Source of the DNA: Arcobacter sp. FWKO B
GTDB lineage: Bacteria > Campylobacterota > Campylobacteria > Campylobacterales > Arcobacteraceae
Assembly (NCBI RefSeq): GCF_014844135.1
Contig: NZ_CP041403.1
Coordinates: 930,001 to 994,000, forward strand
DNA: 64,000 nt
Direction: 5' to 3'
Shown: positions 1 through 64,000 of the stretch, piece by piece
How the letters are laid out: every line of letters begins with the position of its first letter
How positions within the stretch are numbered: position 1 is the stretch's first letter
Program-made: the position numbers and the translations under genes
The notes under the pieces: model-generated
Told to the model about the DNA's origin: nothing
Databases searched by the model: none
The model's input: the letters and a program-made list of their open reading frames with translations, nothing else

Positions 1-113
1 CCACCTTTTCCAGAAGTAATAGTAACTAGTTTAGTGTTTGTTTTTATATTATCAGTACTTTTATTAGCAAGATTTACAAGCTTTTGTGCTTGGGCTGAAA
101 TCTTATTAAACAT
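1..113 (-). CDS. flhG: FlhG (MinD-like ATPase), N-terminal fragment
   Basis: Only the first 37 codons are inside the window; the gene continues past the left edge. The translation starts MFNKISAQAQKLVNLANKS and ends in ITSGKGG, the deviant Walker A start (KGGxGKS) of the MinD/ParA family. FlhG (also called YlxH or FleN) works with FlhF to control flagellar number and placement. Its ATG lies three bases after the flhF stop, which is the classical flhF-flhG order, so the assignment rests on context plus the P-loop. Confidence 0.85.
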   Translation of the reverse strand, partial: MFNKISAQAQKLVNLANKSTDNIKTNTKLVTITSGKG

Positions 114-116
114 ACA

Positions 117-1277
117 TTACCTCTTAGGGATTGACTGATTCATAAAACAATCTATCAAATAATTTGAATCAGCAACTATCAAATCATCTGGGACATTTTG
201 TCCAACACTAAAATATGTAACAGATTTTTTAGTTTTGTGTGCAAAAGAGATAATATTACCAAAACTTTTTGTTTCATCAAGTTTTGTAAAAGTTAGATAA
301 TTTATCCCAACTCTTGAATAATTTCTATAAATATCTTGCAAATCACTTTGTTTTATATTTGCTGGAAGAACTAGTATTTTTTCAATAATCATCTCTTCTA
401 GCTTCGTTTGATACTCATTAATAAGCTCTATCTTATCAAAATCATATTGACTGCTTCCAGCTGTATCAATAAAAATATAGTTACAATCTTTTAATCTTAT
501 GATAGCTTCTAATAATTCTTCAGGTTTTTTGACCACTTCTAAAGGAAGCCTCATAATTGTTGTATACGCTCTTAATTGCTCAATTGCACCTACTCTAAAA
601 GAATCTAATGTAATAATCCCTACTTTATAATCAATATCAAGTTTATATGCACATCTAGCAGCAAGTTTTGCTATAGTTGTTGTTTTTCCTACACCTGTGG
701 GACCTACAAACATAACTATCTTTCTTTGATTTTTTCTTAAAGGTACCTCATGTTTTATAGGTATTATTCTTCTTAAAATTAACTTGAAAAAATCCTTTAT
801 CTTAGCAGGATTTGATTTTAGTGCAGGGGGAAGTTGTTGTATAGTTTTTTTCAAGATTGTATAAGTCATCTCTGTATCAAATTCATTTTGTTCAAATAAA
901 TTATAAATATCCACAAACTCTATCGGAATAGTAAGATCAAAAAGTTGACTTTTTGGGCTCCAAAGAGATTTTTGTACATTTAAAATAGTCTCTTGCATTT
1001 TTAAAATTTCTGCTTTAAAGTCATAAAACTGTGCTATAAATTCAGTATGGATAATATCCTCACTTTTTGTTGTTTTTACTATTTTTTGTTTAGGTATTTT
1101 TTGGTGCTTTTCATACTCTTCTTCCAAAGCCACAACTACCTCATACATATTTTTACCACTAGTTTTTTTATCAGCAATTTTTTTTGTAGATATTACTATT
1201 GCATCTTCACCACACTCTTTTTGTGCATTTCTTAGAGCTATTGTTGGAGTTTCACCCAAAAATGAGAGCATATTCAT
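117..1277 (-). CDS. flhF: Flagellar biosynthesis GTPase FlhF
   Basis: SRP-type GTPase that sets the position of flagellar assembly at the cell pole. The 386-residue product has a variable N-terminal B domain followed by NG GTPase motifs: GPTGVGKTT at residues 192-200, a LDSFRVGAIEQL segment, the DTAGSS box and TKLDE near the C-terminus. It is shorter than many FlhF proteins because the N-terminal region is short. The chosen ATG at 1277 has a GGGAG element six bases upstream. It overlaps the stop of the preceding FlgA-like gene by four bases, and flhG follows at once, so the three are translationally coupled. Confidence 0.95.
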   Translation of the reverse strand: MNMLSFLGETPTIALRNAQKECGEDAIVISTKKIADKKTSGKNMYEVVVALEEEYEKHQKIPKQKIVKTTKSEDIIHTEFIAQFYDFKAEILKMQETILNVQKSLWSPKSQLFDLTIPIEFVDIYNLFEQNEFDTEMTYTILKKTIQQLPPALKSNPAKIKDFFKLILRRIIPIKHEVPLRKNQRKIVMFVGPTGVGKTTTIAKLAARCAYKLDIDYKVGIITLDSFRVGAIEQLRAYTTIMRLPLEVVKKPEELLEAIIRLKDCNYIFIDTAGSSQYDFDKIELINEYQTKLEEMIIEKILVLPANIKQSDLQDIYRNYSRVGINYLTFTKLDETKSFGNIISFAHKTKKSVTYFSVGQNVPDDLIVADSNYLIDCFMNQSIPKR

Positions 1278-1669
1278 CTTTCTCTCCCATCTTTAAATAT
1301 TCTATGTATTGAGCCATCATGTTTTTTGATAGTAATAAAATCATCATTTTCATTGACAATCTCACCATCTGTTTTTATTTCAATACTACCAAAGTTAAAC
1401 AACACCTCTTTTGACTCATATAAACTAGCATCTTTTTCACATATTATACTTCCACTTCTGATATATTTAGATGCTGTATATTGATGTGTATTTAGCTTTT
1501 CTACTTCAAAAGGGACACATGTTCTTGGAATATCTTTTGTATCTATATGAGCAATATCAATATTTTCTGTCGTTAAAAAATCTTTAAAACTTATATTTTT
1601 TTTAGCAACAGCAATATTTTTTGCATCTAAAAAACCATATAATATAAACAAGATTATAAAAATTTTCAT
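1274..1669 (-). CDS. FlgA-like SAF-domain protein (putative P-ring chaperone)
   Basis: A 131-residue protein starting with a hydrophobic signal-like segment (MKIFIILFILYGFLDA), so probably periplasmic. The second half follows the C-terminal FlgA/SAF pattern: a YIRSGSII step, a following acidic residue, then a beta-rich stretch with a DGEIVNENDDFITI loop and a final HRIFKDG. FlgA assists P-ring (FlgI) assembly in the periplasm. It is shorter than typical FlgA (about 200 residues), so the N-terminal domain would be missing. It lies in the flagellar operon between the FlgN-like gene and flhF. The FlgA assignment is an inference from pattern and context. Confidence 0.5.
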   Translation of the reverse strand: MKIFIILFILYGFLDAKNIAVAKKNISFKDFLTTENIDIAHIDTKDIPRTCVPFEVEKLNTHQYTASKYIRSGSIICEKDASLYESKEVLFNFGSIEIKTDGEIVNENDDFITIKKHDGSIHRIFKDGRER

Positions 1670-2046
1670 TAAGCCTTAACCTCTATTACACCACTGCCGT
1701 GTTCTGACACTATTTCATCAACTATTTCTTTGTACATTTTTCTAACAGGTTCTACTATAGAGCCTAGTCTTGCATTTAACATATATAACTTTTTAAGTTC
1801 AGTTTCCAAATCATCAACACTATCTCTATATTTATTAATATCTTCTCCACTATGCATAGCTTCTACTAAAGCTTTATTTAGCTCTTCTTTGGCATTTGCA
1901 AGTTCTTGCATCATCTCAAGTTTTAGCTCATTTCTATCAAGAAGTTTTTCATGATTAGCAGCTTTTATATCTTCTATATCTTGCAATATATGTTCTTGTA
2001 ATTTTTTTGTTTTTTCCAACATAGTATCAATTATTCGTGCCACCAT
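1669..2046 (-). CDS. FlgN-like flagellar export chaperone
   Basis: A 125-residue, almost wholly helical, highly charged protein without a signal peptide. Its layout (long helices rich in E, K and L, then a C-terminal LYMLNARLGSIVEPV segment) resembles FlgN, the cytoplasmic chaperone that keeps hook-associated proteins export-ready. It sits directly after flgJ and shares one base with the following FlgA-like gene. Sequence identity to well-known FlgN proteins is likely low, so the family call is tentative, though a flagellar role is very likely. Confidence 0.5.
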   Translation of the reverse strand: MVARIIDTMLEKTKKLQEHILQDIEDIKAANHEKLLDRNELKLEMMQELANAKEELNKALVEAMHSGEDINKYRDSVDDLETELKKLYMLNARLGSIVEPVRKMYKEIVDEIVSEHGSGVIEVKA

Positions 2047-2096
2047 TGTATATCCTTTAATAAAAAGCTAAATATTCACAACTATCAAAACCAAAT

Positions 2097-2372
2097 CTAG
2101 ATTTTGTTATTTTCTGCCAAAAATCTAAATAACATATCACTAATTCCCAAATTACCACCAGTTGATTTGGACATAGCTTCAGTATACATCCCTTTGATTA
2201 TATCACTTCCTGCACCTTCTCCACCTAAAGTACTTGACTGCAAAGATATATCAAGTAATTGTTGAGTAAAAAAAGACTCAAACTCATCACAAGCTTGTTT
2301 TAGCTTCAAAGCCTCTTCACTTGTAGGTAGATCAATTTTATTTATTACATTAACACTGTTTAAAATTTCCAT
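2097..2372 (-). CDS. flgJ: Rod-binding protein FlgJ, N-terminal domain only
   Basis: A 91-residue protein matching the rod-capping domain of FlgJ: an ACDEFESFFTQQLLDISLQSS segment followed by GGEGAGSDIIKGMYTEAMS and a C-terminal GISDMLFRFL. FlgJ caps the growing rod in the periplasm. The peptidoglycan-hydrolase domain found in gammaproteobacterial FlgJ is absent, which is usual for this phylum. The gene starts three bases after the motB stop, in the same transcription unit. Confidence 0.85.
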   Translation of the reverse strand: MEILNSVNVINKIDLPTSEEALKLKQACDEFESFFTQQLLDISLQSSTLGGEGAGSDIIKGMYTEAMSKSTGGNLGISDMLFRFLAENNKI

Positions 2373-2375
2373 AAC

Positions 2376-3146
2376 TTACTCCAATCTATCAAAAAAGCTC
2401 TCTTTTGCAAATATATCATTTTGATCCCTATCTGAAAAGAATCTCATCTCAACCCTTCTATTTTCACTAGCTACATCACTTTTTGGTTTATATGATGCGT
2501 GTGCTGCTACTTTTAGCTGTGCTGGGTCTATCCTATTTTTAATAAGTTCCTTTACAACTGAAATTGATCTCAAAGCTGATATATCCCAATTATCTCTTGG
2601 TAATTGATCACTTCTATATCTACTTCTATCAGTATGCCCTATGATTTCTATATTAAAAGTATTAGGCATTGTTCTTACGACTCTTGCAACTTTAGCAACA
2701 AAAGCTCTTGCCTCAGTAGATGTAAGTTCATATTCATCATCACGAAACAACAATGTAGTAGGAACATCCAAAATAAACTCATTTTGGCTTTTTACCATCT
2801 CAACTTTTTCTGTTTCTTGTTGTGAGGTTTGATTAAACTCTTGAACAACTACTTCCATCTCTTCAGTTAGCTCTTCCATATCCTTTGAAGTTGATTCATC
2901 TGGATCTTTTTCACTTCTTTCACCCTCACTTAGTTCTTCTGACTGCTTATCAACGCTTGTGGTTTTGTCCATAAAACCCATTGCTTTTTTCATTATAGTA
3001 AAATACTCTTCAACTTTTTTCTTATCCATTACAGCCATAGATAAAAGCAATATAAAAAATACAAGTAAAAGGGACATCAAATCACCAAATTGCACTAACC
3101 ATCCTGGCAAACATTTAGGACAATCTGGACATTTTCCTTTTGCCAT
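2376..3146 (-). CDS. motB: Flagellar stator protein MotB/PomB
   Basis: A 256-residue stator subunit. A short N-terminus with a CPDCPKC cluster precedes one membrane helix containing the ion-binding Asp22 (QFGDLMSLL). A charged linker and plug region follows, then a C-terminal OmpA-like peptidoglycan-binding domain (GHTDRSRYRSDQLPRDNWDIS, then SENRRVEMRF). The pre-helix pattern with a Cys/Pro cluster and W-LVQFGDLMSLL resembles sodium-type PomB more than enteric MotB. It shares one base with the motA stop. Ion specificity cannot be proved from sequence alone. Confidence 0.92.
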   Translation of the reverse strand: MAKGKCPDCPKCLPGWLVQFGDLMSLLLVFFILLLSMAVMDKKKVEEYFTIMKKAMGFMDKTTSVDKQSEELSEGERSEKDPDESTSKDMEELTEEMEVVVQEFNQTSQQETEKVEMVKSQNEFILDVPTTLLFRDDEYELTSTEARAFVAKVARVVRTMPNTFNIEIIGHTDRSRYRSDQLPRDNWDISALRSISVVKELIKNRIDPAQLKVAAHASYKPKSDVASENRRVEMRFFSDRDQNDIFAKESFFDRLE

Positions 3147-3901
3147 TAAGCAGCCTCAGGTACCAAAATAGCATTAAGTTTCATTTTAATATTACCTATT
3201 GATTCTTCTGCTGCTATCATTGTAGCACCTTGTATAATAATCTCACATGCATTTACTTCAACTTTGTGTTTTTGCACAAGTTTATTTTCAAAAATACCTG
3301 CAAAAAGTGTCCCTATCAATGCACCATATAGTGTTGTAATAAGTGCAACTGCCATTGCTGGACCAACCGCAGCAGGGTCACTTAAGTTTGCTAGCATTGC
3401 AACAAGCCCTATAAGTGTACCAGCCATCCCCATAGACCCAGCTACTCCACCAATATTTCCCATCATTTGATGTATGACGCTATGCCTTTTATCCATATGC
3501 TCAAGCTTGGTTTCAAGCAAAGGCTGAAGTAAATCTGGCTTTGTTCCATCAACCAAAAGCTGAAAAGCCTCTTTAAAAAATGGATTTGTTTCCGCTAGAA
3601 CTTTTTGTTCTATACTCATAACACCATGTTTTTTTATCTCAGTTGCATAATAAATGATTTTTTCAATAAGCTCAGGTACTGGCTCTGTTTTTACTTCATT
3701 CATAGCTACTTTTAAAGCTTTTGACATCCTTTTTAAATCACTACTTTCAAAATGACCAACTATTACAAGAGTTGTTCCACCAAAAACTATAAAAACTGAA
3801 GGTATATCTATATAAGCACCAAATCCAGCACCACCAAGAACAATAGCAAAGGCAATAATAACCCATCCACCTACGGCACCTATGAGTGTTGTTTTATCCA
3901 T
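3146..3901 (-). CDS. motA: Flagellar stator protein MotA/PomA
   Basis: A 251-residue membrane protein with four helices: an N-terminal pair (about 7-27 and 33-50), a cytoplasmic loop with charged residues that contact FliG, and a C-terminal pair that includes GGVAGSMGMAGTLIGLVAML and DPAAVGPAMAVALITTLYGA. The latter closely follows the PomA consensus. With MotB it forms the ion channel that drives the rotor. The gene sits between fliY and motB, and the one-base overlap with motB suggests coupled translation. Confidence 0.93.
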   Translation of the reverse strand: MDKTTLIGAVGGWVIIAFAIVLGGAGFGAYIDIPSVFIVFGGTTLVIVGHFESSDLKRMSKALKVAMNEVKTEPVPELIEKIIYYATEIKKHGVMSIEQKVLAETNPFFKEAFQLLVDGTKPDLLQPLLETKLEHMDKRHSVIHQMMGNIGGVAGSMGMAGTLIGLVAMLANLSDPAAVGPAMAVALITTLYGALIGTLFAGIFENKLVQKHKVEVNACEIIIQGATMIAAEESIGNIKMKLNAILVPEAA

Positions 3902-3904
3902 CTG

Positions 3905-4828
3905 CTATACCAAACCTAACTTTTTGAGTCTATTTTTAGCATCACCAATATATCTCACTTTTAGTCCAAATTTACCCTCAACTACTACAGCCTCACCCTC
4001 ACCAACTTTTACTCCATTTACAAGTATATCAAGTGGCTCATTTACCATCTGTTCAAGTTCTATAATCTCACCAACATCCCATCTTAAGATATCTTTTAGA
4101 AGTAGTACTTTTGTTCCAAGCCTTACACTAAGTTTTAATTTAATATCAAATAATAATTTTAGATTAGTAATAGAGTGCTCATTAAGTATTGAAGATATAT
4201 CACTATTGCCATTTGTATGTGATGCTATACCTACTGCTGTAGATTTTCCATTTTCAGATGTTTTTGTTGCTGTTGATGTATCACTTTGTGCTGGTGGTAC
4301 TTCCCCTGTTATTGAGCTTATATAAGGCTTTATTATATCATCAAAGGAGATAACTATAAATAACTCATCCCCTTCTAAATCAAGTGTAAATTTATAACTA
4401 TTTTGAAATGTTTTTAGCTCATTTGCTTCTACAATAGAAACCGTAGTAACTTCTGTTTTTACCTTACCAAGATCATCAAAACCTTGTGCATTTATAGATG
4501 TAGACATACTACCACAAACATTTGATATAATCTCTTTTATTGCATCACTTATTTCATCATCTAAATTTTCTTTTAAATCACCCATACCACCAAGCATAAG
4601 GTATTCAAACTTAACACCACTACTTGTAGGAATTATAAATGTCCAAGAAGAAGAAATATTTTGAAATTCTAATTTAGCCCCTATTAATACAGCTTGTGAT
4701 TCACTAAATTCTGAAATATCAAATTTATTTATACTCTTTATAGTCGCTTTTTTTGATAAAAGTTGTTCAATTGTATTAGAAAGCTCACTTTTTAATATAT
4801 TTGTTAAATCAGATGCCAAAGCTCCCAC
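3905..4828 (-). CDS. fliY: Flagellar motor switch protein FliY
   Basis: A 307-residue switch protein in two parts. The N-terminal part (about 1-190) resembles the CheC/FliY domain, with a DEISDAIKEIISNVCGSMSTS segment. A low-complexity Ser/Thr linker follows, and then a C-terminal FliN-type SpoA domain (about 225-305: LSVRLGTKVLLLKDILRWDVGEIIEL and later LDILVNGVKVGEGEAVV). FliY belongs to the C-ring together with FliM and FliN in this phylum. A separate short FliN is encoded at 12323-12628. Three bases separate this gene from motA. Confidence 0.88.
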   Translation of the reverse strand: MGALASDLTNILKSELSNTIEQLLSKKATIKSINKFDISEFSESQAVLIGAKLEFQNISSSWTFIIPTSSGVKFEYLMLGGMGDLKENLDDEISDAIKEIISNVCGSMSTSINAQGFDDLGKVKTEVTTVSIVEANELKTFQNSYKFTLDLEGDELFIVISFDDIIKPYISSITGEVPPAQSDTSTATKTSENGKSTAVGIASHTNGNSDISSILNEHSITNLKLLFDIKLKLSVRLGTKVLLLKDILRWDVGEIIELEQMVNEPLDILVNGVKVGEGEAVVVEGKFGLKVRYIGDAKNRLKKLGLV

Positions 4829-4857
4829 CTTTTTGATTGTTTTTCATAATATCTATC

Positions 4858-5166
4858 TTACTTTACTTGTTTTGATTCTAAAGCTTCACTCAAACTAGCC
4901 TTTAGTTTCATCATATCATCAGTTGGATATTTGTATTCAATATTCCCTTTTTTCACTTTAACAAAAAAATCTTTTGTCTCTTTATTAAATCCAAAACTAA
5001 CATTATCTAGTATCACTTCATTAGGTTCAGTATCTTTTGGAAGAACTTTTTTATGCTGTTCGTTTGGATCTACTTTTTGCTTCTCATCAGTTTCATTAAC
5101 TTTTTGAACTTTTTGAATGTTATTCATTTTTGCATTATCAATCTCTGCAATTCTACCTAATTCCAT
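4858..5166 (-). CDS. FlaG-like flagellar protein
   Basis: A 102-residue protein with a charged, disordered first half (many K, E, Q, D) and a compact C-terminal module (VILDNVSFGFNKETKDFFVKV, then YPTDDMMKLKASL). This follows the FlaG layout, in which a conserved beta strand leads into a P-x-E/D-x-M/L-L helix. FlaG proteins affect filament length. I prefer the ATG at 5166 over the TTG at 5172 because a GGGG element lies six bases upstream of it. It is followed by fliY after 29 bases. Family call by pattern only. Confidence 0.55.
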   Translation of the reverse strand: MELGRIAEIDNAKMNNIQKVQKVNETDEKQKVDPNEQHKKVLPKDTEPNEVILDNVSFGFNKETKDFFVKVKKGNIEYKYPTDDMMKLKASLSEALESKQVK

Positions 5167-5261
5167 AAACAACCCCTTTTAAAGCAAAATCTGCTAAATT
5201 ATACCACATATTAGGTAAAAAGTAAAAGGCAAATAGTAAAAATAAAAATATTTAATTATTC

Positions 5262-7259
5262 TTATTTACTTTCTAAGAAATTATCAAACCCAATTAATTC
5301 AAAATCTATCAAATTATCCTCATAAGGATACTTGAAATATTGATTAATATTAGATAATTTCAAATCATTTATAAGCATAACTCCTGTCAAAAAATCAGCT
5401 CCACTATCTTTTAAAAGCCCTTTTATTAAAGATATAGTTAAAACTGCCTCATTTGGCATATGTGCTTGTAAATAAGCTGCTACTTGCAAATACATTGTAA
5501 ATTTATCTTCCATCTTGTATTTTTCTTGAAGTAATTCAAGTATATCAAGAGCTAATTTAGGATCCCCAATATGAAGCTCTTTTAAAGCTTGAGTTCTTAG
5601 ATAAGTTGGTGTTTTTACACCATACATATCAAAGTTTGTATGGGACATCAACCCCACACTTTTTAGTATATCAATATAAAAATCAGTTATAATAAGTGAA
5701 CCTTGCAAGAAATTGTTATTAAATTTCAAAGGAATTTTATCTTGTACTCTTGAAAAATATTGAAACTCATTTTCTAAATCATGTTTTATCAAAAGATTTA
5801 ACATATATACCAAAGGATCTTTTTGATGATCTCTTATTAGCCTACTTCTTTTTGGTATAGCTTTTTCTTGCTTCATAGCTTCCAAAAATTCTAAAGATTT
5901 TACAAATATAGTATCATGATATACAGGCTCTCTTTCCATAATCTTTACTTTTAAATCTGGGTTTACTGCAAGTTTATAAATCATTTGCCCAAAATAATTA
6001 TACAACCCATCGCTACTTAGCATATTTGCTTCTATATATTTTTTTTCTTTTATATCAAGTTGTATTCTTTTTGCACTAATAAGTGTCATAGCAGCATACA
6101 TTTTATTTCCAGGATTAAGCATATATGCTTTTGAAAAATATTTATATGCATTGTGAAAATCAAAAATCTGTGCATATGCAAGAGCTAAATTATAAAATAC
6201 ATATGATTTTGCATCTGTTGTTATCATCTTTTGTAGTTCATTTACTCTTATAACTGGGTCTTTTTTGATATGTTCTAGTAATTGTAAGTTGTACTTCATC
6301 ATAGTATCAAGTCTATCGAGACTTTGCTGAGATTTGTAAATAAACCCTTTTTCAGTATCAAATATTATCTCTTGAGTATCAGAAAATATAAAAGGGGCAA
6401 AATAAAATACAAAATCACTAACCCTTGTATCATCAAAGTTTGTAACCCTTTGTAAATAAGTTGCACTTGAATATTTTTGTTTATTAAATACAATTGCAAG
6501 TGGCAATTCATAATGTGCTTTAAATCTATCTTTATCTTTTTCTATTACTAATAAATGTTCAAGTAGTTTTTCCAAATTGTTTGTTTTTAAATCTCTATAT
6601 ACTTTTAGCCATATTATTCTTTGTTTTTGTTCTGGATTTAGTGTTTTTGCATCTGCTTTTTCTAAATAAACTTCAGCTTGTATATAATCTTGTACTTTTA
6701 TATATAAAAGTGCCTTTTTAAAATCATTTTCATATTCCATACTATATAGTACTTCTAGTGCCTTATGATACTCTTTTAATAAAATCAATGTATCTACCAA
6801 AAGTGATTTTGTTTGTTCATTCATTGATTTGAGGTTATTTGTAGTTGCTAAGATTGCTTCAAGATATTTTTCATCACTTGTAAGCTGATACAAATAATAA
6901 CTTGCACTCATATATGCATATGTTTCATCAAATATATTTTCTGCATTTTCAAATATCTCTAAAAAATACTCTTTTGCTTGTGCTATATCACCAAGCCTAT
7001 AATAAGCAATAGCTATATTTAGATATGATGGTGTTTTTAGTATCGCCGCACTTTTTTTAAAGCTTTTTATGGCTTCAATATAGTTTTGCTCTTCCATAAA
7101 TTTTACAGCTTTATTAAAATCAAGCTGTAACTCTATTTTTGATTGGGAATCTTGTAGTTTTTTATAATCAAATATAATATCAGGCTGAGAACCCAAAACT
7201 GAATTTGTATTTGCAAAAAGTGTAATAGAAAATAAAAAATATATTAAATATTTTGCCAT
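5262..7259 (-). CDS. Periplasmic TPR-repeat protein, PflA-like
   Basis: A 665-residue protein with an N-terminal signal peptide (MAKYLIYFLFSITLFANTNS). Helical repeats run over most of the length; recognisable TPR-like units begin around residue 45 (FMEEQNYIEAIKSFKKSA, YYRLGDIAQAKEYFLE) and recur near 370-400 and 575-610. In Campylobacter, PflA is a periplasmic TPR protein of similar plan that builds the motor disk and spoke structures needed for torque. Position in the flagellar operon, next to the stator genes, supports that role. Identity with PflA is inferred, not shown. Confidence 0.55.
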   Translation of the reverse strand: MAKYLIYFLFSITLFANTNSVLGSQPDIIFDYKKLQDSQSKIELQLDFNKAVKFMEEQNYIEAIKSFKKSAAILKTPSYLNIAIAYYRLGDIAQAKEYFLEIFENAENIFDETYAYMSASYYLYQLTSDEKYLEAILATTNNLKSMNEQTKSLLVDTLILLKEYHKALEVLYSMEYENDFKKALLYIKVQDYIQAEVYLEKADAKTLNPEQKQRIIWLKVYRDLKTNNLEKLLEHLLVIEKDKDRFKAHYELPLAIVFNKQKYSSATYLQRVTNFDDTRVSDFVFYFAPFIFSDTQEIIFDTEKGFIYKSQQSLDRLDTMMKYNLQLLEHIKKDPVIRVNELQKMITTDAKSYVFYNLALAYAQIFDFHNAYKYFSKAYMLNPGNKMYAAMTLISAKRIQLDIKEKKYIEANMLSSDGLYNYFGQMIYKLAVNPDLKVKIMEREPVYHDTIFVKSLEFLEAMKQEKAIPKRSRLIRDHQKDPLVYMLNLLIKHDLENEFQYFSRVQDKIPLKFNNNFLQGSLIITDFYIDILKSVGLMSHTNFDMYGVKTPTYLRTQALKELHIGDPKLALDILELLQEKYKMEDKFTMYLQVAAYLQAHMPNEAVLTISLIKGLLKDSGADFLTGVMLINDLKLSNINQYFKYPYEDNLIDFELIGFDNFLESK

Positions 7260-7261
7260 TT

Positions 7262-7591
7262 CTATACCATAGTATTTACTTGAGCATAAAGCTCATCCAC
7301 TCGGTTTTGTAAAGATGTTATTCTATGCTTTAACTCTGTATTTTCAATCCTAAGTTTTTGTAAGTCTTCTCTTGCTACATGAAGATTATGCTGTGTATCT
7401 TCAAGTGTTTTTACAGAACCTTTTACTTGCTTTTCTGATTTTTTTATAAGCTCTTGTAGTTTTTCATTTTGCTCTAGTAGTATCTCTTTTTCTTCATTTA
7501 CTTTTTTATATAGTGAAACATAAACATTTTTGCTAGCAAAAAAATAAAGTGCAAGCACACCAAGTACCATTACAAGTAAAAAACTTTCCAA
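7262..7591 (-). CDS. Small membrane-anchored coiled-coil protein
   Basis: A 109-residue protein of unknown function. One N-terminal membrane helix (about residues 3-20) is followed by an uninterrupted coiled coil from about residue 30 to the end, rich in K, E, Q and L heptads. It precedes the PflA-like gene by two bases and is probably co-transcribed and functionally tied to it. It could anchor or scaffold a periplasmic or cytoplasmic motor part, depending on topology. No family name is recognised. Confidence 0.75.
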   Translation of the reverse strand: MESFLLVMVLGVLALYFFASKNVYVSLYKKVNEEKEILLEQNEKLQELIKKSEKQVKGSVKTLEDTQHNLHVAREDLQKLRIENTELKHRITSLQNRVDELYAQVNTMV

Positions 7592-7628
7592 ATAAAAACT
7601 CCATTTTTAATTATTCATTATTCATTTT

Positions 7629-7657
7629 AAAACTGCTTGGAAATTCCAAGCAGTTTT
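7629..7657 (-). terminator. Intrinsic terminator after the long flgE
   Basis: A strong inverted repeat: arm AAAACTGCTTGGAA at 7629-7642 pairs with its complement at 7644-7657. It lies six bases after the stop codon of the long flgE. A/T runs on both sides make it able to work in either direction. It would separate flgE from the next genes. Confidence 0.8.
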
Positions 7658-7662
7658 ATTAA

Positions 7663-10140
7663 TTATCTTTTCAAATTAATAAGCGTATTTAATATCTCAT
7701 CACTTGTAGTGATAGATTTTGCATTTGCTTCAAAAGCTCTTTGGAAAACCATAAGATTTACCAAAGATTCAGATAAGTCAGCCGTACTAAGCTCTAGTGT
7801 TCTAGCTTCAATTTTTGCTGTTTTATCATTATTTATATTAAATACAGGCTCACCAGATTCACTTGATTTTGTTACCAAGTTATCACCTATTGGAATAAGA
7901 CCTCTTTCATTATTAAATAATGCTATAGCCACTTGTCCTATTGCATACTCTGCACCATCTTGTTTCATAGTGATAAGCCCTGAACTATCCACATTAAACT
8001 CACCAAATGCACTATCAGAAATATTTAATATATCAAGTCTAAGTTGTAAACTACTTTGTGATGCTGTTTGATCCACAGTATTAATCATCTGAATAAACTC
8101 TGCTCCTGCTCCACTAAATCCACTAGATGAAGAGTTCTTCTCTTTTGTTGTTGCAGTAGTCAGTGATCCACCTTCAACATCTGCACTAATATCATCTACA
8201 GTAATCCCTGCTGTAGCTGATGTCACAACTGCTAAATCTACATTTCCTTCTGTTTTAGCATAAGTTATTACTACATCAGCTCCATCAGATGAGATACTTG
8301 CAATTTCCTTTGTTGGATTTGCAGTATTCCAAGCTTCTATATCAAAGTTTGATGCTATATTATTAGCAACAACTGCAGCACTTTGAGTATCATCTACACT
8401 GAAATTTTGACCCATAAAAGTTATAGTGCCATCTGCAGTTGCAGGTCCTGACAATTCTACTCTTTGAACTTCAGCCGTTCCAGTAAGTTGAGCAAGTGTT
8501 CCATTGATTTTATAACCAGCAAATTCAGGTTTTGCTTCAATCACTAGTGTACCATTTACATTTTTTGCTACCATATAATCTGTCAAAGAATTTCCAGTGG
8601 CCCCTGGAGTATTTATAGCATTTACTATTTCATTAATCGTTGATGCACCTGTTATACTAAGTGGAGTTGTAGGAACATTGATATTTGCATTAGTTTCAGG
8701 ATCAAATATACTTATTTGATATGTATAATTTGCTGTTTTTCCTATTGTCCCATCTTCACTTCCACCAAGACCTATATCTGTTGATGTATAAACATCTCTT
8801 TGTACACCACTTACTGCCATAAGTAACGCTTCTTGAGCACTTTTAACTGCACCAAATCCAGTCCCTATAATTGCAGCTGTTTCATATTCACTTATTTTAC
8901 TTCCAACTGATGTTGTACTTCCAGAAGCCTCAGCTACCTCACCAAGAGTAAATATTTTGCCAGGAATCAGTGATTCTATTTTCATTCTTCCATCATATAT
9001 TACCTGATCATTTGTTTCTACTTTAGCACCAGTCCCTGAAATTGAATATGTTATATCCGTCCCTGGAGTTTTAGATGTAATTATTAGTGTGCCATCAGGT
9101 GTAGATGGTACTTGTACATTTACAAGTTTATTTAAAGCTACATTACCTTCAATTGCACTTTTTATATCAGCAGCAGTTGCTATTTGTGTTCCATTAAAAG
9201 GAACGGTAAGTGTAGTACCATTGATATTGATTACTGTATCTCCTGCAGTTGCTGCGGTTACAGTATTTTGTTGTGCAAATATCTCAGCTTTAAATCCTGG
9301 AATTGCTGAAATTTGATCTGAAAGTTTTTTTAGTGTTGCTTCTTGAGAGCCTTCCCAACTTTGAGAATATTTAGTACCATTTATATATACATACATTTGA
9401 TCCCCATCTGCACTTGCTGTTCCATCAAGTTGAAACTTAACATAACTAACCTGTGCGGTAGATGGCGATGAAGTTGCTGCTGGGTTTGTCTGATAAGCTG
9501 TAAGTTTAGCATTATAGTCACTTATTAAAGCCTCAATATCTGTAATCTTAGCAGATTTTGATTTTAATCCAGCACCACTAAAAATTGTTGCACTATCCGC
9601 TACAGCAGTTTGAGTATAATCTGTCATTTTTGCTGTAATTGTTTCTATTTTATTATTATGTCTTATTATTTTTGAAGCAGCAAGTTTTGTATAATCATTA
9701 GTAAAGTAAGAGATATTTGGATTTGTACTTTTTACATCGGTATCACTATCTACATCTCTCATAGCCCACCCTTGCACTTTGTTTCCAGCTGCATCTTGTA
9801 GTGTTCCATCTTCACCCATTCTAAAGTTTCCAGCTCTTGTATAGTATGTTTCACTACTTCCACTACTTCTAGTATCGCTTACAGTAAAAAACCCACTTCC
9901 ACTAAGTGCCATATCAAAGCTTACCCCTGTAACTTTTAAGTTACCTTGAACATAAAGCTTTTCTGCATCTAGTACTTTTGAACCTTTTCCTATCTTATCT
10001 TGATACATCTGATCTGCAAAAGAGATTCTTGATGCTTTATATCCTACTGTATTAACATTGGCAATATTTGTTGCTTCATTATCCAAAGCTTTTTGGTGTG
10101 AAGACAATCCCGAAATTCCTGTCCATAGTGCGCCAATCAT
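7663..10140 (-). CDS. flgE: Flagellar hook protein FlgE, long form
   Basis: A hook protein of 825 residues. The N-terminal rod/hook motif reads MIGALWTGISGLSSHQKALD and continues with ATNIANVNTVGYKASRISFAD. The C-terminus ends in SLVNLMVFQRAFEANAKSI and TSDEILNTLINLK, the paired D0 helix. The middle carries several variable surface domains, which explains the length. The ATG at 10140 is preferred over the upstream in-frame ATG because it matches the family start and is preceded by AAGGA. A 215-base gap full of small hairpins separates it from the short flgE upstream. The size matches the true hook subunit of Campylobacter (FlgE2 type). Confidence 0.93.
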   Translation of the reverse strand: MIGALWTGISGLSSHQKALDNEATNIANVNTVGYKASRISFADQMYQDKIGKGSKVLDAEKLYVQGNLKVTGVSFDMALSGSGFFTVSDTRSSGSSETYYTRAGNFRMGEDGTLQDAAGNKVQGWAMRDVDSDTDVKSTNPNISYFTNDYTKLAASKIIRHNNKIETITAKMTDYTQTAVADSATIFSGAGLKSKSAKITDIEALISDYNAKLTAYQTNPAATSSPSTAQVSYVKFQLDGTASADGDQMYVYINGTKYSQSWEGSQEATLKKLSDQISAIPGFKAEIFAQQNTVTAATAGDTVININGTTLTVPFNGTQIATAADIKSAIEGNVALNKLVNVQVPSTPDGTLIITSKTPGTDITYSISGTGAKVETNDQVIYDGRMKIESLIPGKIFTLGEVAEASGSTTSVGSKISEYETAAIIGTGFGAVKSAQEALLMAVSGVQRDVYTSTDIGLGGSEDGTIGKTANYTYQISIFDPETNANINVPTTPLSITGASTINEIVNAINTPGATGNSLTDYMVAKNVNGTLVIEAKPEFAGYKINGTLAQLTGTAEVQRVELSGPATADGTITFMGQNFSVDDTQSAAVVANNIASNFDIEAWNTANPTKEIASISSDGADVVITYAKTEGNVDLAVVTSATAGITVDDISADVEGGSLTTATTKEKNSSSSGFSGAGAEFIQMINTVDQTASQSSLQLRLDILNISDSAFGEFNVDSSGLITMKQDGAEYAIGQVAIALFNNERGLIPIGDNLVTKSSESGEPVFNINNDKTAKIEARTLELSTADLSESLVNLMVFQRAFEANAKSITTSDEILNTLINLKR

Positions 10141-10177
10141 TTTAAATCCTTTTTTATGAGGTAAAAATAAAACAAAA

Positions 10178-10280
10178 GCCAGATAAATCTGGCGTTCCAC
10201 AAGGAACACCGACTTTAATCGGTTTAATGCTTTATTATCAATATGAACAAAATGTTCATAACTTAACTCTAAACTTAGAG
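10178..10280. repeat. Cluster of five short perfect hairpins
   Basis: Five consecutive perfect inverted repeats fill the leader of the long flgE: arms 10178-10183/10188-10193 (GCCAGA), 10194-10198/10203-10207 (GTTCC), 10208-10212/10219-10223 (ACCGA), 10242-10249/10253-10260 (TATGAACA) and 10267-10271/10276-10280 (CTCTA). On the minus strand the one nearest flgE is followed by a T-rich run. This looks like a composite REP-like element or an attenuator. Confidence 0.75.
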
Positions 10281-10355
10281 CTAAACTAAAAACATTGGAG
10301 GTAAAAGGTAAAACTACCCCCTACCTTCTACAAACTACCAACTATTAACCATCAA

Positions 10356-11822
10356 CTATTTCTTAAGTTGTATAGCAATATTCAAAAATTCATCACTAGT
10401 AGTAATAGCTTTTGAATTTGCCTCAAATGCCCTTTGATATACCATCAAATTTGTAAGACTACTACCTAGTTCTGCATTACTCATCTCTAGTAAATTATTT
10501 TTTACACTATTAAGATCACCTGCATATATAGGCTCACCACTTGCTAGTGTTTTACCATACAAATTATCCCCGATTGGATTTAATGAATGTAAATCATTAA
10601 AATAAGCTGTACTAACTTTTCCTACCACAAATGAGTGTCCATTTTGATTCATCAAAATCACACCATTTACCACTTCAGGAGTACCAAAGCCGTTGTCACT
10701 TACTCCGATATTATCAAGTTTGAGCTGTATTTTATCTACTTGAAGTGCCGCTGCATTTGAATAATCTACCATATTAACTATTTCCAAAAACTCAGCCCCC
10801 GCTCTTTCAACGGCAGCTTGAAGTGCAACTTTAGAACTCTCAACAGCAGCAATTCCATTACCTTTTGTTGCATCAGTTGTATTTACTAAATAGTCATCAT
10901 CATTTATTTTTGCACTTCCAACTACAACTTTTTGTCCTGGAATAAGAGATTCAACCCTTAGCTCACCAGTTGTGACATCTACACTACTTGTAAGCCCTTT
11001 TATAGATGAGATTTGATCAGAAAGTTTTTTTAGTGTTGTTTGTGCGTCCGTATCAAAGATTTGCCTTAATACATTATTACCCACAAATATTTCCATATAG
11101 TCACTACTTGAAGCAACTTTAGAGCTATAATCACTAAACATTACACTACTTAACTGTGTAGTACTTGGGGTACCTGGTTCTATTAATACAGGAGCAAGTT
11201 CTGATAACTTTTGTCTATAATCAGCTGCAAGTGCTTCAATATCTGATACTTTAATACCAGCTGTTTTATATCCATCACCACTTTGTGTTGATGGATCCGT
11301 ATATGAACTTGCTACATAATCTGTAGCCCTTGCATTAAAAGTTATTGTTTTGTCATTTTCAAATACTACCTGTGAGCCAAGGTATTTACTAAAATCAGAA
11401 TTAAACTGTGTAGATAGTGGATTTGTAGCTGTTATTTGCGGTGTTGGTGAAGTAACAAAACCCATTACATTCATACCACCAGCTGTTTGTAGTGTCCCAT
11501 CAGTCCCCATTCTAAAATCACCTGCACGGGTAAAATATATCTCCTCACGGTTTCCTTGAACCATAAAAAAACCCTTACCATCTACAGCCATATCATAAGG
11601 GTTACCAGTAACTTTTAGATTTCCTTGTGTAAAGCTTTTTTGTACTGATTGGATAGTAGAACCCATACCAACGCCACCATTTTGATATAACATATCAGCA
11701 AAAGTTACATTGTCAGCCTTATATCCAGCTGTGTTTACATTTGCTATATTATTTGACTCAGTATTCAAAGCCTTTTGAAAAGCAGTTAGACCAGAAATTC
11801 CATTATATAAAGCACCTATCAT
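10356..11822 (-). CDS. flgE: FlgE-family hook/basal-body protein, short form
   Basis: A 488-residue FlgE-type protein starting MIGALYNGISGLTAFQKALN with SNNIANVNTAGYKADNVTFADM, and ending SLTNLMVYQRAFEANSKAI with TSDEFLNIAIQLK. It has the same terminal helices as the long FlgE but far fewer central domains. It follows flgD by nine bases, the classical flgD-flgE order. Campylobacter also carries a short and a long FlgE; the short one may form a proximal hook segment or an adapter. Which of the two builds the hook cannot be decided here. Confidence 0.85.
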   Translation of the reverse strand: MIGALYNGISGLTAFQKALNTESNNIANVNTAGYKADNVTFADMLYQNGGVGMGSTIQSVQKSFTQGNLKVTGNPYDMAVDGKGFFMVQGNREEIYFTRAGDFRMGTDGTLQTAGGMNVMGFVTSPTPQITATNPLSTQFNSDFSKYLGSQVVFENDKTITFNARATDYVASSYTDPSTQSGDGYKTAGIKVSDIEALAADYRQKLSELAPVLIEPGTPSTTQLSSVMFSDYSSKVASSSDYMEIFVGNNVLRQIFDTDAQTTLKKLSDQISSIKGLTSSVDVTTGELRVESLIPGQKVVVGSAKINDDDYLVNTTDATKGNGIAAVESSKVALQAAVERAGAEFLEIVNMVDYSNAAALQVDKIQLKLDNIGVSDNGFGTPEVVNGVILMNQNGHSFVVGKVSTAYFNDLHSLNPIGDNLYGKTLASGEPIYAGDLNSVKNNLLEMSNAELGSSLTNLMVYQRAFEANSKAITTSDEFLNIAIQLKK

Positions 11823-11831
11823 TTTATGCCT

Positions 11832-12311
11832 TTAGTTAATCTTTGTGATTGTATTAAAATTTACAAGCTGTTTTTCTTGACTTAATATAAACTCAGCAGT
11901 ATCTTGGTCATACCCTATAACCTCATATGCATGAAGCATAATATCACCATTTATTGATTCAACTGCACCAACAAAGAACTCTTTATATCCGCCATGTGAG
12001 CCATATTCGCCATTTTCTATGATATGTCCTATCATATTTGCTGATGTTGAAAGAGCGCTTTGAGCAAAAGATTGTTGTAGTGACTTCATAGTCTCTATTG
12101 TTTGAAGATTTGTCTCAATAGCACTCATTTGCATTTGTGATTGAAGCATATTTGCTGTATCCATTGGTTTTGTTGGATCTTGCATTTGAAGCTGTGTAAG
12201 CATAAGCTTCAAAAAATCTTGAGTTGTTAACTTATCATTTGAAATAGCACTTGTATATGCATTTCCAGTTGCATCTACATTTGTTTTTGTTTGTACACTA
12301 TCTACTGCCAT
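11832..12311 (-). CDS. flgD: Hook capping protein FlgD
   Basis: A 159-residue protein with the diagnostic N-terminal FlgD block: LTTQDFLKLMLTQLQMQDPT followed by KPMDTANMLQSQMQMSAIE. FlgD caps the growing hook outside the cell and promotes FlgE polymerisation. The C-terminal half is shorter than in enteric FlgD, with only a partial beta domain. It lies between fliN and the short flgE with spacings of about ten bases. Confidence 0.9.
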   Translation of the reverse strand: MAVDSVQTKTNVDATGNAYTSAISNDKLTTQDFLKLMLTQLQMQDPTKPMDTANMLQSQMQMSAIETNLQTIETMKSLQQSFAQSALSTSANMIGHIIENGEYGSHGGYKEFFVGAVESINGDIMLHAYEVIGYDQDTAEFILSQEKQLVNFNTITKIN

Positions 12312-12322
12312 TTTAAATCCTT

Positions 12323-12628
12323 TTAATTTAGCCCTTCTTCAAAGAAGTACCTAACTACATTGTCAGAGTCCATTGAATCTTGGACACGCACTGCAAGCTT
12401 TTCATCCATCACGATAATATCACCTGTGCCTACGATTCTTTTATTTACATAGATATCACCACCAGCACCAGCACTCTTATCAAGTGCTACGATATCCCCT
12501 TCACTTAGCTCTAAAAACTCATGTACACTTATATTGCAACTGCCCAGCATCACATCCACAACAATCTCAGTGTCTACGAGTACATCATAGTCTCTTTCGC
12601 TAATTTCCAAAGTATCACCCCGCACCAA
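12323..12628 (-). CDS. fliN: Flagellar motor switch protein FliN
   Basis: A single-domain SpoA/FliN protein of about 95-101 residues: DTEIVVDVMLGSCNISVHEFLEL, then LSEGDIVALDKSAG and DIYVNKRIVGTGDIIVMDEKLAVRV. It forms the lower C-ring. No ATG exists in frame after the upstream stop at 12659-12661, so translation must use a rare start: TTG at 12628, GTG at 12625, or a TTG at 12610 preceded by GGGG. A TATAAT box at 12658-12663 lies just upstream. It heads the fliN-flgD-flgE unit. Confidence 0.82.
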   Translation of the reverse strand: MVRGDTLEISERDYDVLVDTEIVVDVMLGSCNISVHEFLELSEGDIVALDKSAGAGGDIYVNKRIVGTGDIIVMDEKLAVRVQDSMDSDNVVRYFFEEGLN

Positions 12629-12657
12629 AAGTTTTAGAAACTTTTCATATTTTGTAT

Positions 12658-12663
12658 ATTATA
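12658..12663 (-). promoter_or_regulatory. Sigma70-type -10 box before fliN
   Basis: TATAAT on the minus strand in the 129-base gap between fliH and fliN, within an AT-rich tract. The predicted transcript start (about 12651) would leave a leader of only about 20-25 bases before the non-ATG start of fliN. No clear -35 is seen, which is usual for this phylum. Confidence 0.5.
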
Positions 12664-12757
12664 GCACAAATAATTGTTGATTGTACAGTAGATAATGAGA
12701 TTTTTTTAAAAGTTAAACTAATATTAAGAAAGATATTATAATAAAATTAATTTTTTA

Positions 12758-13435
12758 TTAAATAATAGATTCCAAGCTCTCAACCATAGAGCTAATTTTA
12801 GCTTCAATATTACCATCAAAGTTCCCTAAATCACTAGCTATTACTACTCCACCTGCTGTTACATTTGGATCCTCATTTAGGAGTATAAAAGGTTGAAGTT
12901 GAAGTTCACTTTTTAGTACCACATAATCTTTTGGATTTAGATGAATAGTTACTTTTGAGGCTGACTTAAGCTTACTAAGAATATTTGTAATTGTCTCTTT
13001 TGCAATTTTAGAAGAGTTTTCACCAACTTCTATAGAAATAATCTTTTTTGCAATAGAAAGTGAAGTTTTTAGAATTTTTGACTCTAAGGCAAATGTAGCT
13101 TGTTCAAAAAAAGATGCATATTGTTTAAGCTCTTTTATTGCATTTACTACTTGTTTATCTAACTCTTTAGTTCCAACACCATTTGCTTCTATCGCATTTA
13201 GTTTTGATTGAATGCCATTTAACTGTGCAAGTATTTGTGAGATCTCTGCACTTGTTTGTGCTTGAGCATTACTATCTTGTTGAGATTGTAATACAACATT
13301 GGAATTTCCAATATTTTGATTCTCATTAGAGTTATTATTTCCACCTATAAATGTGCCAAGTTGATATGGCACTATTGAGTCTTCTGCTTGTTTTTTTACT
13401 ATTTTAGCACCTGTTGATACATTATTTAATGCCAT
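12758..13435 (-). CDS. fliH: Flagellar assembly protein FliH
   Basis: A 225-residue protein with a Gln/Asn-rich N-terminal region, a central coiled coil (about 75-130), and a C-terminal FliH/V-ATPase-E type domain (SIAKKIISIEVGENSSKIAKE, then TIHLNPKDYVVLKSEL). FliH binds the export ATPase FliI and links it to the C-ring. It follows fliG by one base. fliI is not in the window, so the usual fliH-fliI pairing is broken here. Confidence 0.88.
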   Translation of the reverse strand: MALNNVSTGAKIVKKQAEDSIVPYQLGTFIGGNNNSNENQNIGNSNVVLQSQQDSNAQAQTSAEISQILAQLNGIQSKLNAIEANGVGTKELDKQVVNAIKELKQYASFFEQATFALESKILKTSLSIAKKIISIEVGENSSKIAKETITNILSKLKSASKVTIHLNPKDYVVLKSELQLQPFILLNEDPNVTAGGVVIASDLGNFDGNIEAKISSMVESLESII

Positions 13436-13436
13436 T

Positions 13437-14438
13437 TTATTCTTCCATTCCTCTATCTATAACACCATCTTCTATCATTTTTTGTGCAACATCTAGCATT
13501 TTTCTTTGTGCAGTTTCGATATCTTTAATTTTTACTTTTATCAACATCTCACTCTCTTCTAAGAACCTATCTTTTGCTCTTTGGCTCATTGCTGAAGTTA
13601 CTTTATCTATATCTTCAGGAGTTGAGTTCTTCATAGCTATTGCAACATCAGCCATATCAACATTTTGTAATATTTTTTGTACATATTCATTATCTAAGTT
13701 AATCAAATCTTCAAAAACAAACATATTTTCTTTTATTCTTTGAGATAGTGCAGTATCTACACCTTCAATATTTTTTAATATGTCTTGTGCTTTTGGCCCA
13801 AGACGATTTAACATATCAGCAACTACTTTAACCCCACCCACATCAACAATAGATGATAAAAGTGACTCTAGTTTTTTCTCTAAAACTACAGACATTGTTC
13901 TAACAACATCAGGTGATACATCTTTAATGGTAGCCATTTGCATGGTTACTTTTACCTTTACATCTTCATCTAACTGACTAAGTACATCAGCAGCTTTTGG
14001 AGCTTCCATATGGGATAATATTACGGCTATAGTTTGTGGTGATTCGTCTTTGATAAAGTCTGCAAGCTGTTTTGGATTTATTGCATTTAGGTATGTAAAT
14101 GATTGTGAAGCCATATGCATTTTTGACAACTTTGCCAAAATTCTTTCTGCTTCTTCTTTACCAAGTGTTTTATATAATATATCTTTAGCATAATCAAATC
14201 CACCAGAATTTATAAAACCACTTGACCTTGCGAGTACATGAAACTCACTCAAAATTGCCAAAGAAACCTCTTTATCTACAGTTCTTATCTGTGATATTGC
14301 AGTAGTTATCCTTTCAACCACATCTTTTGGTAAGTGTTGAAAAATCTTAATAGTAGCTTCTTCACCAATAAGTACACAAAAGTTTGCTACTTTTTCTATC
14401 ATTGGCATATTTCTAAGTAAATCTATATCATTAGCCAT
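13437..14438 (-). CDS. fliG: Flagellar motor switch protein FliG
   Basis: A 333-residue C-ring protein of normal length. Visible marks are the N-terminal FliF-binding domain, the middle-domain ESPQTIAVILSHM motif (EHPQ type, with Ser in place of His), and a C-terminal armadillo/torque domain with charged helices (FVFEDLINLDNEYVQKIL and the STPEDIDKVTSAMSQRAKD stretch). FliG contacts MotA and converts ion flow to rotation. It overlaps the fliF stop by one base. Confidence 0.95.
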   Translation of the reverse strand: MANDIDLLRNMPMIEKVANFCVLIGEEATIKIFQHLPKDVVERITTAISQIRTVDKEVSLAILSEFHVLARSSGFINSGGFDYAKDILYKTLGKEEAERILAKLSKMHMASQSFTYLNAINPKQLADFIKDESPQTIAVILSHMEAPKAADVLSQLDEDVKVKVTMQMATIKDVSPDVVRTMSVVLEKKLESLLSSIVDVGGVKVVADMLNRLGPKAQDILKNIEGVDTALSQRIKENMFVFEDLINLDNEYVQKILQNVDMADVAIAMKNSTPEDIDKVTSAMSQRAKDRFLEESEMLIKVKIKDIETAQRKMLDVAQKMIEDGVIDRGMEE

Positions 14439-16183
14439 TATCTGCCACCTCTTCCTTTGCTACTTCCACCAGCATCTGCTTCATTTAATAATAATGATAT
14501 CATATTTGCAATATCTTGAGGTTTAGTATTTATTTGTTTGTCGATATCTTCTATCAAAACCTCATATTTTGCAGCTGATTCTTCATCTAGCCCTTCAAGA
14601 TTATTCATAATCTGACTTTTTACCTTAGCTTTTAGTCTATTGTGAGCACTATTATGATCAAACTCTTCCTCAAAGCCATAGTCATCATCACTTAAGCCTC
14701 CATTGATAGAGCCTTGTCTTTCTCTTGGCTTATTTGTAGCTACTGGTTGAGTATTGCCTAAAACTACAACTTCATGACTTGCAATAAATTTCTTATAAAA
14801 TACAAATAATATTATAGCTGCTATAATATACTGAAAATACTCTCCAAACTCTTTCATAAAACTTTTTATCATTGCTAGAGTATCAGCGCTTGATCCATCT
14901 GGTGCGATAATCTGACCATCAGCTCCAACTGTAGCCCCAGCAGTTGCAACAATAAATCTAAAATCTTTTACAGTTACATTATCACCCCTTTGGGCATTGT
15001 AACCAATAGCATCTTCAACAATTTTTGTCATAGAATTTGTAAACTCATCTTTATCTACATTTTCATCTAATATCGCAGAATCAAATGTAACAGCTGCATT
15101 AATTCTATTTAATGTACCAAAACCATTATCCCTCTTACTTACAATCCTTTTTGATATTTCAAAATTTGTTGTAGTCTGAGTCCCTTCAGATGAACTTCTT
15201 ACGGCTAATGCGTTTGCATCATTGTTTGGATCTTGTATATTACTTTGAACACCTGGTACACCACCAGCTTGTGTTGGAGCTCCTTGGGTTTGAGATGTAG
15301 TTTCGTTCACTTGTTGGCTTCTTATTGTTCCTTCAGGGTCATATATCTCTTCATGACTTTCAAATTTAGTATAATCAAGATTTACACTAACTCTTGCTAC
15401 AACCCTACCAACACCCACAAAAGGCTCTAATAAAGATATAATCTTTTCTTCATAATCTTTTTCAATTTTTTTTCTATAATCAGACTGTGTTTTAAAAAGA
15501 TGATTTTCAGTTTCACTTTGTGATTTTTCTAGGATTGCCCCATCTTGATCTATAAGATTGATATTTTCTGGTGTAAGATCACTAACTGCTGAAGCAATAA
15601 AGTTTTTTATTCCATCTATTTGATTTTGTGTTAGATAAATCCCAGCTCTTAGGGTCAAAACTGCCGATGCACTAGGCAACGCTTTTTGTTGTGTAAATAT
15701 AGTTTCTTTTGGCAGTGCAATTTTAACATTTGCTCTTATTACACCACTTAAAGACTCTAAAGAACGACCTAATTCACCCTCTAATGCTCTAAGATATTTA
15801 ACCTTATTTTCAAAATTTGTTGTTCCTAGAGATGATTTTTCAAATAACTCCCATCCACTATGCGTTGATGAACCTGCATCACTTGTAATAAGTTTTATTT
15901 TTGCTATATTAATAAAATCTTTACTTGTTTTTATAGTAAGGTCATTACCACTTCCTACTATAGCAAATGGTATCCCAGAGCTTTCTAGCTCACTACTTGC
16001 AAGCATTACTTGACTCTTACTAAGATTTGTAGCAACAGTATAATTTAGTTTTTCACCTTCAGCTTTAAAGCTTGAATATACTAGTAACCCTATCAAAAAA
16101 ATAAAAAGTACAGAAAATCCACCAACTACTACAGCTCTTTGAGCTGCATTTAGATTATTAATAAACTTTAAAAGTTGATCCAT
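14438..16183 (-). CDS. fliF: Flagellar MS-ring protein FliF
   Basis: A 581-residue inner-membrane ring protein. Membrane helices lie at about residues 18-38 and 440-465. Between them are the ring-building domains, with a LEGELGRSLESLSGVIRANV segment typical of the YscJ-like region. The C-terminal cytoplasmic tail that binds FliG is present. The gene starts where flgB ends (one shared base) and leads into fliG. The genes flgC and fliE, which often sit between flgB and fliF, are missing. Confidence 0.95.
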   Translation of the reverse strand: MDQLLKFINNLNAAQRAVVVGGFSVLFIFLIGLLVYSSFKAEGEKLNYTVATNLSKSQVMLASSELESSGIPFAIVGSGNDLTIKTSKDFINIAKIKLITSDAGSSTHSGWELFEKSSLGTTNFENKVKYLRALEGELGRSLESLSGVIRANVKIALPKETIFTQQKALPSASAVLTLRAGIYLTQNQIDGIKNFIASAVSDLTPENINLIDQDGAILEKSQSETENHLFKTQSDYRKKIEKDYEEKIISLLEPFVGVGRVVARVSVNLDYTKFESHEEIYDPEGTIRSQQVNETTSQTQGAPTQAGGVPGVQSNIQDPNNDANALAVRSSSEGTQTTTNFEISKRIVSKRDNGFGTLNRINAAVTFDSAILDENVDKDEFTNSMTKIVEDAIGYNAQRGDNVTVKDFRFIVATAGATVGADGQIIAPDGSSADTLAMIKSFMKEFGEYFQYIIAAIILFVFYKKFIASHEVVVLGNTQPVATNKPRERQGSINGGLSDDDYGFEEEFDHNSAHNRLKAKVKSQIMNNLEGLDEESAAKYEVLIEDIDKQINTKPQDIANMISLLLNEADAGGSSKGRGGR

Positions 16184-16584
16184 TAATTTTTACCTGAAGC
16201 GTCTATTACTGATCTAAACAACAACGAATCCTTTTTTATGGCTGCTTGAATAGCTTGAAACATCATATTGTTTTTTGCCATTTCACTCATTTCTCTATCT
16301 AAACTTACATTATTACCATCATTTTGAACTTGTAAGTTTTCTACATCATACACCTTGTGTGCTGATGAATTTATTTGATTAGCTGGTAAGATATGATTTG
16401 CATTTGTCACATGCATTTGAAGTTGATTTTTATTTACTTTATCTAATTCATTTGCAAAAGATAAATCTTTAGTTTTATATCCAGGGGTATCACGATTTGC
16501 GATATTACTTGAAATAATATTTTGTCTATCTGCCCTAAAACTAAGATTTTTAAATAGTTCTTCACTTACTCCACTAGCTTTCAT
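16183..16584 (-). CDS. flgB: Flagellar proximal rod protein FlgB
   Basis: A 133-residue rod protein. The first helix and rod motif (SFRADRQNIISSNIANRDTPG followed by YKTKDLSFANEL) and the C-terminal SEMAKNNMMFQAIQAAIKKDS helix are diagnostic for FlgB. It forms part of the proximal rod in the periplasm. The spacing to flgF is 17 bases and the gene shares one base with fliF. Confidence 0.92.
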   Translation of the reverse strand: MKASGVSEELFKNLSFRADRQNIISSNIANRDTPGYKTKDLSFANELDKVNKNQLQMHVTNANHILPANQINSSAHKVYDVENLQVQNDGNNVSLDREMSEMAKNNMMFQAIQAAIKKDSLLFRSVIDASGKN

Positions 16585-16601
16585 TCATCACCTACCATCT
16601 A

Positions 16602-17321
16602 TTATGTTGGTCTTCCAACTTTATCAACTAAACTTTCACTTAATTGACTCATCCCTTCAATCACTTTTTGTGCTTGCCCAAGTCTTCTGTGAGCATCAAT
16701 CAACGCAACCATTGCAGTTACACCATTAACATTTGATTTTTCTAAAGCACCTTGCAATACAAAGCCTTCATTATTTACAATATTTTCTGTAAAAAATTCA
16801 TCTTTTACCTGATAGTTATTGTCACCTATCTTTTCTAAATTTGTATACTCAGATTTTACTATACCCAAAAGTTGTGCAATCTCTTCTTCTTCAGCCATTA
16901 TAGGCTCATTCTCTGCATTTAATACTTCATATCCATTTTTATTAACAACTCTATCATCAAGTATATGAAATGTTCCATCTCTTGTTAATACTATTTCACC
17001 ATCTGGGGCACGAAGCTTAAAAAAAGTATCATTTTGTTTTAATGCAAAATCCAATTTATTACCAGTTTGTATGACAGGTCCTGCTGAACCATCTATATAA
17101 TTGTCATTCAATTTTGGCATTGTATTTGTTACACTATCTATTACTGTAGGCTGTATATTTTGTTCCCTAGCTACTTTTAGATAGTTATTAAAAGTTCCTT
17201 CAGCAACACCCTCTTGCTTAAAACCTGATGTATTTAAGTTTGCAAGATTGTGTGAAATTTTATCAACCCTATTAAACTGATTTATCATAGAAGCTGCTAA
17301 CTGATGGACTGCTTTATTCAT
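16602..17321 (-). CDS. flgF: Flagellar rod protein FlgF-like
   Basis: A 239-residue FlgF/FlgG-family rod protein: N-terminal helix with KISHNLANLNTSGFKQEG, central domain with LTRDGTFHILDDRVVNKNGY, and a C-terminal NVNGVTAMVALIDAHRRLGQ helix. The central domain is shorter than in FlgG, and a canonical flgG exists at 18855, so FlgF is the better name. It builds the proximal rod. It lies between the cheZ-like gene and flgB in the same operon. Confidence 0.82.
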   Translation of the reverse strand: MNKAVHQLAASMINQFNRVDKISHNLANLNTSGFKQEGVAEGTFNNYLKVAREQNIQPTVIDSVTNTMPKLNDNYIDGSAGPVIQTGNKLDFALKQNDTFFKLRAPDGEIVLTRDGTFHILDDRVVNKNGYEVLNAENEPIMAEEEEIAQLLGIVKSEYTNLEKIGDNNYQVKDEFFTENIVNNEGFVLQGALEKSNVNGVTAMVALIDAHRRLGQAQKVIEGMSQLSESLVDKVGRPT

Positions 17322-17336
17322 ACATAAACCCTTATT

Positions 17337-18275
17337 TTAGTTTTTATTAAACTCTGCAATTAAAGCTTCTAAATCATCACCGCCAACAAGATCAGAGTTA
17401 TTATCACCATGAATATGTTTTGCAACAGCAACTTCTTTATGACTTCCATCATCTTCAAATAAATTATTCAAATACCCAGAAAGTTTTCTAATAACTGCCA
17501 TTACTCTTTCAATCTTTTGTCTATTGATATCATGAAACTGCATAAGTTCCATAGCTTCAAAAAGTTGCATATTTTCAGCATCTACACGAGAGTTTATAAT
17601 CTTTACACTATCTTTTAAAGCTAATGCAGACTCATAATTAGCATTAAAAACACCAATATTTGGAAACTTTTTACTTAAAGCATCCATTAGAGTGATTTGT
17701 TTATCTAAAAACTGGTCAAGCTTTTTATTCTCTTGTTGGATCACATTATTTTCATCAAGTATAAAACTCAATACATCAAATATCTTTGATGCTTTTTCTT
17801 CACTATCATTTGCAACTTCACTAAGTTGATTGATAGGTTTGTGGTCTTTTGTAACAGGATAAGGAAACACTCCTTCTTCCACTTTTTTTGAAGCCCATGA
17901 ACTTGCAATCTTTTCTATTTCATCATCGCTGTTCTTTGCAGAAGGAGCACTTGTTTTTGTACTCTCTTCTTTTTTAGGCTCAGGAATAGATGCTGGAGCT
18001 GGTGTATCAGTGACACCACCAATAGAAGCAAGCATAGCTTCTATATCATCATCACTCATACTAGCACTATCATCTTCTGTTGGTGTTTCTCCACTAGCTA
18101 CTTCATTTTCAGTTGTATTATCAACCAAAGATGCTATATCATCTTGTGATAATGGGGTATCATCACTTGCTATGCTAACATCCTCTTGCTCAACACTACC
18201 TTGGCTAGATTCTTGATCATCATCTAGCTCGATGCCATTCATTAAGGCTTCTATCTCTTCTTGACTCATACTCAT
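17337..18275 (-). CDS. CheZ-like chemotaxis phosphatase with FliM-N-like motifs
   Basis: A 312-residue protein. The C-terminal half is helical and ends with MQFHDINRQKIERVM, where D249 and Q253 are spaced as the catalytic Asp and Gln of CheZ (DxxxQ). The last residues (GDDLEALIAEF) resemble the CheY-binding tail of CheZ. The acidic N-terminal region carries three copies of a motif like the CheY-binding FliM N-terminus: residues 3-13 (MSQEEIEALMN), 42-52 (LSQDDIASLVD) and 73-83 (MSDDDIEAMLA). It follows cheY directly. Dephosphorylation of CheY-P is inferred, not proven; it could also act as a phosphate sink or adapter. Confidence 0.7.
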   Translation of the reverse strand: MSMSQEEIEALMNGIELDDDQESSQGSVEQEDVSIASDDTPLSQDDIASLVDNTTENEVASGETPTEDDSASMSDDDIEAMLASIGGVTDTPAPASIPEPKKEESTKTSAPSAKNSDDEIEKIASSWASKKVEEGVFPYPVTKDHKPINQLSEVANDSEEKASKIFDVLSFILDENNVIQQENKKLDQFLDKQITLMDALSKKFPNIGVFNANYESALALKDSVKIINSRVDAENMQLFEAMELMQFHDINRQKIERVMAVIRKLSGYLNNLFEDDGSHKEVAVAKHIHGDNNSDLVGGDDLEALIAEFNKN

Positions 18276-18306
18276 TGTAAAACCTTTTATACTTTATATA
18301 ACAAAC

Positions 18307-18678
18307 TTACTTTTTCATTACCCCATCAAGCTTTTCTTTTAATATTTCTGCACTAAAAGGCTTAACTATATAGTTATTCACACCAGCTTTTAGAGCTGTT
18401 ACAACCTCTGCTTTACCACCTTCAGTAGTAATCATAATGATAGGTATTTTAGTGTGATTACCCTCTTTTCGTATTTTTTGAACAAGCTCCAAGCCATTCA
18501 TATTTGGCATATTCCAGTCAGTTAAAACTATATCATATTGACCTTCACTAAGTAATTTCCAAGCTTTCAGACCATCTTCTGCCTCATCAAAATCACTTTT
18601 GCTAAAGCCTAGCTGCATAACTACATTACCAATAATTCTTCTCATTGTAGAACTGTCATCAACAATTAAAATTTTCAT
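18307..18678 (-). CDS. cheY: Chemotaxis response regulator CheY
   Basis: A 123-residue single receiver domain. It shows the acidic pair D7-D8, the phosphorylation site D54 (TDWNMPNMNG), a Thr switch residue in MITTEGGK and the conserved Lys in VKPF. Phospho-CheY binds the switch and changes rotation. The ATG at 18678 is preferred to the upstream in-frame start because it gives the family start MKILIVDDSS and has AAAGG before it. It heads the long minus-strand motility operon, with a -10 box at 18718-18723. Confidence 0.93.
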   Translation of the reverse strand: MKILIVDDSSTMRRIIGNVVMQLGFSKSDFDEAEDGLKAWKLLSEGQYDIVLTDWNMPNMNGLELVQKIRKEGNHTKIPIIMITTEGGKAEVVTALKAGVNNYIVKPFSAEILKEKLDGVMKK

Positions 18679-18717
18679 CAAACAACCTTTAATTTTAAAG
18701 TTCAAAACTTTTGGTTT

Positions 18718-18723
18718 ATTATA
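18718..18723 (-). promoter_or_regulatory. -10 box of the cheY operon
   Basis: TATAAT on the minus strand, 40 bases before the cheY start, in the divergent gap with flgG. The surrounding tract is rich in T, as usual for sigma70 promoters of this phylum that lack a clear -35. Confidence 0.5.
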
Positions 18724-18821
18724 TTACATTGCATTTAAAGATAACCTTAAATCAAAATTAGTTTTATTTATCTATTAAAATAGAATATATTCATTTAATA
18801 AGAGTTTAAATTAACTTTAAA

Positions 18822-18827
18822 TATAAT
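18822..18827 (+). promoter_or_regulatory. -10 box of the flgG unit
   Basis: TATAAT on the plus strand about 28 bases before the flgG ATG, in the divergent region with cheY. AAGGAG at 18844-18849 is the ribosome binding site. Confidence 0.5.
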
Positions 18828-18854
18828 TAAGGTTATTAAGACGAAGGAGTGCTT

Positions 18855-19643
18855 ATGATCAGGGGACTTTATACAGCAGCCTCAGGTATGCTTGCTATGC
18901 AAACACAAATTGATGTAACATCAAACAATATTTCAAATGTTAATACTACAGGTTTCAAAAAAGATCGTGCAGAGTTTCAAGACCTTATGTATGAAGCTCT
19001 AAACTATACTGGTGGTGCAACTTCTGACATCAGCAGAAACCCTACTGGTATTGATGTTGGTATGGGTGTAAGAGTATCTGGTATACAAAAAGCATTTTTA
19101 CAAGGTAACCTAAAACAAACGGGAAACTCTCTTGATATGGCTATAGAAGGTAAAGGTTTTTTCCAAATAACTTTACCAAATGGTGAACTAGCATATACAA
19201 GAAATGGCTCTTTTAAGGTTGATAATGAGGGTGCAATTATTAATGGTTTAGGATATAGACTTGAACCAGAAATAGTAATACCTGAAAATTTGATTAACTT
19301 ATCAGTTGCAAATGATGGGACTGTATCAGCTATGAACCCTACTACTGGTGATACAGAAGTTTTAGGTCAAATTTTAATTGTTGATTTTATAAATCCTGCT
19401 GGTCTTAGCCCTTATGGTGATACAATGTTTGTTGAAACTGAAGCTTCAGGTGCACCTATAGAGGGTGTTCCTACTGTTGATGCATTTGGTAGCCTAAGAC
19501 AAGGGATGATAGAGTCATCAAATGTTGCACTTGTTAATGAAATGGTTGATTTAATAACAGCACAAAGAGCATATGAGGCAAATTCAAAAGCAATCACAAC
19601 AACAGATGATATGCTTGACATCGTTAATAGATTGAAAAGGTAA
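18855..19643 (+). CDS. flgG: Flagellar distal rod protein FlgG
   Basis: A 262-residue distal rod protein with the near-invariant start MIRGLYTAASGMLAMQTQID, then SNNISNVNTTGFKKDRAEF, and the C-terminal SSNVALVNEMVDLITAQRAYEA helix. The ATG at 18855 is preceded by AAGGAG at optimal spacing; the upstream in-frame GTG at 18849 overlaps that site and is rejected. It is transcribed away from the main motility operon and leads into two genes of unknown role. Confidence 0.95.
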   Translation: MIRGLYTAASGMLAMQTQIDVTSNNISNVNTTGFKKDRAEFQDLMYEALNYTGGATSDISRNPTGIDVGMGVRVSGIQKAFLQGNLKQTGNSLDMAIEGKGFFQITLPNGELAYTRNGSFKVDNEGAIINGLGYRLEPEIVIPENLINLSVANDGTVSAMNPTTGDTEVLGQILIVDFINPAGLSPYGDTMFVETEASGAPIEGVPTVDAFGSLRQGMIESSNVALVNEMVDLITAQRAYEANSKAITTTDDMLDIVNRLKR

Positions 19644-19657
19644 TAGTATTTAATAAT

Positions 19658-20107
19658 ATGAATCTTGAAGAACTAAAAAAAAGAAGAGAAGAAAACTTTT
19701 TAAGACACAAAAAGAAAAAAAGGGAATATTATCTCAAAAAGAAATTACAGCTTGAAGAAAAAACTTCCCCTGAAGTTAGAGCTGTAATTGATTATGATAA
19801 AGAGTTAAACAACCTTAGTATTGAAGATTTTACTTCTAAAATAAAAGAAATCGCAAGAAAACAAAAATCTCATATTGATGATAGGAAAGATATTATTATT
19901 GCAAAAATTCAAGAATATAGAAAGAAAAAACAAAAATACTATAAACAAAACAAAGAAAAAAGACTTGAATACGACAAAGAGTATAGAGAAAAGAAAAAAG
20001 AAGAACTAAAAGAGTATAGAAAAGAGTATTATGCTAGAAATAAAGAGAAAATTCTAGCAAAACAAAGAGCAAAAAGAGCTTTAAACAAATCTAAAAAAAG
20101 TGAGTAA
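19658..20107 (+). CDS. Very basic Lys/Glu-rich coiled-coil protein
   Basis: A 149-residue cytoplasmic protein of unknown function. About half of it is Lys, Glu and Arg. It has two helical halves joined by a short less charged part (about 37-60). The second half repeats YRKKKQKYYKQNKEKR and YRKEYYARNKEKI-type units, which resemble charged helical spacers seen in phage and HNH-type proteins. It lies 14 bases after flgG and four before the SPOR-type gene, so the three are probably one unit. Nucleic-acid binding is possible from charge, but that is speculation. Confidence 0.75.
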   Translation: MNLEELKKRREENFLRHKKKKREYYLKKKLQLEEKTSPEVRAVIDYDKELNNLSIEDFTSKIKEIARKQKSHIDDRKDIIIAKIQEYRKKKQKYYKQNKEKRLEYDKEYREKKKEELKEYRKEYYARNKEKILAKQRAKRALNKSKKSE

Positions 20108-20110
20108 AAA

Positions 20111-21175
20111 GTGGCTAAAGATGAAGAACAAAATCTAAATGAAATGCAAGATACTCAAGATAGTGAGCAAAATTTAGAAACTTCAGATACTGATACATTT
20201 GATCAGACTCAAAATCAAAACTCTGAAGGTGAGCCAATACCTGAAGGTGATTTAACTTCCCAAGACTCTACTGAAGAAGAATTTTCTGAGCCTCCACAAA
20301 AAAAAGCAAAAAAACTCAATAAAATACTTCTAATATCAATTGGTGCACTAATATTTACTTTGTTAGTTTTACTAGTTTTATTTTTTGTTGGTGTATTTGA
20401 CAAAGAAGAACCACAACCTTCATTAAACCCTGAGTTAGATGGAACTGCCCTAACACAAGAAACTATTGTATTACCTTTGTATCAATTTGATATAAATGAT
20501 ATTAATGTAACTAGATTAAATAAAAACTTGTCATCACTTATTAGCTATGTCCCTGCACAAACACCACCTATTCAAGTAGAAAGCTCCCAACAAAACCAGC
20601 AAATGAAAGAGTATGAATTTTATGATGAAGATATAGAAAACCTATTTGTACCAAAAAGTGTTGATGAAGAGGAAGTTCTTATTACACAAAATGATACTCA
20701 ATCCAATGAAGAACTTGATATAATAGATATTACCCATGAAAAAGATGAAGAAGTAGTTGTAGAACCAGTCGTTATTGCACAAACTCAAGAGCAAACACCT
20801 ACTATCATAGATGATACTTTACCAATTGCTTCTGTTGATGAACCAATTTTAGTTACTGAGCAAACTCCACTTCAAACGCAAATTACAACAGAAGAAAAAA
20901 AAGGGAATCAATTTTTAAAATTTATTCAAGTAGCAACATTAAAGTATAAATTATATACTCAATTTCTAAAAGAGATAAAAGCTGTAGATGCTAGAATTTC
21001 AATATGTCAAGAAGATAGAGGTAGAATACAAATTTTTATAGGACCTTTTTTAGAAGATGAAAAAAGAGACTTTGTTATAAAACAAATAAATAAAAATGTT
21101 GTCCATGACGCTTTTGCTATTGAATTCACCCAAGATGAATTCAATAAGCGTTGTGGCATACATGAAGCTAATTAA
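20111..21175 (+). CDS. Membrane-anchored SPOR-like protein
   Basis: A 354-residue bitopic protein. The N-terminal cytoplasmic part (1-70) is acidic and disordered. A membrane helix follows at about 74-95, then a long Gln/Glu/Thr-rich linker. The C-terminal domain (about 275-345) fits a SPOR fold: FIQVATLKYKLYTQFLKEI, then RIQIFIGPFLEDEKRDFVI. SPOR domains bind denuded peptidoglycan at division sites. Start is GTG at 20111, four bases after the previous stop. The 3' end overlaps the convergent gmk by four bases. Function in division or flagellar anchoring is open. Confidence 0.7.
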   Translation: MAKDEEQNLNEMQDTQDSEQNLETSDTDTFDQTQNQNSEGEPIPEGDLTSQDSTEEEFSEPPQKKAKKLNKILLISIGALIFTLLVLLVLFFVGVFDKEEPQPSLNPELDGTALTQETIVLPLYQFDINDINVTRLNKNLSSLISYVPAQTPPIQVESSQQNQQMKEYEFYDEDIENLFVPKSVDEEEVLITQNDTQSNEELDIIDITHEKDEEVVVEPVVIAQTQEQTPTIIDDTLPIASVDEPILVTEQTPLQTQITTEEKKGNQFLKFIQVATLKYKLYTQFLKEIKAVDARISICQEDRGRIQIFIGPFLEDEKRDFVIKQINKNVVHDAFAIEFTQDEFNKRCGIHEAN

Positions 21176-21798
21176 TTTGCCATCCAAGTTGCTATAATAT
21201 TATCTTTATCAAAAAGTGATGTTTTTAACATAGCAACTTTTGCTATAGAGATTAGCTTTAAAGATGCTTCTTCTAAATTATCATTAATTAACACATAATC
21301 ATATAAATCGATACTATTTATCTCTGTTTTAGAATTAACTATCCTTTTTTGGATAATATCAGTAGCATCAGTAGCTCTTGATGTGAGTCTTTGTTCTAAT
21401 ATTTTTAAACTAGGTGTTGTTATAAAAACAGATGTAACATATTTATTAAGTTGGGACTTTCTTACTAAATCATGCCCTTGTACATCTATATCAAATATAA
21501 CAAGCTTATTTTCTTCTAAAGCTTTTATAATCGGTTTAAGGGATGTACCATAATAGTTATTATGCACTTGTGCATACTCTAAAAACTCACCTTTTTGGAT
21601 ACCTGCTTCAAACTCTTCTTTTGATACAAAGAAATAATCAACTCCATTTTCTTCACCAACTCTTGGTGCCCTTGTGGTTGTAGATATGGAAAAATAGTAA
21701 CTATCTATGTTTTTATAAAGTTCTTTTAAGAGTGTTGATTTACCACATCCACTAGGACCTGATAGGATTAAAATCGCTCCACTATTTAGCTTTACCAT
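21172..21798 (-). CDS. gmk: Guanylate kinase
   Basis: Converts GMP and ATP to GDP and ADP in the cytoplasm. The 208-residue product has the P-loop GPSGCGKST (residues 14-22), the GMP-binding STTTRAPRVGEENGVDYFFVS stretch and the HNNYYGTS motif, followed by the lid region and FDIDVQGHDLVRK. Length is normal for the family. It follows the pseudo-receiver gene by one base. Confidence 0.95.
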   Translation of the reverse strand: MVKLNSGAILILSGPSGCGKSTLLKELYKNIDSYYFSISTTTRAPRVGEENGVDYFFVSKEEFEAGIQKGEFLEYAQVHNNYYGTSLKPIIKALEENKLVIFDIDVQGHDLVRKSQLNKYVTSVFITTPSLKILEQRLTSRATDATDIIQKRIVNSKTEINSIDLYDYVLINDNLEEASLKLISIAKVAMLKTSLFDKDNIIATWMAN

Positions 21799-21799
21799 T

Positions 21800-22564
21800 T
21801 TAGTCCTTTAATTTTAGTATTAAATTAATCTCTTTCCCATCAGCAAGAGCATCAACAACATCTTGATTTAATCTCTCAAACAATGGTTTTAGTTCTGTTA
21901 TATTGTACTGAGATAATACAAGTTTAATTGGCTTATTTTCTTTAAATTGATACTCTTTTACTTCTTCTAGTGCTTTATCAATAATTTCAGATAAATCTAG
22001 CCAATCATCTTCATCTAGTTCATCTATTGTAGTTGCTTGTGATGTTGGTTTAGGGTCTAAAAGGCTTTTGATTTTACTTAATTCAAGGCTATCTAAAACT
22101 CCCCCATTTTTTATAGTAGGTTTTGGTATTATAGACTCATCACACTCTTGCTCAATGTCACTTGCTATATCATCAACCAAAGAGTCTAAATAATGAATTG
22201 TGTTTTCAGTTTCAAAATCTTGTATTATTCTTGCTTTATTAACTTTTTTTTCATCTTGTTGTATATTAAAAATTTGTGTTTGTAATATTGTAAATAACTG
22301 TGTAGGTAAAAATGGTCTATTTATAACAAAATCTTTTGACTTATCAAAAGACAATTCATATGCACTTATAGCACCAAGCTTTTTTGTGTATTGTTTAATA
22401 ATATTAAATCTATCATCAATAAAATCTGTATCCAAAACAATAATATCATACTTTTGTGTAATTTGAGTGTCACTTTTTACATCTAGTTTAATATCTAGTT
22501 TATTACATACTAGCGTAAAAATTTTCTCAATAATAACTTCTTTTGTAACTAACAATAAATTCAT
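21800..22564 (-). CDS. Protein with degenerate receiver-like N-terminus
   Basis: A 254-residue protein not assigned to a named family. The first 110 residues look like a receiver domain that lost key residues: NLLLVTKE replaces the acidic pair, IIVLDTDFIDD holds a candidate phospho-site Asp, and FVINRPFLPTQLFTIL sits where receivers have the conserved K-P-F. The rest is acidic with several helices, including DELDEDDWLDLSEIIDKALEE. It lies between a LolD-type ATPase gene (four-base overlap) and gmk. A phosphate-independent signalling or scaffold role is inferred. Confidence 0.6.
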   Translation of the reverse strand: MNLLLVTKEVIIEKIFTLVCNKLDIKLDVKSDTQITQKYDIIVLDTDFIDDRFNIIKQYTKKLGAISAYELSFDKSKDFVINRPFLPTQLFTILQTQIFNIQQDEKKVNKARIIQDFETENTIHYLDSLVDDIASDIEQECDESIIPKPTIKNGGVLDSLELSKIKSLLDPKPTSQATTIDELDEDDWLDLSEIIDKALEEVKEYQFKENKPIKLVLSQYNITELKPLFERLNQDVVDALADGKEINLILKLKD

Positions 22565-23262
22565 TTTAACTCTATCAACCCTTTACCCTCTAATTTATAT
22601 ACCTTATCACATCTATATGCTAACTCTTCCTCATGTGTTACTAAAACCATTGCTGCATTGTTTGTATTTATATAATCAAACAACACACTAAAAACCACAT
22701 CTGCAGTTTTTTTATCAAGATTGCCTGTTGGCTCATCTGCGAATATTACCATAGGCTTCTTAGTTAAAATCCTAGCAATAGAAAGCCTTTGTTGCTGTCC
22801 ACCAGACAAACTTCCTATACTTTGCGACATAACATGCTCTATACCCAATACCTTTAGTAACTCATTGTCTATATCTGTATTATTTAATAATTTAGATATT
22901 TCTAAGTTTTCTGTTGCATTAAATCCTCTAAAAAGATAATGTGCCTGGAATATTATACCAAAATATTCTCTTCTTATCTTTAAAATATCATCAAAACTGT
23001 CACAATACAATGAGTTATTTTGAAATTTTACTTCACCACCAATAGGTTTTAGTAAAGTTGATAAAATATTTAGTAATGTAGATTTTCCACAACCACTACT
23101 ACCAATAATAGCGATTTTTTGTTTTGTATAGATATTTAGATTGATATTTTCAAAAAGGGGATAATCAAAGGAGTGTGATAAATTTACAGCCTCCAAAAGG
23201 GGCTGTAAATTATTTGAAGTATTTGTATCGTTGTTGTCCGAATTTAATTTAACATTCAACAT
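22561..23262 (-). CDS. ABC transporter ATP-binding protein, LolD/MacB type
   Basis: An ATPase of up to 233 residues with Walker A GSSGCGKST, a Q-loop in IIFQAHYLF, the signature SLSGGQQQRLSIARIL, Walker B VIFADEPTGNLD and the H-loop VLVTHEEEL. The DEPTGNLD variant is typical of the LolD/FtsE/MacB group, so lipoprotein export is a reasonable guess. No permease is adjacent. The true start is uncertain: the first 18 or so codons run through a repetitive AATGTTGAATGT-type tract and a hairpin, and homologous sequence begins only at LLEAVNLSHSF. Confidence 0.82.
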   Translation of the reverse strand: MLNVKLNSDNNDTNTSNNLQPLLEAVNLSHSFDYPLFENINLNIYTKQKIAIIGSSGCGKSTLLNILSTLLKPIGGEVKFQNNSLYCDSFDDILKIRREYFGIIFQAHYLFRGFNATENLEISKLLNNTDIDNELLKVLGIEHVMSQSIGSLSGGQQQRLSIARILTKKPMVIFADEPTGNLDKKTADVVFSVLFDYINTNNAAMVLVTHEEELAYRCDKVYKLEGKGLIELK

Positions 23263-23282
23263 TCTACATTCAAACTTTGGTA

Positions 23283-24332
23283 TTAACCAAGTTGAGCTGC
23301 AACTTCGCTAGCAAAATCAGTAACTTGTTTTTCTATACCTTCACCAAGTTCAAATCTTATATAATCAACTATTTTAATAGATGGATCAGTATCAGCTATT
23401 GCTTGTTCTACTGTTTTTTTATCATCCATTACATATGCTTGTGATAATAATGCAAATCTTTGATCAAGTGGAGTATTATCAGTAATAAATCTCTCTATTT
23501 GACCTGGAAGGATTTTATCCCAAATTTTTTCAGGTTTTCCACTAGCTTTTAGTTCAGCTTTTAAGCTCTCTTCAACTTCAGCCATAATAGCTGGTGTAAG
23601 TTGAGATTTACTAACAAACTCTGGAACTCTCTTAAGTGGTTTTTTTAATCTTGCAAGTTCTTCGTTTTCTTTTTCTACTTCAGCTTTAATAGCTAAAAGT
23701 TCTTTTTCAACAAATTCTGGATCAAGTTCAGTATAGCTAATAACTGTTGGTTTCATTGCACTTGCATGCATTGCTATACTTTTTAATAATGCAGCTGTTT
23801 TTTCTCTAGCTTCTGGAGCACAAGTTGCACCAACTATTACACCAACTCTTCCATTTGTGTGAACATAACCATTTACTACACCATTATCTGTAGATACAGT
23901 TACCATTTTTCTTGCAACAAGATTTTCACCTATTGTTGCGATATTTGTATTTAAGTACTCTTCAAAAGATGTACCATTAATTGTTGTTTTTAATAACTCT
24001 TCAGTTGATGCACTTCCAGTTGATTGAACATGAGCAGTGATATCTTGAGTTAATTTAATAAAATTTTCATTTTTAGCAACGAAATCTGTTTGAGAATTAA
24101 TCTCTGTCATTGAAGCTTTTGTAAAATCATCACTTACTAAAATTGTGATTAAACCTTCAGCTGCAACATTTCCAGCTTTTTTAGCAGCTTTTCCAAGTCC
24201 TGCTTCTCTTAGTTTATCAACTGCTAATTGCATATCTCCATCAGTTTCAACAAGAGCTTTTTTACAATCCATCATACCTGCGCCAGTAGATTCTCTTAGC
24301 TCTTTAACCATTGCTGCTGTAATTTCTGCCAT
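23283..24332 (-). CDS. tsf: Translation elongation factor Ts
   Basis: Nucleotide exchange factor for EF-Tu. The 349-residue protein has the N-terminal UBA-like domain (MVKELRESTGAGMMDCKKALVE), the TDFVAKNENF motif that contacts EF-Tu, and a long second core domain. It is longer than the enteric protein but normal for this phylum. It follows rpsB by one base, the conserved rpsB-tsf order. Confidence 0.97.
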   Translation of the reverse strand: MAEITAAMVKELRESTGAGMMDCKKALVETDGDMQLAVDKLREAGLGKAAKKAGNVAAEGLITILVSDDFTKASMTEINSQTDFVAKNENFIKLTQDITAHVQSTGSASTEELLKTTINGTSFEEYLNTNIATIGENLVARKMVTVSTDNGVVNGYVHTNGRVGVIVGATCAPEAREKTAALLKSIAMHASAMKPTVISYTELDPEFVEKELLAIKAEVEKENEELARLKKPLKRVPEFVSKSQLTPAIMAEVEESLKAELKASGKPEKIWDKILPGQIERFITDNTPLDQRFALLSQAYVMDDKKTVEQAIADTDPSIKIVDYIRFELGEGIEKQVTDFASEVAAQLG

Positions 24333-24333
24333 C

Positions 24334-25134
24334 TTAGTCCTCCTTAGAAAAATCTTCTTCAGTTATATCATCAGACTCAGCCATAGCTTCTTCTAATACC
24401 TCTTGAACTTCTTGCTCACTTACAGGAGCTGATTCAATTGTTCCACCATTTTCTAAGAAAATTGCTTTACCTTCATTCATAGCTTCAGCCATTTCTGAAC
24501 AAAACAATTGAATTGATCTAATTGCATCATCATTTCCTGGGATTGGGAAATCGATAACATCTGGATCACAGTTTGTATCTATTGGAGCTACAACTTTAAT
24601 CCCTAATCTTCTAGCTTCAGCAATAGCGATTTTCTCTTTTGCAGCATCTATAATAAACATCATATCTGGTAAAACTTTCATATCTTTAATACCACCAAGA
24701 TATAATTCAAGTTTTTCTTCTTTTCTATTAAGCATTAAAGCTTCTTTTTTTGTAAGAAGTGAAGTTTGACCTTCTTCTTTCATTTTTTTGATAACTTCAA
24801 GTTTTCTTATTGATTTTTTGATTGTTCCGTAGTTTGTAAGCATACCACCTAACCATCTGTAGTTAACATATGGCATACCACAGCTAATTGCAGCTTGTTT
24901 TACAGTTTCGCTAGCTTGTTTTTTAGTCCCTACGAAAATCATAGTTTGACCTTGAGCAGCAGCGTCTCTTACTACATTGTATGTATATCTAAAATATCTT
25001 AGTGTTTTTTGTAAATCTATGATATAGATATTCTTTCTTACACCAAAGATGAATTTTTTCATTTTTGGATTCCATCTTCTTGTTTGGTGACCAAAGTGTA
25101 CACCACACTCCAACAAATCTTTCATTGTAACCAT
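24334..25134 (-). CDS. rpsB: 30S ribosomal protein S2
   Basis: A 266-residue small-subunit protein. Recognised by [20 protein letters not shown], the [13 protein letters not shown] segment, [19 protein letters not shown] and [19 protein letters not shown]. The ATG at 25134 has AAGGAG six bases before it. An acidic C-terminal tail is normal. It heads the rpsB-tsf operon, with a -10 box about 140 bases upstream that leaves a long leader. Confidence 0.97.
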
Positions 25135-25272
25135 TGTTTTGCTCCTTGCAATTATATATTTTTTTTGGTTTAGCCTCTGTATCCCTTAACACTTTCGTGC
25201 AACCAATTCAAGGAATTGATACATGTGAGGTTTCTACTACTTAAAGTTTTTACTTTCAACAATAGAGGTGCG

Positions 25273-25278
25273 ATTATA
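25273..25278 (-). promoter_or_regulatory. -10 box of rpsB-tsf
   Basis: TATAAT on the minus strand within GGGTATAATCGC. The predicted leader is about 130 bases and contains a small hairpin (CAATTC/GAATTG) near 25202-25216, a possible site for autoregulation by S2, as known in other bacteria. No homologous leader is recognised. Confidence 0.5.
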
Positions 25279-25336
25279 CCCAAATTTTTATAAAATGAAT
25301 CTTAAAGCATATCTATCATTTTAATCATTTTTTAGG

Positions 25337-25342
25337 TATAAT
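25337..25342 (+). promoter_or_regulatory. -10 box of the pseudouridine synthase gene
   Basis: TATAAT on the plus strand within TTTAGGTATAATGAAA, 30 bases before the ATG at 25372 and preceded by a T-rich tract. Confidence 0.5.
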
Positions 25343-25371
25343 GAAAACAAAATTATTACACAGGGCATTAA

Positions 25372-26118
25372 ATGGCATTAAAAGAAAAAGCATACAAGCT
25401 ACTTGCAATTCAAGAAGGTATCACTAACTCAAAAGCAAAAGATTTGATAGATAGGGGTATAGTAACAGCAGGTGGGAAAAAAATAGTTATCGCAAGAGGT
25501 GAGATATCTACTGATACTGTTTTTAAAGTAAAAGAACTACCAAGAGCTACAAAAATATTTGAAGATGATAATATTTTAGCATTAAATAAACCTGCTCATT
25601 TAGGTAGTGAAGAGCTTGAAAAAGAGTACAAACAAGCAATTTTACTCAACCGTCTTGACAAAGAAACAAGTGGGGTAATATTATTTGCTAAAAATGAAGA
25701 ATTTAGAAAAAAAGCAATTGAAGAGTTTAAAAACCATAGAGTTTACAAAGAATATGTAGCAGTCGTTGAAGGAAAAATCATTGACGAAGCTGTGTGTGAC
25801 TTGCCAATTACTACTATTAAAGGCAAAGTTGCAAAAAGTAAAATAGATTTAAGAAACGGAAAAAGTGCCAAGACTACCGTATACCCACTTATGGTAGAAG
25901 GGCATAAAAGTAAGGTAAAAGTTGTTATTGAAACAGGAAGAACTCACCAAATAAGAGTGCATCTTGCTTATTTAGGTATGCCGATTATTGGAGATGTTCA
26001 ATATGGTAAGCCCTCAACAAAAGTTCATAGAGTATTACTTCATTCTAAGGTTACAAAAATATTTGATTATACTTTTGAAGCACCAGAACCAAAAGAGTTT
26101 AGAACTTACGGGTTCTAA
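25372..26118 (+). CDS. RluA-family pseudouridine synthase
   Basis: A 248-residue RNA-modifying enzyme. An S4-like RNA-binding domain (about 1-58) precedes the catalytic domain with LLNRLDKETSGVILF, where the Asp is the catalytic residue. ETGRTHQIRVHLAYLGMPIIGD is the C-terminal RluA motif. It probably modifies 23S rRNA, but the target cannot be read from sequence. It is transcribed alone; its 3' end overlaps the convergent recN by four bases. Confidence 0.9.
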   Translation: MALKEKAYKLLAIQEGITNSKAKDLIDRGIVTAGGKKIVIARGEISTDTVFKVKELPRATKIFEDDNILALNKPAHLGSEELEKEYKQAILLNRLDKETSGVILFAKNEEFRKKAIEEFKNHRVYKEYVAVVEGKIIDEAVCDLPITTIKGKVAKSKIDLRNGKSAKTTVYPLMVEGHKSKVKVVIETGRTHQIRVHLAYLGMPIIGDVQYGKPSTKVHRVLLHSKVTKIFDYTFEAPEPKEFRTYGF

Positions 26119-27644
26119 ACCCTTAATAAATTCTTGGCAAAATCAATTGCTTCAGCAGTAATTTTATCACCACTAATCATTCTTGCAATTTCATGAACTC
26201 TTTTTTCTTGATAAATTTCATAAACATTAGATATTCCATCAACTTTTTCTACCAAAAAATGTTGGTGGGCTACACTAGTTAGTTGAGCTTGATGAGAGAT
26301 TGCGAATATTTGGTATTTTTTAGAAATTTGTTCTAAAACTTTTGCTATAGCACCACTTTCCTTACCACTTAAGTTTGCATCAATTTCATCTAAAAAAAGT
26401 ATTCCACTGTTACTTAGTGCATATTCGCTTTTTACAGCCATAAGCCCAAGTCTTAAACGGTTAAACTCACCACTACTTATATTTTCCAACTTAGCATTTT
26501 TAAGACTTACTTGAACCATATCACACCCAGTTTTGCTAAGTAATGTATTTTCTAAAGTAAACAATGCATCACTTAAATAAAGATATTCTAAATATCCATT
26601 TACTTTTTGTTCTATTATTTTAAGGGCATCTTTTCTTTTTAGCGTAATAAGTTGTGCTAATGATTCTATTTGGGATTTTAAATCTTTTACTTTCTTTTCT
26701 AGTGATGATTTTTCAAAAGATATATTTTCATACCTTGCCAATTCTTGTTTTTTTTGTTCTTTATATTCAAGACACTCTTGAATGGAGCCAAATTTCTTTT
26801 GCAAATGTGAAAGTTGTTCTATTCTTGTCAAAACTTCATCTATATTTATATCTTCTAATAAATTTAATTTATCACTAGATTTTTCAAAAATATTATTGAG
26901 TTCATTTATTGCATCATCAAAAAAACTACTATCTGTCTCAAGAAGATTAAGAACTTGATTTACACTTGAGGTATACTCAAATATTCCCTTAGCTTTTTCA
27001 ATAGAGTTTTCAATCTTCTCCTTTTGAGATAATTGTTTTTTAATATTAGACAACTCTTCATATTCATCTATTTGTGGGTTTATATCATCAATCTTTTTTA
27101 TTTCATAGGATATAAACTCTTTTAATTCTTCTATATTTTTTTCTTCTGATATAAGTTTATTTAATTCACTGCTTGATTTGATAAAGTCAATATATTTTGA
27201 TGAAAATTCCTCTTTTACCCTTGAAAATTCCTTATCATCACCCAAAGATAAATCAATCACTTCAAGAAGATTGTCATTGTTAAAATCACTGTTATCTTTG
27301 ATATGAATATATCTTATAAATTTAGATGATATATCACTAAGACTTTTTTGAGATAGTGTTTGATTATTTAAAAAATACCTACTCTTATCCTTTTGGATTT
27401 TTTTAAATACAGCTTCGTCATCTTTAGTTAAACCAAACTCTTCTAAATCAAATCCAAGGGAATCTATACTCCCTTCTATAAGCTCAGCTTTTGCATTTTT
27501 TAATCCAAAAAGCGATAATATTGATTCCATCAAAACAGACTTACCAGCACCACTTATACCACTAAATACTATAAGTCCGTTTTTAAATTCAAGTTCAACT
27601 TCCCTAAAAGACAAATAGTTTTTTAAATAAAATCTTGTAATCAT
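26115..27644 (-). CDS. recN: DNA repair protein RecN
   Basis: SMC-like ATPase for double-strand break repair. The 509-residue product has Walker A GISGAGKS (29-36), a long coiled-coil middle (about 150-340), an ABC signature-like ISSGEFNRLRLGL and Walker B ILFLDEIDANLSG, followed by AISHQAQLTSVA. It is slightly shorter than enteric RecN (about 550). The canonical GETGAGKS has become GISGAGKS. Confidence 0.92.
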   Translation of the reverse strand: MITRFYLKNYLSFREVELEFKNGLIVFSGISGAGKSVLMESILSLFGLKNAKAELIEGSIDSLGFDLEEFGLTKDDEAVFKKIQKDKSRYFLNNQTLSQKSLSDISSKFIRYIHIKDNSDFNNDNLLEVIDLSLGDDKEFSRVKEEFSSKYIDFIKSSSELNKLISEEKNIEELKEFISYEIKKIDDINPQIDEYEELSNIKKQLSQKEKIENSIEKAKGIFEYTSSVNQVLNLLETDSSFFDDAINELNNIFEKSSDKLNLLEDINIDEVLTRIEQLSHLQKKFGSIQECLEYKEQKKQELARYENISFEKSSLEKKVKDLKSQIESLAQLITLKRKDALKIIEQKVNGYLEYLYLSDALFTLENTLLSKTGCDMVQVSLKNAKLENISSGEFNRLRLGLMAVKSEYALSNSGILFLDEIDANLSGKESGAIAKVLEQISKKYQIFAISHQAQLTSVAHQHFLVEKVDGISNVYEIYQEKRVHEIARMISGDKITAEAIDFAKNLLRV

Positions 27645-27721
27645 TTGGTTATATTGCCTATATTTATATATTAATTTTGTTATATTGTATCAAAAAGTTC
27701 TTAAGGCAGCGCTAAAAACAC

Positions 27722-28351
27722 CTATGCCCAAAGCTTTAAATCAGGTATATAAGATACTGCTTTGATAATATCAGTTTTTGATACTATACCTACAAGTATA
27801 TTATTACTATTTACAACAGGAATAGCATCAAGCTTGTACTCCAACATAACTTTAGCAACCCTTCTTATATCTGAAATTGGATCTGTTGTGATAAATTCTG
27901 GCAAGTCTATATCATTGAGGTCTGTATTTAATATTCGTTTACTATTATCTAAATCCCCCATCAACATATTTAATATAGTTCTTGTATTAATAAGTCCAAT
28001 TATTTCATAAGAATTACTAACAATTGGAATTTGATTTATTTTATATTTTTTCAATACTTCATATGCATCCTGAATAGTTAGATTGACATTTATAGTTATA
28101 CACTCTTTATTCATAATATCTTGTACATGAAAAACTATATCAGTTGTATCCATATTTGATATTTTTTTATAACTACTAATTGCTTCTTTATCATGTTCTT
28201 GAGTACCTTTTGAATTATTGTCTATATATCTATATGTCTCATCATCAGGCTTCAATCTAGATGGTGCAAGCTCTTCAAGTCGCTCAAAAGTGTATAAATT
28301 ATCAGAAGTTCCACGAAATTGAACACTTCCTTTGTTATATATGGTAAACAT
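27722..28351 (-). CDS. Protein with paired CBS domains
   Basis: A 209-residue protein. After about 75 variable residues, two CBS units follow: IMNKECITINVNLTIQDAYEVL through QIPIVSNSYEIIGLINTR, and FITTDPISDIRRVAKVMLEYK through DAIPVVNSNNILVGIVSKTDI. Paired CBS units form a Bateman module that binds adenine nucleotides. No catalytic domain is attached, so it may be a stand-alone sensor. The ATG has AAGGA before it. Confidence 0.88.
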   Translation of the reverse strand: MFTIYNKGSVQFRGTSDNLYTFERLEELAPSRLKPDDETYRYIDNNSKGTQEHDKEAISSYKKISNMDTTDIVFHVQDIMNKECITINVNLTIQDAYEVLKKYKINQIPIVSNSYEIIGLINTRTILNMLMGDLDNSKRILNTDLNDIDLPEFITTDPISDIRRVAKVMLEYKLDAIPVVNSNNILVGIVSKTDIIKAVSYIPDLKLWA

Positions 28352-28417
28352 ATTGTAGTCCTTTATAAAACAGCATTATATCATTTATTGTGAAGCAGCT
28401 CAAGGAAAGCATAGCTT

Positions 28418-28532
28418 TTGTCGTTTTCTTAACGATTCCTACCAGCCGTATGCTTGTACTCACTCCGTTCGCACAAAAGCATCGGCGTGCGAATCTAAAA
28501 ACGACAAGCAATTGTCGTTTTCTTAACGATTC
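28418..28532. repeat. 21-base direct repeat around a GC-richer hairpin patch
   Basis: A 21-base word (starting TTGTCGTTTTCTTAACGATT) occurs at 28418-28438 and again, exactly, at 28512-28532, 94 bases apart. Between them is a patch richer in G and C, with a TTCGCAC/GTGCGAA hairpin at about 28468-28493. The second copy overlaps the nadK stop. It looks like an intergenic repeat element of the genome. Confidence 0.75.
28498..28521 (-). terminator. Intrinsic terminator after nadK
   Basis: A perfect ten-base stem (AAAACGACAA, 28498-28507, with its complement 28512-28521) with a four-base loop. On the minus strand it starts one base after the nadK stop and ends in five Ts. Confidence 0.75.
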
Positions 28533-29368
28533 TCCCCCCATTTTAGTTTTTCGCTTAGGACATCGAAATAGCTTCTTCTTAGACTGTGTATTAATTTTGC
28601 TTTTTTATGTGCTATTTTTATCTTAAAAGTTTCGTTGTGATTTAGTTCATATATATCTTGACCATCTATTATAGCAACTGCTCCTTTCCCATCTTTTATA
28701 CATAATTCTATTTCAAAATCAACAGGCAAAACAAGTGGTCTTTGTGTTAGGGAGTGAGCAGATATTGGTGTTACTATAAAAGCATCTGTTAATGGATATA
28801 CAACTGGACCACCACAAGATAAGTTATATCCTGTTGAACCAGTTGGTGTTGATATTATTAGTCCATCACCATAATAGCTATTGAAAACCTTTCCATCAAT
28901 TTTTGCATCAATACTTACCATTCCAGTTAAGTCTTTTCTTGTAATTACTATATCATTAAATGCAACTACAGGCATTTGCTTAATATCTGAGCTTATCATC
29001 ATTCTTTGATCTATAGAATAGCTATTATTTACAAGTTCATCCATAAATCCGCTTAATTCATCTACTGTAATATCAGTTAAAAACCCCAAAGTCCCCAAAT
29101 GAACTCCAAGTATTGGCAAATTATATTTAAAACTTCTTCTAACAAGGGATATAAGCGTACCATCACCACCAAGTGATACCAAAAAATCACAATCAAGTGC
29201 CAACTCTTCCAATTCAAAACCATTTTGACCTATCATTTGGGCACTACTTTTTTCCAATACTACAGATATCCCGTTTTTTTCAAAAAGTTCTTTAATTATC
29301 AAAAAATCTTTCTTTATCTGAGGTGAGTCTGGACGAAGAACGATACCTGCTATTTTTAAACTCTGCAA
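28523..29368 (-). CDS. nadK: NAD kinase
   Basis: Phosphorylates NAD to NADP using ATP or polyphosphate. The 281-residue protein has the GGDGT motif (SLGGDGTLISLVR), the substrate-binding STPTGSTGYNLSCGGP block and the ITPISAHSLTQRPLVLP-like segment (here VTPISAHSL). The ATG at 29368 gives a normal length. It is transcribed toward the CBS gene and ends at a terminator hairpin. Confidence 0.95.
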   Translation of the reverse strand: MQSLKIAGIVLRPDSPQIKKDFLIIKELFEKNGISVVLEKSSAQMIGQNGFELEELALDCDFLVSLGGDGTLISLVRRSFKYNLPILGVHLGTLGFLTDITVDELSGFMDELVNNSYSIDQRMMISSDIKQMPVVAFNDIVITRKDLTGMVSIDAKIDGKVFNSYYGDGLIISTPTGSTGYNLSCGGPVVYPLTDAFIVTPISAHSLTQRPLVLPVDFEIELCIKDGKGAVAIIDGQDIYELNHNETFKIKIAHKKAKLIHSLRRSYFDVLSEKLKWGENR

Positions 29369-29502
29369 AACAAATCCCTTCTGGTATTCTAAAATTTATT
29401 ACTAGCATTTTATCATAATAATCTAAATCTAATAAAGATTATTATGAACTTAAAATACTATTATCTATTTTAGGTATCAAATAGTAGCTACAAAATCTAT
29501 TT

Positions 29503-31014
29503 TTAATCTCTTTTTCTAAAACTAAGTGCTTCTAAAATGTGTTCTTTTTTAATTTGCTCACTATCATCCAAATCAGCTATAGTTCTTGCTACTTTCAAAA
29601 TCTTATTTTTTGCTCTAAGTGTTAGATTAAAACTATCTAGGGCTTTATTTAATATATTTTCACATTCACTATCTAGTACACAATATTTTACTATCTCTTG
29701 ATCACTAAGCTTTCCATTTAAGTTATTTTGTCCTCTTTGTAATTGTTTAGAAAAAGCCTTTAAGACAATTTCATGCATTTGTGCAGATGACATTGTAGCT
29801 TTATCTTCACTTCTTACCTCACTCATTTTGACATACAAATCTATTCTATCAAGAAGTGGGTCTGATAATTTATTTTTATACCTTTGTATCTCTACATCAC
29901 TACATCTACACTCTCTTGTCTGATTAAGAAGATTACCACATGGGCATGGATTAAGTGCAGCAACAAAAACAAACTTTGTAGGATACTCTATTTTTGAATT
30001 AACCCTTGAGATTAATATCTTATGATCTTCTAATGGCTCTCTTAAAGCTTCAAGAATATTTTTACTAAAATGGGGCAATTCATCAAAAAATAGCATCCCA
30101 TTATTAGCTAGAGCAATTTCTCCTATTTTTGCACTATTACTTCCTCCTCCAAAGATTGAAGATTTTGTTCCACTATGATGGGGATTTCTAAAGACTCTTT
30201 TTGGTAAAAAATCTGGCTCTTTTCCATCTAGTGAGTCAATCTTTGCTTTTTGTAGTATATCTTCTAAACTAAGCGGTGGTAAAATATGTGCAAGTCTTTT
30301 TGCAATCATACTTTTACCACATCCAGGACTTCCTTCTAGCATAAGATTGTGATTTCCACTTGCACAAATCAAAGCTCCCCTTTTTGCTACTACTTGTCCT
30401 CTTATATCTAAAAAATCTAATTCATAATTTGTATCATAAAAATACTCTTTTTGATCTATTTTTATGACTTTATAACCAAATTCTTTCTTAGCTACTTTAT
30501 ATTTTTCTTGATCTTCTTTTATAAAAAAATCTATCGCATCTTTTAGTGATTCTACAGCAAAAAGTTCGATATCTGGTATTTGTGCTAGTTTTTCAATTGA
30601 TTCTTTTGGTATCAGTACTTTTTTCAAAACTCCTTGTTCAGCTAAACTAAGAGCAAGTACAAATATCATACTACTATCTTTTAATTTTCCATCAAGCCCT
30701 AACTCACCAAATACAAAAAAATCTTTCATATCTGCTTTTTCATCTTGTAGTGCAATTAAAAGTGCTATTGATAAATCAAAATGACTTCCTTGCTTTTGGA
30801 GATCACTAGGAGATAAGTTAATAGTTATCTTAAGGGGTGGAAATTCATAGTTATTTGTTAATAATGCAGATTTTACTCTCTCTTTTGATTCTTGAATAGC
30901 ACTATTACCTAGTCCAACTATACTAAAAGATGGAAGTCCTTTTGTAAATGTAGTCTCTACTTCTACTACACTTGCATCAAATCCATTTAATGTTGCACAA
31001 TTTAGTACTTTCAT
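29503..31014 (-). CDS. ComM/YifB-family Mg-chelatase-like AAA+ ATPase
   Basis: A 503-residue AAA+ protein. The N-terminal Lon-protease-like domain starts KVLNCATLNGFDASVVEVE. The ATPase core has Walker A EGSPGCGKSM, Walker B MLFFDELPHF and the ALREPLEDHKILISR motif. A Cys cluster (NPCPCG, ECRC) lies after it. ComM is a branch-migration helicase for natural transformation. The cell may be naturally competent, but no other com gene is visible here. Confidence 0.9.
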   Translation of the reverse strand: MKVLNCATLNGFDASVVEVETTFTKGLPSFSIVGLGNSAIQESKERVKSALLTNNYEFPPLKITINLSPSDLQKQGSHFDLSIALLIALQDEKADMKDFFVFGELGLDGKLKDSSMIFVLALSLAEQGVLKKVLIPKESIEKLAQIPDIELFAVESLKDAIDFFIKEDQEKYKVAKKEFGYKVIKIDQKEYFYDTNYELDFLDIRGQVVAKRGALICASGNHNLMLEGSPGCGKSMIAKRLAHILPPLSLEDILQKAKIDSLDGKEPDFLPKRVFRNPHHSGTKSSIFGGGSNSAKIGEIALANNGMLFFDELPHFSKNILEALREPLEDHKILISRVNSKIEYPTKFVFVAALNPCPCGNLLNQTRECRCSDVEIQRYKNKLSDPLLDRIDLYVKMSEVRSEDKATMSSAQMHEIVLKAFSKQLQRGQNNLNGKLSDQEIVKYCVLDSECENILNKALDSFNLTLRAKNKILKVARTIADLDDSEQIKKEHILEALSFRKRD

Positions 31015-31082
31015 TACTACTCCAAATTTTTATCATAAAAGAAAGTTGTCATCATAAATTATTATATTATTCATAAAAACAA

Positions 31083-31116
31083 AAAAAATAGCCACCATAA
31101 TTAGTGACTATTTTTT
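31083..31116 (-). terminator. Terminator of tig-clpP-def
   Basis: An inverted repeat with arms 31083-31095 and 31104-31116 (AAAAAATAG- type ends); on the minus strand the single mismatch becomes a G-U pair. It spans the def stop codon at 31108-31110 and ends in a T run. Confidence 0.7.
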
Positions 31117-31623
31117 ATGTTTTTGTTCTTTCTTATACTCTTTTTCAAATTTCTTTCTTTTTATAATAGAAAGCTTTTCTATAAAAAGGTGCCCTTTTAA
31201 ATGATCCATTTCATGTTGCCATGCAACTGCTAAAAACCCATGACACTCCATACTCTTATGGGTACCATTTCTGTCATAGTATTCAACAATTATATGTTCT
31301 GATCTTTTTACTTCTTCGTGAAAGTTCGGCACACTAAGACACCCTTCACTAAAAGATAACTCACCATCTTTATGGGTTATTTTTGGGTTAATAGCCTCAA
31401 TTAAATCCTCTTTTCTTTGCTCGTCATTTACATCTGGCAAAGATATAATAAGAACATTTAATGCAACGCCAACTTGAATTGCAGCAAGACCAACGCCATT
31501 GTATGCAATCATAGTATCCCACATATCATCAAGCAATGTATGAAGTTCTTCATCAAACTTCTCTACATCACTTGATACACTTCTAAGTATCTTATTTGGG
31601 TAAGTTACAATCTCTCTAATCAT
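31108..31623 (-). CDS. def: Peptide deformylase
   Basis: Removes the N-formyl group from new proteins. The 171-residue metalloenzyme shows motif 1 GVGLAAIQVG (43-52), motif 2 EGCLSVP (Cys is a metal ligand) and motif 3 WQHEMDHLKG with the two His ligands and the catalytic Glu. It shares one base with clpP upstream and ends at a terminator. Confidence 0.96.
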   Translation of the reverse strand: MIREIVTYPNKILRSVSSDVEKFDEELHTLLDDMWDTMIAYNGVGLAAIQVGVALNVLIISLPDVNDEQRKEDLIEAINPKITHKDGELSFSEGCLSVPNFHEEVKRSEHIIVEYYDRNGTHKSMECHGFLAVAWQHEMDHLKGHLFIEKLSIIKRKKFEKEYKKEQKHKK

Positions 31624-32207
31624 TATTTGTGACTCGTAATAACCTCATCAACTAAGCCGTATTCCTTAGCTTCGTGTGCACTCATAAAAAAATCTCTATC
31701 TGTATCTCTTTCGATTACTTCAATACTTTGTCCTGTTTGAGATGCAAGTAATTCATTTAGTAAATCTTTAAATCTTTGTATCTCTTTTGCTTGGATTTGT
31801 ATATCCGTTGCTTGTCCTTGAGCACCACCTAATGGTTGATGAATCATAATTCTACTATTTGGTAATGAATATCTTTTACCTTTAGTACCACTACTTAATA
31901 AAAATGCCCCCATTGATGCAGCTTGACCTATACAAATAGTACAAACATCTGGTTTGATGTAATTCATAGTATCAAAAATACTCATACCACTTGTAATAAC
32001 ACCACCTGGCGAGTTGATATAAAAATAGATATCTTTTTCTGGATCTTCAGCTTCTAAAAACAATAATTGGGCAACAATACTTGATGCAACAGCATCATTT
32101 ACTTCACCACTTAACATAACTATTCTATCTTTTAAAAGTCTAGAATAGATGTCATAGCTTCTTTCACCTCTTCCAGTTTTTTCTACAACATATGGAATAT
32201 AACTCAA
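31623..32207 (-). CDS. clpP: ATP-dependent Clp protease proteolytic subunit
   Basis: A 194-residue serine protease. The catalytic Ser is in [16 protein letters not shown], the His in [18 protein letters not shown], and the Asp near the C-terminal TDRDFFMSA. It works with ClpX or ClpA in protein turnover. It lies between tig and def, a common arrangement in this phylum that links folding, deformylation and degradation. Confidence 0.97.
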
Positions 32208-32257
32208 TCTTTATCCTTTTTTATTCGTGAGTCGTGAAACGACTTACGATTTACAAT

Positions 32258-33559
32258 TTACGATTTTAATTTGCTATCAAGTAACTTTGTAATAACTTTA
32301 TCTTCAATCATAGACATTCTTATAGCTGGTAAATATCCTTTTTCGCTATAAAATTTAACTACTTCTTGTGGGTTTTGTCCCATCATCATCGCTTCATAAT
32401 ATAGCGTTTGAGTAACTTCTTGATCACTAACATCAACATTTTCAGCTTTTGCTAATGCATCTATAATAAATGTTGCTTTTACACTATTGTGTGCATCTGG
32501 AGTAACTTTTTCTCTTAAAGCTTCTATCTCTTTTGCATCTTCTTTTAATTTATTTAGTGCTTCTTCGCTCATTGCTCTTATTTCATTGTTTAATGCAGCA
32601 TTAATTTCTTGAGAAACAACACTTTGAGGTAAATCAAAACTAATTGCAGCTACTAATGCTTCAAGATATGCAGGTTTTAAATCTTCATTATAGTATTTGC
32701 TCATTTTTTCAGATTTTAATTGCTCTTTTACTTTTTCTTTAAGCATATCTAGTGTAGCTTCTTTTTCATTTGGAAGCATTTTTTTAGCTAAATCATCATT
32801 TAATTCAGCTTCACCTTTTTGCTGTATTTCATGTAAAGTTACTTTAAATACTGCTTCTTTTCCAGCTAAATCTTTTGCTTGATACTCAGTAGGGAATGTT
32901 ACTACTACATCTTTAGTTTCTTCATATTTCATACCAATCATTTGCTCTTCAAAACCTGGTATAAAACTTCCACTTCCAACTTGTAGTGTATATTTCTCGG
33001 CTTTTCCACCATCAAATGGTACACCATCTACAAAACCTTCAAAATCAATCACAGCATAATCGCCATCTTTTAAAGCTCTTTTTCTAGCTATTTTTTCTAA
33101 AGGTGCTGATTTTGATGCCATTTCAGCAATTCTTTCTTCAACTTCTTTATCTGATACTTCTTTATCTTCAACAGCTGGTATAAGTGCCTTATAATCACCC
33201 AAATCAATTGCTGGTCTTACAGAAAACTTAACTTCTACTTCAATACTTCCATCTTCTTTTTTATCATATTTTGTAACAGCTGGCTCACCTATTACATCTT
33301 CTGGATTGATTGCTAATTCTTTAATTGCATCAGCAAAAAGAACTCTTAAAGCTTCTGCTTGAGCATCTTCTTGTAGTTTGTCACCATGCATTTGTTTTAC
33401 TACATTTACTGGTACTTTACCTTTTCTAAATCCAGCTACATTCATAGTTTTTGATAACTGTTTAGCCATTTTTTCTAAATTTGTTGCAATAACATCTGTT
33501 GTAATTGTTGCTGCCACATTTGCGTTTGCACTATCGATTTTCGTTGCATTTAACTTCAT
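32258..33559 (-). CDS. tig: Trigger factor
   Basis: Ribosome-bound chaperone and prolyl isomerase of 433 residues. It has the ribosome-binding N-terminal domain (GFRKGKVPVNVVKQMHG holds the signature), an FKBP-type domain (GDYAVIDFEGFVDGVPFDGG) and a long helical C-terminal domain. I place the start at the ATG at 33559, giving MKLNATKIDSANANV with GGAG upstream, rather than the longer frame starting at 33631. It heads tig-clpP-def. Confidence 0.95.
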   Translation of the reverse strand: MKLNATKIDSANANVAATITTDVIATNLEKMAKQLSKTMNVAGFRKGKVPVNVVKQMHGDKLQEDAQAEALRVLFADAIKELAINPEDVIGEPAVTKYDKKEDGSIEVEVKFSVRPAIDLGDYKALIPAVEDKEVSDKEVEERIAEMASKSAPLEKIARKRALKDGDYAVIDFEGFVDGVPFDGGKAEKYTLQVGSGSFIPGFEEQMIGMKYEETKDVVVTFPTEYQAKDLAGKEAVFKVTLHEIQQKGEAELNDDLAKKMLPNEKEATLDMLKEKVKEQLKSEKMSKYYNEDLKPAYLEALVAAISFDLPQSVVSQEINAALNNEIRAMSEEALNKLKEDAKEIEALREKVTPDAHNSVKATFIIDALAKAENVDVSDQEVTQTLYYEAMMMGQNPQEVVKFYSEKGYLPAIRMSMIEDKVITKLLDSKLKS

Positions 33560-33719
33560 AATAAGATTACTCCATAAATAAATTTGCATTATTTTATCAA
33601 AATCTTTCTTAAATGATTGTACTCTAACCATTTTTTATTTTTTGACTCTTTAATAATGCTATCATTAAGCTATTCTTGTATGATAGATTATTGTAATTTT
33701 GATGCATAAAGGATAAATT

Positions 33720-34985
33720 ATGAATACAATCACTATTATTGACAATAGAACTGACAAAAAAATTCAATGCAATATACTTGATTCTACTATGGGTAATGCG
33801 GTTGTAGATATATCAAATCTAAGTAAAGATTTGGGATTATTTACCCTTGATAATGGACTCACCTCAACAGCATCATGTACTTCTGATATTACATTTATAG
33901 ATGGTGCCAAAGGGGAGCTGTATTATAGAGGATATCCTATTGAGTATCTTGCCAACAACCATAAATACCTTGAAGTTTGTTACCTTCTACTTAATGGGAA
34001 TTTGCCAACAAAAGATGAATTTGATACTTTTGAAGCTGATATGAGGATTAAAAGATATCCAAAAGAGGGGCTTAAAGATTTATTCAAATCATTTCCTGAT
34101 AATGCTCATCCTATGGCTATGATGAGTTCAGCAGTTTCAGCTCTTAGTGCATTTCACAATCAACACCTTGATATAAATAGTGAAGAGGAATACCAAGAAA
34201 TGGCCAGACGAATAATCTCCAAAATGCCAACTCTTGCTGCTTGGACTTTTAGAAGAAGTAGAGGTTTTCCTTTTGTTTATCCAGATTTAAACAGATATTT
34301 TACAGAAAATTTTTTATATATGCTTAGAGCATTTCCAGGTGGAGTAGCTGATATAAAACAAGTTGAAATTGATGCTCTTGATGCTATATTTACCCTACAT
34401 GCTGATCATGAGCAAAATGCTTCTACTTCAACTGTAAGACTAGTGTGTTCAACAGGGGCTCATCCATATGCAGCTATAAGTGCTGGGATAAACGCTCTTT
34501 GGGGCAGATCTCATGGTGGAGCTAATGAATCTGTGATAGATCAACTTTTGATGATAGGTGATGTTAGTAATGTACAAAAATACATAGACAAAGTCAAAGA
34601 CCCAAATGACTCATTCAAACTTATGGGATTTGGGCATAGAGTGTATAAAAATTATGACCCAAGGGCAAAAGTATTAAAATCTCTAAGAGACAGACTCCAT
34701 AACGAACTTGGTATTAGTTCAAAAATTATAGAAGTAGCCAACAAAATAGAAGAAATTGCTCTGAATGATGAATACTTTATACAAAGAAATTTATATCCAA
34801 ATATTGACTTTTATAGTGGAGTTATATTATCTTCACTTGGTATAGAACGCCCTATGTTTACCCCTATATTTGTAATAGGAAGAACCGTAGGATGGATAAC
34901 ACACTGGATGGAACAAAAAAGAGGTATTAATAAAATAGTAAGACCAAGACAAAGATATATAGGAAATAAACCTATCATACTATAG
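33720..34985 (+). CDS. gltA: Citrate synthase
   Basis: Condenses oxaloacetate with acetyl-CoA. The 421-residue type II enzyme has the expected active-site residues H265 (GRSHGGANE), H306 (GFGHRVYKNYDPRAK) and D363 (NIDFYSGVI). It starts with AAAGGA nine bases upstream. The gene is monocistronic and divergent from tig. The same window carries ATP-citrate lyase, so the cell has enzymes for both directions of the citrate step. Confidence 0.96.
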   Translation: MNTITIIDNRTDKKIQCNILDSTMGNAVVDISNLSKDLGLFTLDNGLTSTASCTSDITFIDGAKGELYYRGYPIEYLANNHKYLEVCYLLLNGNLPTKDEFDTFEADMRIKRYPKEGLKDLFKSFPDNAHPMAMMSSAVSALSAFHNQHLDINSEEEYQEMARRIISKMPTLAAWTFRRSRGFPFVYPDLNRYFTENFLYMLRAFPGGVADIKQVEIDALDAIFTLHADHEQNASTSTVRLVCSTGAHPYAAISAGINALWGRSHGGANESVIDQLLMIGDVSNVQKYIDKVKDPNDSFKLMGFGHRVYKNYDPRAKVLKSLRDRLHNELGISSKIIEVANKIEEIALNDEYFIQRNLYPNIDFYSGVILSSLGIERPMFTPIFVIGRTVGWITHWMEQKRGINKIVRPRQRYIGNKPIIL

Positions 34986-35049
34986 TTCTTTTAACTTTTT
35001 TTTGATAAAATAACCTAAAGTTTATCAATTTAATTACAAAGAATACTAT

Positions 35050-36000
35050 ATGCAAGAAAAAATAAACAAACTAAAAGAAGAACTATCAAAGGTGATTATT
35101 GGTCATTCAAATATGATAGATGGCGTTTTAATGGGACTTTTTAGTAATGGACACATCATACTAGAAAGTGTCCCAGGTCTTGCAAAAACTACTATGATTA
35201 AAACCCTTGCAAATGCCCTTGATTTAAACTTCAAAAGAGTTCAATTTACCCCAGACTTACTCCCATCAGACATCATTGGTGCTGAAATATATGATCAAAA
35301 ATCTAGTGAATTTAAGATAAAAAAAGGTCCTGTATTTACAAACTTACTACTAGCAGATGAGATAAATAGAGCCCCAGCAAAGGTTCAATCAGCTCTTTTG
35401 GAAGTTATGCAAGAAAAGCAAGTCACCATAAGTGGACAAAGTTTTTCTATAAGTGAACCTTTTTTAGTTCTTGCAACTCAAAATCCTCTTGATCAAATAG
35501 GTGCATATGAACTTCCACAAGCCCAACTTGATAGATTTATGTTAAAAATATTACTTGATTACAACACAATTGAAGAAGAGCTCCAAATAGCTAAAACATT
35601 TAGTGTAAAAAACCCTACTAAAATAGATAAAATTCTCAACACTGAAGACTTAGCAACCATAAAACAAGAAATAGAACAAGTTTATATTGATGATGAAGTA
35701 CAAAAATATATGATAAATCTTATATTTGCAACAAGGTATCCAAAAAACTACAAAGGACTTGAAGAAATTGAAAAGTATATTGAATATGGTGCTAGTCCAA
35801 GAGGAAGTATAGATCTTTTCAAAGCTTCAAAGGCGTATGCATATATAAATGGCAAAAACTTTGTAACACCAGATGATATCAAACTTATTTTTAAAGATGT
35901 ACTAAGACATAGAATAACACTTAGCTTTGATGCTATTTCAAATGATATAACAGCAGATTTTATACTAGAGCAAATATTATCAGAGGTTTTGGTTCCTTGA
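35050..36000 (+). CDS. MoxR-family AAA+ ATPase
   Basis: A 316-residue ATPase: Walker A ESVPGLAKTTM, Walker B LLLADEINRAPAKVQSALLE, and sensor 1 VLATQNPLDQIGAYELPQAQ. MoxR proteins act as chaperones that mature metalloenzymes or envelope complexes, normally with DUF58 and von Willebrand partners. It is first in a five-gene operon. There is no clear ribosome binding site before the ATG. Confidence 0.93.
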   Translation: MQEKINKLKEELSKVIIGHSNMIDGVLMGLFSNGHIILESVPGLAKTTMIKTLANALDLNFKRVQFTPDLLPSDIIGAEIYDQKSSEFKIKKGPVFTNLLLADEINRAPAKVQSALLEVMQEKQVTISGQSFSISEPFLVLATQNPLDQIGAYELPQAQLDRFMLKILLDYNTIEEELQIAKTFSVKNPTKIDKILNTEDLATIKQEIEQVYIDDEVQKYMINLIFATRYPKNYKGLEEIEKYIEYGASPRGSIDLFKASKAYAYINGKNFVTPDDIKLIFKDVLRHRITLSFDAISNDITADFILEQILSEVLVP

Positions 36001-36833
36001 GCGATAATCCTATCTTAAAATCATTTATAATAAAAGCTCATAAACTTGCTATTAGTCACACATTTGGTATACATACTTCAAAACTACTTGGAGATGGATA
36101 TGAATTTTGTGAAATTAGAGAATACCAAAGTGGAGATGATGCAAAAAAAATAGACTGGGTTCAAAGTACAAAAGCTTCAAAACCTATGGTAAAAGCTTTT
36201 CATAAATCACAAGATCAAAATATTGTTATAGTTGCACTAATGAATGGCTCATTGTGGTTTGGTACAGATGAGTTTAAAAATGAACTTTTAACTCAACTTG
36301 CTATCAACTTATCCACAATAGCTTTGTACAATAATGATAGCTTTAGCCTATACATAGCAAATGATAAAATTGAACAAATTACCAAACAAACAAAAGAAAG
36401 AAAATCTATTTTTTCATTAGCTAAAAAACTTTATTTGTACAATTGTTTGAATAAATCCCTAAATTATAACTACATTATCAATACCATTGCAAAGATTATA
36501 AAACAAAAATCAGTCATTATACTACTTGGAGATTTTTTGAATATAAATGATTTAAACCTTTCTCCTTTAAATAGACATGATATTAAAGTAGGTATCATAA
36601 GGGATAAATTTGAAGAAAATCCATTGTTTAATGGTAATCTTAGCCTATTAGATAACACATCAAATAATTATATTCATGCTCATATTTCTAAAATACAAAC
36701 TAATAATTACGCAAACAATATCTATAAAAATGATCAATTATTATATAAACAATTAAATAAATTTGGTATTTCTTGGGCAAAATTTTATACGAATGAAGAT
36801 ACTATAAAACCATTAAAAGAGCTTTTAAAATGA
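35997..36833 (+). CDS. DUF58-domain protein
   Basis: A 278-residue protein of the DUF58 family, seen from the GDGYEFCEIREYQSGDDAKKI and DWVQSTKASKPMVKAF blocks. The DUF58 segment is usually a von Willebrand-like fold. It starts with TTG, overlapping the MoxR stop by four bases (TTGA), so translation is probably coupled. Partner of MoxR by strong genome-context convention; the molecular role is unknown. Confidence 0.88.
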   Translation: MSDNPILKSFIIKAHKLAISHTFGIHTSKLLGDGYEFCEIREYQSGDDAKKIDWVQSTKASKPMVKAFHKSQDQNIVIVALMNGSLWFGTDEFKNELLTQLAINLSTIALYNNDSFSLYIANDKIEQITKQTKERKSIFSLAKKLYLYNCLNKSLNYNYIINTIAKIIKQKSVIILLGDFLNINDLNLSPLNRHDIKVGIIRDKFEENPLFNGNLSLLDNTSNNYIHAHISKIQTNNYANNIYKNDQLLYKQLNKFGISWAKFYTNEDTIKPLKELLK

Positions 36834-37138
36834 ATTATATTATCTTTGGTGGATTTTTGTTTTTAACTATTTTATTGCTACTTATTTTGAAACTCTCTAA
36901 AAAAGATAAAAAATCAGATATTATAACTCAACTAAAATCACTTGATTTCAAAGATGGTAAAACAAGTGCATATGCCTTTACAAAACTTGGGAGAAAACTT
37001 GAACTTGGAGAACGAGAACAAAGACTTTTTGATGAGGCTTTTGAGATGCTAAAAGAGTATAAATATAAACCTCAATCAAAACCAATTGATACTTTAACTA
37101 TTGCTAAAATTGAAATCTTTATACAAAGTGTTGAATAA
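36830..37138 (+). CDS. Small membrane protein of the MoxR cluster
   Basis: A 102-residue protein with one N-terminal membrane helix (about 3-22) followed by a basic cytoplasmic part containing KTSAYAFTKLGRKLELGE. Its place after DUF58 matches the DUF4381-type small membrane protein found in MoxR-Bat operons. It overlaps both neighbours by a few bases (ATGA before, one shared base after). Confidence 0.7.
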   Translation: MNYIIFGGFLFLTILLLLILKLSKKDKKSDIITQLKSLDFKDGKTSAYAFTKLGRKLELGEREQRLFDEAFEMLKEYKYKPQSKPIDTLTIAKIEIFIQSVE

Positions 37139-37425
37139 TGGAAAACTTCTATTTTATACCAATATTGGCTATTTTTATAATCTGTGAAAAGTTTTGTAAA
37201 CCAGTCACAAAAGGATATTTCTTTTCAAATATTGACTATTTTGAACTCCAAAAATCAAAACAAAACTATGCTATTTATATCCTTAAAATTGTTTTTATAG
37301 TATTTTTATCTTTAAGTTTTTCAATTTCATCAAATATTGCTTTTATATCAATGTTTTTTGCACTTATGTCACTTATACTCATTATATTCTTACAAAATTT
37401 TAATTTTGACAAAAAAGAGAATTAA
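37138..37425 (+). CDS. Membrane protein resembling a BatA N-terminus without the vWA domain
   Basis: A 95-residue membrane protein with three likely helices (about 5-17, 47-65 and 68-86). The first helix, a short amphipathic loop and a second hydrophobic helix correspond to the start of BatA-type proteins, but the von Willebrand A domain that should follow is missing. No frameshift remnant is seen downstream. It shares one base with both neighbours. Confidence 0.55.
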   Translation: MENFYFIPILAIFIICEKFCKPVTKGYFFSNIDYFELQKSKQNYAIYILKIVFIVFLSLSFSISSNIAFISMFFALMSLILIIFLQNFNFDKKEN

Positions 37426-37745
37426 TGCAAATAGTTTTTCAATACCCAAATGTTTTTTTACTTATTTTAGCCCCTTTGATTATCCTTGGTTTTTTGATAA
37501 TCACAAATAAAAGTGGACTTGAGGAGTATTTTTCCAAAAGAGCCCTAAAAAAACTTCAAAGTAAAAGTGGACTTAGCCAAAGACAACGAAATTTATTTCT
37601 TTTTTTTGCACTTATTTTTCTTACTATAGCACTTTCAAAACCAATTTTAATATACAATGAAAATAGCTATAATTTATATAAAGTTTTTTTGCTAGGGTGT
37701 ACATTATTGTCAGTTTTTGGTTTTTATTCTATTTTTAAAAAATAA
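37425..37745 (+). CDS. Membrane protein resembling a BatB N-terminus without the vWA domain
   Basis: A 106-residue membrane protein with helices at about 10-26, 58-75 and 86-102. Between them, SKRALKKLQSKSGLSQRQRN is the basic amphipathic stretch typical of BatA/BatB. The usual metal-binding vWA domain between the second and last helix is absent. It ends the MoxR operon. Confidence 0.55.
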   Translation: MQIVFQYPNVFLLILAPLIILGFLIITNKSGLEEYFSKRALKKLQSKSGLSQRQRNLFLFFALIFLTIALSKPILIYNENSYNLYKVFLLGCTLLSVFGFYSIFKK

Positions 37746-37816
37746 GATTTAATACATCTACTTAACAAATATTTAACAATCTTTAGTCATAATTATAAAA
37801 AACATAAGGGGTTGTT

Positions 37817-38026
37817 ATGAGCAAATTGAATAATGAGCCATCTTTAGACAAAATTGATGACTACAACAATAAAGAATCAAAAGAGAAAAACAAAACTATC
37901 AAACTTGTGGTTCTTGGTATTTTGATTGTTGGTGCAATATATGCTGGAGCTAAATACTATTTTAGTGATGTTAGTGACTATATAGGTACTTCTGAAAATC
38001 CAGGTATAGATACAACTAAGAGATAG
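37817..38026 (+). CDS. Small single-helix membrane protein
   Basis: A 69-residue protein with a charged N-terminus, one membrane helix (about 29-47) and a short polar tail. GGGG lies six bases before the ATG. Unknown function; no family recognised. It is followed by a terminator hairpin. Confidence 0.7.
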   Translation: MSKLNNEPSLDKIDDYNNKESKEKNKTIKLVVLGILIVGAIYAGAKYYFSDVSDYIGTSENPGIDTTKR

Positions 38027-38031
38027 TGTAG

Positions 38032-38051
38032 AGTAAGGCTTTTGCCTTACT
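38032..38051 (+). terminator. Terminator between the small membrane gene and the helicase gene
   Basis: Eight-base stem AGTAAGGC/GCCTTACT around TTTT, followed by TTTAC on the plus strand. It sits between two convergent genes. Confidence 0.65.
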
Positions 38052-38052
38052 T

Positions 38053-40092
38053 TTACTTCACTAGTCCAGCTTCTTTTAAAAATATGCTTGGTACAAAATC
38101 TTGTTTTTTGATTTTGTCATATTTTGCATAGCTAAGATAGAGTATATCTCTAGCTCTTGTAACAGCCACATAAAAAAGTCGCCTTTCCTCATCAAGACTT
38201 CCACCTTTACTCATAAGCTTTCTATTTGGAAATCTTCCATCAGCAAGGTCTATTATATAAACTTCTTTAAATTCAAGCCCTTTACTAGCATGAATACTAA
38301 GAAGATGTACTCCATCACCTTGGCTCATCTCATTTCCACCAAGTACCATTGAATTAATAAACTTTGTAGTACTTGTATAGTGATTTGCTAGATTTTTAAG
38401 AAGCACTACTTTTCTATCTATTCTTGATATTGATTCAAGCTTTTGAGACTCATCAATAGTGCCATCTTTTAGTGTAGCTCTTTTTTTTGCTAATTGGTCC
38501 TTTACAGAGTTAAAAAGCTCACTCTTAAAAATATGCTCAATTTGACTAGATGGTAGTTTTACCCTTTTTAAATCTTTCATAAGTTTGTAAAAACTATATA
38601 CATAACTAGCACCATCTGCTGTTAGTTTTGGATGTTTTAAAATAGGATTCGACAAAAATCCCTCTTCAAAGTCAAGATGTTTAAATCTTCCTATACTACC
38701 AAGCTCAAAAAAATCATCAAAAAGCCCAAGCTGAATATTTTTTATTTGTTCTGTATTAAAAGGGTTTTTTATACTCTCATCTGGATAAAAAAGCCCTTTA
38801 TGAATATCGCCATTACCTAGTTTTAATAAAGCTTCAAATATCTCTTTTGATATGGTTTTACCTATCCCTTTGCCATATTCAAGGGTATGAATAAATGCCA
38901 TCATATCATTTGGATTTAAAAGCAAAAATACAATATCAAGTATTATTTTTACCTCTTTTGCATCAAAAAAACTATTTCCCCCTTTTCTTCTAGAAGCAAT
39001 ACCTTGTTCTCTTAAATGGGCTTCTATTCCATCAGCCGTTGAGTTGTTTCTAAAGATTATTGCTATTTCATTATGAGGGGTTGTAGATTTTTTTATATTT
39101 GTTGCTATATATTCATATTGACCAAAAAGCTCATCAAATACAAGCAATTTTGGTAAGAAAAACCCCTCTTTTCTTACAACTTCAAGGGATTTTTCATATA
39201 CCCTTTCATTATTTTGTATAACCTTATTAGCTAGTTCTAGTATTGGTCTAGTTGAGCGATAGTTTTTTGTAAGTGTAAAAACTTTAGAACCAATATATTT
39301 TTGTGTAAATGTACTAATAATAGAGATATCAGCCCCATTAAATGCATAAATTGATTGATCATAATCCCCAACACAAAAAAGAGACTTTGGCTTAAATGCA
39401 TCAAGAATCTTCCCTTGCAATGGATTTGTATCTTGGTATTCATCTACAAGTATTTCATCAAAATCAAATATATCTGTCCTATTTGGATCATTTAAAACTT
39501 TTAACATTAAAGTTAATAAATCATCAAAGCTAACATATCCATACTTCTCTTTTAGTTCATCAAATTCTAAAATTACATCTTCATATATCAAAGAATAAAT
39601 ATCATGGTCACTATTTTTTTGGCTTATCCACTCTTTAAATGTTTGGTCATGATTACTATTTAGATAAAGTGAATATATATCATATAAGTAGCTTCCATCA
39701 TATGGACTTGTACTATTTCTATCCATAAATACTCTTTTTTCGTACACACTTTTAAACAAAGTTTTTAGTTCATTTGGTTGTTTTAGGGTGATTTCTTTGC
39801 CAAATTCTTTGAGAAGCTTGTAACTTACAGAGTGAAATGTTCCAGCAAATATCTCTTTTGCAATATTTTGTCCAAAAAACTTTGCAACCCTACTTACCAT
39901 TTCACTTGCAGCTTTATTTGTAAAAGTAAGAAGTAATATTTTTTTTGGATTTACTCCACTATTTATCAAATTTGCTATACGACCAACTATAGTTGATGTC
40001 TTACCAGTTCCTGCACTTGCAATAATAAGATTATGTCCACTTGAACAACTTGCAGCTGAGAGTTGTTCAATATTTAGGTTATTTAACGGCAT
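38053..40092 (-). CDS. UvrD/Rep/PcrA-type superfamily 1 DNA helicase
   Basis: A 679-residue 3'-5' helicase. Motifs in order: Q-motif LNIEQLSAA, Walker A ASAGTGKTST, Ia LLLTFTNKAASEM, II DEYQDTNPLQ, III VGDYDQSIYAFNGA, IV NYRSTRPIL, V HLLSIHASKGLEFKEVYI, VI VAVTRARDILYLS. It is likely involved in excision repair or replication restart. The start overlaps the end of the permease gene upstream by 14 bases. Confidence 0.93.
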   Translation of the reverse strand: MPLNNLNIEQLSAASCSSGHNLIIASAGTGKTSTIVGRIANLINSGVNPKKILLLTFTNKAASEMVSRVAKFFGQNIAKEIFAGTFHSVSYKLLKEFGKEITLKQPNELKTLFKSVYEKRVFMDRNSTSPYDGSYLYDIYSLYLNSNHDQTFKEWISQKNSDHDIYSLIYEDVILEFDELKEKYGYVSFDDLLTLMLKVLNDPNRTDIFDFDEILVDEYQDTNPLQGKILDAFKPKSLFCVGDYDQSIYAFNGADISIISTFTQKYIGSKVFTLTKNYRSTRPILELANKVIQNNERVYEKSLEVVRKEGFFLPKLLVFDELFGQYEYIATNIKKSTTPHNEIAIIFRNNSTADGIEAHLREQGIASRRKGGNSFFDAKEVKIILDIVFLLLNPNDMMAFIHTLEYGKGIGKTISKEIFEALLKLGNGDIHKGLFYPDESIKNPFNTEQIKNIQLGLFDDFFELGSIGRFKHLDFEEGFLSNPILKHPKLTADGASYVYSFYKLMKDLKRVKLPSSQIEHIFKSELFNSVKDQLAKKRATLKDGTIDESQKLESISRIDRKVVLLKNLANHYTSTTKFINSMVLGGNEMSQGDGVHLLSIHASKGLEFKEVYIIDLADGRFPNRKLMSKGGSLDEERRLFYVAVTRARDILYLSYAKYDKIKKQDFVPSIFLKEAGLVK

Positions 40093-40879
40093 AAAAAACT
40101 TTGACTACAACAAGAGCTAATATAGCAACCATAATAATACTAGCTCCACTACTCAAATCATAAAAGTATGAAACTATCAAACCAACTATTGTAAACATAA
40201 TCGCAAGTATTGTACTTAGAATCATCATATGTGATAATCTATTTACAAAATTTTCTGCAATATACGTAGGAATTGTTAAAAGTGCAATTACTAGTATAAG
40301 CCCAACTACCCTAATTGCTGCTACAACTGTTAAAGTAGCTAAAAGCAACATTAGCGTATAAAATACTTTTACACTAATCCCTCTTAGTGTAGCAAATTCG
40401 CTATCATATGAAACTGCAAGTAACTCTTTATAAAAAAGAAATACAACAAAAAGTATTAATATATCAACACCAAGAATAAATAAGATATCCTCACTACTAA
40501 CAGCTAATATAGAGCCAAAAAGATAACTCATCAAATCAACATTATATCCAGATGTCATATCCACAAGCATAATCCCAAGTGCCATTCCACCAGCCCAAAT
40601 TACCCCTATAAGGGCATCCACTCTTTGGCGTTGTTTAATAGTTAAAAAAGCAATAATACCTGCACATATAAGAGCAAATATAGAAGTACTTAAAAGTATA
40701 GGTAAACCAAAAAATATAGCAATACCTATACCTCCATAACTACTATGTGCTATACCTCCAGCTAAAAATGTCATTTTATTTACAACAACTAAAGTTCCAA
40801 CAACTCCAACAGCAATAGCTATTAAAAGTCCAGCAAGAAGTGCATTTTGCATAAATGTAAATTCTAACATCTCAACCAT
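40079..40879 (-). CDS. Metal ABC transporter permease, ZnuB type
   Basis: A membrane protein of about 266 residues with seven to nine helices, matching the ABC-3 permease family (ALLAGLLIAIAVGVVGTLVVV near the N-terminus, FLAGGIAHSSYGGIGIAI, and a later LIVALLTIPTY-like segment). It probably imports zinc or manganese together with the adjacent ATPase. The start at 40879 overlaps the ATPase stop by eight bases. No binding protein is encoded nearby. Confidence 0.85.
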   Translation of the reverse strand: MVEMLEFTFMQNALLAGLLIAIAVGVVGTLVVVNKMTFLAGGIAHSSYGGIGIAIFFGLPILLSTSIFALICAGIIAFLTIKQRQRVDALIGVIWAGGMALGIMLVDMTSGYNVDLMSYLFGSILAVSSEDILFILGVDILILFVVFLFYKELLAVSYDSEFATLRGISVKVFYTLMLLLATLTVVAAIRVVGLILVIALLTIPTYIAENFVNRLSHMMILSTILAIMFTIVGLIVSYFYDLSSGASIIMVAILALVVVKVFYAVK

Positions 40880-41612
40880 GACTACACCCACAAGTTTGTT
40901 TACTTCCCAAAGCAAATAAAAGTTCTACTTCACATAAATGACCATTTTTAATAATCTCTAAATTTTTTGAAATATCAGATAAATTATGATAAACAAGAGA
41001 TTTATTAATATATGCTACATTTTTTGCATATCCAAGTGATACTGATATATCATGGGATATCACAACAATAGCTATTGTTTTATTGAGCTCTTTTAAAAGT
41101 TCATAAACTTCATTTTGCCCTTTTACATCTATATTGGCTGTTGGCTCATCAAGCAATATAACTTTAGGTGTTTGGACAAGTGATCTTGCAATAAAAACCC
41201 TTTGCCTTTGCCCACCAGATAATTCACCTATTTTTTTATTTGCATATTCACCCATACCAACCAACTCAAGAGCACTTAAAGCTCCCTCTTTTTCCTCTTT
41301 TGAGTATCCAAATAAGCTGAACTTATGTGCATATCCCATCAAGACAACTTCAAGTGCAGTTATAGGAAAATCAAGATTTAGATTGGTGTTTTGAGGAACA
41401 TAGCCAATTTCATTGATTTGATATTTGTGTTTTATTGTGCCATTTTGAGGGGTTAATATTCCAAGTATCAGCCTAAATAGTGTTGATTTACCACCACCAT
41501 TTGGACCAATAATAGCTAAAAAATCATTATCTTTTATAGTAAGTGTAATATTTTCTAAAATTACTGTAGTATCATAGTTAAATGTTAGATTGTTTATCTC
41601 AATTATATTCAT
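40872..41612 (-). CDS. Metal ABC transporter ATPase, ZnuC type
   Basis: A 246-residue ATPase: Walker A GPNGGGKSTLF, Q-loop GYVPQNTNL, signature ELSGGQRQRVFIARSL, Walker B VILLDEPTANID, H-loop VVISHDISV. This is the pattern of zinc/manganese importers. A C-terminal tail GSKQTCGCSHG with Cys and His could bind metal. It is encoded just before the permease. Confidence 0.87.
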   Translation of the reverse strand: MNIIEINNLTFNYDTTVILENITLTIKDNDFLAIIGPNGGGKSTLFRLILGILTPQNGTIKHKYQINEIGYVPQNTNLNLDFPITALEVVLMGYAHKFSLFGYSKEEKEGALSALELVGMGEYANKKIGELSGGQRQRVFIARSLVQTPKVILLDEPTANIDVKGQNEVYELLKELNKTIAIVVISHDISVSLGYAKNVAYINKSLVYHNLSDISKNLEIIKNGHLCEVELLFALGSKQTCGCSHG

Positions 41613-41657
41613 TTCGGGATTATACTACTTTTTTGGTAATAAGAGTATAAATCCCAA

Positions 41658-42161
41658 CTATTTTTCAAATTCTCTTATCTCATAATTTAATGCTAATTTA
41701 GTAAAATCAATTGGATAAACAAACAAAGCTTTAAAAAGTGCAGATATTGATACCTTACCATCCTCAGCAAAATCAAATAACTTAAACTCAATAACATCAA
41801 AACTTTTATCATCTTTTGGCGTAATTGTAAAAGATAATGGTTTTAGGGCTTTTAACATATTTAGTGTAGCTTTATGTTTTTTATCATCAAGTCCAGTAAG
41901 CATATCTCCATCCATATCTACTTTTTCAATAGCATGAAATAAAATCGTGAGATTCTCTTTAAATATTGATTTATCCCAGTTTATCTTCCCTTTAGTATAA
42001 TGAAAAACACAACTTTGATTTAAAAGTGGATGTGTTTTAGAAGCTTTTATCTCTTCAATTAGTTGTAAAAAAAAGTTTTTACCCCCAAACTTCAAAGCAT
42101 ACTCAAGGATTTGTCTGTGTAAATTCTGTTTCGTCTCTAACGGTAATTTCTTAAAATTCAT
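41658..42161 (-). CDS. Conserved-looking protein of unknown function
   Basis: A 167-residue protein starting MNFKKLPLETKQNLHRQILE; the ATG at 42161 has CGGAG close upstream and is preferred to the earlier in-frame start. No signal peptide or membrane helix. Alternating helices and strands, with a fairly hydrophobic C-terminal end (VSISALFKALFVYPIDF). It lies between the metal transporter and the MEMO gene on the same strand. I do not recognise it. Confidence 0.7.
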   Translation of the reverse strand: MNFKKLPLETKQNLHRQILEYALKFGGKNFFLQLIEEIKASKTHPLLNQSCVFHYTKGKINWDKSIFKENLTILFHAIEKVDMDGDMLTGLDDKKHKATLNMLKALKPLSFTITPKDDKSFDVIEFKLFDFAEDGKVSISALFKALFVYPIDFTKLALNYEIREFEK

Positions 42162-42229
42162 ATTTCTCCGATAATTTTGCATTTATTTAAAGCAATTATA
42201 CCCAAAAACTTCAATTTATCATAATTTAT

Positions 42230-43027
42230 TTACCCAATCAAACAAGAAGTATATCCAACCACCCTATTATCATCTCCACTTGCATCAAAACTTGTTCTAT
42301 AATCTAATATTTTTGTCTTCCAATTATTTTCTATAGCACATTTTAAAACAGCTTTTACCCCTATCTTACCACAAGCTTCACATCCATTATCAAGTAAACT
42401 TAAATTCTTTTCTTCAATCGCTCTAAGACATATGCTATCAAGACTATTTGCTGTTTTTTGATCATAAAAGTGGCTTAAGTCTGTACTAATTACTACTATA
42501 TTATCACTATCAGATAAAATATCATTGATTATTTTGGATAAAATATCTGGATTTATTTTTCCATATACAATTTCTACAACTTTTACATTGCCAAAATAGT
42601 GCTTTATAAAAGGCATTTGCGTTTCAGTTGAGTGCTCTTCATGTAAAGATGGCTCAAAAGTAATATCATGATATTTATCTTTTAATTTATTACTATACTC
42701 CAAATCAATATCTAGCTCACCAAAAGGGGTCGAATAACTATCATACATTGCAATACTAAGACCTTCTAAATAGACTCTATGACTAGGACCAAATACAACT
42801 ATTCTTTTTGGATGAGCTAACATTGATACACATTTATATGCATAATTTGCACTAAATCCACTATATACATAGCCAGCATGTGGAGATATTATTACCTTTG
42901 GTTTAAAATCAACTTCAAAGGTCACATTTGCATCATCTAAGATTTTGTTAAAATGATTTATATATCTCAAAACCTCTTGAGCATCACTAGGGTAAAAAGA
43001 ACCATTATAATACATTTTTCTTATCAT
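42230..43027 (-). CDS. AmmeMemoRadiSam system protein B (MEMO family)
   Basis: A 265-residue MEMO-family protein: the start MIRKMYYNGSFYPSDAQE, metal-site-like SPHAGYVYSG, FGPSHRVYL, and EEHSTETQMPFIKHYF. MEMO proteins resemble class III extradiol dioxygenases. Start is ATG 43027, with AAGGAG upstream, overlapping the radical SAM stop by four bases (ATGA). The pair is typical of the three-gene AmmeMemoRadiSam system. The AMMECR1 protein A gene is not seen nearby. Confidence 0.9.
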   Translation of the reverse strand: MIRKMYYNGSFYPSDAQEVLRYINHFNKILDDANVTFEVDFKPKVIISPHAGYVYSGFSANYAYKCVSMLAHPKRIVVFGPSHRVYLEGLSIAMYDSYSTPFGELDIDLEYSNKLKDKYHDITFEPSLHEEHSTETQMPFIKHYFGNVKVVEIVYGKINPDILSKIINDILSDSDNIVVISTDLSHFYDQKTANSLDSICLRAIEEKNLSLLDNGCEACGKIGVKAVLKCAIENNWKTKILDYRTSFDASGDDNRVVGYTSCLIG

Positions 43028-44019
43028 TCCCACACTCCTTGTATTGGTGTTCCGCATTTTGGACATAACCCACTATTTGAAACTTTATCTATAAGGGTAC
43101 TAAAACCAACTCTTTGAAGCAAAACTTCTGAACAATTTGGACACTTTGTATTGGTTGAATCTATAATATTTCCCATATATACATAATTTAATCCAGCTTG
43201 TTTTCCAATATCATATGCTCTTATTAAAGTATCTTTAGGAGTTCTTTCAAGTTCAAGCTCTTTATAATCAGGATGAAAAGCTGATATATGCCAAGGTACA
43301 TCACAGCCAAGCTCATTAGCTATAAAAGTAGCTATTTGTGTAAGTTCTTTATCAGAGTCATTTTTAGTAGGTATTATTAGTGTTGTAACTTCAACCCAAA
43401 TGCCATTTTTTACAAATCTTTTCAGATTTTCAAGTATTATATCAAGATCACCAAATAAAACTTTTTTATAATACTCTTTATTAAAGCATTTCAAATCAAT
43501 ATTTGCAGCATCAATGATACCAATCATATCATCTATAACTTCTTTTGATTCAAAACCATTTGTAACAAATACATTTTTAAGTCCAAGTTTTTTTGCTTCA
43601 ATAGCACAATCTTTTGCATAAGGATAAAAAATAGTTGGTTCATTATAAGTATAAGAAATTGATTGACATCCATTTTCATATGCAAGTGTAGCCATTTCTT
43701 TTGGAGATATAAACCGTTCTTTATTGATTTTATGTGATTGTGATATATCCCAATTTTGACAAAAAGGACATCTGAAGTTACATCCAACTGTCCCAAATGA
43801 GAGTGATTTAGTTTGTGGTAAAAAATGAAAAAGTGGTTTTTTCTCTATAGGATCAATATTAATAGCTGCGACATATCCATATACATCACACACTATTTCA
43901 TCACCAATACTTCTATTTACTCCACAAATCCCACTTTGTCCTTTTGACAATGAACAATAATGACTACACAATAAGCATACTAACTTATTGCTGTTTTCTT
44001 TTTGTTTAAAATATCTCAT
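43024..44019 (-). CDS. AmmeMemoRadiSam radical SAM enzyme
   Basis: A 331-residue radical SAM protein with the [4Fe-4S] motif CNFRCPFC at about residue 76 and an N-terminal CLLCSHYC cluster; a further CPNC/CPKC pair near the C-terminus suggests an extra metal site. The family resembles pyruvate-formate-lyase activating enzymes, but the substrate is unknown. A TATAAT box ends only six bases before the ATG, so the transcript may have almost no leader. Confidence 0.9.
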   Translation of the reverse strand: MRYFKQKENSNKLVCLLCSHYCSLSKGQSGICGVNRSIGDEIVCDVYGYVAAINIDPIEKKPLFHFLPQTKSLSFGTVGCNFRCPFCQNWDISQSHKINKERFISPKEMATLAYENGCQSISYTYNEPTIFYPYAKDCAIEAKKLGLKNVFVTNGFESKEVIDDMIGIIDAANIDLKCFNKEYYKKVLFGDLDIILENLKRFVKNGIWVEVTTLIIPTKNDSDKELTQIATFIANELGCDVPWHISAFHPDYKELELERTPKDTLIRAYDIGKQAGLNYVYMGNIIDSTNTKCPNCSEVLLQRVGFSTLIDKVSNSGLCPKCGTPIQGVWE

Positions 44020-44025
44020 GCGATA

Positions 44026-44031
44026 ATTATA
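44026..44031 (-). promoter_or_regulatory. -10 box at the radical SAM gene
   Basis: TATAAT on the minus strand with its last base six bases before the ATG at 44019. No ribosome binding site is seen. Transcription would start at or next to the ATG. Confidence 0.45.
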
Positions 44032-44190
44032 ACATAAATTAGAAAGAAGTTGATAATTTAGTTGATAGCTGATGGTTAATAGTTAATAGTTAATAGTTGA
44101 TGGTAATTTTAGTGTATTAGTAAGGAAGTATGTAAGAATTGATGTATAAATTTGATAATTAGGTAAAAAAAAGGCAATAAAAAACTCAAC

Positions 44191-44307
44191 ACTAGCAGCG
44201 ACTTACCTTTCCACAATTGAAAACTGCAGTATTATCAGCGATGGGAGGCTTGACTTCCAGGTTCGAAATGGAGCTGGGTATTTCCCTCCCTCTATAGCCA
44301 CTAGTAA
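44191..44307 (-). rRNA. rrf: 5S ribosomal RNA
   Basis: About 117 bases, the last gene of the rRNA operon. The minus strand contains the conserved core CATTTCGAACCTGGAAGTCAA and closing ends ACTAG/CTAGT. CTCAAC upstream and GTTGAG downstream extend the terminal helix as a probable processing stem. T-runs at 44163-44185 end the operon. Ends are approximate. Confidence 0.93.
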
Positions 44308-44470
44308 AGTTGAGTGAAAAAAACTAAAAGTAATTCTTTTCACTCAACTTATAATGTTGAGTTGAGTTATATTTATGTTAAAGTCATTATCTAAAACTTT
44401 TTAGATTTTAGATTTTAGTTATTACTTGTTTTGTTGTACTTAATAAGATAGTAGCAAAGAATACTATAAA

Positions 44471-47356
<2,886 letters not shown>

Positions 47357-47583
47357 ATAGTTACCAACAAGTTGGCAACTTCGTATAAATGAGTATTCTT
47401 TGACTACTATCTTATTAAATACAAGTATTTAACAAGTAATAATTGTTGTTTTTGCGTTTATTAACAATTAATTTTCATTAATCGTTGGAAAAAACTTTTG
47501 ACTTTAACATTAAATTGTAAAAATAACACTGGTAAAACCAGATATAAATCTTTCGCAAAAGATTTATATCTAATTTTATATTC

Positions 47584-47659
47584 TGGTGGAGAATAGCGGG
47601 ATCGAACCGCTGACCTCCTGCGTGCAAGGCAGGCGCTCTCCCAGCTGAGCTAATTCCCC
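47584..47659 (-). tRNA. tRNA-Ala (anticodon TGC)
   Basis: A 76-base tRNA with acceptor GGGGAAT, anticodon loop CTTGCAC carrying TGC, T-loop GTTCGATCC and an encoded CCA end. It lies in the spacer between 16S and 23S. Confidence 0.96.
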
Positions 47660-47669
47660 AGACTTTTTA

Positions 47670-47760
47670 GGTAATATCTAATATCTAAAATCTAAAAGGT
47701 AGGATAAAGAATCGCTTTGCGATACATTACTTTTTAGATTTTAGATTTTACTTTTTACTT
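47670..47760. repeat. AT-rich word repeats and hairpins between the two tRNAs
   Basis: The 108-base tRNA spacer contains repeats of ATCTAAAA/TTTTAGAT words. Arms 47686-47701 and 47728-47743 are nearly complementary and enclose a small ATCGC/GCGAT hairpin. The 21-base word at 47730-47750 also occurs at 44397-44417. Confidence 0.7.
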
Positions 47761-47767
47761 AAATAAA

Positions 47768-47844
47768 TGGTGGGCCTAACAGGACTTGAACCTGTGACCT
47801 CACGATTATCAGTCGAGCGCTCTAGCCAGCTGAGCTATAGGCCC
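47768..47844 (-). tRNA. tRNA-Ile (anticodon GAT)
   Basis: A 77-base tRNA with acceptor GGGCCTA, anticodon stem-loop CGACTGATAATCG carrying GAT, T-loop GTTCAAGTCC and an encoded CCA end. It lies nearest to 16S in the spacer, the usual Ile-Ala order. Confidence 0.96.
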
Positions 47845-47935
47845 ACATGCCTACTTCAGATAATCTTTACAAACCGAACAAATTAACTTTTCCTTGTTTT
47901 TCAAGTCATACTCAATAAAGGTATGACTTTCTCTG

Positions 47936-49450
<1,515 letters not shown>

Positions 49451-49698
49451 TATGTCATACGAATATGACTAATTGAATGTCAATCTGACTTCAAGTTTTT
49501 GAAACAAACATAGAATTTTATGTTTGCTACTCGTTTACTTTTAAATAAATATTTTTTTCTAAATCTGCTAATTAAAACAGAAATAGACAAGGTTGTTAAT
49601 TTATTCGGTTTATAAAGATTACCTTCATAAAACCGTTATGATTTTAAAGAACTAATTTGTAGTTTCAAACTTTCGTGTGTCACTCAAATTGGACGGGA
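49451..49698 (-). other. 16S leader of the rRNA operon
   Basis: About 250 bases between the rRNA promoter and the 16S 5' end, with no gene. It holds one arm of the 16S processing stem (49595-49621) and a hairpin with arms CAAACATA/TATGTTTG at about 49506-49527. Confidence 0.7.
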
Positions 49699-49727
49699 AT
49701 TATAATAGAATTTTTACCCTTTGTCAA
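49699..49727 (-). promoter_or_regulatory. Near-consensus sigma70 promoter of the rRNA operon
   Basis: On the minus strand TTGACA (49727-49722) and TATAAT (49704-49699) are separated by exactly 17 bases. Full consensus -35 and -10 elements are rare in this window and fit a strong rRNA promoter. Confidence 0.85.
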
Positions 49728-49811
49728 GGGGTTTACGCTTAAATTTTACTTAAATTTGCAATTTTTTTGCTCTTTTTACTCTTTTTTCCTGTTTCTTGGC
49801 GGTTTTTGGTG

Positions 49812-50441
49812 CTATTTATAGTTTTGTTGATATGATAAACCTGTATGTGGTTCGATAATTATTGTTGATTTGTTTCTATTTTTATCATACAAGTGTATAA
49901 AACATTGCTCTTTTATTTCAAATTTACCAAAATCACTTGGTTGTGTTCCTACTTTTGAATATATTCTTCCATCATTTCCAAATAAAATCTGTCCTATAGA
50001 TGATGTTGTATTACAACTTACATCAATTTTAGTCACTCCAAATTCTTTTGTTAGTAGTACATATTTACTTTCATCTACTTTTGGGTCACAATTATACCTA
50101 CTATATAGATGAGTAAAAGTTAGTGGGTCTTTTATGCTATCTTCTTTTTTTGCTTGACCAGATTTATTTTCATCGCTAAATACTATAAAATATAATCCCC
50201 CTATATTAGAAGTGCAGTTTTCAAATCTTAATCTATACATTTTTCTAAACCAAAGATTATCAGATGGGTCATATTTATTATCTATAAGAGCTAAATATCT
50301 CGTATAGTTGAGATATACAAGAAGATATTCTGTTGCTTTTTGGAGTTTTGAGTCTATTTTTTTGGGAATTGCTATACTATATATAATAGAGAGTATTAAA
50401 AGTACAAAAAGAATTTCAAGAAGTGTGATTGATTTTTTCAA
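49812..50441 (-). CDS. Type IV pilin-like / pseudopilin protein
   Basis: A 209-residue protein with the class III prepilin start KKSITLLEILFVLLILSIIY. A Glu at position 5 of the mature helix is present, but the usual Gly before the cleavage site is Ser. The body has six Cys and a GspH-like beta-rich region. It may be a minor pseudopilin for transformation or secretion. No other pilus gene is next to it; it lies between the rRNA promoter and aclA. Confidence 0.7.
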   Translation of the reverse strand: MKKSITLLEILFVLLILSIIYSIAIPKKIDSKLQKATEYLLVYLNYTRYLALIDNKYDPSDNLWFRKMYRLRFENCTSNIGGLYFIVFSDENKSGQAKKEDSIKDPLTFTHLYSRYNCDPKVDESKYVLLTKEFGVTKIDVSCNTTSSIGQILFGNDGRIYSKVGTQPSDFGKFEIKEQCFIHLYDKNRNKSTIIIEPHTGLSYQQNYK

Positions 50442-50504
50442 ATAGCCTCCAAAGTATCATATAGATACGATGGAAGTATTTTACTATAAATAAGATTAAA
50501 GTTA

Positions 50505-52319
50505 TTAAATCTCGTCTGCCATTTGTACATCATATAAGATGTCATCAAATGGATGTCTATACATTGGCATTGCAAGTCTTTTTTCATCAAGAACATGTCC
50601 GATGAATCCAATAGTTCTACCTGCTATAAAGAATGCGTTTAGTGTACCACTATTTACAAACTCATCTATTTCAGTTTCGCTATATCCTAAAGCTCTCCAC
50701 ATATCTACCATAAGTATACCAATAGTACCATCAACATTTAAGATAAGGTTATCTTTTTTTGATGTTGTAAGTTGTTCTACTGTTAATGCATAATCAAGTA
50801 ATGGCGTTGCTGGGAAATATTGATTTGCAAATTTTTTCAACCCTTCAACTCTTAAATCTGGATTTCTTAAAGACTTAATTCTATGTCCAATACCTGGAAT
50901 TGGAACACCTTCTTTTTTCATATAGTCTAAGAACTCTGCTGGAGTCATATTATGATCGTGTGCATGTTTAAAGTATTGTGCTGCACCATCTATTGCTCCA
51001 CCAAATCTTGGTCCTATAGTTAAAAGTCCAGTTACAAGTGATTCTACTACAGATTTACCAGCTCTTGCAGTTACTTTTGCATTATGAGCACCTGAAACTG
51101 CTGGACCGTGGTCTGCTACTGTTTTGATAACTGTTTCTATAAAATCTGTTGCCCATTTTGGGTATCTTTTTTTGAACCAAAGTAAACTTATAACATCACC
51201 TATACCCATACCAGTCTCTGGTGTAGCTACACTTGAGATTGGATAACCAGCGTATGTTGCCTCATCACCTCTATCATCACTGATAGTACAAATGAAGTTT
51301 TTGCTTCTTCTTGTTTTTGGTACAGTTCTTAATTCTGGCTCAGCAATTTCTGAAATAACACCTTTTGATTTTAGGTCGTTATATACTTCATTGATTTTAT
51401 TTGGTAAGTCATTGAATGATGTTGGTACAAATATACCAGCTTCAGCCATTGCTTTGTTTTTATAAACCGCAGTTTCAGCGTCCGCATTTGCTGAAGCACC
51501 AGCGTGACCAAATTGTACACCTGTACTAAAGTGCTCTGCAATTGTACCAATACACCAAGCAATAATTGGTTTTTTGATTTGTCCATTTTTAACAGCTTCG
51601 ATAACTTTGTACTCTTCAGTACCACCAACTTCTCCAAGAAGTACCATATATTTTACTTGTGGGTTTTGCTCCATTCTAAGTAAGTTGTCAATGAAAACTG
51701 AACCAACAAATCTATCACCACCTATTGCAACACCTTCAGCTATACCATCTGCATTGATAGCTATAATGTTTGATAATTCATTAAATAAACCACCACTTCT
51801 TGTAACTAGTCCACAGCTTCCTGCACGGTGTAGTTTTGAATTTATTATATTTTCAATAGTACCACCAACATTTGCTATTTTAAATGCGCCTGGTGCAATT
51901 CCTCCAACAGTAGCAGGTCCAATAACTGTAACACCACTATTTCTAGCATCTACATTCATTTTTCTTGCTAGTCTTTCTGGAATACCTTCAGCTGTAACCA
52001 TAACAGTTTTGAATTGTTTTAATTTAACTGCTTCCATAGTAACATCATAAGCTGTTCTAAAAGATGCAAAGTTTAATAATACATCAGCATTAGGGAAAGC
52101 TTTTGCTGCTTCAGCTGTATTTTTATATAATGGGATCATTATTTCGTCTGGTCCATAAAAGAACTTATCAAACTTACTATCAGCTGTAGGAGCAACGATT
52201 GCTGCAACTGACGGTTTTTCTCTGTTGATTACATAATCATAATCAAGCATTCTTTGGATTGCACTTTTGTTGTTGTTCCAAAATATTGCTTGTGTATCTT
52301 TTGTAAATAAAGCACTCAT
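50505..52319 (-). CDS. aclA: ATP-citrate lyase, AclA subunit
   Basis: A 604-residue subunit of the enzyme that splits citrate to acetyl-CoA and oxaloacetate in the reverse TCA cycle. Its N-terminal part is succinyl-CoA synthetase alpha-like, with the phospho-His H272 in VQFGHAGASAN. Its C-terminal third (from about 345) is citrate-synthase-like, with DHGPAVSGAHN and H479 in GIGHRIKSLRNPDLR. It follows aclB by ten bases. Together they support autotrophic carbon fixation. Confidence 0.95.
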   Translation of the reverse strand: MSALFTKDTQAIFWNNNKSAIQRMLDYDYVINREKPSVAAIVAPTADSKFDKFFYGPDEIMIPLYKNTAEAAKAFPNADVLLNFASFRTAYDVTMEAVKLKQFKTVMVTAEGIPERLARKMNVDARNSGVTVIGPATVGGIAPGAFKIANVGGTIENIINSKLHRAGSCGLVTRSGGLFNELSNIIAINADGIAEGVAIGGDRFVGSVFIDNLLRMEQNPQVKYMVLLGEVGGTEEYKVIEAVKNGQIKKPIIAWCIGTIAEHFSTGVQFGHAGASANADAETAVYKNKAMAEAGIFVPTSFNDLPNKINEVYNDLKSKGVISEIAEPELRTVPKTRRSKNFICTISDDRGDEATYAGYPISSVATPETGMGIGDVISLLWFKKRYPKWATDFIETVIKTVADHGPAVSGAHNAKVTARAGKSVVESLVTGLLTIGPRFGGAIDGAAQYFKHAHDHNMTPAEFLDYMKKEGVPIPGIGHRIKSLRNPDLRVEGLKKFANQYFPATPLLDYALTVEQLTTSKKDNLILNVDGTIGILMVDMWRALGYSETEIDEFVNSGTLNAFFIAGRTIGFIGHVLDEKRLAMPMYRHPFDDILYDVQMADEI

Positions 52320-52329
52320 TCTATTCTCC

Positions 52330-53655
52330 TTATTTCTCTAATGCCATACGAACTATATCAGTTACATGTGTTTCTGGTCCATATACTTCTATATATAAAC
52401 CTAATCTATCTGCAGCTTCTTTGATATCTTTTAGACCTTTTTCATAGTTTGGTCCACCACGACGAACATATATTCTTGTACCTACTGCTTTCATTTTATC
52501 AGCATATGTTTCAAATGCTTGGATAATTCCTGTAAATGTTTTTGCAACATCTGTAAAGTTTGCAATAGCTCCACCAATGATTAGAATTTTATCTCTACCT
52601 TTTGGGTCTTTGTTTCTTGTCATAAGGTCAAGTACTGTTTCAGCGTAAAACTTAGTTTCACCAGTTGTTGGTCCACCACTATACTCACCATAGTTTGCAA
52701 GGTCACTTACGCTTCCGCCATTTGCTTCAGCAAAATCAGCTATTGTATCTGCATAAACAACAGATGCTCCACCACCAGCAACCATAGTCCAGATTCTTCC
52801 CATTGGGTTAAGAACTGTTAATTTTAGTGAAGCTCCTGATTTACTATCAGCTTCAGCTATAGCTTTTTCTTCTGGGCTTAAATCTTCCATACCAAATGCT
52901 GTAGGGTATTCTATTTCTCCCCAAGTATCTCTCATCATAAATCCAGCTGTATCATCTAATCTTGCAACAAGATCTAAAATTTCCATTCTATCTTCAATCA
53001 TAACTATTGGATTGATTTCAAGATATGCGAAATTCATATCTCTGTAGAATTTGAAAAATTGGATTGCAAAAGATGTAAATCTTACTTTATCTTTAGCTGC
53101 GATATCTTTTGGGATATTTGCTTTTATAGTGTGTTCCATATCAGCATCGCTCATATTGATAGGGATTTTAACCTCTACAACTTTGTCCCAGTTTTCTTCT
53201 ACTTCCATACCACCTTCAGCAGACATATATAAAACATCATCTTCGCCTACTGTTGTTGCACTTATATAATACTCTTGTTCTTGAGTATGTGGAGTAAACG
53301 GCTCAACTATAAAATGTGTTAAAGTTCCGTGTTGTCCTGTAAGAAGTGTAGTAGTATGAGAAGATTTCTCATCTATCCAGCTTGCAGCTTTTGCTACACT
53401 TACATCACCTGGTTTTTGGTCTTTGAAAAGAACAAGATTGTTTTTTCCTCTTTTTCCAAAAAGCATATCTGGTTTTGCAACAAGTGGCTCTTGTTTTAAC
53501 CATTCAAAACCATGCTCTTTTGATTTTGCTAATAAATCTGCTCCACTAGTAACTAGTACAGATTTGAAACTATAATGAAAACCGCTAAAGTAGTTTTCCC
53601 ATTGTTTAGAAAACAAAGCTTTGCCATCATATTCACGAATTGCTCTTTGTGCCAT
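52330..53655 (-). CDS. aclB: ATP-citrate lyase, AclB subunit
   Basis: A 441-residue subunit with an ATP-grasp, succinyl-CoA synthetase beta-like fold: MAQRAIREYDGKALFSKQW, the KPDMLFGKRGKNNLVLF segment, LEINPIVMIEDRMEILD, and a C-terminal citrate-binding region with GGASVVYADTIAD and GEYSGGPTTGET. It is first in the aclBA operon, with AAGGGAG before the ATG. Length fits the bacterial small subunit with a slight extension. Confidence 0.94.
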   Translation of the reverse strand: MAQRAIREYDGKALFSKQWENYFSGFHYSFKSVLVTSGADLLAKSKEHGFEWLKQEPLVAKPDMLFGKRGKNNLVLFKDQKPGDVSVAKAASWIDEKSSHTTTLLTGQHGTLTHFIVEPFTPHTQEQEYYISATTVGEDDVLYMSAEGGMEVEENWDKVVEVKIPINMSDADMEHTIKANIPKDIAAKDKVRFTSFAIQFFKFYRDMNFAYLEINPIVMIEDRMEILDLVARLDDTAGFMMRDTWGEIEYPTAFGMEDLSPEEKAIAEADSKSGASLKLTVLNPMGRIWTMVAGGGASVVYADTIADFAEANGGSVSDLANYGEYSGGPTTGETKFYAETVLDLMTRNKDPKGRDKILIIGGAIANFTDVAKTFTGIIQAFETYADKMKAVGTRIYVRRGGPNYEKGLKDIKEAADRLGLYIEVYGPETHVTDIVRMALEK

Positions 53656-53746
53656 TATGAACTCCCTTTTTATTACTTTAATCGCATTGTAACAGTCATA
53701 AACATAAATAGAACTAAAAAGTAACAGTTTAATACAAAATGGTATT

Positions 53747-54949
53747 TTAGTTGTTTAGTTTTGTAACAAAAAGTCTATAAATGACTTTATCATATACTTT
53801 TACTTCAATCATATCATCATATATTTCAGGTCTATTTACTGATATATAATACTCTTCTCCACCCTTTATACCATACATCTGAATTCTTGCGTATAGTTTT
53901 GGGTCATCTAAATATACATTGTTTATATTTCTCTCTTTTAATTTACTTGCTATCTCATCGGCAAAATGATAAGAAAATGCAAAGTGTTTTTTTGGATTTT
54001 CAAGTATTAGATAAATTGGCTTATTAAAGTGTAACAAAAAGAAATTTAATACCAATACCAATAAAACTATATTTACACCAATTTTGTGTTTTGTCCTAAA
54101 CTGTTTTAGTCTTACTCTATATGAATGCATAAACAGCTTTACCATCATAGGAATTGCTACTACTACAAATGGTGCGAAGTCAGCAATATCTATTTTTTGT
54201 CTAAAAGATAGCAATAAAGAAAATGCAAAAGCTGTAATACTTACAAACCAATATAGTGATTTCGTCCCTTTAAAAGAGATTTTATACATAGCATACGAAA
54301 AATACAAAAACAGTAGTGGTGAAAAGATAGAAGCATATATTCCTATAGTATCCACAAAATGACTTCTTGGTTTGCCACTTGTATCAAATCCAAAGATAGT
54401 CATAGACAATCCAAAGAGAACTAATGAAATGGTCAGTAATATATTGTCTTTTTTATATAAAGCATAAAAAAACAATGATAAATATAAAATAGCAAATGAG
54501 TTATCAACAAATACAAATAAAAACAAAAGAAGAATATTTTGTTTTTTGGTGATTTTATATATATACAAATATAAAAGAATACAAAATAAAACCACAATTG
54601 ATTCACTTATAATAAGCCCTGCACTACTCACACCTGGCAATATGGCAAATATCAATGTAGCTACAGCTCTATCAATATCTTTAGTAAAATAATCTTGTGT
54701 AATTGCATAAAATAAAATGATTGATAAAGTGTAAAAAAATATAAAAGGTAAACGAACTATCAAACTATTTGTACCAAGCAAATCAATCCAATAATTCATA
54801 AACATAGATAATAAGCTCTTGCTTTCAGTTAGTAATAGTACCTCTTTGTAACTAATACTTAACGAGCTAGCACTTATAAAATGGAAAAAAATAAGCAACC
54901 CAAGAACAATAAGTAAAAGTGGTTCAAGTGTTCCTTTGTTTAGTTTCAT
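53747..54949 (-). CDS. Multi-helix membrane protein, glycosyltransferase family 39-like
   Basis: A 400-residue integral membrane protein with about ten helices, a short exposed loop after the first helix (LSISYKEVLLLTESKSLLS) and a soluble C-terminal end of about 80 residues. The topology and the position of small acidic residues in the first loop resemble ArnT/PMT-type glycosyltransferases that use polyprenyl-phosphate sugars. It overlaps trpG by four bases (ATGA). Substrate unknown; the family call is tentative. Confidence 0.6.
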   Translation of the reverse strand: MKLNKGTLEPLLLIVLGLLIFFHFISASSLSISYKEVLLLTESKSLLSMFMNYWIDLLGTNSLIVRLPFIFFYTLSIILFYAITQDYFTKDIDRAVATLIFAILPGVSSAGLIISESIVVLFCILLYLYIYKITKKQNILLLFLFVFVDNSFAILYLSLFFYALYKKDNILLTISLVLFGLSMTIFGFDTSGKPRSHFVDTIGIYASIFSPLLFLYFSYAMYKISFKGTKSLYWFVSITAFAFSLLLSFRQKIDIADFAPFVVVAIPMMVKLFMHSYRVRLKQFRTKHKIGVNIVLLVLVLNFFLLHFNKPIYLILENPKKHFAFSYHFADEIASKLKERNINNVYLDDPKLYARIQMYGIKGGEEYYISVNRPEIYDDMIEVKVYDKVIYRLFVTKLNN

Positions 54950-55515
54950 AAGTCTAAAAAGTTTTTCAATATTTCTTTGCCATACTGGCTCATTACAGAT
55001 TCAGGGTGAAACTGTACTCCATAGATATTTTTTCCTTTTATCTTTAGTGCCATTAGTTCATTATCATCTTTACTAAAAGCAAGTGGTTCTATGATATCTG
55101 GCATTGTTTTTTTATCTACAATTAAAGAGTGATATCTAGTTTGAGTGAATTCTTTTGGTAATCCTTCAAATATACAGCTAGGATTAACTACTTCTATTTG
55201 AGAAGTTTTACCATGCATCATATTTGGAGCTCTTACTACATCTCCACCAAATGCTTGCCCTATAGCTTGATGTCCAAGACAAATCCCAAGAATAGGTACT
55301 TTATCTGCAAAATATTTTATAACATCAAGGCATACTCCAGCTTCATTTGGTGTTGCTGGTCCTGGAGAGATGATTATTTTTTCAGGATTTAGAGCTTCAA
55401 TCTCCTCTATACTTAACTCATCATTTCTGATTACTTTCAAATCAGCCCCAAGCTCAAGGCAATACTGAACTATATTGTATGTAAAACTATCATAATTATC
55501 AATCATTAAAATCAT
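54946..55515 (-). CDS. trpG: Anthranilate/aminodeoxychorismate synthase glutaminase subunit
   Basis: A class I glutamine amidotransferase of 189 residues: MILMIDNYDSFTYNIVQY, nucleophile Cys in LGICLGHQAIGQAFGG, and the His-Glu pair in VQFHPESVMS. It supplies ammonia to TrpE or PabB; the sequence alone does not separate TrpG from PabA. The start at 55515 matches the family. The partner chorismate-binding subunit is not in the window. The gene overlaps the following membrane protein gene by four bases. Confidence 0.9.
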   Translation of the reverse strand: MILMIDNYDSFTYNIVQYCLELGADLKVIRNDELSIEEIEALNPEKIIISPGPATPNEAGVCLDVIKYFADKVPILGICLGHQAIGQAFGGDVVRAPNMMHGKTSQIEVVNPSCIFEGLPKEFTQTRYHSLIVDKKTMPDIIEPLAFSKDDNELMALKIKGKNIYGVQFHPESVMSQYGKEILKNFLDL

Positions 55516-55728
55516 TTTATATTTTTCCCTTACAAACCCAAAAACAAGGCTTTTCAAATTTTATACATTTTTTCAAATAGCAGGTTGCTACCAAAAAGAT
55601 CTACTCTTATGGATAAACTAAAGCATATTGTACCATTTATTGAATATTTTTTGAATTAAATCTAACAAGAGGATCCAACATTCAACAATTTTGATTAAAT
55701 AAAGAACTACGATAAGTAACATATATTG

Positions 55729-56865
55729 CTAGAAAATATGATTTATCGTATATTTAGTTCCTCTACCTGTTGTACCCTCTACTTTTTTTATACACCCTTT
55801 TGCAAGTAAATCTGCTATATCTCTTGAAGCATTAGTTTCGGCGGTGTTAGAAATTTTTACATATTTAGCTTTAGTAAGGTCTCCTTTGAAGTTTTCACTT
55901 CCAATATCAAGGAGTCGATTAAGTACTTTTATTTGTCTAGCATTTAGCTCATCTTCTCTATGAATATCCCAGAATCTTGTTTTTTCTACTACATAGCCCA
56001 GTTGTTTTCCAGCGTCTTGCAAAGCATGATGCAAAGTTTTAAAAAACCATTCCATCCAGTCGGTAATATCTAGCAAATTATCTTTGGCAAATCTTCCTGT
56101 TGTTCTATCTAAAGCCTCGTAGTAGCCTTTTCTATCCTCATAAATACTCTTTGACATAGTATAGATTTTTGAAAAATAGGATTGTTCGAGTTTGGATAAT
56201 ACTCTGTCTGTTAATGCTCTTGTAATTCTTCCGTTACCATCGTCAAAAGGGTGAATGATTACAAACCAAAGATGCGTAATAGCCGCTTTTTCAAGAGTAG
56301 TTGGGGTATCATTGAACCATTTTATAAAACTATCCATCTCTTTTTCAAGAATATCATGTGGGGGTGCTTCATAATGGATCTTTTCTTTATCATAATCACC
56401 TGATACTACTTGCATAGCACCTTCGCCCCTAAAGCTGGCTACTTTTATTTTAGCAAATCCACTATACCCTTTTTCAAACATTGCATGGTGCCAACCAAAA
56501 AGTTTATCAAGAGTTAAATCTTCATCATAGTTTGTGTTAGCGTCAATGAGAATATCCACATAATTATCTTCTTTTTTTAAAACCTGATAGTGTTTCACAG
56601 ATTCTAAGCCTAACTTTTGTTTGATAGAGGAACGAACACTCCCGCGATTTAATATCTCACCCTCTATTTCACAACTTGCAATAATCTCATTTTCTAAAGT
56701 TTGTACAAGTGAATACCTCGTACTCTCTTTATCCATTAATAGCATAAAAGATTTTAGCTTCCCTTGCTCATAAGCAATGTCTCTTAACAATGGTTCTAGT
56801 TTTTCTTTATTATATTTAAAGTTGGGATACTCATCATATTCCCATATCCATTTTTGTTTTTTCAT
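55729..56865 (-). CDS. Fic-family protein, class II (self-inhibited)
   Basis: A 378-residue Fic/DOC-fold protein. An N-terminal DUF4172-like domain (about 1-90) carries SCEIEG at 64-69, which fits the inhibitory helix motif S/TxxxE(G/N). The core has the catalytic HPFDDGNGR at 205-213. The C-terminal third, after about 300, looks like a winged helix (QIKVLNRLLDIG, then ASRDIADLLAKGCIKKVEG). Fic enzymes transfer AMP to Ser, Thr or Tyr. It stands alone and could have been acquired by transfer. Confidence 0.92.
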   Translation of the reverse strand: MKKQKWIWEYDEYPNFKYNKEKLEPLLRDIAYEQGKLKSFMLLMDKESTRYSLVQTLENEIIASCEIEGEILNRGSVRSSIKQKLGLESVKHYQVLKKEDNYVDILIDANTNYDEDLTLDKLFGWHHAMFEKGYSGFAKIKVASFRGEGAMQVVSGDYDKEKIHYEAPPHDILEKEMDSFIKWFNDTPTTLEKAAITHLWFVIIHPFDDGNGRITRALTDRVLSKLEQSYFSKIYTMSKSIYEDRKGYYEALDRTTGRFAKDNLLDITDWMEWFFKTLHHALQDAGKQLGYVVEKTRFWDIHREDELNARQIKVLNRLLDIGSENFKGDLTKAKYVKISNTAETNASRDIADLLAKGCIKKVEGTTGRGTKYTINHIF

Positions 56866-57034
56866 AAAGTGATTATAGCTAAAGTGGAGTGAGAAATCAA
56901 GCTTTTCATACCATTTTATGATATGAAAATATCTATTTCCATACCATAATAGACCAATAATAAAGTATTACTTTTAATTGTAATTAATTTATGATATACT
57001 ACTAATCACAAAATTGTTAACAAAAGGAGCAAAA

Positions 57035-57484
57035 ATGGCTTACTTCGATAATGCAAAAGTAGGAGACAGTGTATATGGTCTGGTATTTGGTGCAGGTGAA
57101 ATAGCTCAAATATTTGAAGACAGTCACTATAAACTTATGGTCAGCTTTAAAAACGGTTACGAAGTACCTTATACTGATGACGGTATTCCAGGGTGGGGTA
57201 ATTTTAATAAACAAACACTTTTTTTCAAAAATGATGTAGATTTGACAGATGTTGATTTTGCACCAGTTTCTAAAGTATTATCACCTAAAAAAATAATAAA
57301 ACTAAGGGAAAAAAATAAACTTCAAGTAAGACTTCCTTCTGGAATATGGAAAAATGCTAAAAAAGCTGAACCATCTTATGTGGAAGAGTTATTAGAAAAA
57401 GAGAAATTCCACTTGTTTAGAAAAAAACAAGACAAAGATAAAGCAAAAAAAGATAAAGAAAAAGAAAAATCTTCTAAAGAATAA
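57035..57484 (+). CDS. Small protein of unknown function with a basic tail
   Basis: A 149-residue cytoplasmic protein. The first 65 residues look beta-rich (AKVGDSVYGLVFGAGEIAQ, then YKLMVSFKNGYEVPYTDDG), perhaps SH3-like. The C-terminal 35 residues are almost only Lys, Glu and Asp. The ATG at 57035 has GGAG five bases upstream, so it is better than the earlier in-frame start. It is convergent with recJ. No family recognised. Confidence 0.75.
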   Translation: MAYFDNAKVGDSVYGLVFGAGEIAQIFEDSHYKLMVSFKNGYEVPYTDDGIPGWGNFNKQTLFFKNDVDLTDVDFAPVSKVLSPKKIIKLREKNKLQVRLPSGIWKNAKKAEPSYVEELLEKEKFHLFRKKQDKDKAKKDKEKEKSSKE

Positions 57485-57486
57485 CT

Positions 57487-59064
57487 TTACAATATCTCTT
57501 TGATATGTAAATTCAAGGAGATATTTCCCCTAAATTCATTTAGTCCTAGTGTTGCTATAAAACTACAGTAATCCATCTCACAATAATTTGTCGCATTTTC
57601 ACCAAATAACAAAGCCTCAAAGGTATCACTTTTTGTAGAATTTAATAAAAACTTTGTATGCTCTTTATTTTTACCTATACTTTGTACTTTTTGAATTTTT
57701 ACATCTTTAAATAAAAAATGTGGTTTTTCATTTTCTAGACCATATGGCTCAAATTGTTCTATTATCTCAAATAGTTCAAAATCTACTTCATCAAGTAGTA
57801 ATTCTCCAAGATAATCACTTTTTATATCTGTATCAGGTACTAGGTTTGAGATATTTTGATTTAATGCTTGTTTAAATTTTCCAAGATTCTCTACTTTTAG
57901 GCTAACTCCAGCAGCACTTTTATGCCCACCAAAACCTTCTAATGTATCTGAACTTAATCTCAACAACTCATATAAGTCAATCATACCACTACTTCTAGCA
58001 CTCCCTTTTATAGTATCTTCTTTTTTTGTAAGAACAAATGATGGTTTCTTAAATTTATCACATAATTTTGATGCAACTATACCTAAAATCCCTTCATTCC
58101 AAAGTGGATGATATACTACAATAACATCATCCTTGATATCTACAAGATCAAGTGCTTCTTGATAAATTTGAAGTTGTAACTCTTTTCTTTGATTGTTTAG
58201 ATCTATTAGTTTATATAAATTTTGGTTTGCTTCAAATCTATTTTTGCTAAGTAAAAAATCTAGTGACAATTTTGGATCATCCAATCTTCCTGCACTATTT
58301 AGCAAAGGTGCTAGTAAAAACCCTATATCTTCACCATTTATTTTTGTTTTATTACACATAGATACAAACTCTTGTAATGCAACTCTTTTTGATCTTGCAA
58401 TATATTCAAGCCCTTTTTTTGTCATAGCAAAATTAAGTCCACGCATAGGCATAATATCTGCAATAATAGCAATAGATAAAATATCAAGAAAATCAGCCAT
58501 ATTTATCTCTACGCCGAGTTCTGATTTGAGTGCAGCACAAAAATACCAAGCTACTTGAGCTCCACAAATATGCTGGTATGGAAATGTACACTCATCTTGT
58601 TTTGGGTTTATTATTGCATATGCAACTGGAAGTATTTGAGGTGGGGTATGATGGTCTGTAATTATTAAATCAATTCCACGATTTTTACATATTCTAGCAG
58701 CTTCAATTGCACTTATTCCATTGTCTACAGTAATAACAACTTTTGTATCACTATCTAACTGATCAATAATTTTGGCACTCAAACCATAACCATGAACAAA
58801 ACGATTTGGAATAATATATGATATTGGATATTGTAAGATATCAAAAAACTCTACCATAATAGCAGTAGAAACTATACCATCCACATCATAATCACCTACA
58901 ACAGCAATCTTTTCACCTTTTGTTATAGCTTCTACTACCCTCTTTGCACCTTTTTGAATATCTTTAAAAAGTGCTGGTGAAGGGAGTGTTTTAAGTGAAT
59001 TATATGAGTCAGTCAAAACTCTGCTAGAAAGTATCTGGTATAGTTTATCTTTACTTAATACCAT
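57487..59064 (-). CDS. recJ: Single-strand DNA exonuclease RecJ
   Basis: A 525-residue DHH-family 5'-3' exonuclease. Metal-binding motifs are VVGDYDVDGIVSTA, DNGISA, ITDHHTPP and INPKQ; the DHHA1 domain shows GFGGHKSAAGVSLK. It is slightly shorter than enteric RecJ (577). It starts where pyrG ends. It serves in recombination and mismatch repair. Confidence 0.95.
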   Translation of the reverse strand: MVLSKDKLYQILSSRVLTDSYNSLKTLPSPALFKDIQKGAKRVVEAITKGEKIAVVGDYDVDGIVSTAIMVEFFDILQYPISYIIPNRFVHGYGLSAKIIDQLDSDTKVVITVDNGISAIEAARICKNRGIDLIITDHHTPPQILPVAYAIINPKQDECTFPYQHICGAQVAWYFCAALKSELGVEINMADFLDILSIAIIADIMPMRGLNFAMTKKGLEYIARSKRVALQEFVSMCNKTKINGEDIGFLLAPLLNSAGRLDDPKLSLDFLLSKNRFEANQNLYKLIDLNNQRKELQLQIYQEALDLVDIKDDVIVVYHPLWNEGILGIVASKLCDKFKKPSFVLTKKEDTIKGSARSSGMIDLYELLRLSSDTLEGFGGHKSAAGVSLKVENLGKFKQALNQNISNLVPDTDIKSDYLGELLLDEVDFELFEIIEQFEPYGLENEKPHFLFKDVKIQKVQSIGKNKEHTKFLLNSTKSDTFEALLFGENATNYCEMDYCSFIATLGLNEFRGNISLNLHIKEIL

Positions 59065-60693
59065 CTACTTTTTACTTTGTTTTATAAACTCTAAAATAAT
59101 TGGATTTGGCGTTTGCAAATGTGAAGTAAATTCTGGATGAAACTGAACAGCAACAAACCAAGGATGTTCAGCAATTTCAACTGCTTCTATTAGTCCATTT
59201 GATTGTCCACTTATTACCATACCTGCTTTTTCTAAAGCCTCTTTGTACTTTGGATTTGCTTCATATCTATGTCTATGTCTTTCATAGTAAATCTTCTCAT
59301 TACCATAAGCAGCTTGGAGTTTTGTCCCTTTTTTTGGCTCAAATGGATACTCACCAAGTCTCATAGTTCCACCCATTGGAGATGTAGAAGTACGAACTTG
59401 TTTATTTCCGCTTTGATCTAAAAACTCATCTATTAGGTATATCATTGGCTCTTTTGGTTCTTTTTCAAACTCTACTGAGTTTGCACCCTCAAGTCCTAAA
59501 ACATTTCTACCATACTCTATAATAGAAAGTTGCATCCCTAAACATATACCTAAAAATGGGATTTTATTTTCTCTAGCATATTTAATAGCTGCTATTTTAC
59601 CTTCAACACCTCTGCTTCCAAAACCACCAGCAACCAAAATACAATCACTATTTTTTACGATCTCTTCAGCACCTCTTTCTTCTATGTCTTCAGAATCACA
59701 CCAGTTGATGTTGATCTTAGTATCAAGATGTGCACCTGCGTGTAAAAGTGCTTCAATAAGTGATTTGTAAGATTCTTTAAGATCAAGATATTTACCAACA
59801 AATGCTACACTTATCTCATGTTTTGGTGCAATGATTTGTTTTACAAGATTATCCCACTCATCCATATTTGGAACTATTTTATCCATACCAAAGTGTCTTG
59901 CTATAGGAGTTAGGATATCTTCTTTCATAAAATTAATAGGAACTTGATAAATGCTTTGAGCATCACCTGCTTCTATAACAGAATCTTCAGGTACATCACA
60001 GCTCATAGCTAACTTTTTCTTCAAATCTTTTGGTAATTTTTTCTCAGTTCTACACACAAGCATATGTGGTGTAACACCAATTCTTCTTAGCTCTTGCACA
60101 GAGTGTTGTGTTGGCTTTGTTTTAAGCTCACCAGCAGCTGCGATATAAGGGATGAGTGTAACATGAATTGACATTACTTGATTTTGACCAAACTCATGTC
60201 TTATCTCTCTAATAGCTTCCATAAAAGGTAACCCTTCTATATCCCCAATAGTTCCACCAAGTTCTACTATCAAGAAATCATGCCCTTGTCCAGCAAGAAA
60301 AATTCTATCTTTTATCTCATCTACAACATGTGGGATTACTTGTATTGTTTTACCAAGATATCCACCTTCTCTTTCTCTTTTTAAAACAGACTGATAAACT
60401 TGACCTGTTGTGAAGTTGTTCATCTTCGATAGGGTAGCATCGATAAATCTCTCATAGTGCCCTATATCAAGATCTGTCTCAGCACCATCAGCTGTAACAA
60501 AAACCTCACCGTGCTCTAAAGGACTCATTGTACCTGGGTCTACATTTAGGTATGGGTCAATTTTTAGCATACTTACATCAAATCCTGACTGCTTAAGAAG
60601 TGCAGCTATAGAAGCTGAAGTAATACCTTTACCAAGTGAGCTTAAAACTCCACCAGTTACGAATATATATTTCACGGGAAACTGTGTCATCAT
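59065..60693 (-). CDS. pyrG: CTP synthase
   Basis: Makes CTP from UTP and glutamine. The 542-residue protein has the synthetase domain start [18 protein letters not shown], the [16 protein letters not shown] and [23 protein letters not shown] blocks, and a C-terminal glutaminase domain with nucleophile Cys in [11 protein letters not shown] and the His-Glu pair in VQFHPEFTS. Length is typical. Confidence 0.97.
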
Positions 60694-60781
60694 TTATCTT
60701 GCCTTGCGTTTATTGTCTTTATGATATGTTTTATTTTTCGGATTGTATCATAATATTGTTGAGAGTTTGATTTAGTAGAGT

Positions 60782-62518
60782 TTAGTTTATGTTATGACTA
60801 AACTCTGGCACTATTTCTTTTAGTTTTGTAAGTTTATCTTCACAGTTGATAAGCTCAAATATATCATGATTTAGCTTGCCGATATCATAATGTGTAGTTC
60901 CTGCAACAGTGATAGATTCATATTGTGTTTTTGTATCTGTATCACTAATCAAAAGTTCTTCATAGAGTTTTTCACCAGCTCTAAGTCCACTAAATTCTAT
61001 CTTGATATCATCTCTTCCACTAAGCTCACACATCTTCTTAGCTAAATCAACTATTTTTATAGGTTCTCCCATATCAAGTATAAATATCTCCCCACCTTTT
61101 CCTATACTTGCAGCTTGAAGTACAAGCTCACATGCTTCTGGAATAAGCATAAAATATCTTGTGATATCAGGGTGTGTTACAGTAATCGGTCCACCTGATG
61201 CTATTTGAGATTTGAATTTTGGTATTACACTTCCACTGCTTCCAAGAACATTTCCAAATCTTACTGCTACTATTTCCGTATTTTCAGGGGTATTGATATT
61301 CTGTGCGTATAACTCACAAATTCTTTTTGTTGTACCCATTACATTTGTAGGTCTAACTGCCTTATCAGTAGAAATAAGGACAAATTTTTTGACATCATGT
61401 TTGATGGCACAATCTATAGCATTTTTTGTACCTATTATATTGTTGATAATTGCTTCAGTAATATTTTCTTCTACAAGTGGCACATGTTTATATGCTGCTG
61501 CGTGTATTACAATATCTGGCTTATATTTGTCAAATGTACGATCTAACATATCCTTATTCACCACTGATTGCATAATATGTACTGGATTGTAACTACTTAA
61601 TTCTTCACTAATTGCATATAAATTATACTCACTATGATCAAGTAAAATAAGCTGTTTTGCCCCAAATCTTGCACACTGTCTTGATATCTCACTACCTATG
61701 CTTCCACCAGCTCCTGTAATAAGTACTATTTTGTTTTTTATAAAGTTTTCTATCAAAGTTTTATCCAAATCTTTTGGATGCCTTGCAAGAAGATCTTCAA
61801 CTGATATATCTTTTAGCTGATTTGAAAAGTTTTTATCCCTAAGTATTTCATCAAGAGATGGGAGAATCTTGATAGATTTGAAGTATGGATTAAGTCTTTC
61901 GTAAATCTCTTTGATTCTAGCTTGTGGAGCAGATGGGATAGCAATCACTAGTAAATCAAGCTTACCATTTTTTGAGATACTATCCTTTAGAGCCTGTTTT
62001 GAAAGTATTTTTACACCATCTATTGATCTTTTTTGCAAAATCTTATCATCATCTACAAAATATTTTACTTTGTACTCAGTACTTCTAAACTCTTCTTCAA
62101 GCTTTATTCCAGCTTTTCCTGCACCATAGATCACGACAGACTTTGTTTTTTGGATATTGTTTTTGTTTATTAGATAATGATATGAATACATCAAGAAATT
62201 GATACTAAAAAGGTATAAAAACAACTCACTAGCAAGCAATGCAAATCTAACTTCACCATAAAAAACAGGAAGATATACCAAAAATGCAACTATATAAACT
62301 ATACTTTTAAGTAAAAAACTTCTTTGTGTTGCCTTACTCCAACTAAGTGAATAATCTTTTAGTATCAAAAATGAAGCAACAATACGAACTGCAATAACAC
62401 CCAAAACAACACCAAGACAGAATGGCTCTTTAAAAATAAAAAATGTCCAAGCAAATGTAATAAATGTTAAAACTATTATTACAAGAAAATTAAGTATCCG
62501 TTTGTCTATAAAAAACAC
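60782..62518 (-). CDS. UDP-N-acetylglucosamine 4,6-dehydratase, PglF/WbpM type
   Basis: A 578-residue membrane protein with four N-terminal helices (about 8-120), a nucleotide-binding linker domain (SVVIYGAGKAGIKL) and a C-terminal extended SDR domain with GAGGSIGSEISRQ and ISTDKAVRPTNVMGTTKR. In PglF the 4,6-dehydration starts synthesis of diacetamido-bacillosamine for protein glycosylation; related enzymes serve O-antigen or flagellin sugars. Other pathway genes would be expected outside the window. Confidence 0.88.
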   Translation of the reverse strand: MFFIDKRILNFLVIIVLTFITFAWTFFIFKEPFCLGVVLGVIAVRIVASFLILKDYSLSWSKATQRSFLLKSIVYIVAFLVYLPVFYGEVRFALLASELFLYLFSINFLMYSYHYLINKNNIQKTKSVVIYGAGKAGIKLEEEFRSTEYKVKYFVDDDKILQKRSIDGVKILSKQALKDSISKNGKLDLLVIAIPSAPQARIKEIYERLNPYFKSIKILPSLDEILRDKNFSNQLKDISVEDLLARHPKDLDKTLIENFIKNKIVLITGAGGSIGSEISRQCARFGAKQLILLDHSEYNLYAISEELSSYNPVHIMQSVVNKDMLDRTFDKYKPDIVIHAAAYKHVPLVEENITEAIINNIIGTKNAIDCAIKHDVKKFVLISTDKAVRPTNVMGTTKRICELYAQNINTPENTEIVAVRFGNVLGSSGSVIPKFKSQIASGGPITVTHPDITRYFMLIPEACELVLQAASIGKGGEIFILDMGEPIKIVDLAKKMCELSGRDDIKIEFSGLRAGEKLYEELLISDTDTKTQYESITVAGTTHYDIGKLNHDIFELINCEDKLTKLKEIVPEFSHNIN

Positions 62519-62628
62519 TATTCAAACCTTTTTTTATTATCTACATATTTTATACTGAGTGATAATACCATAATAGCTATAAAAAAAGCCAAAAATATAA
62601 ACCTAAAGCAACATGAATAAAGTTAATT

Positions 62629-63618
62629 TTATATATGTAATAAATTATGATAAGCGACAATATCATCAATTTTTATAGAAAGTTCAAACTGTCTGCTATT
62701 AAAATCCATAGGTAAATTTATTTTTAGTGTAGAATTTGTAGGATACCAATTGGATTGTGTAAACTTTCTTATAGTTCCTGTGTGTATATTTTTAGCTTCT
62801 ATCAACAAATAATATTTACTTTCACAATGTAAACTATTTGAACATTTATGCCAATCTATATGTATTTGATTTTCTACTATTGAGACTTTGTTTATATACA
62901 ACCAATCATTAATAAAAATTCCCGTTTGAGGTTGTACATAAATTTTATTTTGATACTTTATTTTCAATTCATCAGGCAACTGATAAATAAGTGTTTCTTT
63001 TTCTGCTTCAGAGCGTGTAGCTATTAATCTTAAATTATTATCAAGACTCAAATCATCTTTAATCAAAACTTCAGAATGTCTTGCATTAATTATAGCATCC
63101 CTATCTTCAGGATAAAACCACGAACGATGATATATAAGATTAAAATTTAACCTATTTAAATCAAATATATTGTTATAGATATTAGGATTTTTTGATAAAT
63201 TTCCATCAGTAAATTTTATATCATCCAACATAAATATTTTTTTAAAATCAAATACAAACATTATAGGGATAGGACAATGAGCATTATTAAAAATTTGTTC
63301 TTTAGGTTTTATTCCCTCATTGTTTTTTTGAGTAGGTGTAGATGGACCAAAATATAATCTTACATACTGTTTATATTCATCGCATGTACGAGAAATAACA
63401 TCGTCATTTGCATTATCATTTTTCATTAAACCAAATTCTATAGTTTTTGCTCTACTAAATATGTGTTTATTGTTTATAATTGATACTGCATTTAAAATAT
63501 CAGTAAAATGAAATAATGATTTGGTCCACCAGTTTTGTGTACCTTTAAATTTACAACTAAGCTCGCTTTGAAATGTTTCTATGAATTCCAACTTATTCAA
63601 AGTCAAAAACCTCTGCAT
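62629..63618 (-). CDS. DarT-like (DUF4433) ADP-ribosyltransferase with C-terminal extension
   Basis: A 329-residue protein whose first 200 residues fit the DarT family, toxins that ADP-ribosylate thymidine in single-stranded DNA. Seen are SLFHFTD (34-40), YVRLYFGPSTP (85-95), CPIPIMFVFD (115-124), KFTDGNLS (135-142) and the catalytic-type Glu E183 in ARHSEVLI. Residues 225-329 form an added beta-rich, perhaps immunoglobulin-like, domain. Its ATG lies inside the end of the upstream gene (26-base overlap). No macrodomain antitoxin (DarG) is visible in the window. The start is uncertain because no ribosome binding site is seen. Confidence 0.8.
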   Translation of the reverse strand: MQRFLTLNKLEFIETFQSELSCKFKGTQNWWTKSLFHFTDILNAVSIINNKHIFSRAKTIEFGLMKNDNANDDVISRTCDEYKQYVRLYFGPSTPTQKNNEGIKPKEQIFNNAHCPIPIMFVFDFKKIFMLDDIKFTDGNLSKNPNIYNNIFDLNRLNFNLIYHRSWFYPEDRDAIINARHSEVLIKDDLSLDNNLRLIATRSEAEKETLIYQLPDELKIKYQNKIYVQPQTGIFINDWLYINKVSIVENQIHIDWHKCSNSLHCESKYYLLIEAKNIHTGTIRKFTQSNWYPTNSTLKINLPMDFNSRQFELSIKIDDIVAYHNLLHI

Positions 63619-64000
63619 TTATAAGTTGTTTTGTATAATTAAGAACTATTTTATTATCATTTTTTACTATATAAGAAAGATGAGAAATAAAATCCAATAT
63701 CTCGTTACTATATTCTTGTGATTCACTATATAAATTCTCTTTACAAAGCTTACCTGTTGTTTTTAACACATAGAATAAAGTTTTAAGATCTTCTTTTGAA
63801 ATAACTCTTTTAATGCTTTTGTTATACATATAGAAAGCTTCATTTTCTATATCATATACAACTTCATAATTAATTCCGTTCAATAATACCGATTTAGGTA
63901 ACAATGAACCAGCATAAAACTCTTTTAAGTCTTCAAAAAATATTGAAAAAGTCAAATTATCAGCATCTGATTTTAACCACTCTTCTATATCCTTTTGCTT
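63593..64000 (-). CDS. C-terminal part of an unrecognised gene running off the right edge
   Basis: An open frame enters from the right edge without a stop and ends at 63593; 135 codons are visible. It has no ATG near the edge (the codon at 63955 is TTG), so the gene very probably begins outside the window. The visible part is helical and charged, with DIEEWLKSDAD near the edge and an EILDFISHLSYIVKND segment. It overlaps the DarT-like gene by 26 bases, which suggests a coupled partner. It does not look like a DarG macrodomain in the part seen. Confidence 0.7.
   Translation of the reverse strand, partial: KQKDIEEWLKSDADNLTFSIFFEDLKEFYAGSLLPKSVLLNGINYEVVYDIENEAFYMYNKSIKRVISKEDLKTLFYVLKTTGKLCKENLYSESQEYSNEILDFISHLSYIVKNDNKIVLNYTKQLINAEVFDFE

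What the first reader, a model, noticed from the sequence alone, without database searches (positions are those of the whole stretch)
17337..18275. CheZ-like protein with three FliM-N-like CheY-binding motifs and a CheZ-like tail
Residues 3-13, 42-52 and 73-83 all follow the LSQxEIDALL-type motif with which FliM binds phospho-CheY. The C-terminus GDDLEALIAEF resembles the CheY-binding tail of CheZ, and D249/Q253 match the catalytic DxxxQ. One protein could hold several CheY molecules and dephosphorylate them, or compete with FliM.
Basis: partly seen in the sequence, partly recalled or inferred. Interest (0 to 1): 0.6.

Follow-up and report, generated by a model that had tools for sequence, protein, structure and literature searches.

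The report
CheZ phosphatase with repeated CheY-docking motifs
This gene makes the enzyme that switches off the bacterium's flagellar-steering signal, and in this bacterial family the enzyme carries a string of short motifs resembling the motor's own signal-docking peptide, which suggests it grips several signal molecules at once; the binding itself has not been tested.

Summary
Window 17337-18275, minus strand, encodes a 312-aa CheZ of an Arcobacteraceae genome, directly downstream of its cheY. Residues 3-12, 42-51 and 73-82 match this genome's own FliM peptide LSQDEIDALL far beyond chance (0 of 5,000 shuffles); the tail 299-309 is a CheZ-type CheY-binding helix; D249/Q253 align with E. coli D143/Q147. 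Motif 1 looks ancestral: nearly all full-length CheZs fetched from other families begin MTQEEL. Specific to Arcobacteraceae is a long acidic disordered linker with 0-5 extra motifs (mean 1.9 against 0.2 in shuffles; none in 32 CheZs of other families). In close relatives motifs 2 and 3 are conserved while the linker between them is not. AlphaFold puts short helices on the motifs. Of about 30 receiver domains examined in the genome, only the adjacent CheY keeps all FliM-binding residues checked. Most likely this is a CheY-P phosphatase with several docking peptides per catalytic site. CheZ identity is near certain; docking is well supported but inferred; avidity, buffering and competition with FliM are untested. 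In H. pylori, CheZ lacking residues 1-39 keeps phosphatase function, so motif 1 is probably not needed for catalysis. New variant of a known kind.

The parts
17337..18275 (-). cheZ, 312 aa, Arcobacteraceae CheZ with motif-bearing N-terminal linker
   Evidence: (NF041271 Phos_CheZ E 6.9e-38, 130.5 bits, below its equivalog cut-off 350)
18237..18269 (-). motif 1, residues 3-13 MSQEEIEALMN, FliM-N-like; nearly invariant in the family, counterpart MTQEELDALM in other families
   Evidence: AF2 helix 5-12
18120..18152 (-). motif 2, residues 42-52 LSQDDIASLVD
   Evidence: AF2 helix 44-56
18027..18059 (-). motif 3, residues 73-83 MSDDDIEAMLA; resembles the CheZ tail of Campylobacter (MSDDDIEALINSLG) as much as FliM-N
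   Evidence: AF2 helix 75-85
17454..17840 (-). predicted long helical hairpin, residues 146-274, CheZ catalytic domain
   Evidence: pLDDT mostly above 90; profile match to E. coli CheZ 1kmi_Z, E 0.03
17517..17531 (-). catalytic DxxxQ, D249-Q253
   Evidence: invariant in 47 homologues; in register with E. coli D143/Q147
17346..17381 (-). C-terminal tail helix, residues 299-310, CheZ-type CheY-binding peptide
18307..18678 (-). cheYz, response regulator directly upstream of cheZ; keeps W58, K92, Y106, K119 equivalents
   Evidence: (adjacent in 71 of 71 loci)

Best explanation
The protein is the CheY-P phosphatase CheZ. Its helical hairpin (residues 146-274) supplies D249 and Q253 to CheYz-P. Four short amphipathic helices on flexible acidic tethers (motifs 1-3 and the C-terminal tail) dock on the alpha4-beta5-alpha5 face of CheYz, the same face that FliM's N-terminus uses. 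A CheZ dimer would then offer up to eight docking peptides for two catalytic sites, which should raise local CheYz-P concentration (avidity), help feed the active sites, and hold CheYz-P off FliM while bound. Shown here: motif presence, statistics, conservation, predicted helices, adjacency to cheYz and the intact FliM-binding face of CheYz. Inferred: binding, dimerisation (from E. coli CheZ), simultaneous occupancy, effect on switching.
For: Motifs beyond chance in this protein (0 of 5,000 shuffles) and family-wide (1.94 internal motifs per protein against 0.22 shuffled; at score 22 or more, 1.09 against 0.04; reversed sequences 34 against 136). Reference-free check: 188 sites chosen only for hydrophobic positions 6, 9 and 10 show D/E at position 7 in 82% (linker background 32%), S/T/N at position 2 in 61% (background 24%) and I/L/V/M at position 1 in 60% (ILVMF background 24%), i.e. 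the rest of the FliM-N pattern, including the acidic residue whose FliM counterpart D12 bridges CheY K119 (PMC7012829). Motif columns conserved against linker in close relatives: 13 of 20 against 6 of 78 invariant, Fisher p 2.4e-7. AF2 helices at 5-12, 44-56, 75-85 and 299-310, with most of the linker between them at pLDDT under 50. cheYz directly upstream in 71 of 71 loci. Of about 30 receiver domains examined in the genome only CheYz keeps W58, K92, Y106 and K119 together, in line with PMC9321776. Three Arcobacteraceae genomes without a CheZ match also lack FliM.
Against: H. pylori CheZ lacking residues 1-39 keeps phosphatase function and biofilm formation (PMC11237671), so motif 1 is dispensable for catalysis there. 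Motif 2 in this strain lacks the acidic residue (A48). Number and position of internal motifs vary widely between species, and 3 of 70 proteins have none at the score used. No complex could be modelled and nothing was measured.
Confidence: 0.6

Rival explanations
1. Only the C-terminal tail docks CheY-P for catalysis. The N-terminal motifs bind something else, such as a polar CheZ partner of the ChePep type or another motor or array protein, and serve localisation or regulation.
For: H. pylori CheZ lacking residues 1-39 keeps phosphatase function; its N-terminal region is described as of unknown function, and ChePep is needed for polar CheZ localisation (PMC11237671). A possible ChePep-like gene lies at window 21800-22564 next to gmk.
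Against: The motif pattern is that of FliM-N and of the CheZ tail, both CheY ligands, including the acidic residue at position 7. CheYz keeps the cognate face.
Confidence: 0.2
2. The motifs bind CheYz-P but act mainly as a buffer or FliM competitor that sets the free CheYz-P level and the motor's switching threshold, with little effect on the dephosphorylation rate.
For: Same predicted docking face as FliM; N-terminal region dispensable for phosphatase function in H. pylori.
Against: No data on relative amounts of CheZ, CheYz and FliM; not distinguishable by sequence from substrate capture.
Confidence: 0.17
3. The internal motifs are by-products of an acidic, low-complexity linker and have no function.
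For: The linker is 32% D/E and 24% S/T/N.
Against: Composition shuffles, reversed sequences and conservation against the linker all reject it.
Confidence: 0.03

Closest known systems
Helicobacter pylori CheZ (HP0170; NCBIfam NF041271 Phos_CheZ)
   Same: Same family by profile (E 6.9e-38), DxxxQ site, C-terminal tail; an N-terminal region of unknown function. Relatives from other families of the phylum fetched here begin MTQEELDALM.
   Different: Other-family CheZs have a short linker (46-79 residues) and no internal motif; the Arcobacteraceae linker is 101-257 residues with 0-5 internal motifs.
Escherichia coli CheZ (PDB 1KMI)
   Same: Helical hairpin, D143/Q147 in register with D249/Q253, C-terminal CheY-binding helix on a flexible tether (PMC1447658).
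   Different: From general knowledge the E. coli protein has no FliM-like N-terminal motif; sequence similarity is very weak (E 0.03 with a profile).
FliM N-terminal CheY-binding peptide (PDB 1F4V)
   Same: Motif pattern LSQxEIDALL.
   Different: FliM carries one copy at the motor; here the motif sits on the phosphatase, in several copies.
FliY phosphatase of Bacillus and Thermotoga
   Same: Precedent for a CheY phosphatase carrying a FliM-like N-terminal CheY-binding motif (general knowledge; EIDALL motif in FliM and FliY, PMC9126983).
   Different: FliY has CheC-like and FliN domains; this protein has neither. The FliY-like protein in this window (3905-4828) does not begin with such a motif.

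Membership tests
CheZ phosphatase | Catalytic DxxxQ in the second hairpin helix | tested here: met
   D249, Q253 invariant in 47 homologues and in register with 1kmi_Z
CheZ phosphatase | Long antiparallel helical hairpin | tested here: met
   AF2 helices 146-203 and 208-274, pLDDT mostly above 90
CheZ phosphatase | Fold match to the solved CheZ structure | tested here: inconclusive
   Foldseek and VIA-align return many unrelated long hairpins with no hit standing out
CheZ phosphatase | C-terminal CheY-binding amphipathic helix after a flexible linker | tested here: met
   sequence VGGDDLEALIAEF, conserved; helix 299-310 after a stretch with pLDDT under 50. Binding itself not testable here
CheZ phosphatase | Curated profile cut-offs | tested here: inconclusive
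   NF041271 E 6.9e-38 but 130.5 bits against cut-off 350; Pfam CheZ 17.7 against 30.7. A CheZ of another family in the phylum (L090) scores 285, also below 350, so the cut-off is narrower than the family
CheZ phosphatase | Dephosphorylates CheY-P; dimeric | not testable with these tools
   no assay and no multimer modelling available
FliM-N type CheY-binding motif | Sequence pattern hydrophobic-S-x-(D/E)-(D/E)-I-(D/E)-x-L-L | tested here: met
   motif 2 of this strain deviates at position 7 (A48)
FliM-N type CheY-binding motif | Binds activated CheY | not testable with these tools
   only inferred; CheYz keeps W58, K92, Y106 and K119
FliY/CheC/CheX phosphatases | CheC-like or FliN domain | tested here: not met
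   Pfam scan finds only weak CheZ, Spo16_C and YabA matches

The most novel reading that the evidence does not exclude
CheZ across the Campylobacterota carries an N-terminal mimic of FliM's CheY-docking peptide, and Arcobacteraceae expanded it into a variable multivalent array, so one phosphatase can bind several CheY-P and possibly form CheY-P-dependent networks that sharpen or delay motor switching. This would give a function to the N-terminal region of H. pylori CheZ.
Probability: 0.4. Interest if true: 0.65.

Novelty: new variant of a known kind. Interest (0 to 1): 0.5.

Why it matters
It would be a case of a signalling phosphatase gaining and losing copies of a short docking motif shared with the motor it competes with, so valency, cooperativity and switch threshold could be studied on nature's own series of 0 to 5 extra copies. 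It also offers a testable role for the unexplained N-terminal region of CheZ in Helicobacter and Campylobacter relatives. PMC9321776 asks which of the five Arcobacter CheYs talks to the motor and argues for CheYz; this finding ties CheZ to the same CheY.

Tried and rejected
Chance or composition as the source of the motifs: rejected by shuffles, reversed sequences and conservation. A looser pattern, [DE][ILV]xx[LIM][LIMVA], hardly separates forward from reversed linkers (139 against 112); it is nearly symmetrical for this motif, so I did not rest anything on it, but it shows that the strength of the statistics depends on the full pattern. Structure searches with the model gave only generic long helical hairpins. 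Other CheYs of the genome as the ligand: among about 30 receiver domains none but CheYz has all the FliM-binding residues checked. The two primary papers on H. pylori CheZ (Lertsethtakarn and Ottemann 2010; the later ChePep-CheZ paper) are not in the library, so an earlier remark on the FliM resemblance cannot be excluded; paper searches for CheZ with EIDALL, or FliM with 'CheY-binding motif' and phosphatase, found none.

Full report
What is there. The ORF at 17337-18275 lies on the minus strand and encodes 312 aa. The genome is an Arcobacteraceae genome of 2.24 Mb in one contig (named relatives). The neighbourhood is flagellar: fliG, basal-body rod and hook genes, flgG, a FliY-like gene, and cheY directly upstream of cheZ. 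A published comparison of Campylobacterota already names this cheY-cheZ pair (CheYz, CheZ) in the largest flagellar locus of Arcobacter (PMC9321776).

Is it CheZ? NCBIfam Phos_CheZ matches residues 97-310 at E 6.9e-38, below its equivalog cut-off; Pfam CheZ is sub-threshold. A profile of 47 homologues finds E. coli CheZ 1kmi_Z as its best PDB match at E 0.03, with D249 and Q253 in register with D143 and Q147. These residues are invariant among the homologues. AlphaFold2 predicts the long hairpin 146-203/208-274 with high confidence and a C-terminal helix 299-310 after a low-confidence stretch. Structure searches did not single out CheZ, as expected for a bare helical hairpin. I regard CheZ identity as about 0.95 certain.

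Are the motifs real? The same genome's FliM begins MAEFLSQDEIDALLDIAE. Scored against LSQDEIDALL, the CheZ sites at 3, 73 and 42 are the three best in the protein (34, 30, 29), the tail follows (21), then a weak site at 115 (18). Shuffling the linker 5,000 times never reached the first, second or third score. In 70 Arcobacteraceae CheZs the linker after residue 14 holds 1.94 motifs on average (score 18 or more) against 0.22 in shuffles; reversed linkers give 34 against 136. Because scoring against FliM selects for FliM-likeness, I also selected sites on positions 6, 9 and 10 only: positions 1, 2, 5 and 7 then still show the FliM pattern. Position 7 matters because FliM D12 forms the salt bridge to CheY K119 (PMC7012829). 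In three close relatives (70-79% identical) motifs 2 and 3 stand out as conserved islands in a linker full of gaps and substitutions: 13 of 20 motif columns invariant against 6 of 78 others. The sequences in these tallies are related, so the counts are not independent events.

Evolution. The phylum search found CheZ in 324 of 397 genomes. For the motif count I kept 32 CheZs of other families. The script kept only sequences that begin MTQEEL, so their uniform start is partly by construction; in the unfiltered list the sequences that did not begin so were two contig-edge fragments (L022, itself from an Arcobacter, and L047) and L097, a divergent extra copy without the motif. None of the 32 has an internal motif. 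The N-terminal motif therefore looks ancestral and the array specific to Arcobacteraceae. Linkers are 101-257 residues there against 46-79 elsewhere; motif number follows linker length (rho 0.71) and motifs are about 34 residues apart. Motif 3 (MSDDDIEAMLASIG) shares 10 of 14 positions with the CheZ tail of two uncultured Campylobacter (MSDDDIEALINSLG), so the internal copies may derive from tail-like sequence; this is a reading of the sequences, not a phylogeny.

Partner. cheYz lies within 150 bases upstream of cheZ in 71 of 71 loci with enough flank. Of about 30 receiver domains aligned from the genome, only CheYz has W58, K92, Y106 and K119 equivalents together; weaker receiver matches beyond the loci fetched were not aligned. 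This agrees with PMC9321776. If the motifs bind CheY, CheYz is the likely ligand.

Mechanism. Work on E. coli CheZ places catalysis on the hairpin and the main affinity on the tethered C-terminal peptide, and tethered binding has been proposed to link CheZ dimers into networks (PMC1447658). Adding three more peptides of the same type per subunit should increase valency. I infer substrate capture by avidity, with competition against FliM as a side effect. Against a catalytic role of motif 1 stands the H. pylori result that CheZ lacking residues 1-39 keeps phosphatase function, while C-terminal deletion abolishes it (PMC11237671). The array could therefore be mainly a buffer, or bind another partner; these rivals are kept.

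Verdict. The kind is known (CheZ; FliM-type docking peptide); the multi-motif form is a new variant as far as the searched library shows, with the caveat that the two key H. pylori papers could not be read.

Noticed in passing
L122:315-800 (own genome C1, about 408100-408600): A second, short CheZ-like protein (161 aa) with MTQEELDALMAGG, the core MQYQDIHRQKIERV and a tail SDEIERLIAQ, but a shortened hairpin; it lies next to a flagellin-like gene and no cheY was seen beside it. Also matched in two same-genus genomes.
   Followed up: partly
window 21800-22564 (-): Protein without a convincing family match, next to gmk; its N-terminal part matches larger ORFs in several other families of the order. 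By position and a receiver-like start it may be a ChePep relative; not established.
   Followed up: partly
L027:3001-3888: This Arcobacter MAG has near-identical tandem copies 'SIDDILAGIDGIVD' about 25-30 residues apart in the CheZ linker, which looks like recent repeat expansion.
   Followed up: no
window 3905-4828 (-): FliY-like protein that does not start with a FliM-type CheY-binding motif, unlike FliY of Bacillus or Thermotoga.
   Followed up: no
L097 and L120 (genome G327): One genome of another family has two CheZ genes, one of them without the N-terminal motif.
   Followed up: no
window 44600-45058 (+): ORF that looks like a spurious reading frame within a ribosomal RNA operon; not checked.
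   Followed up: no
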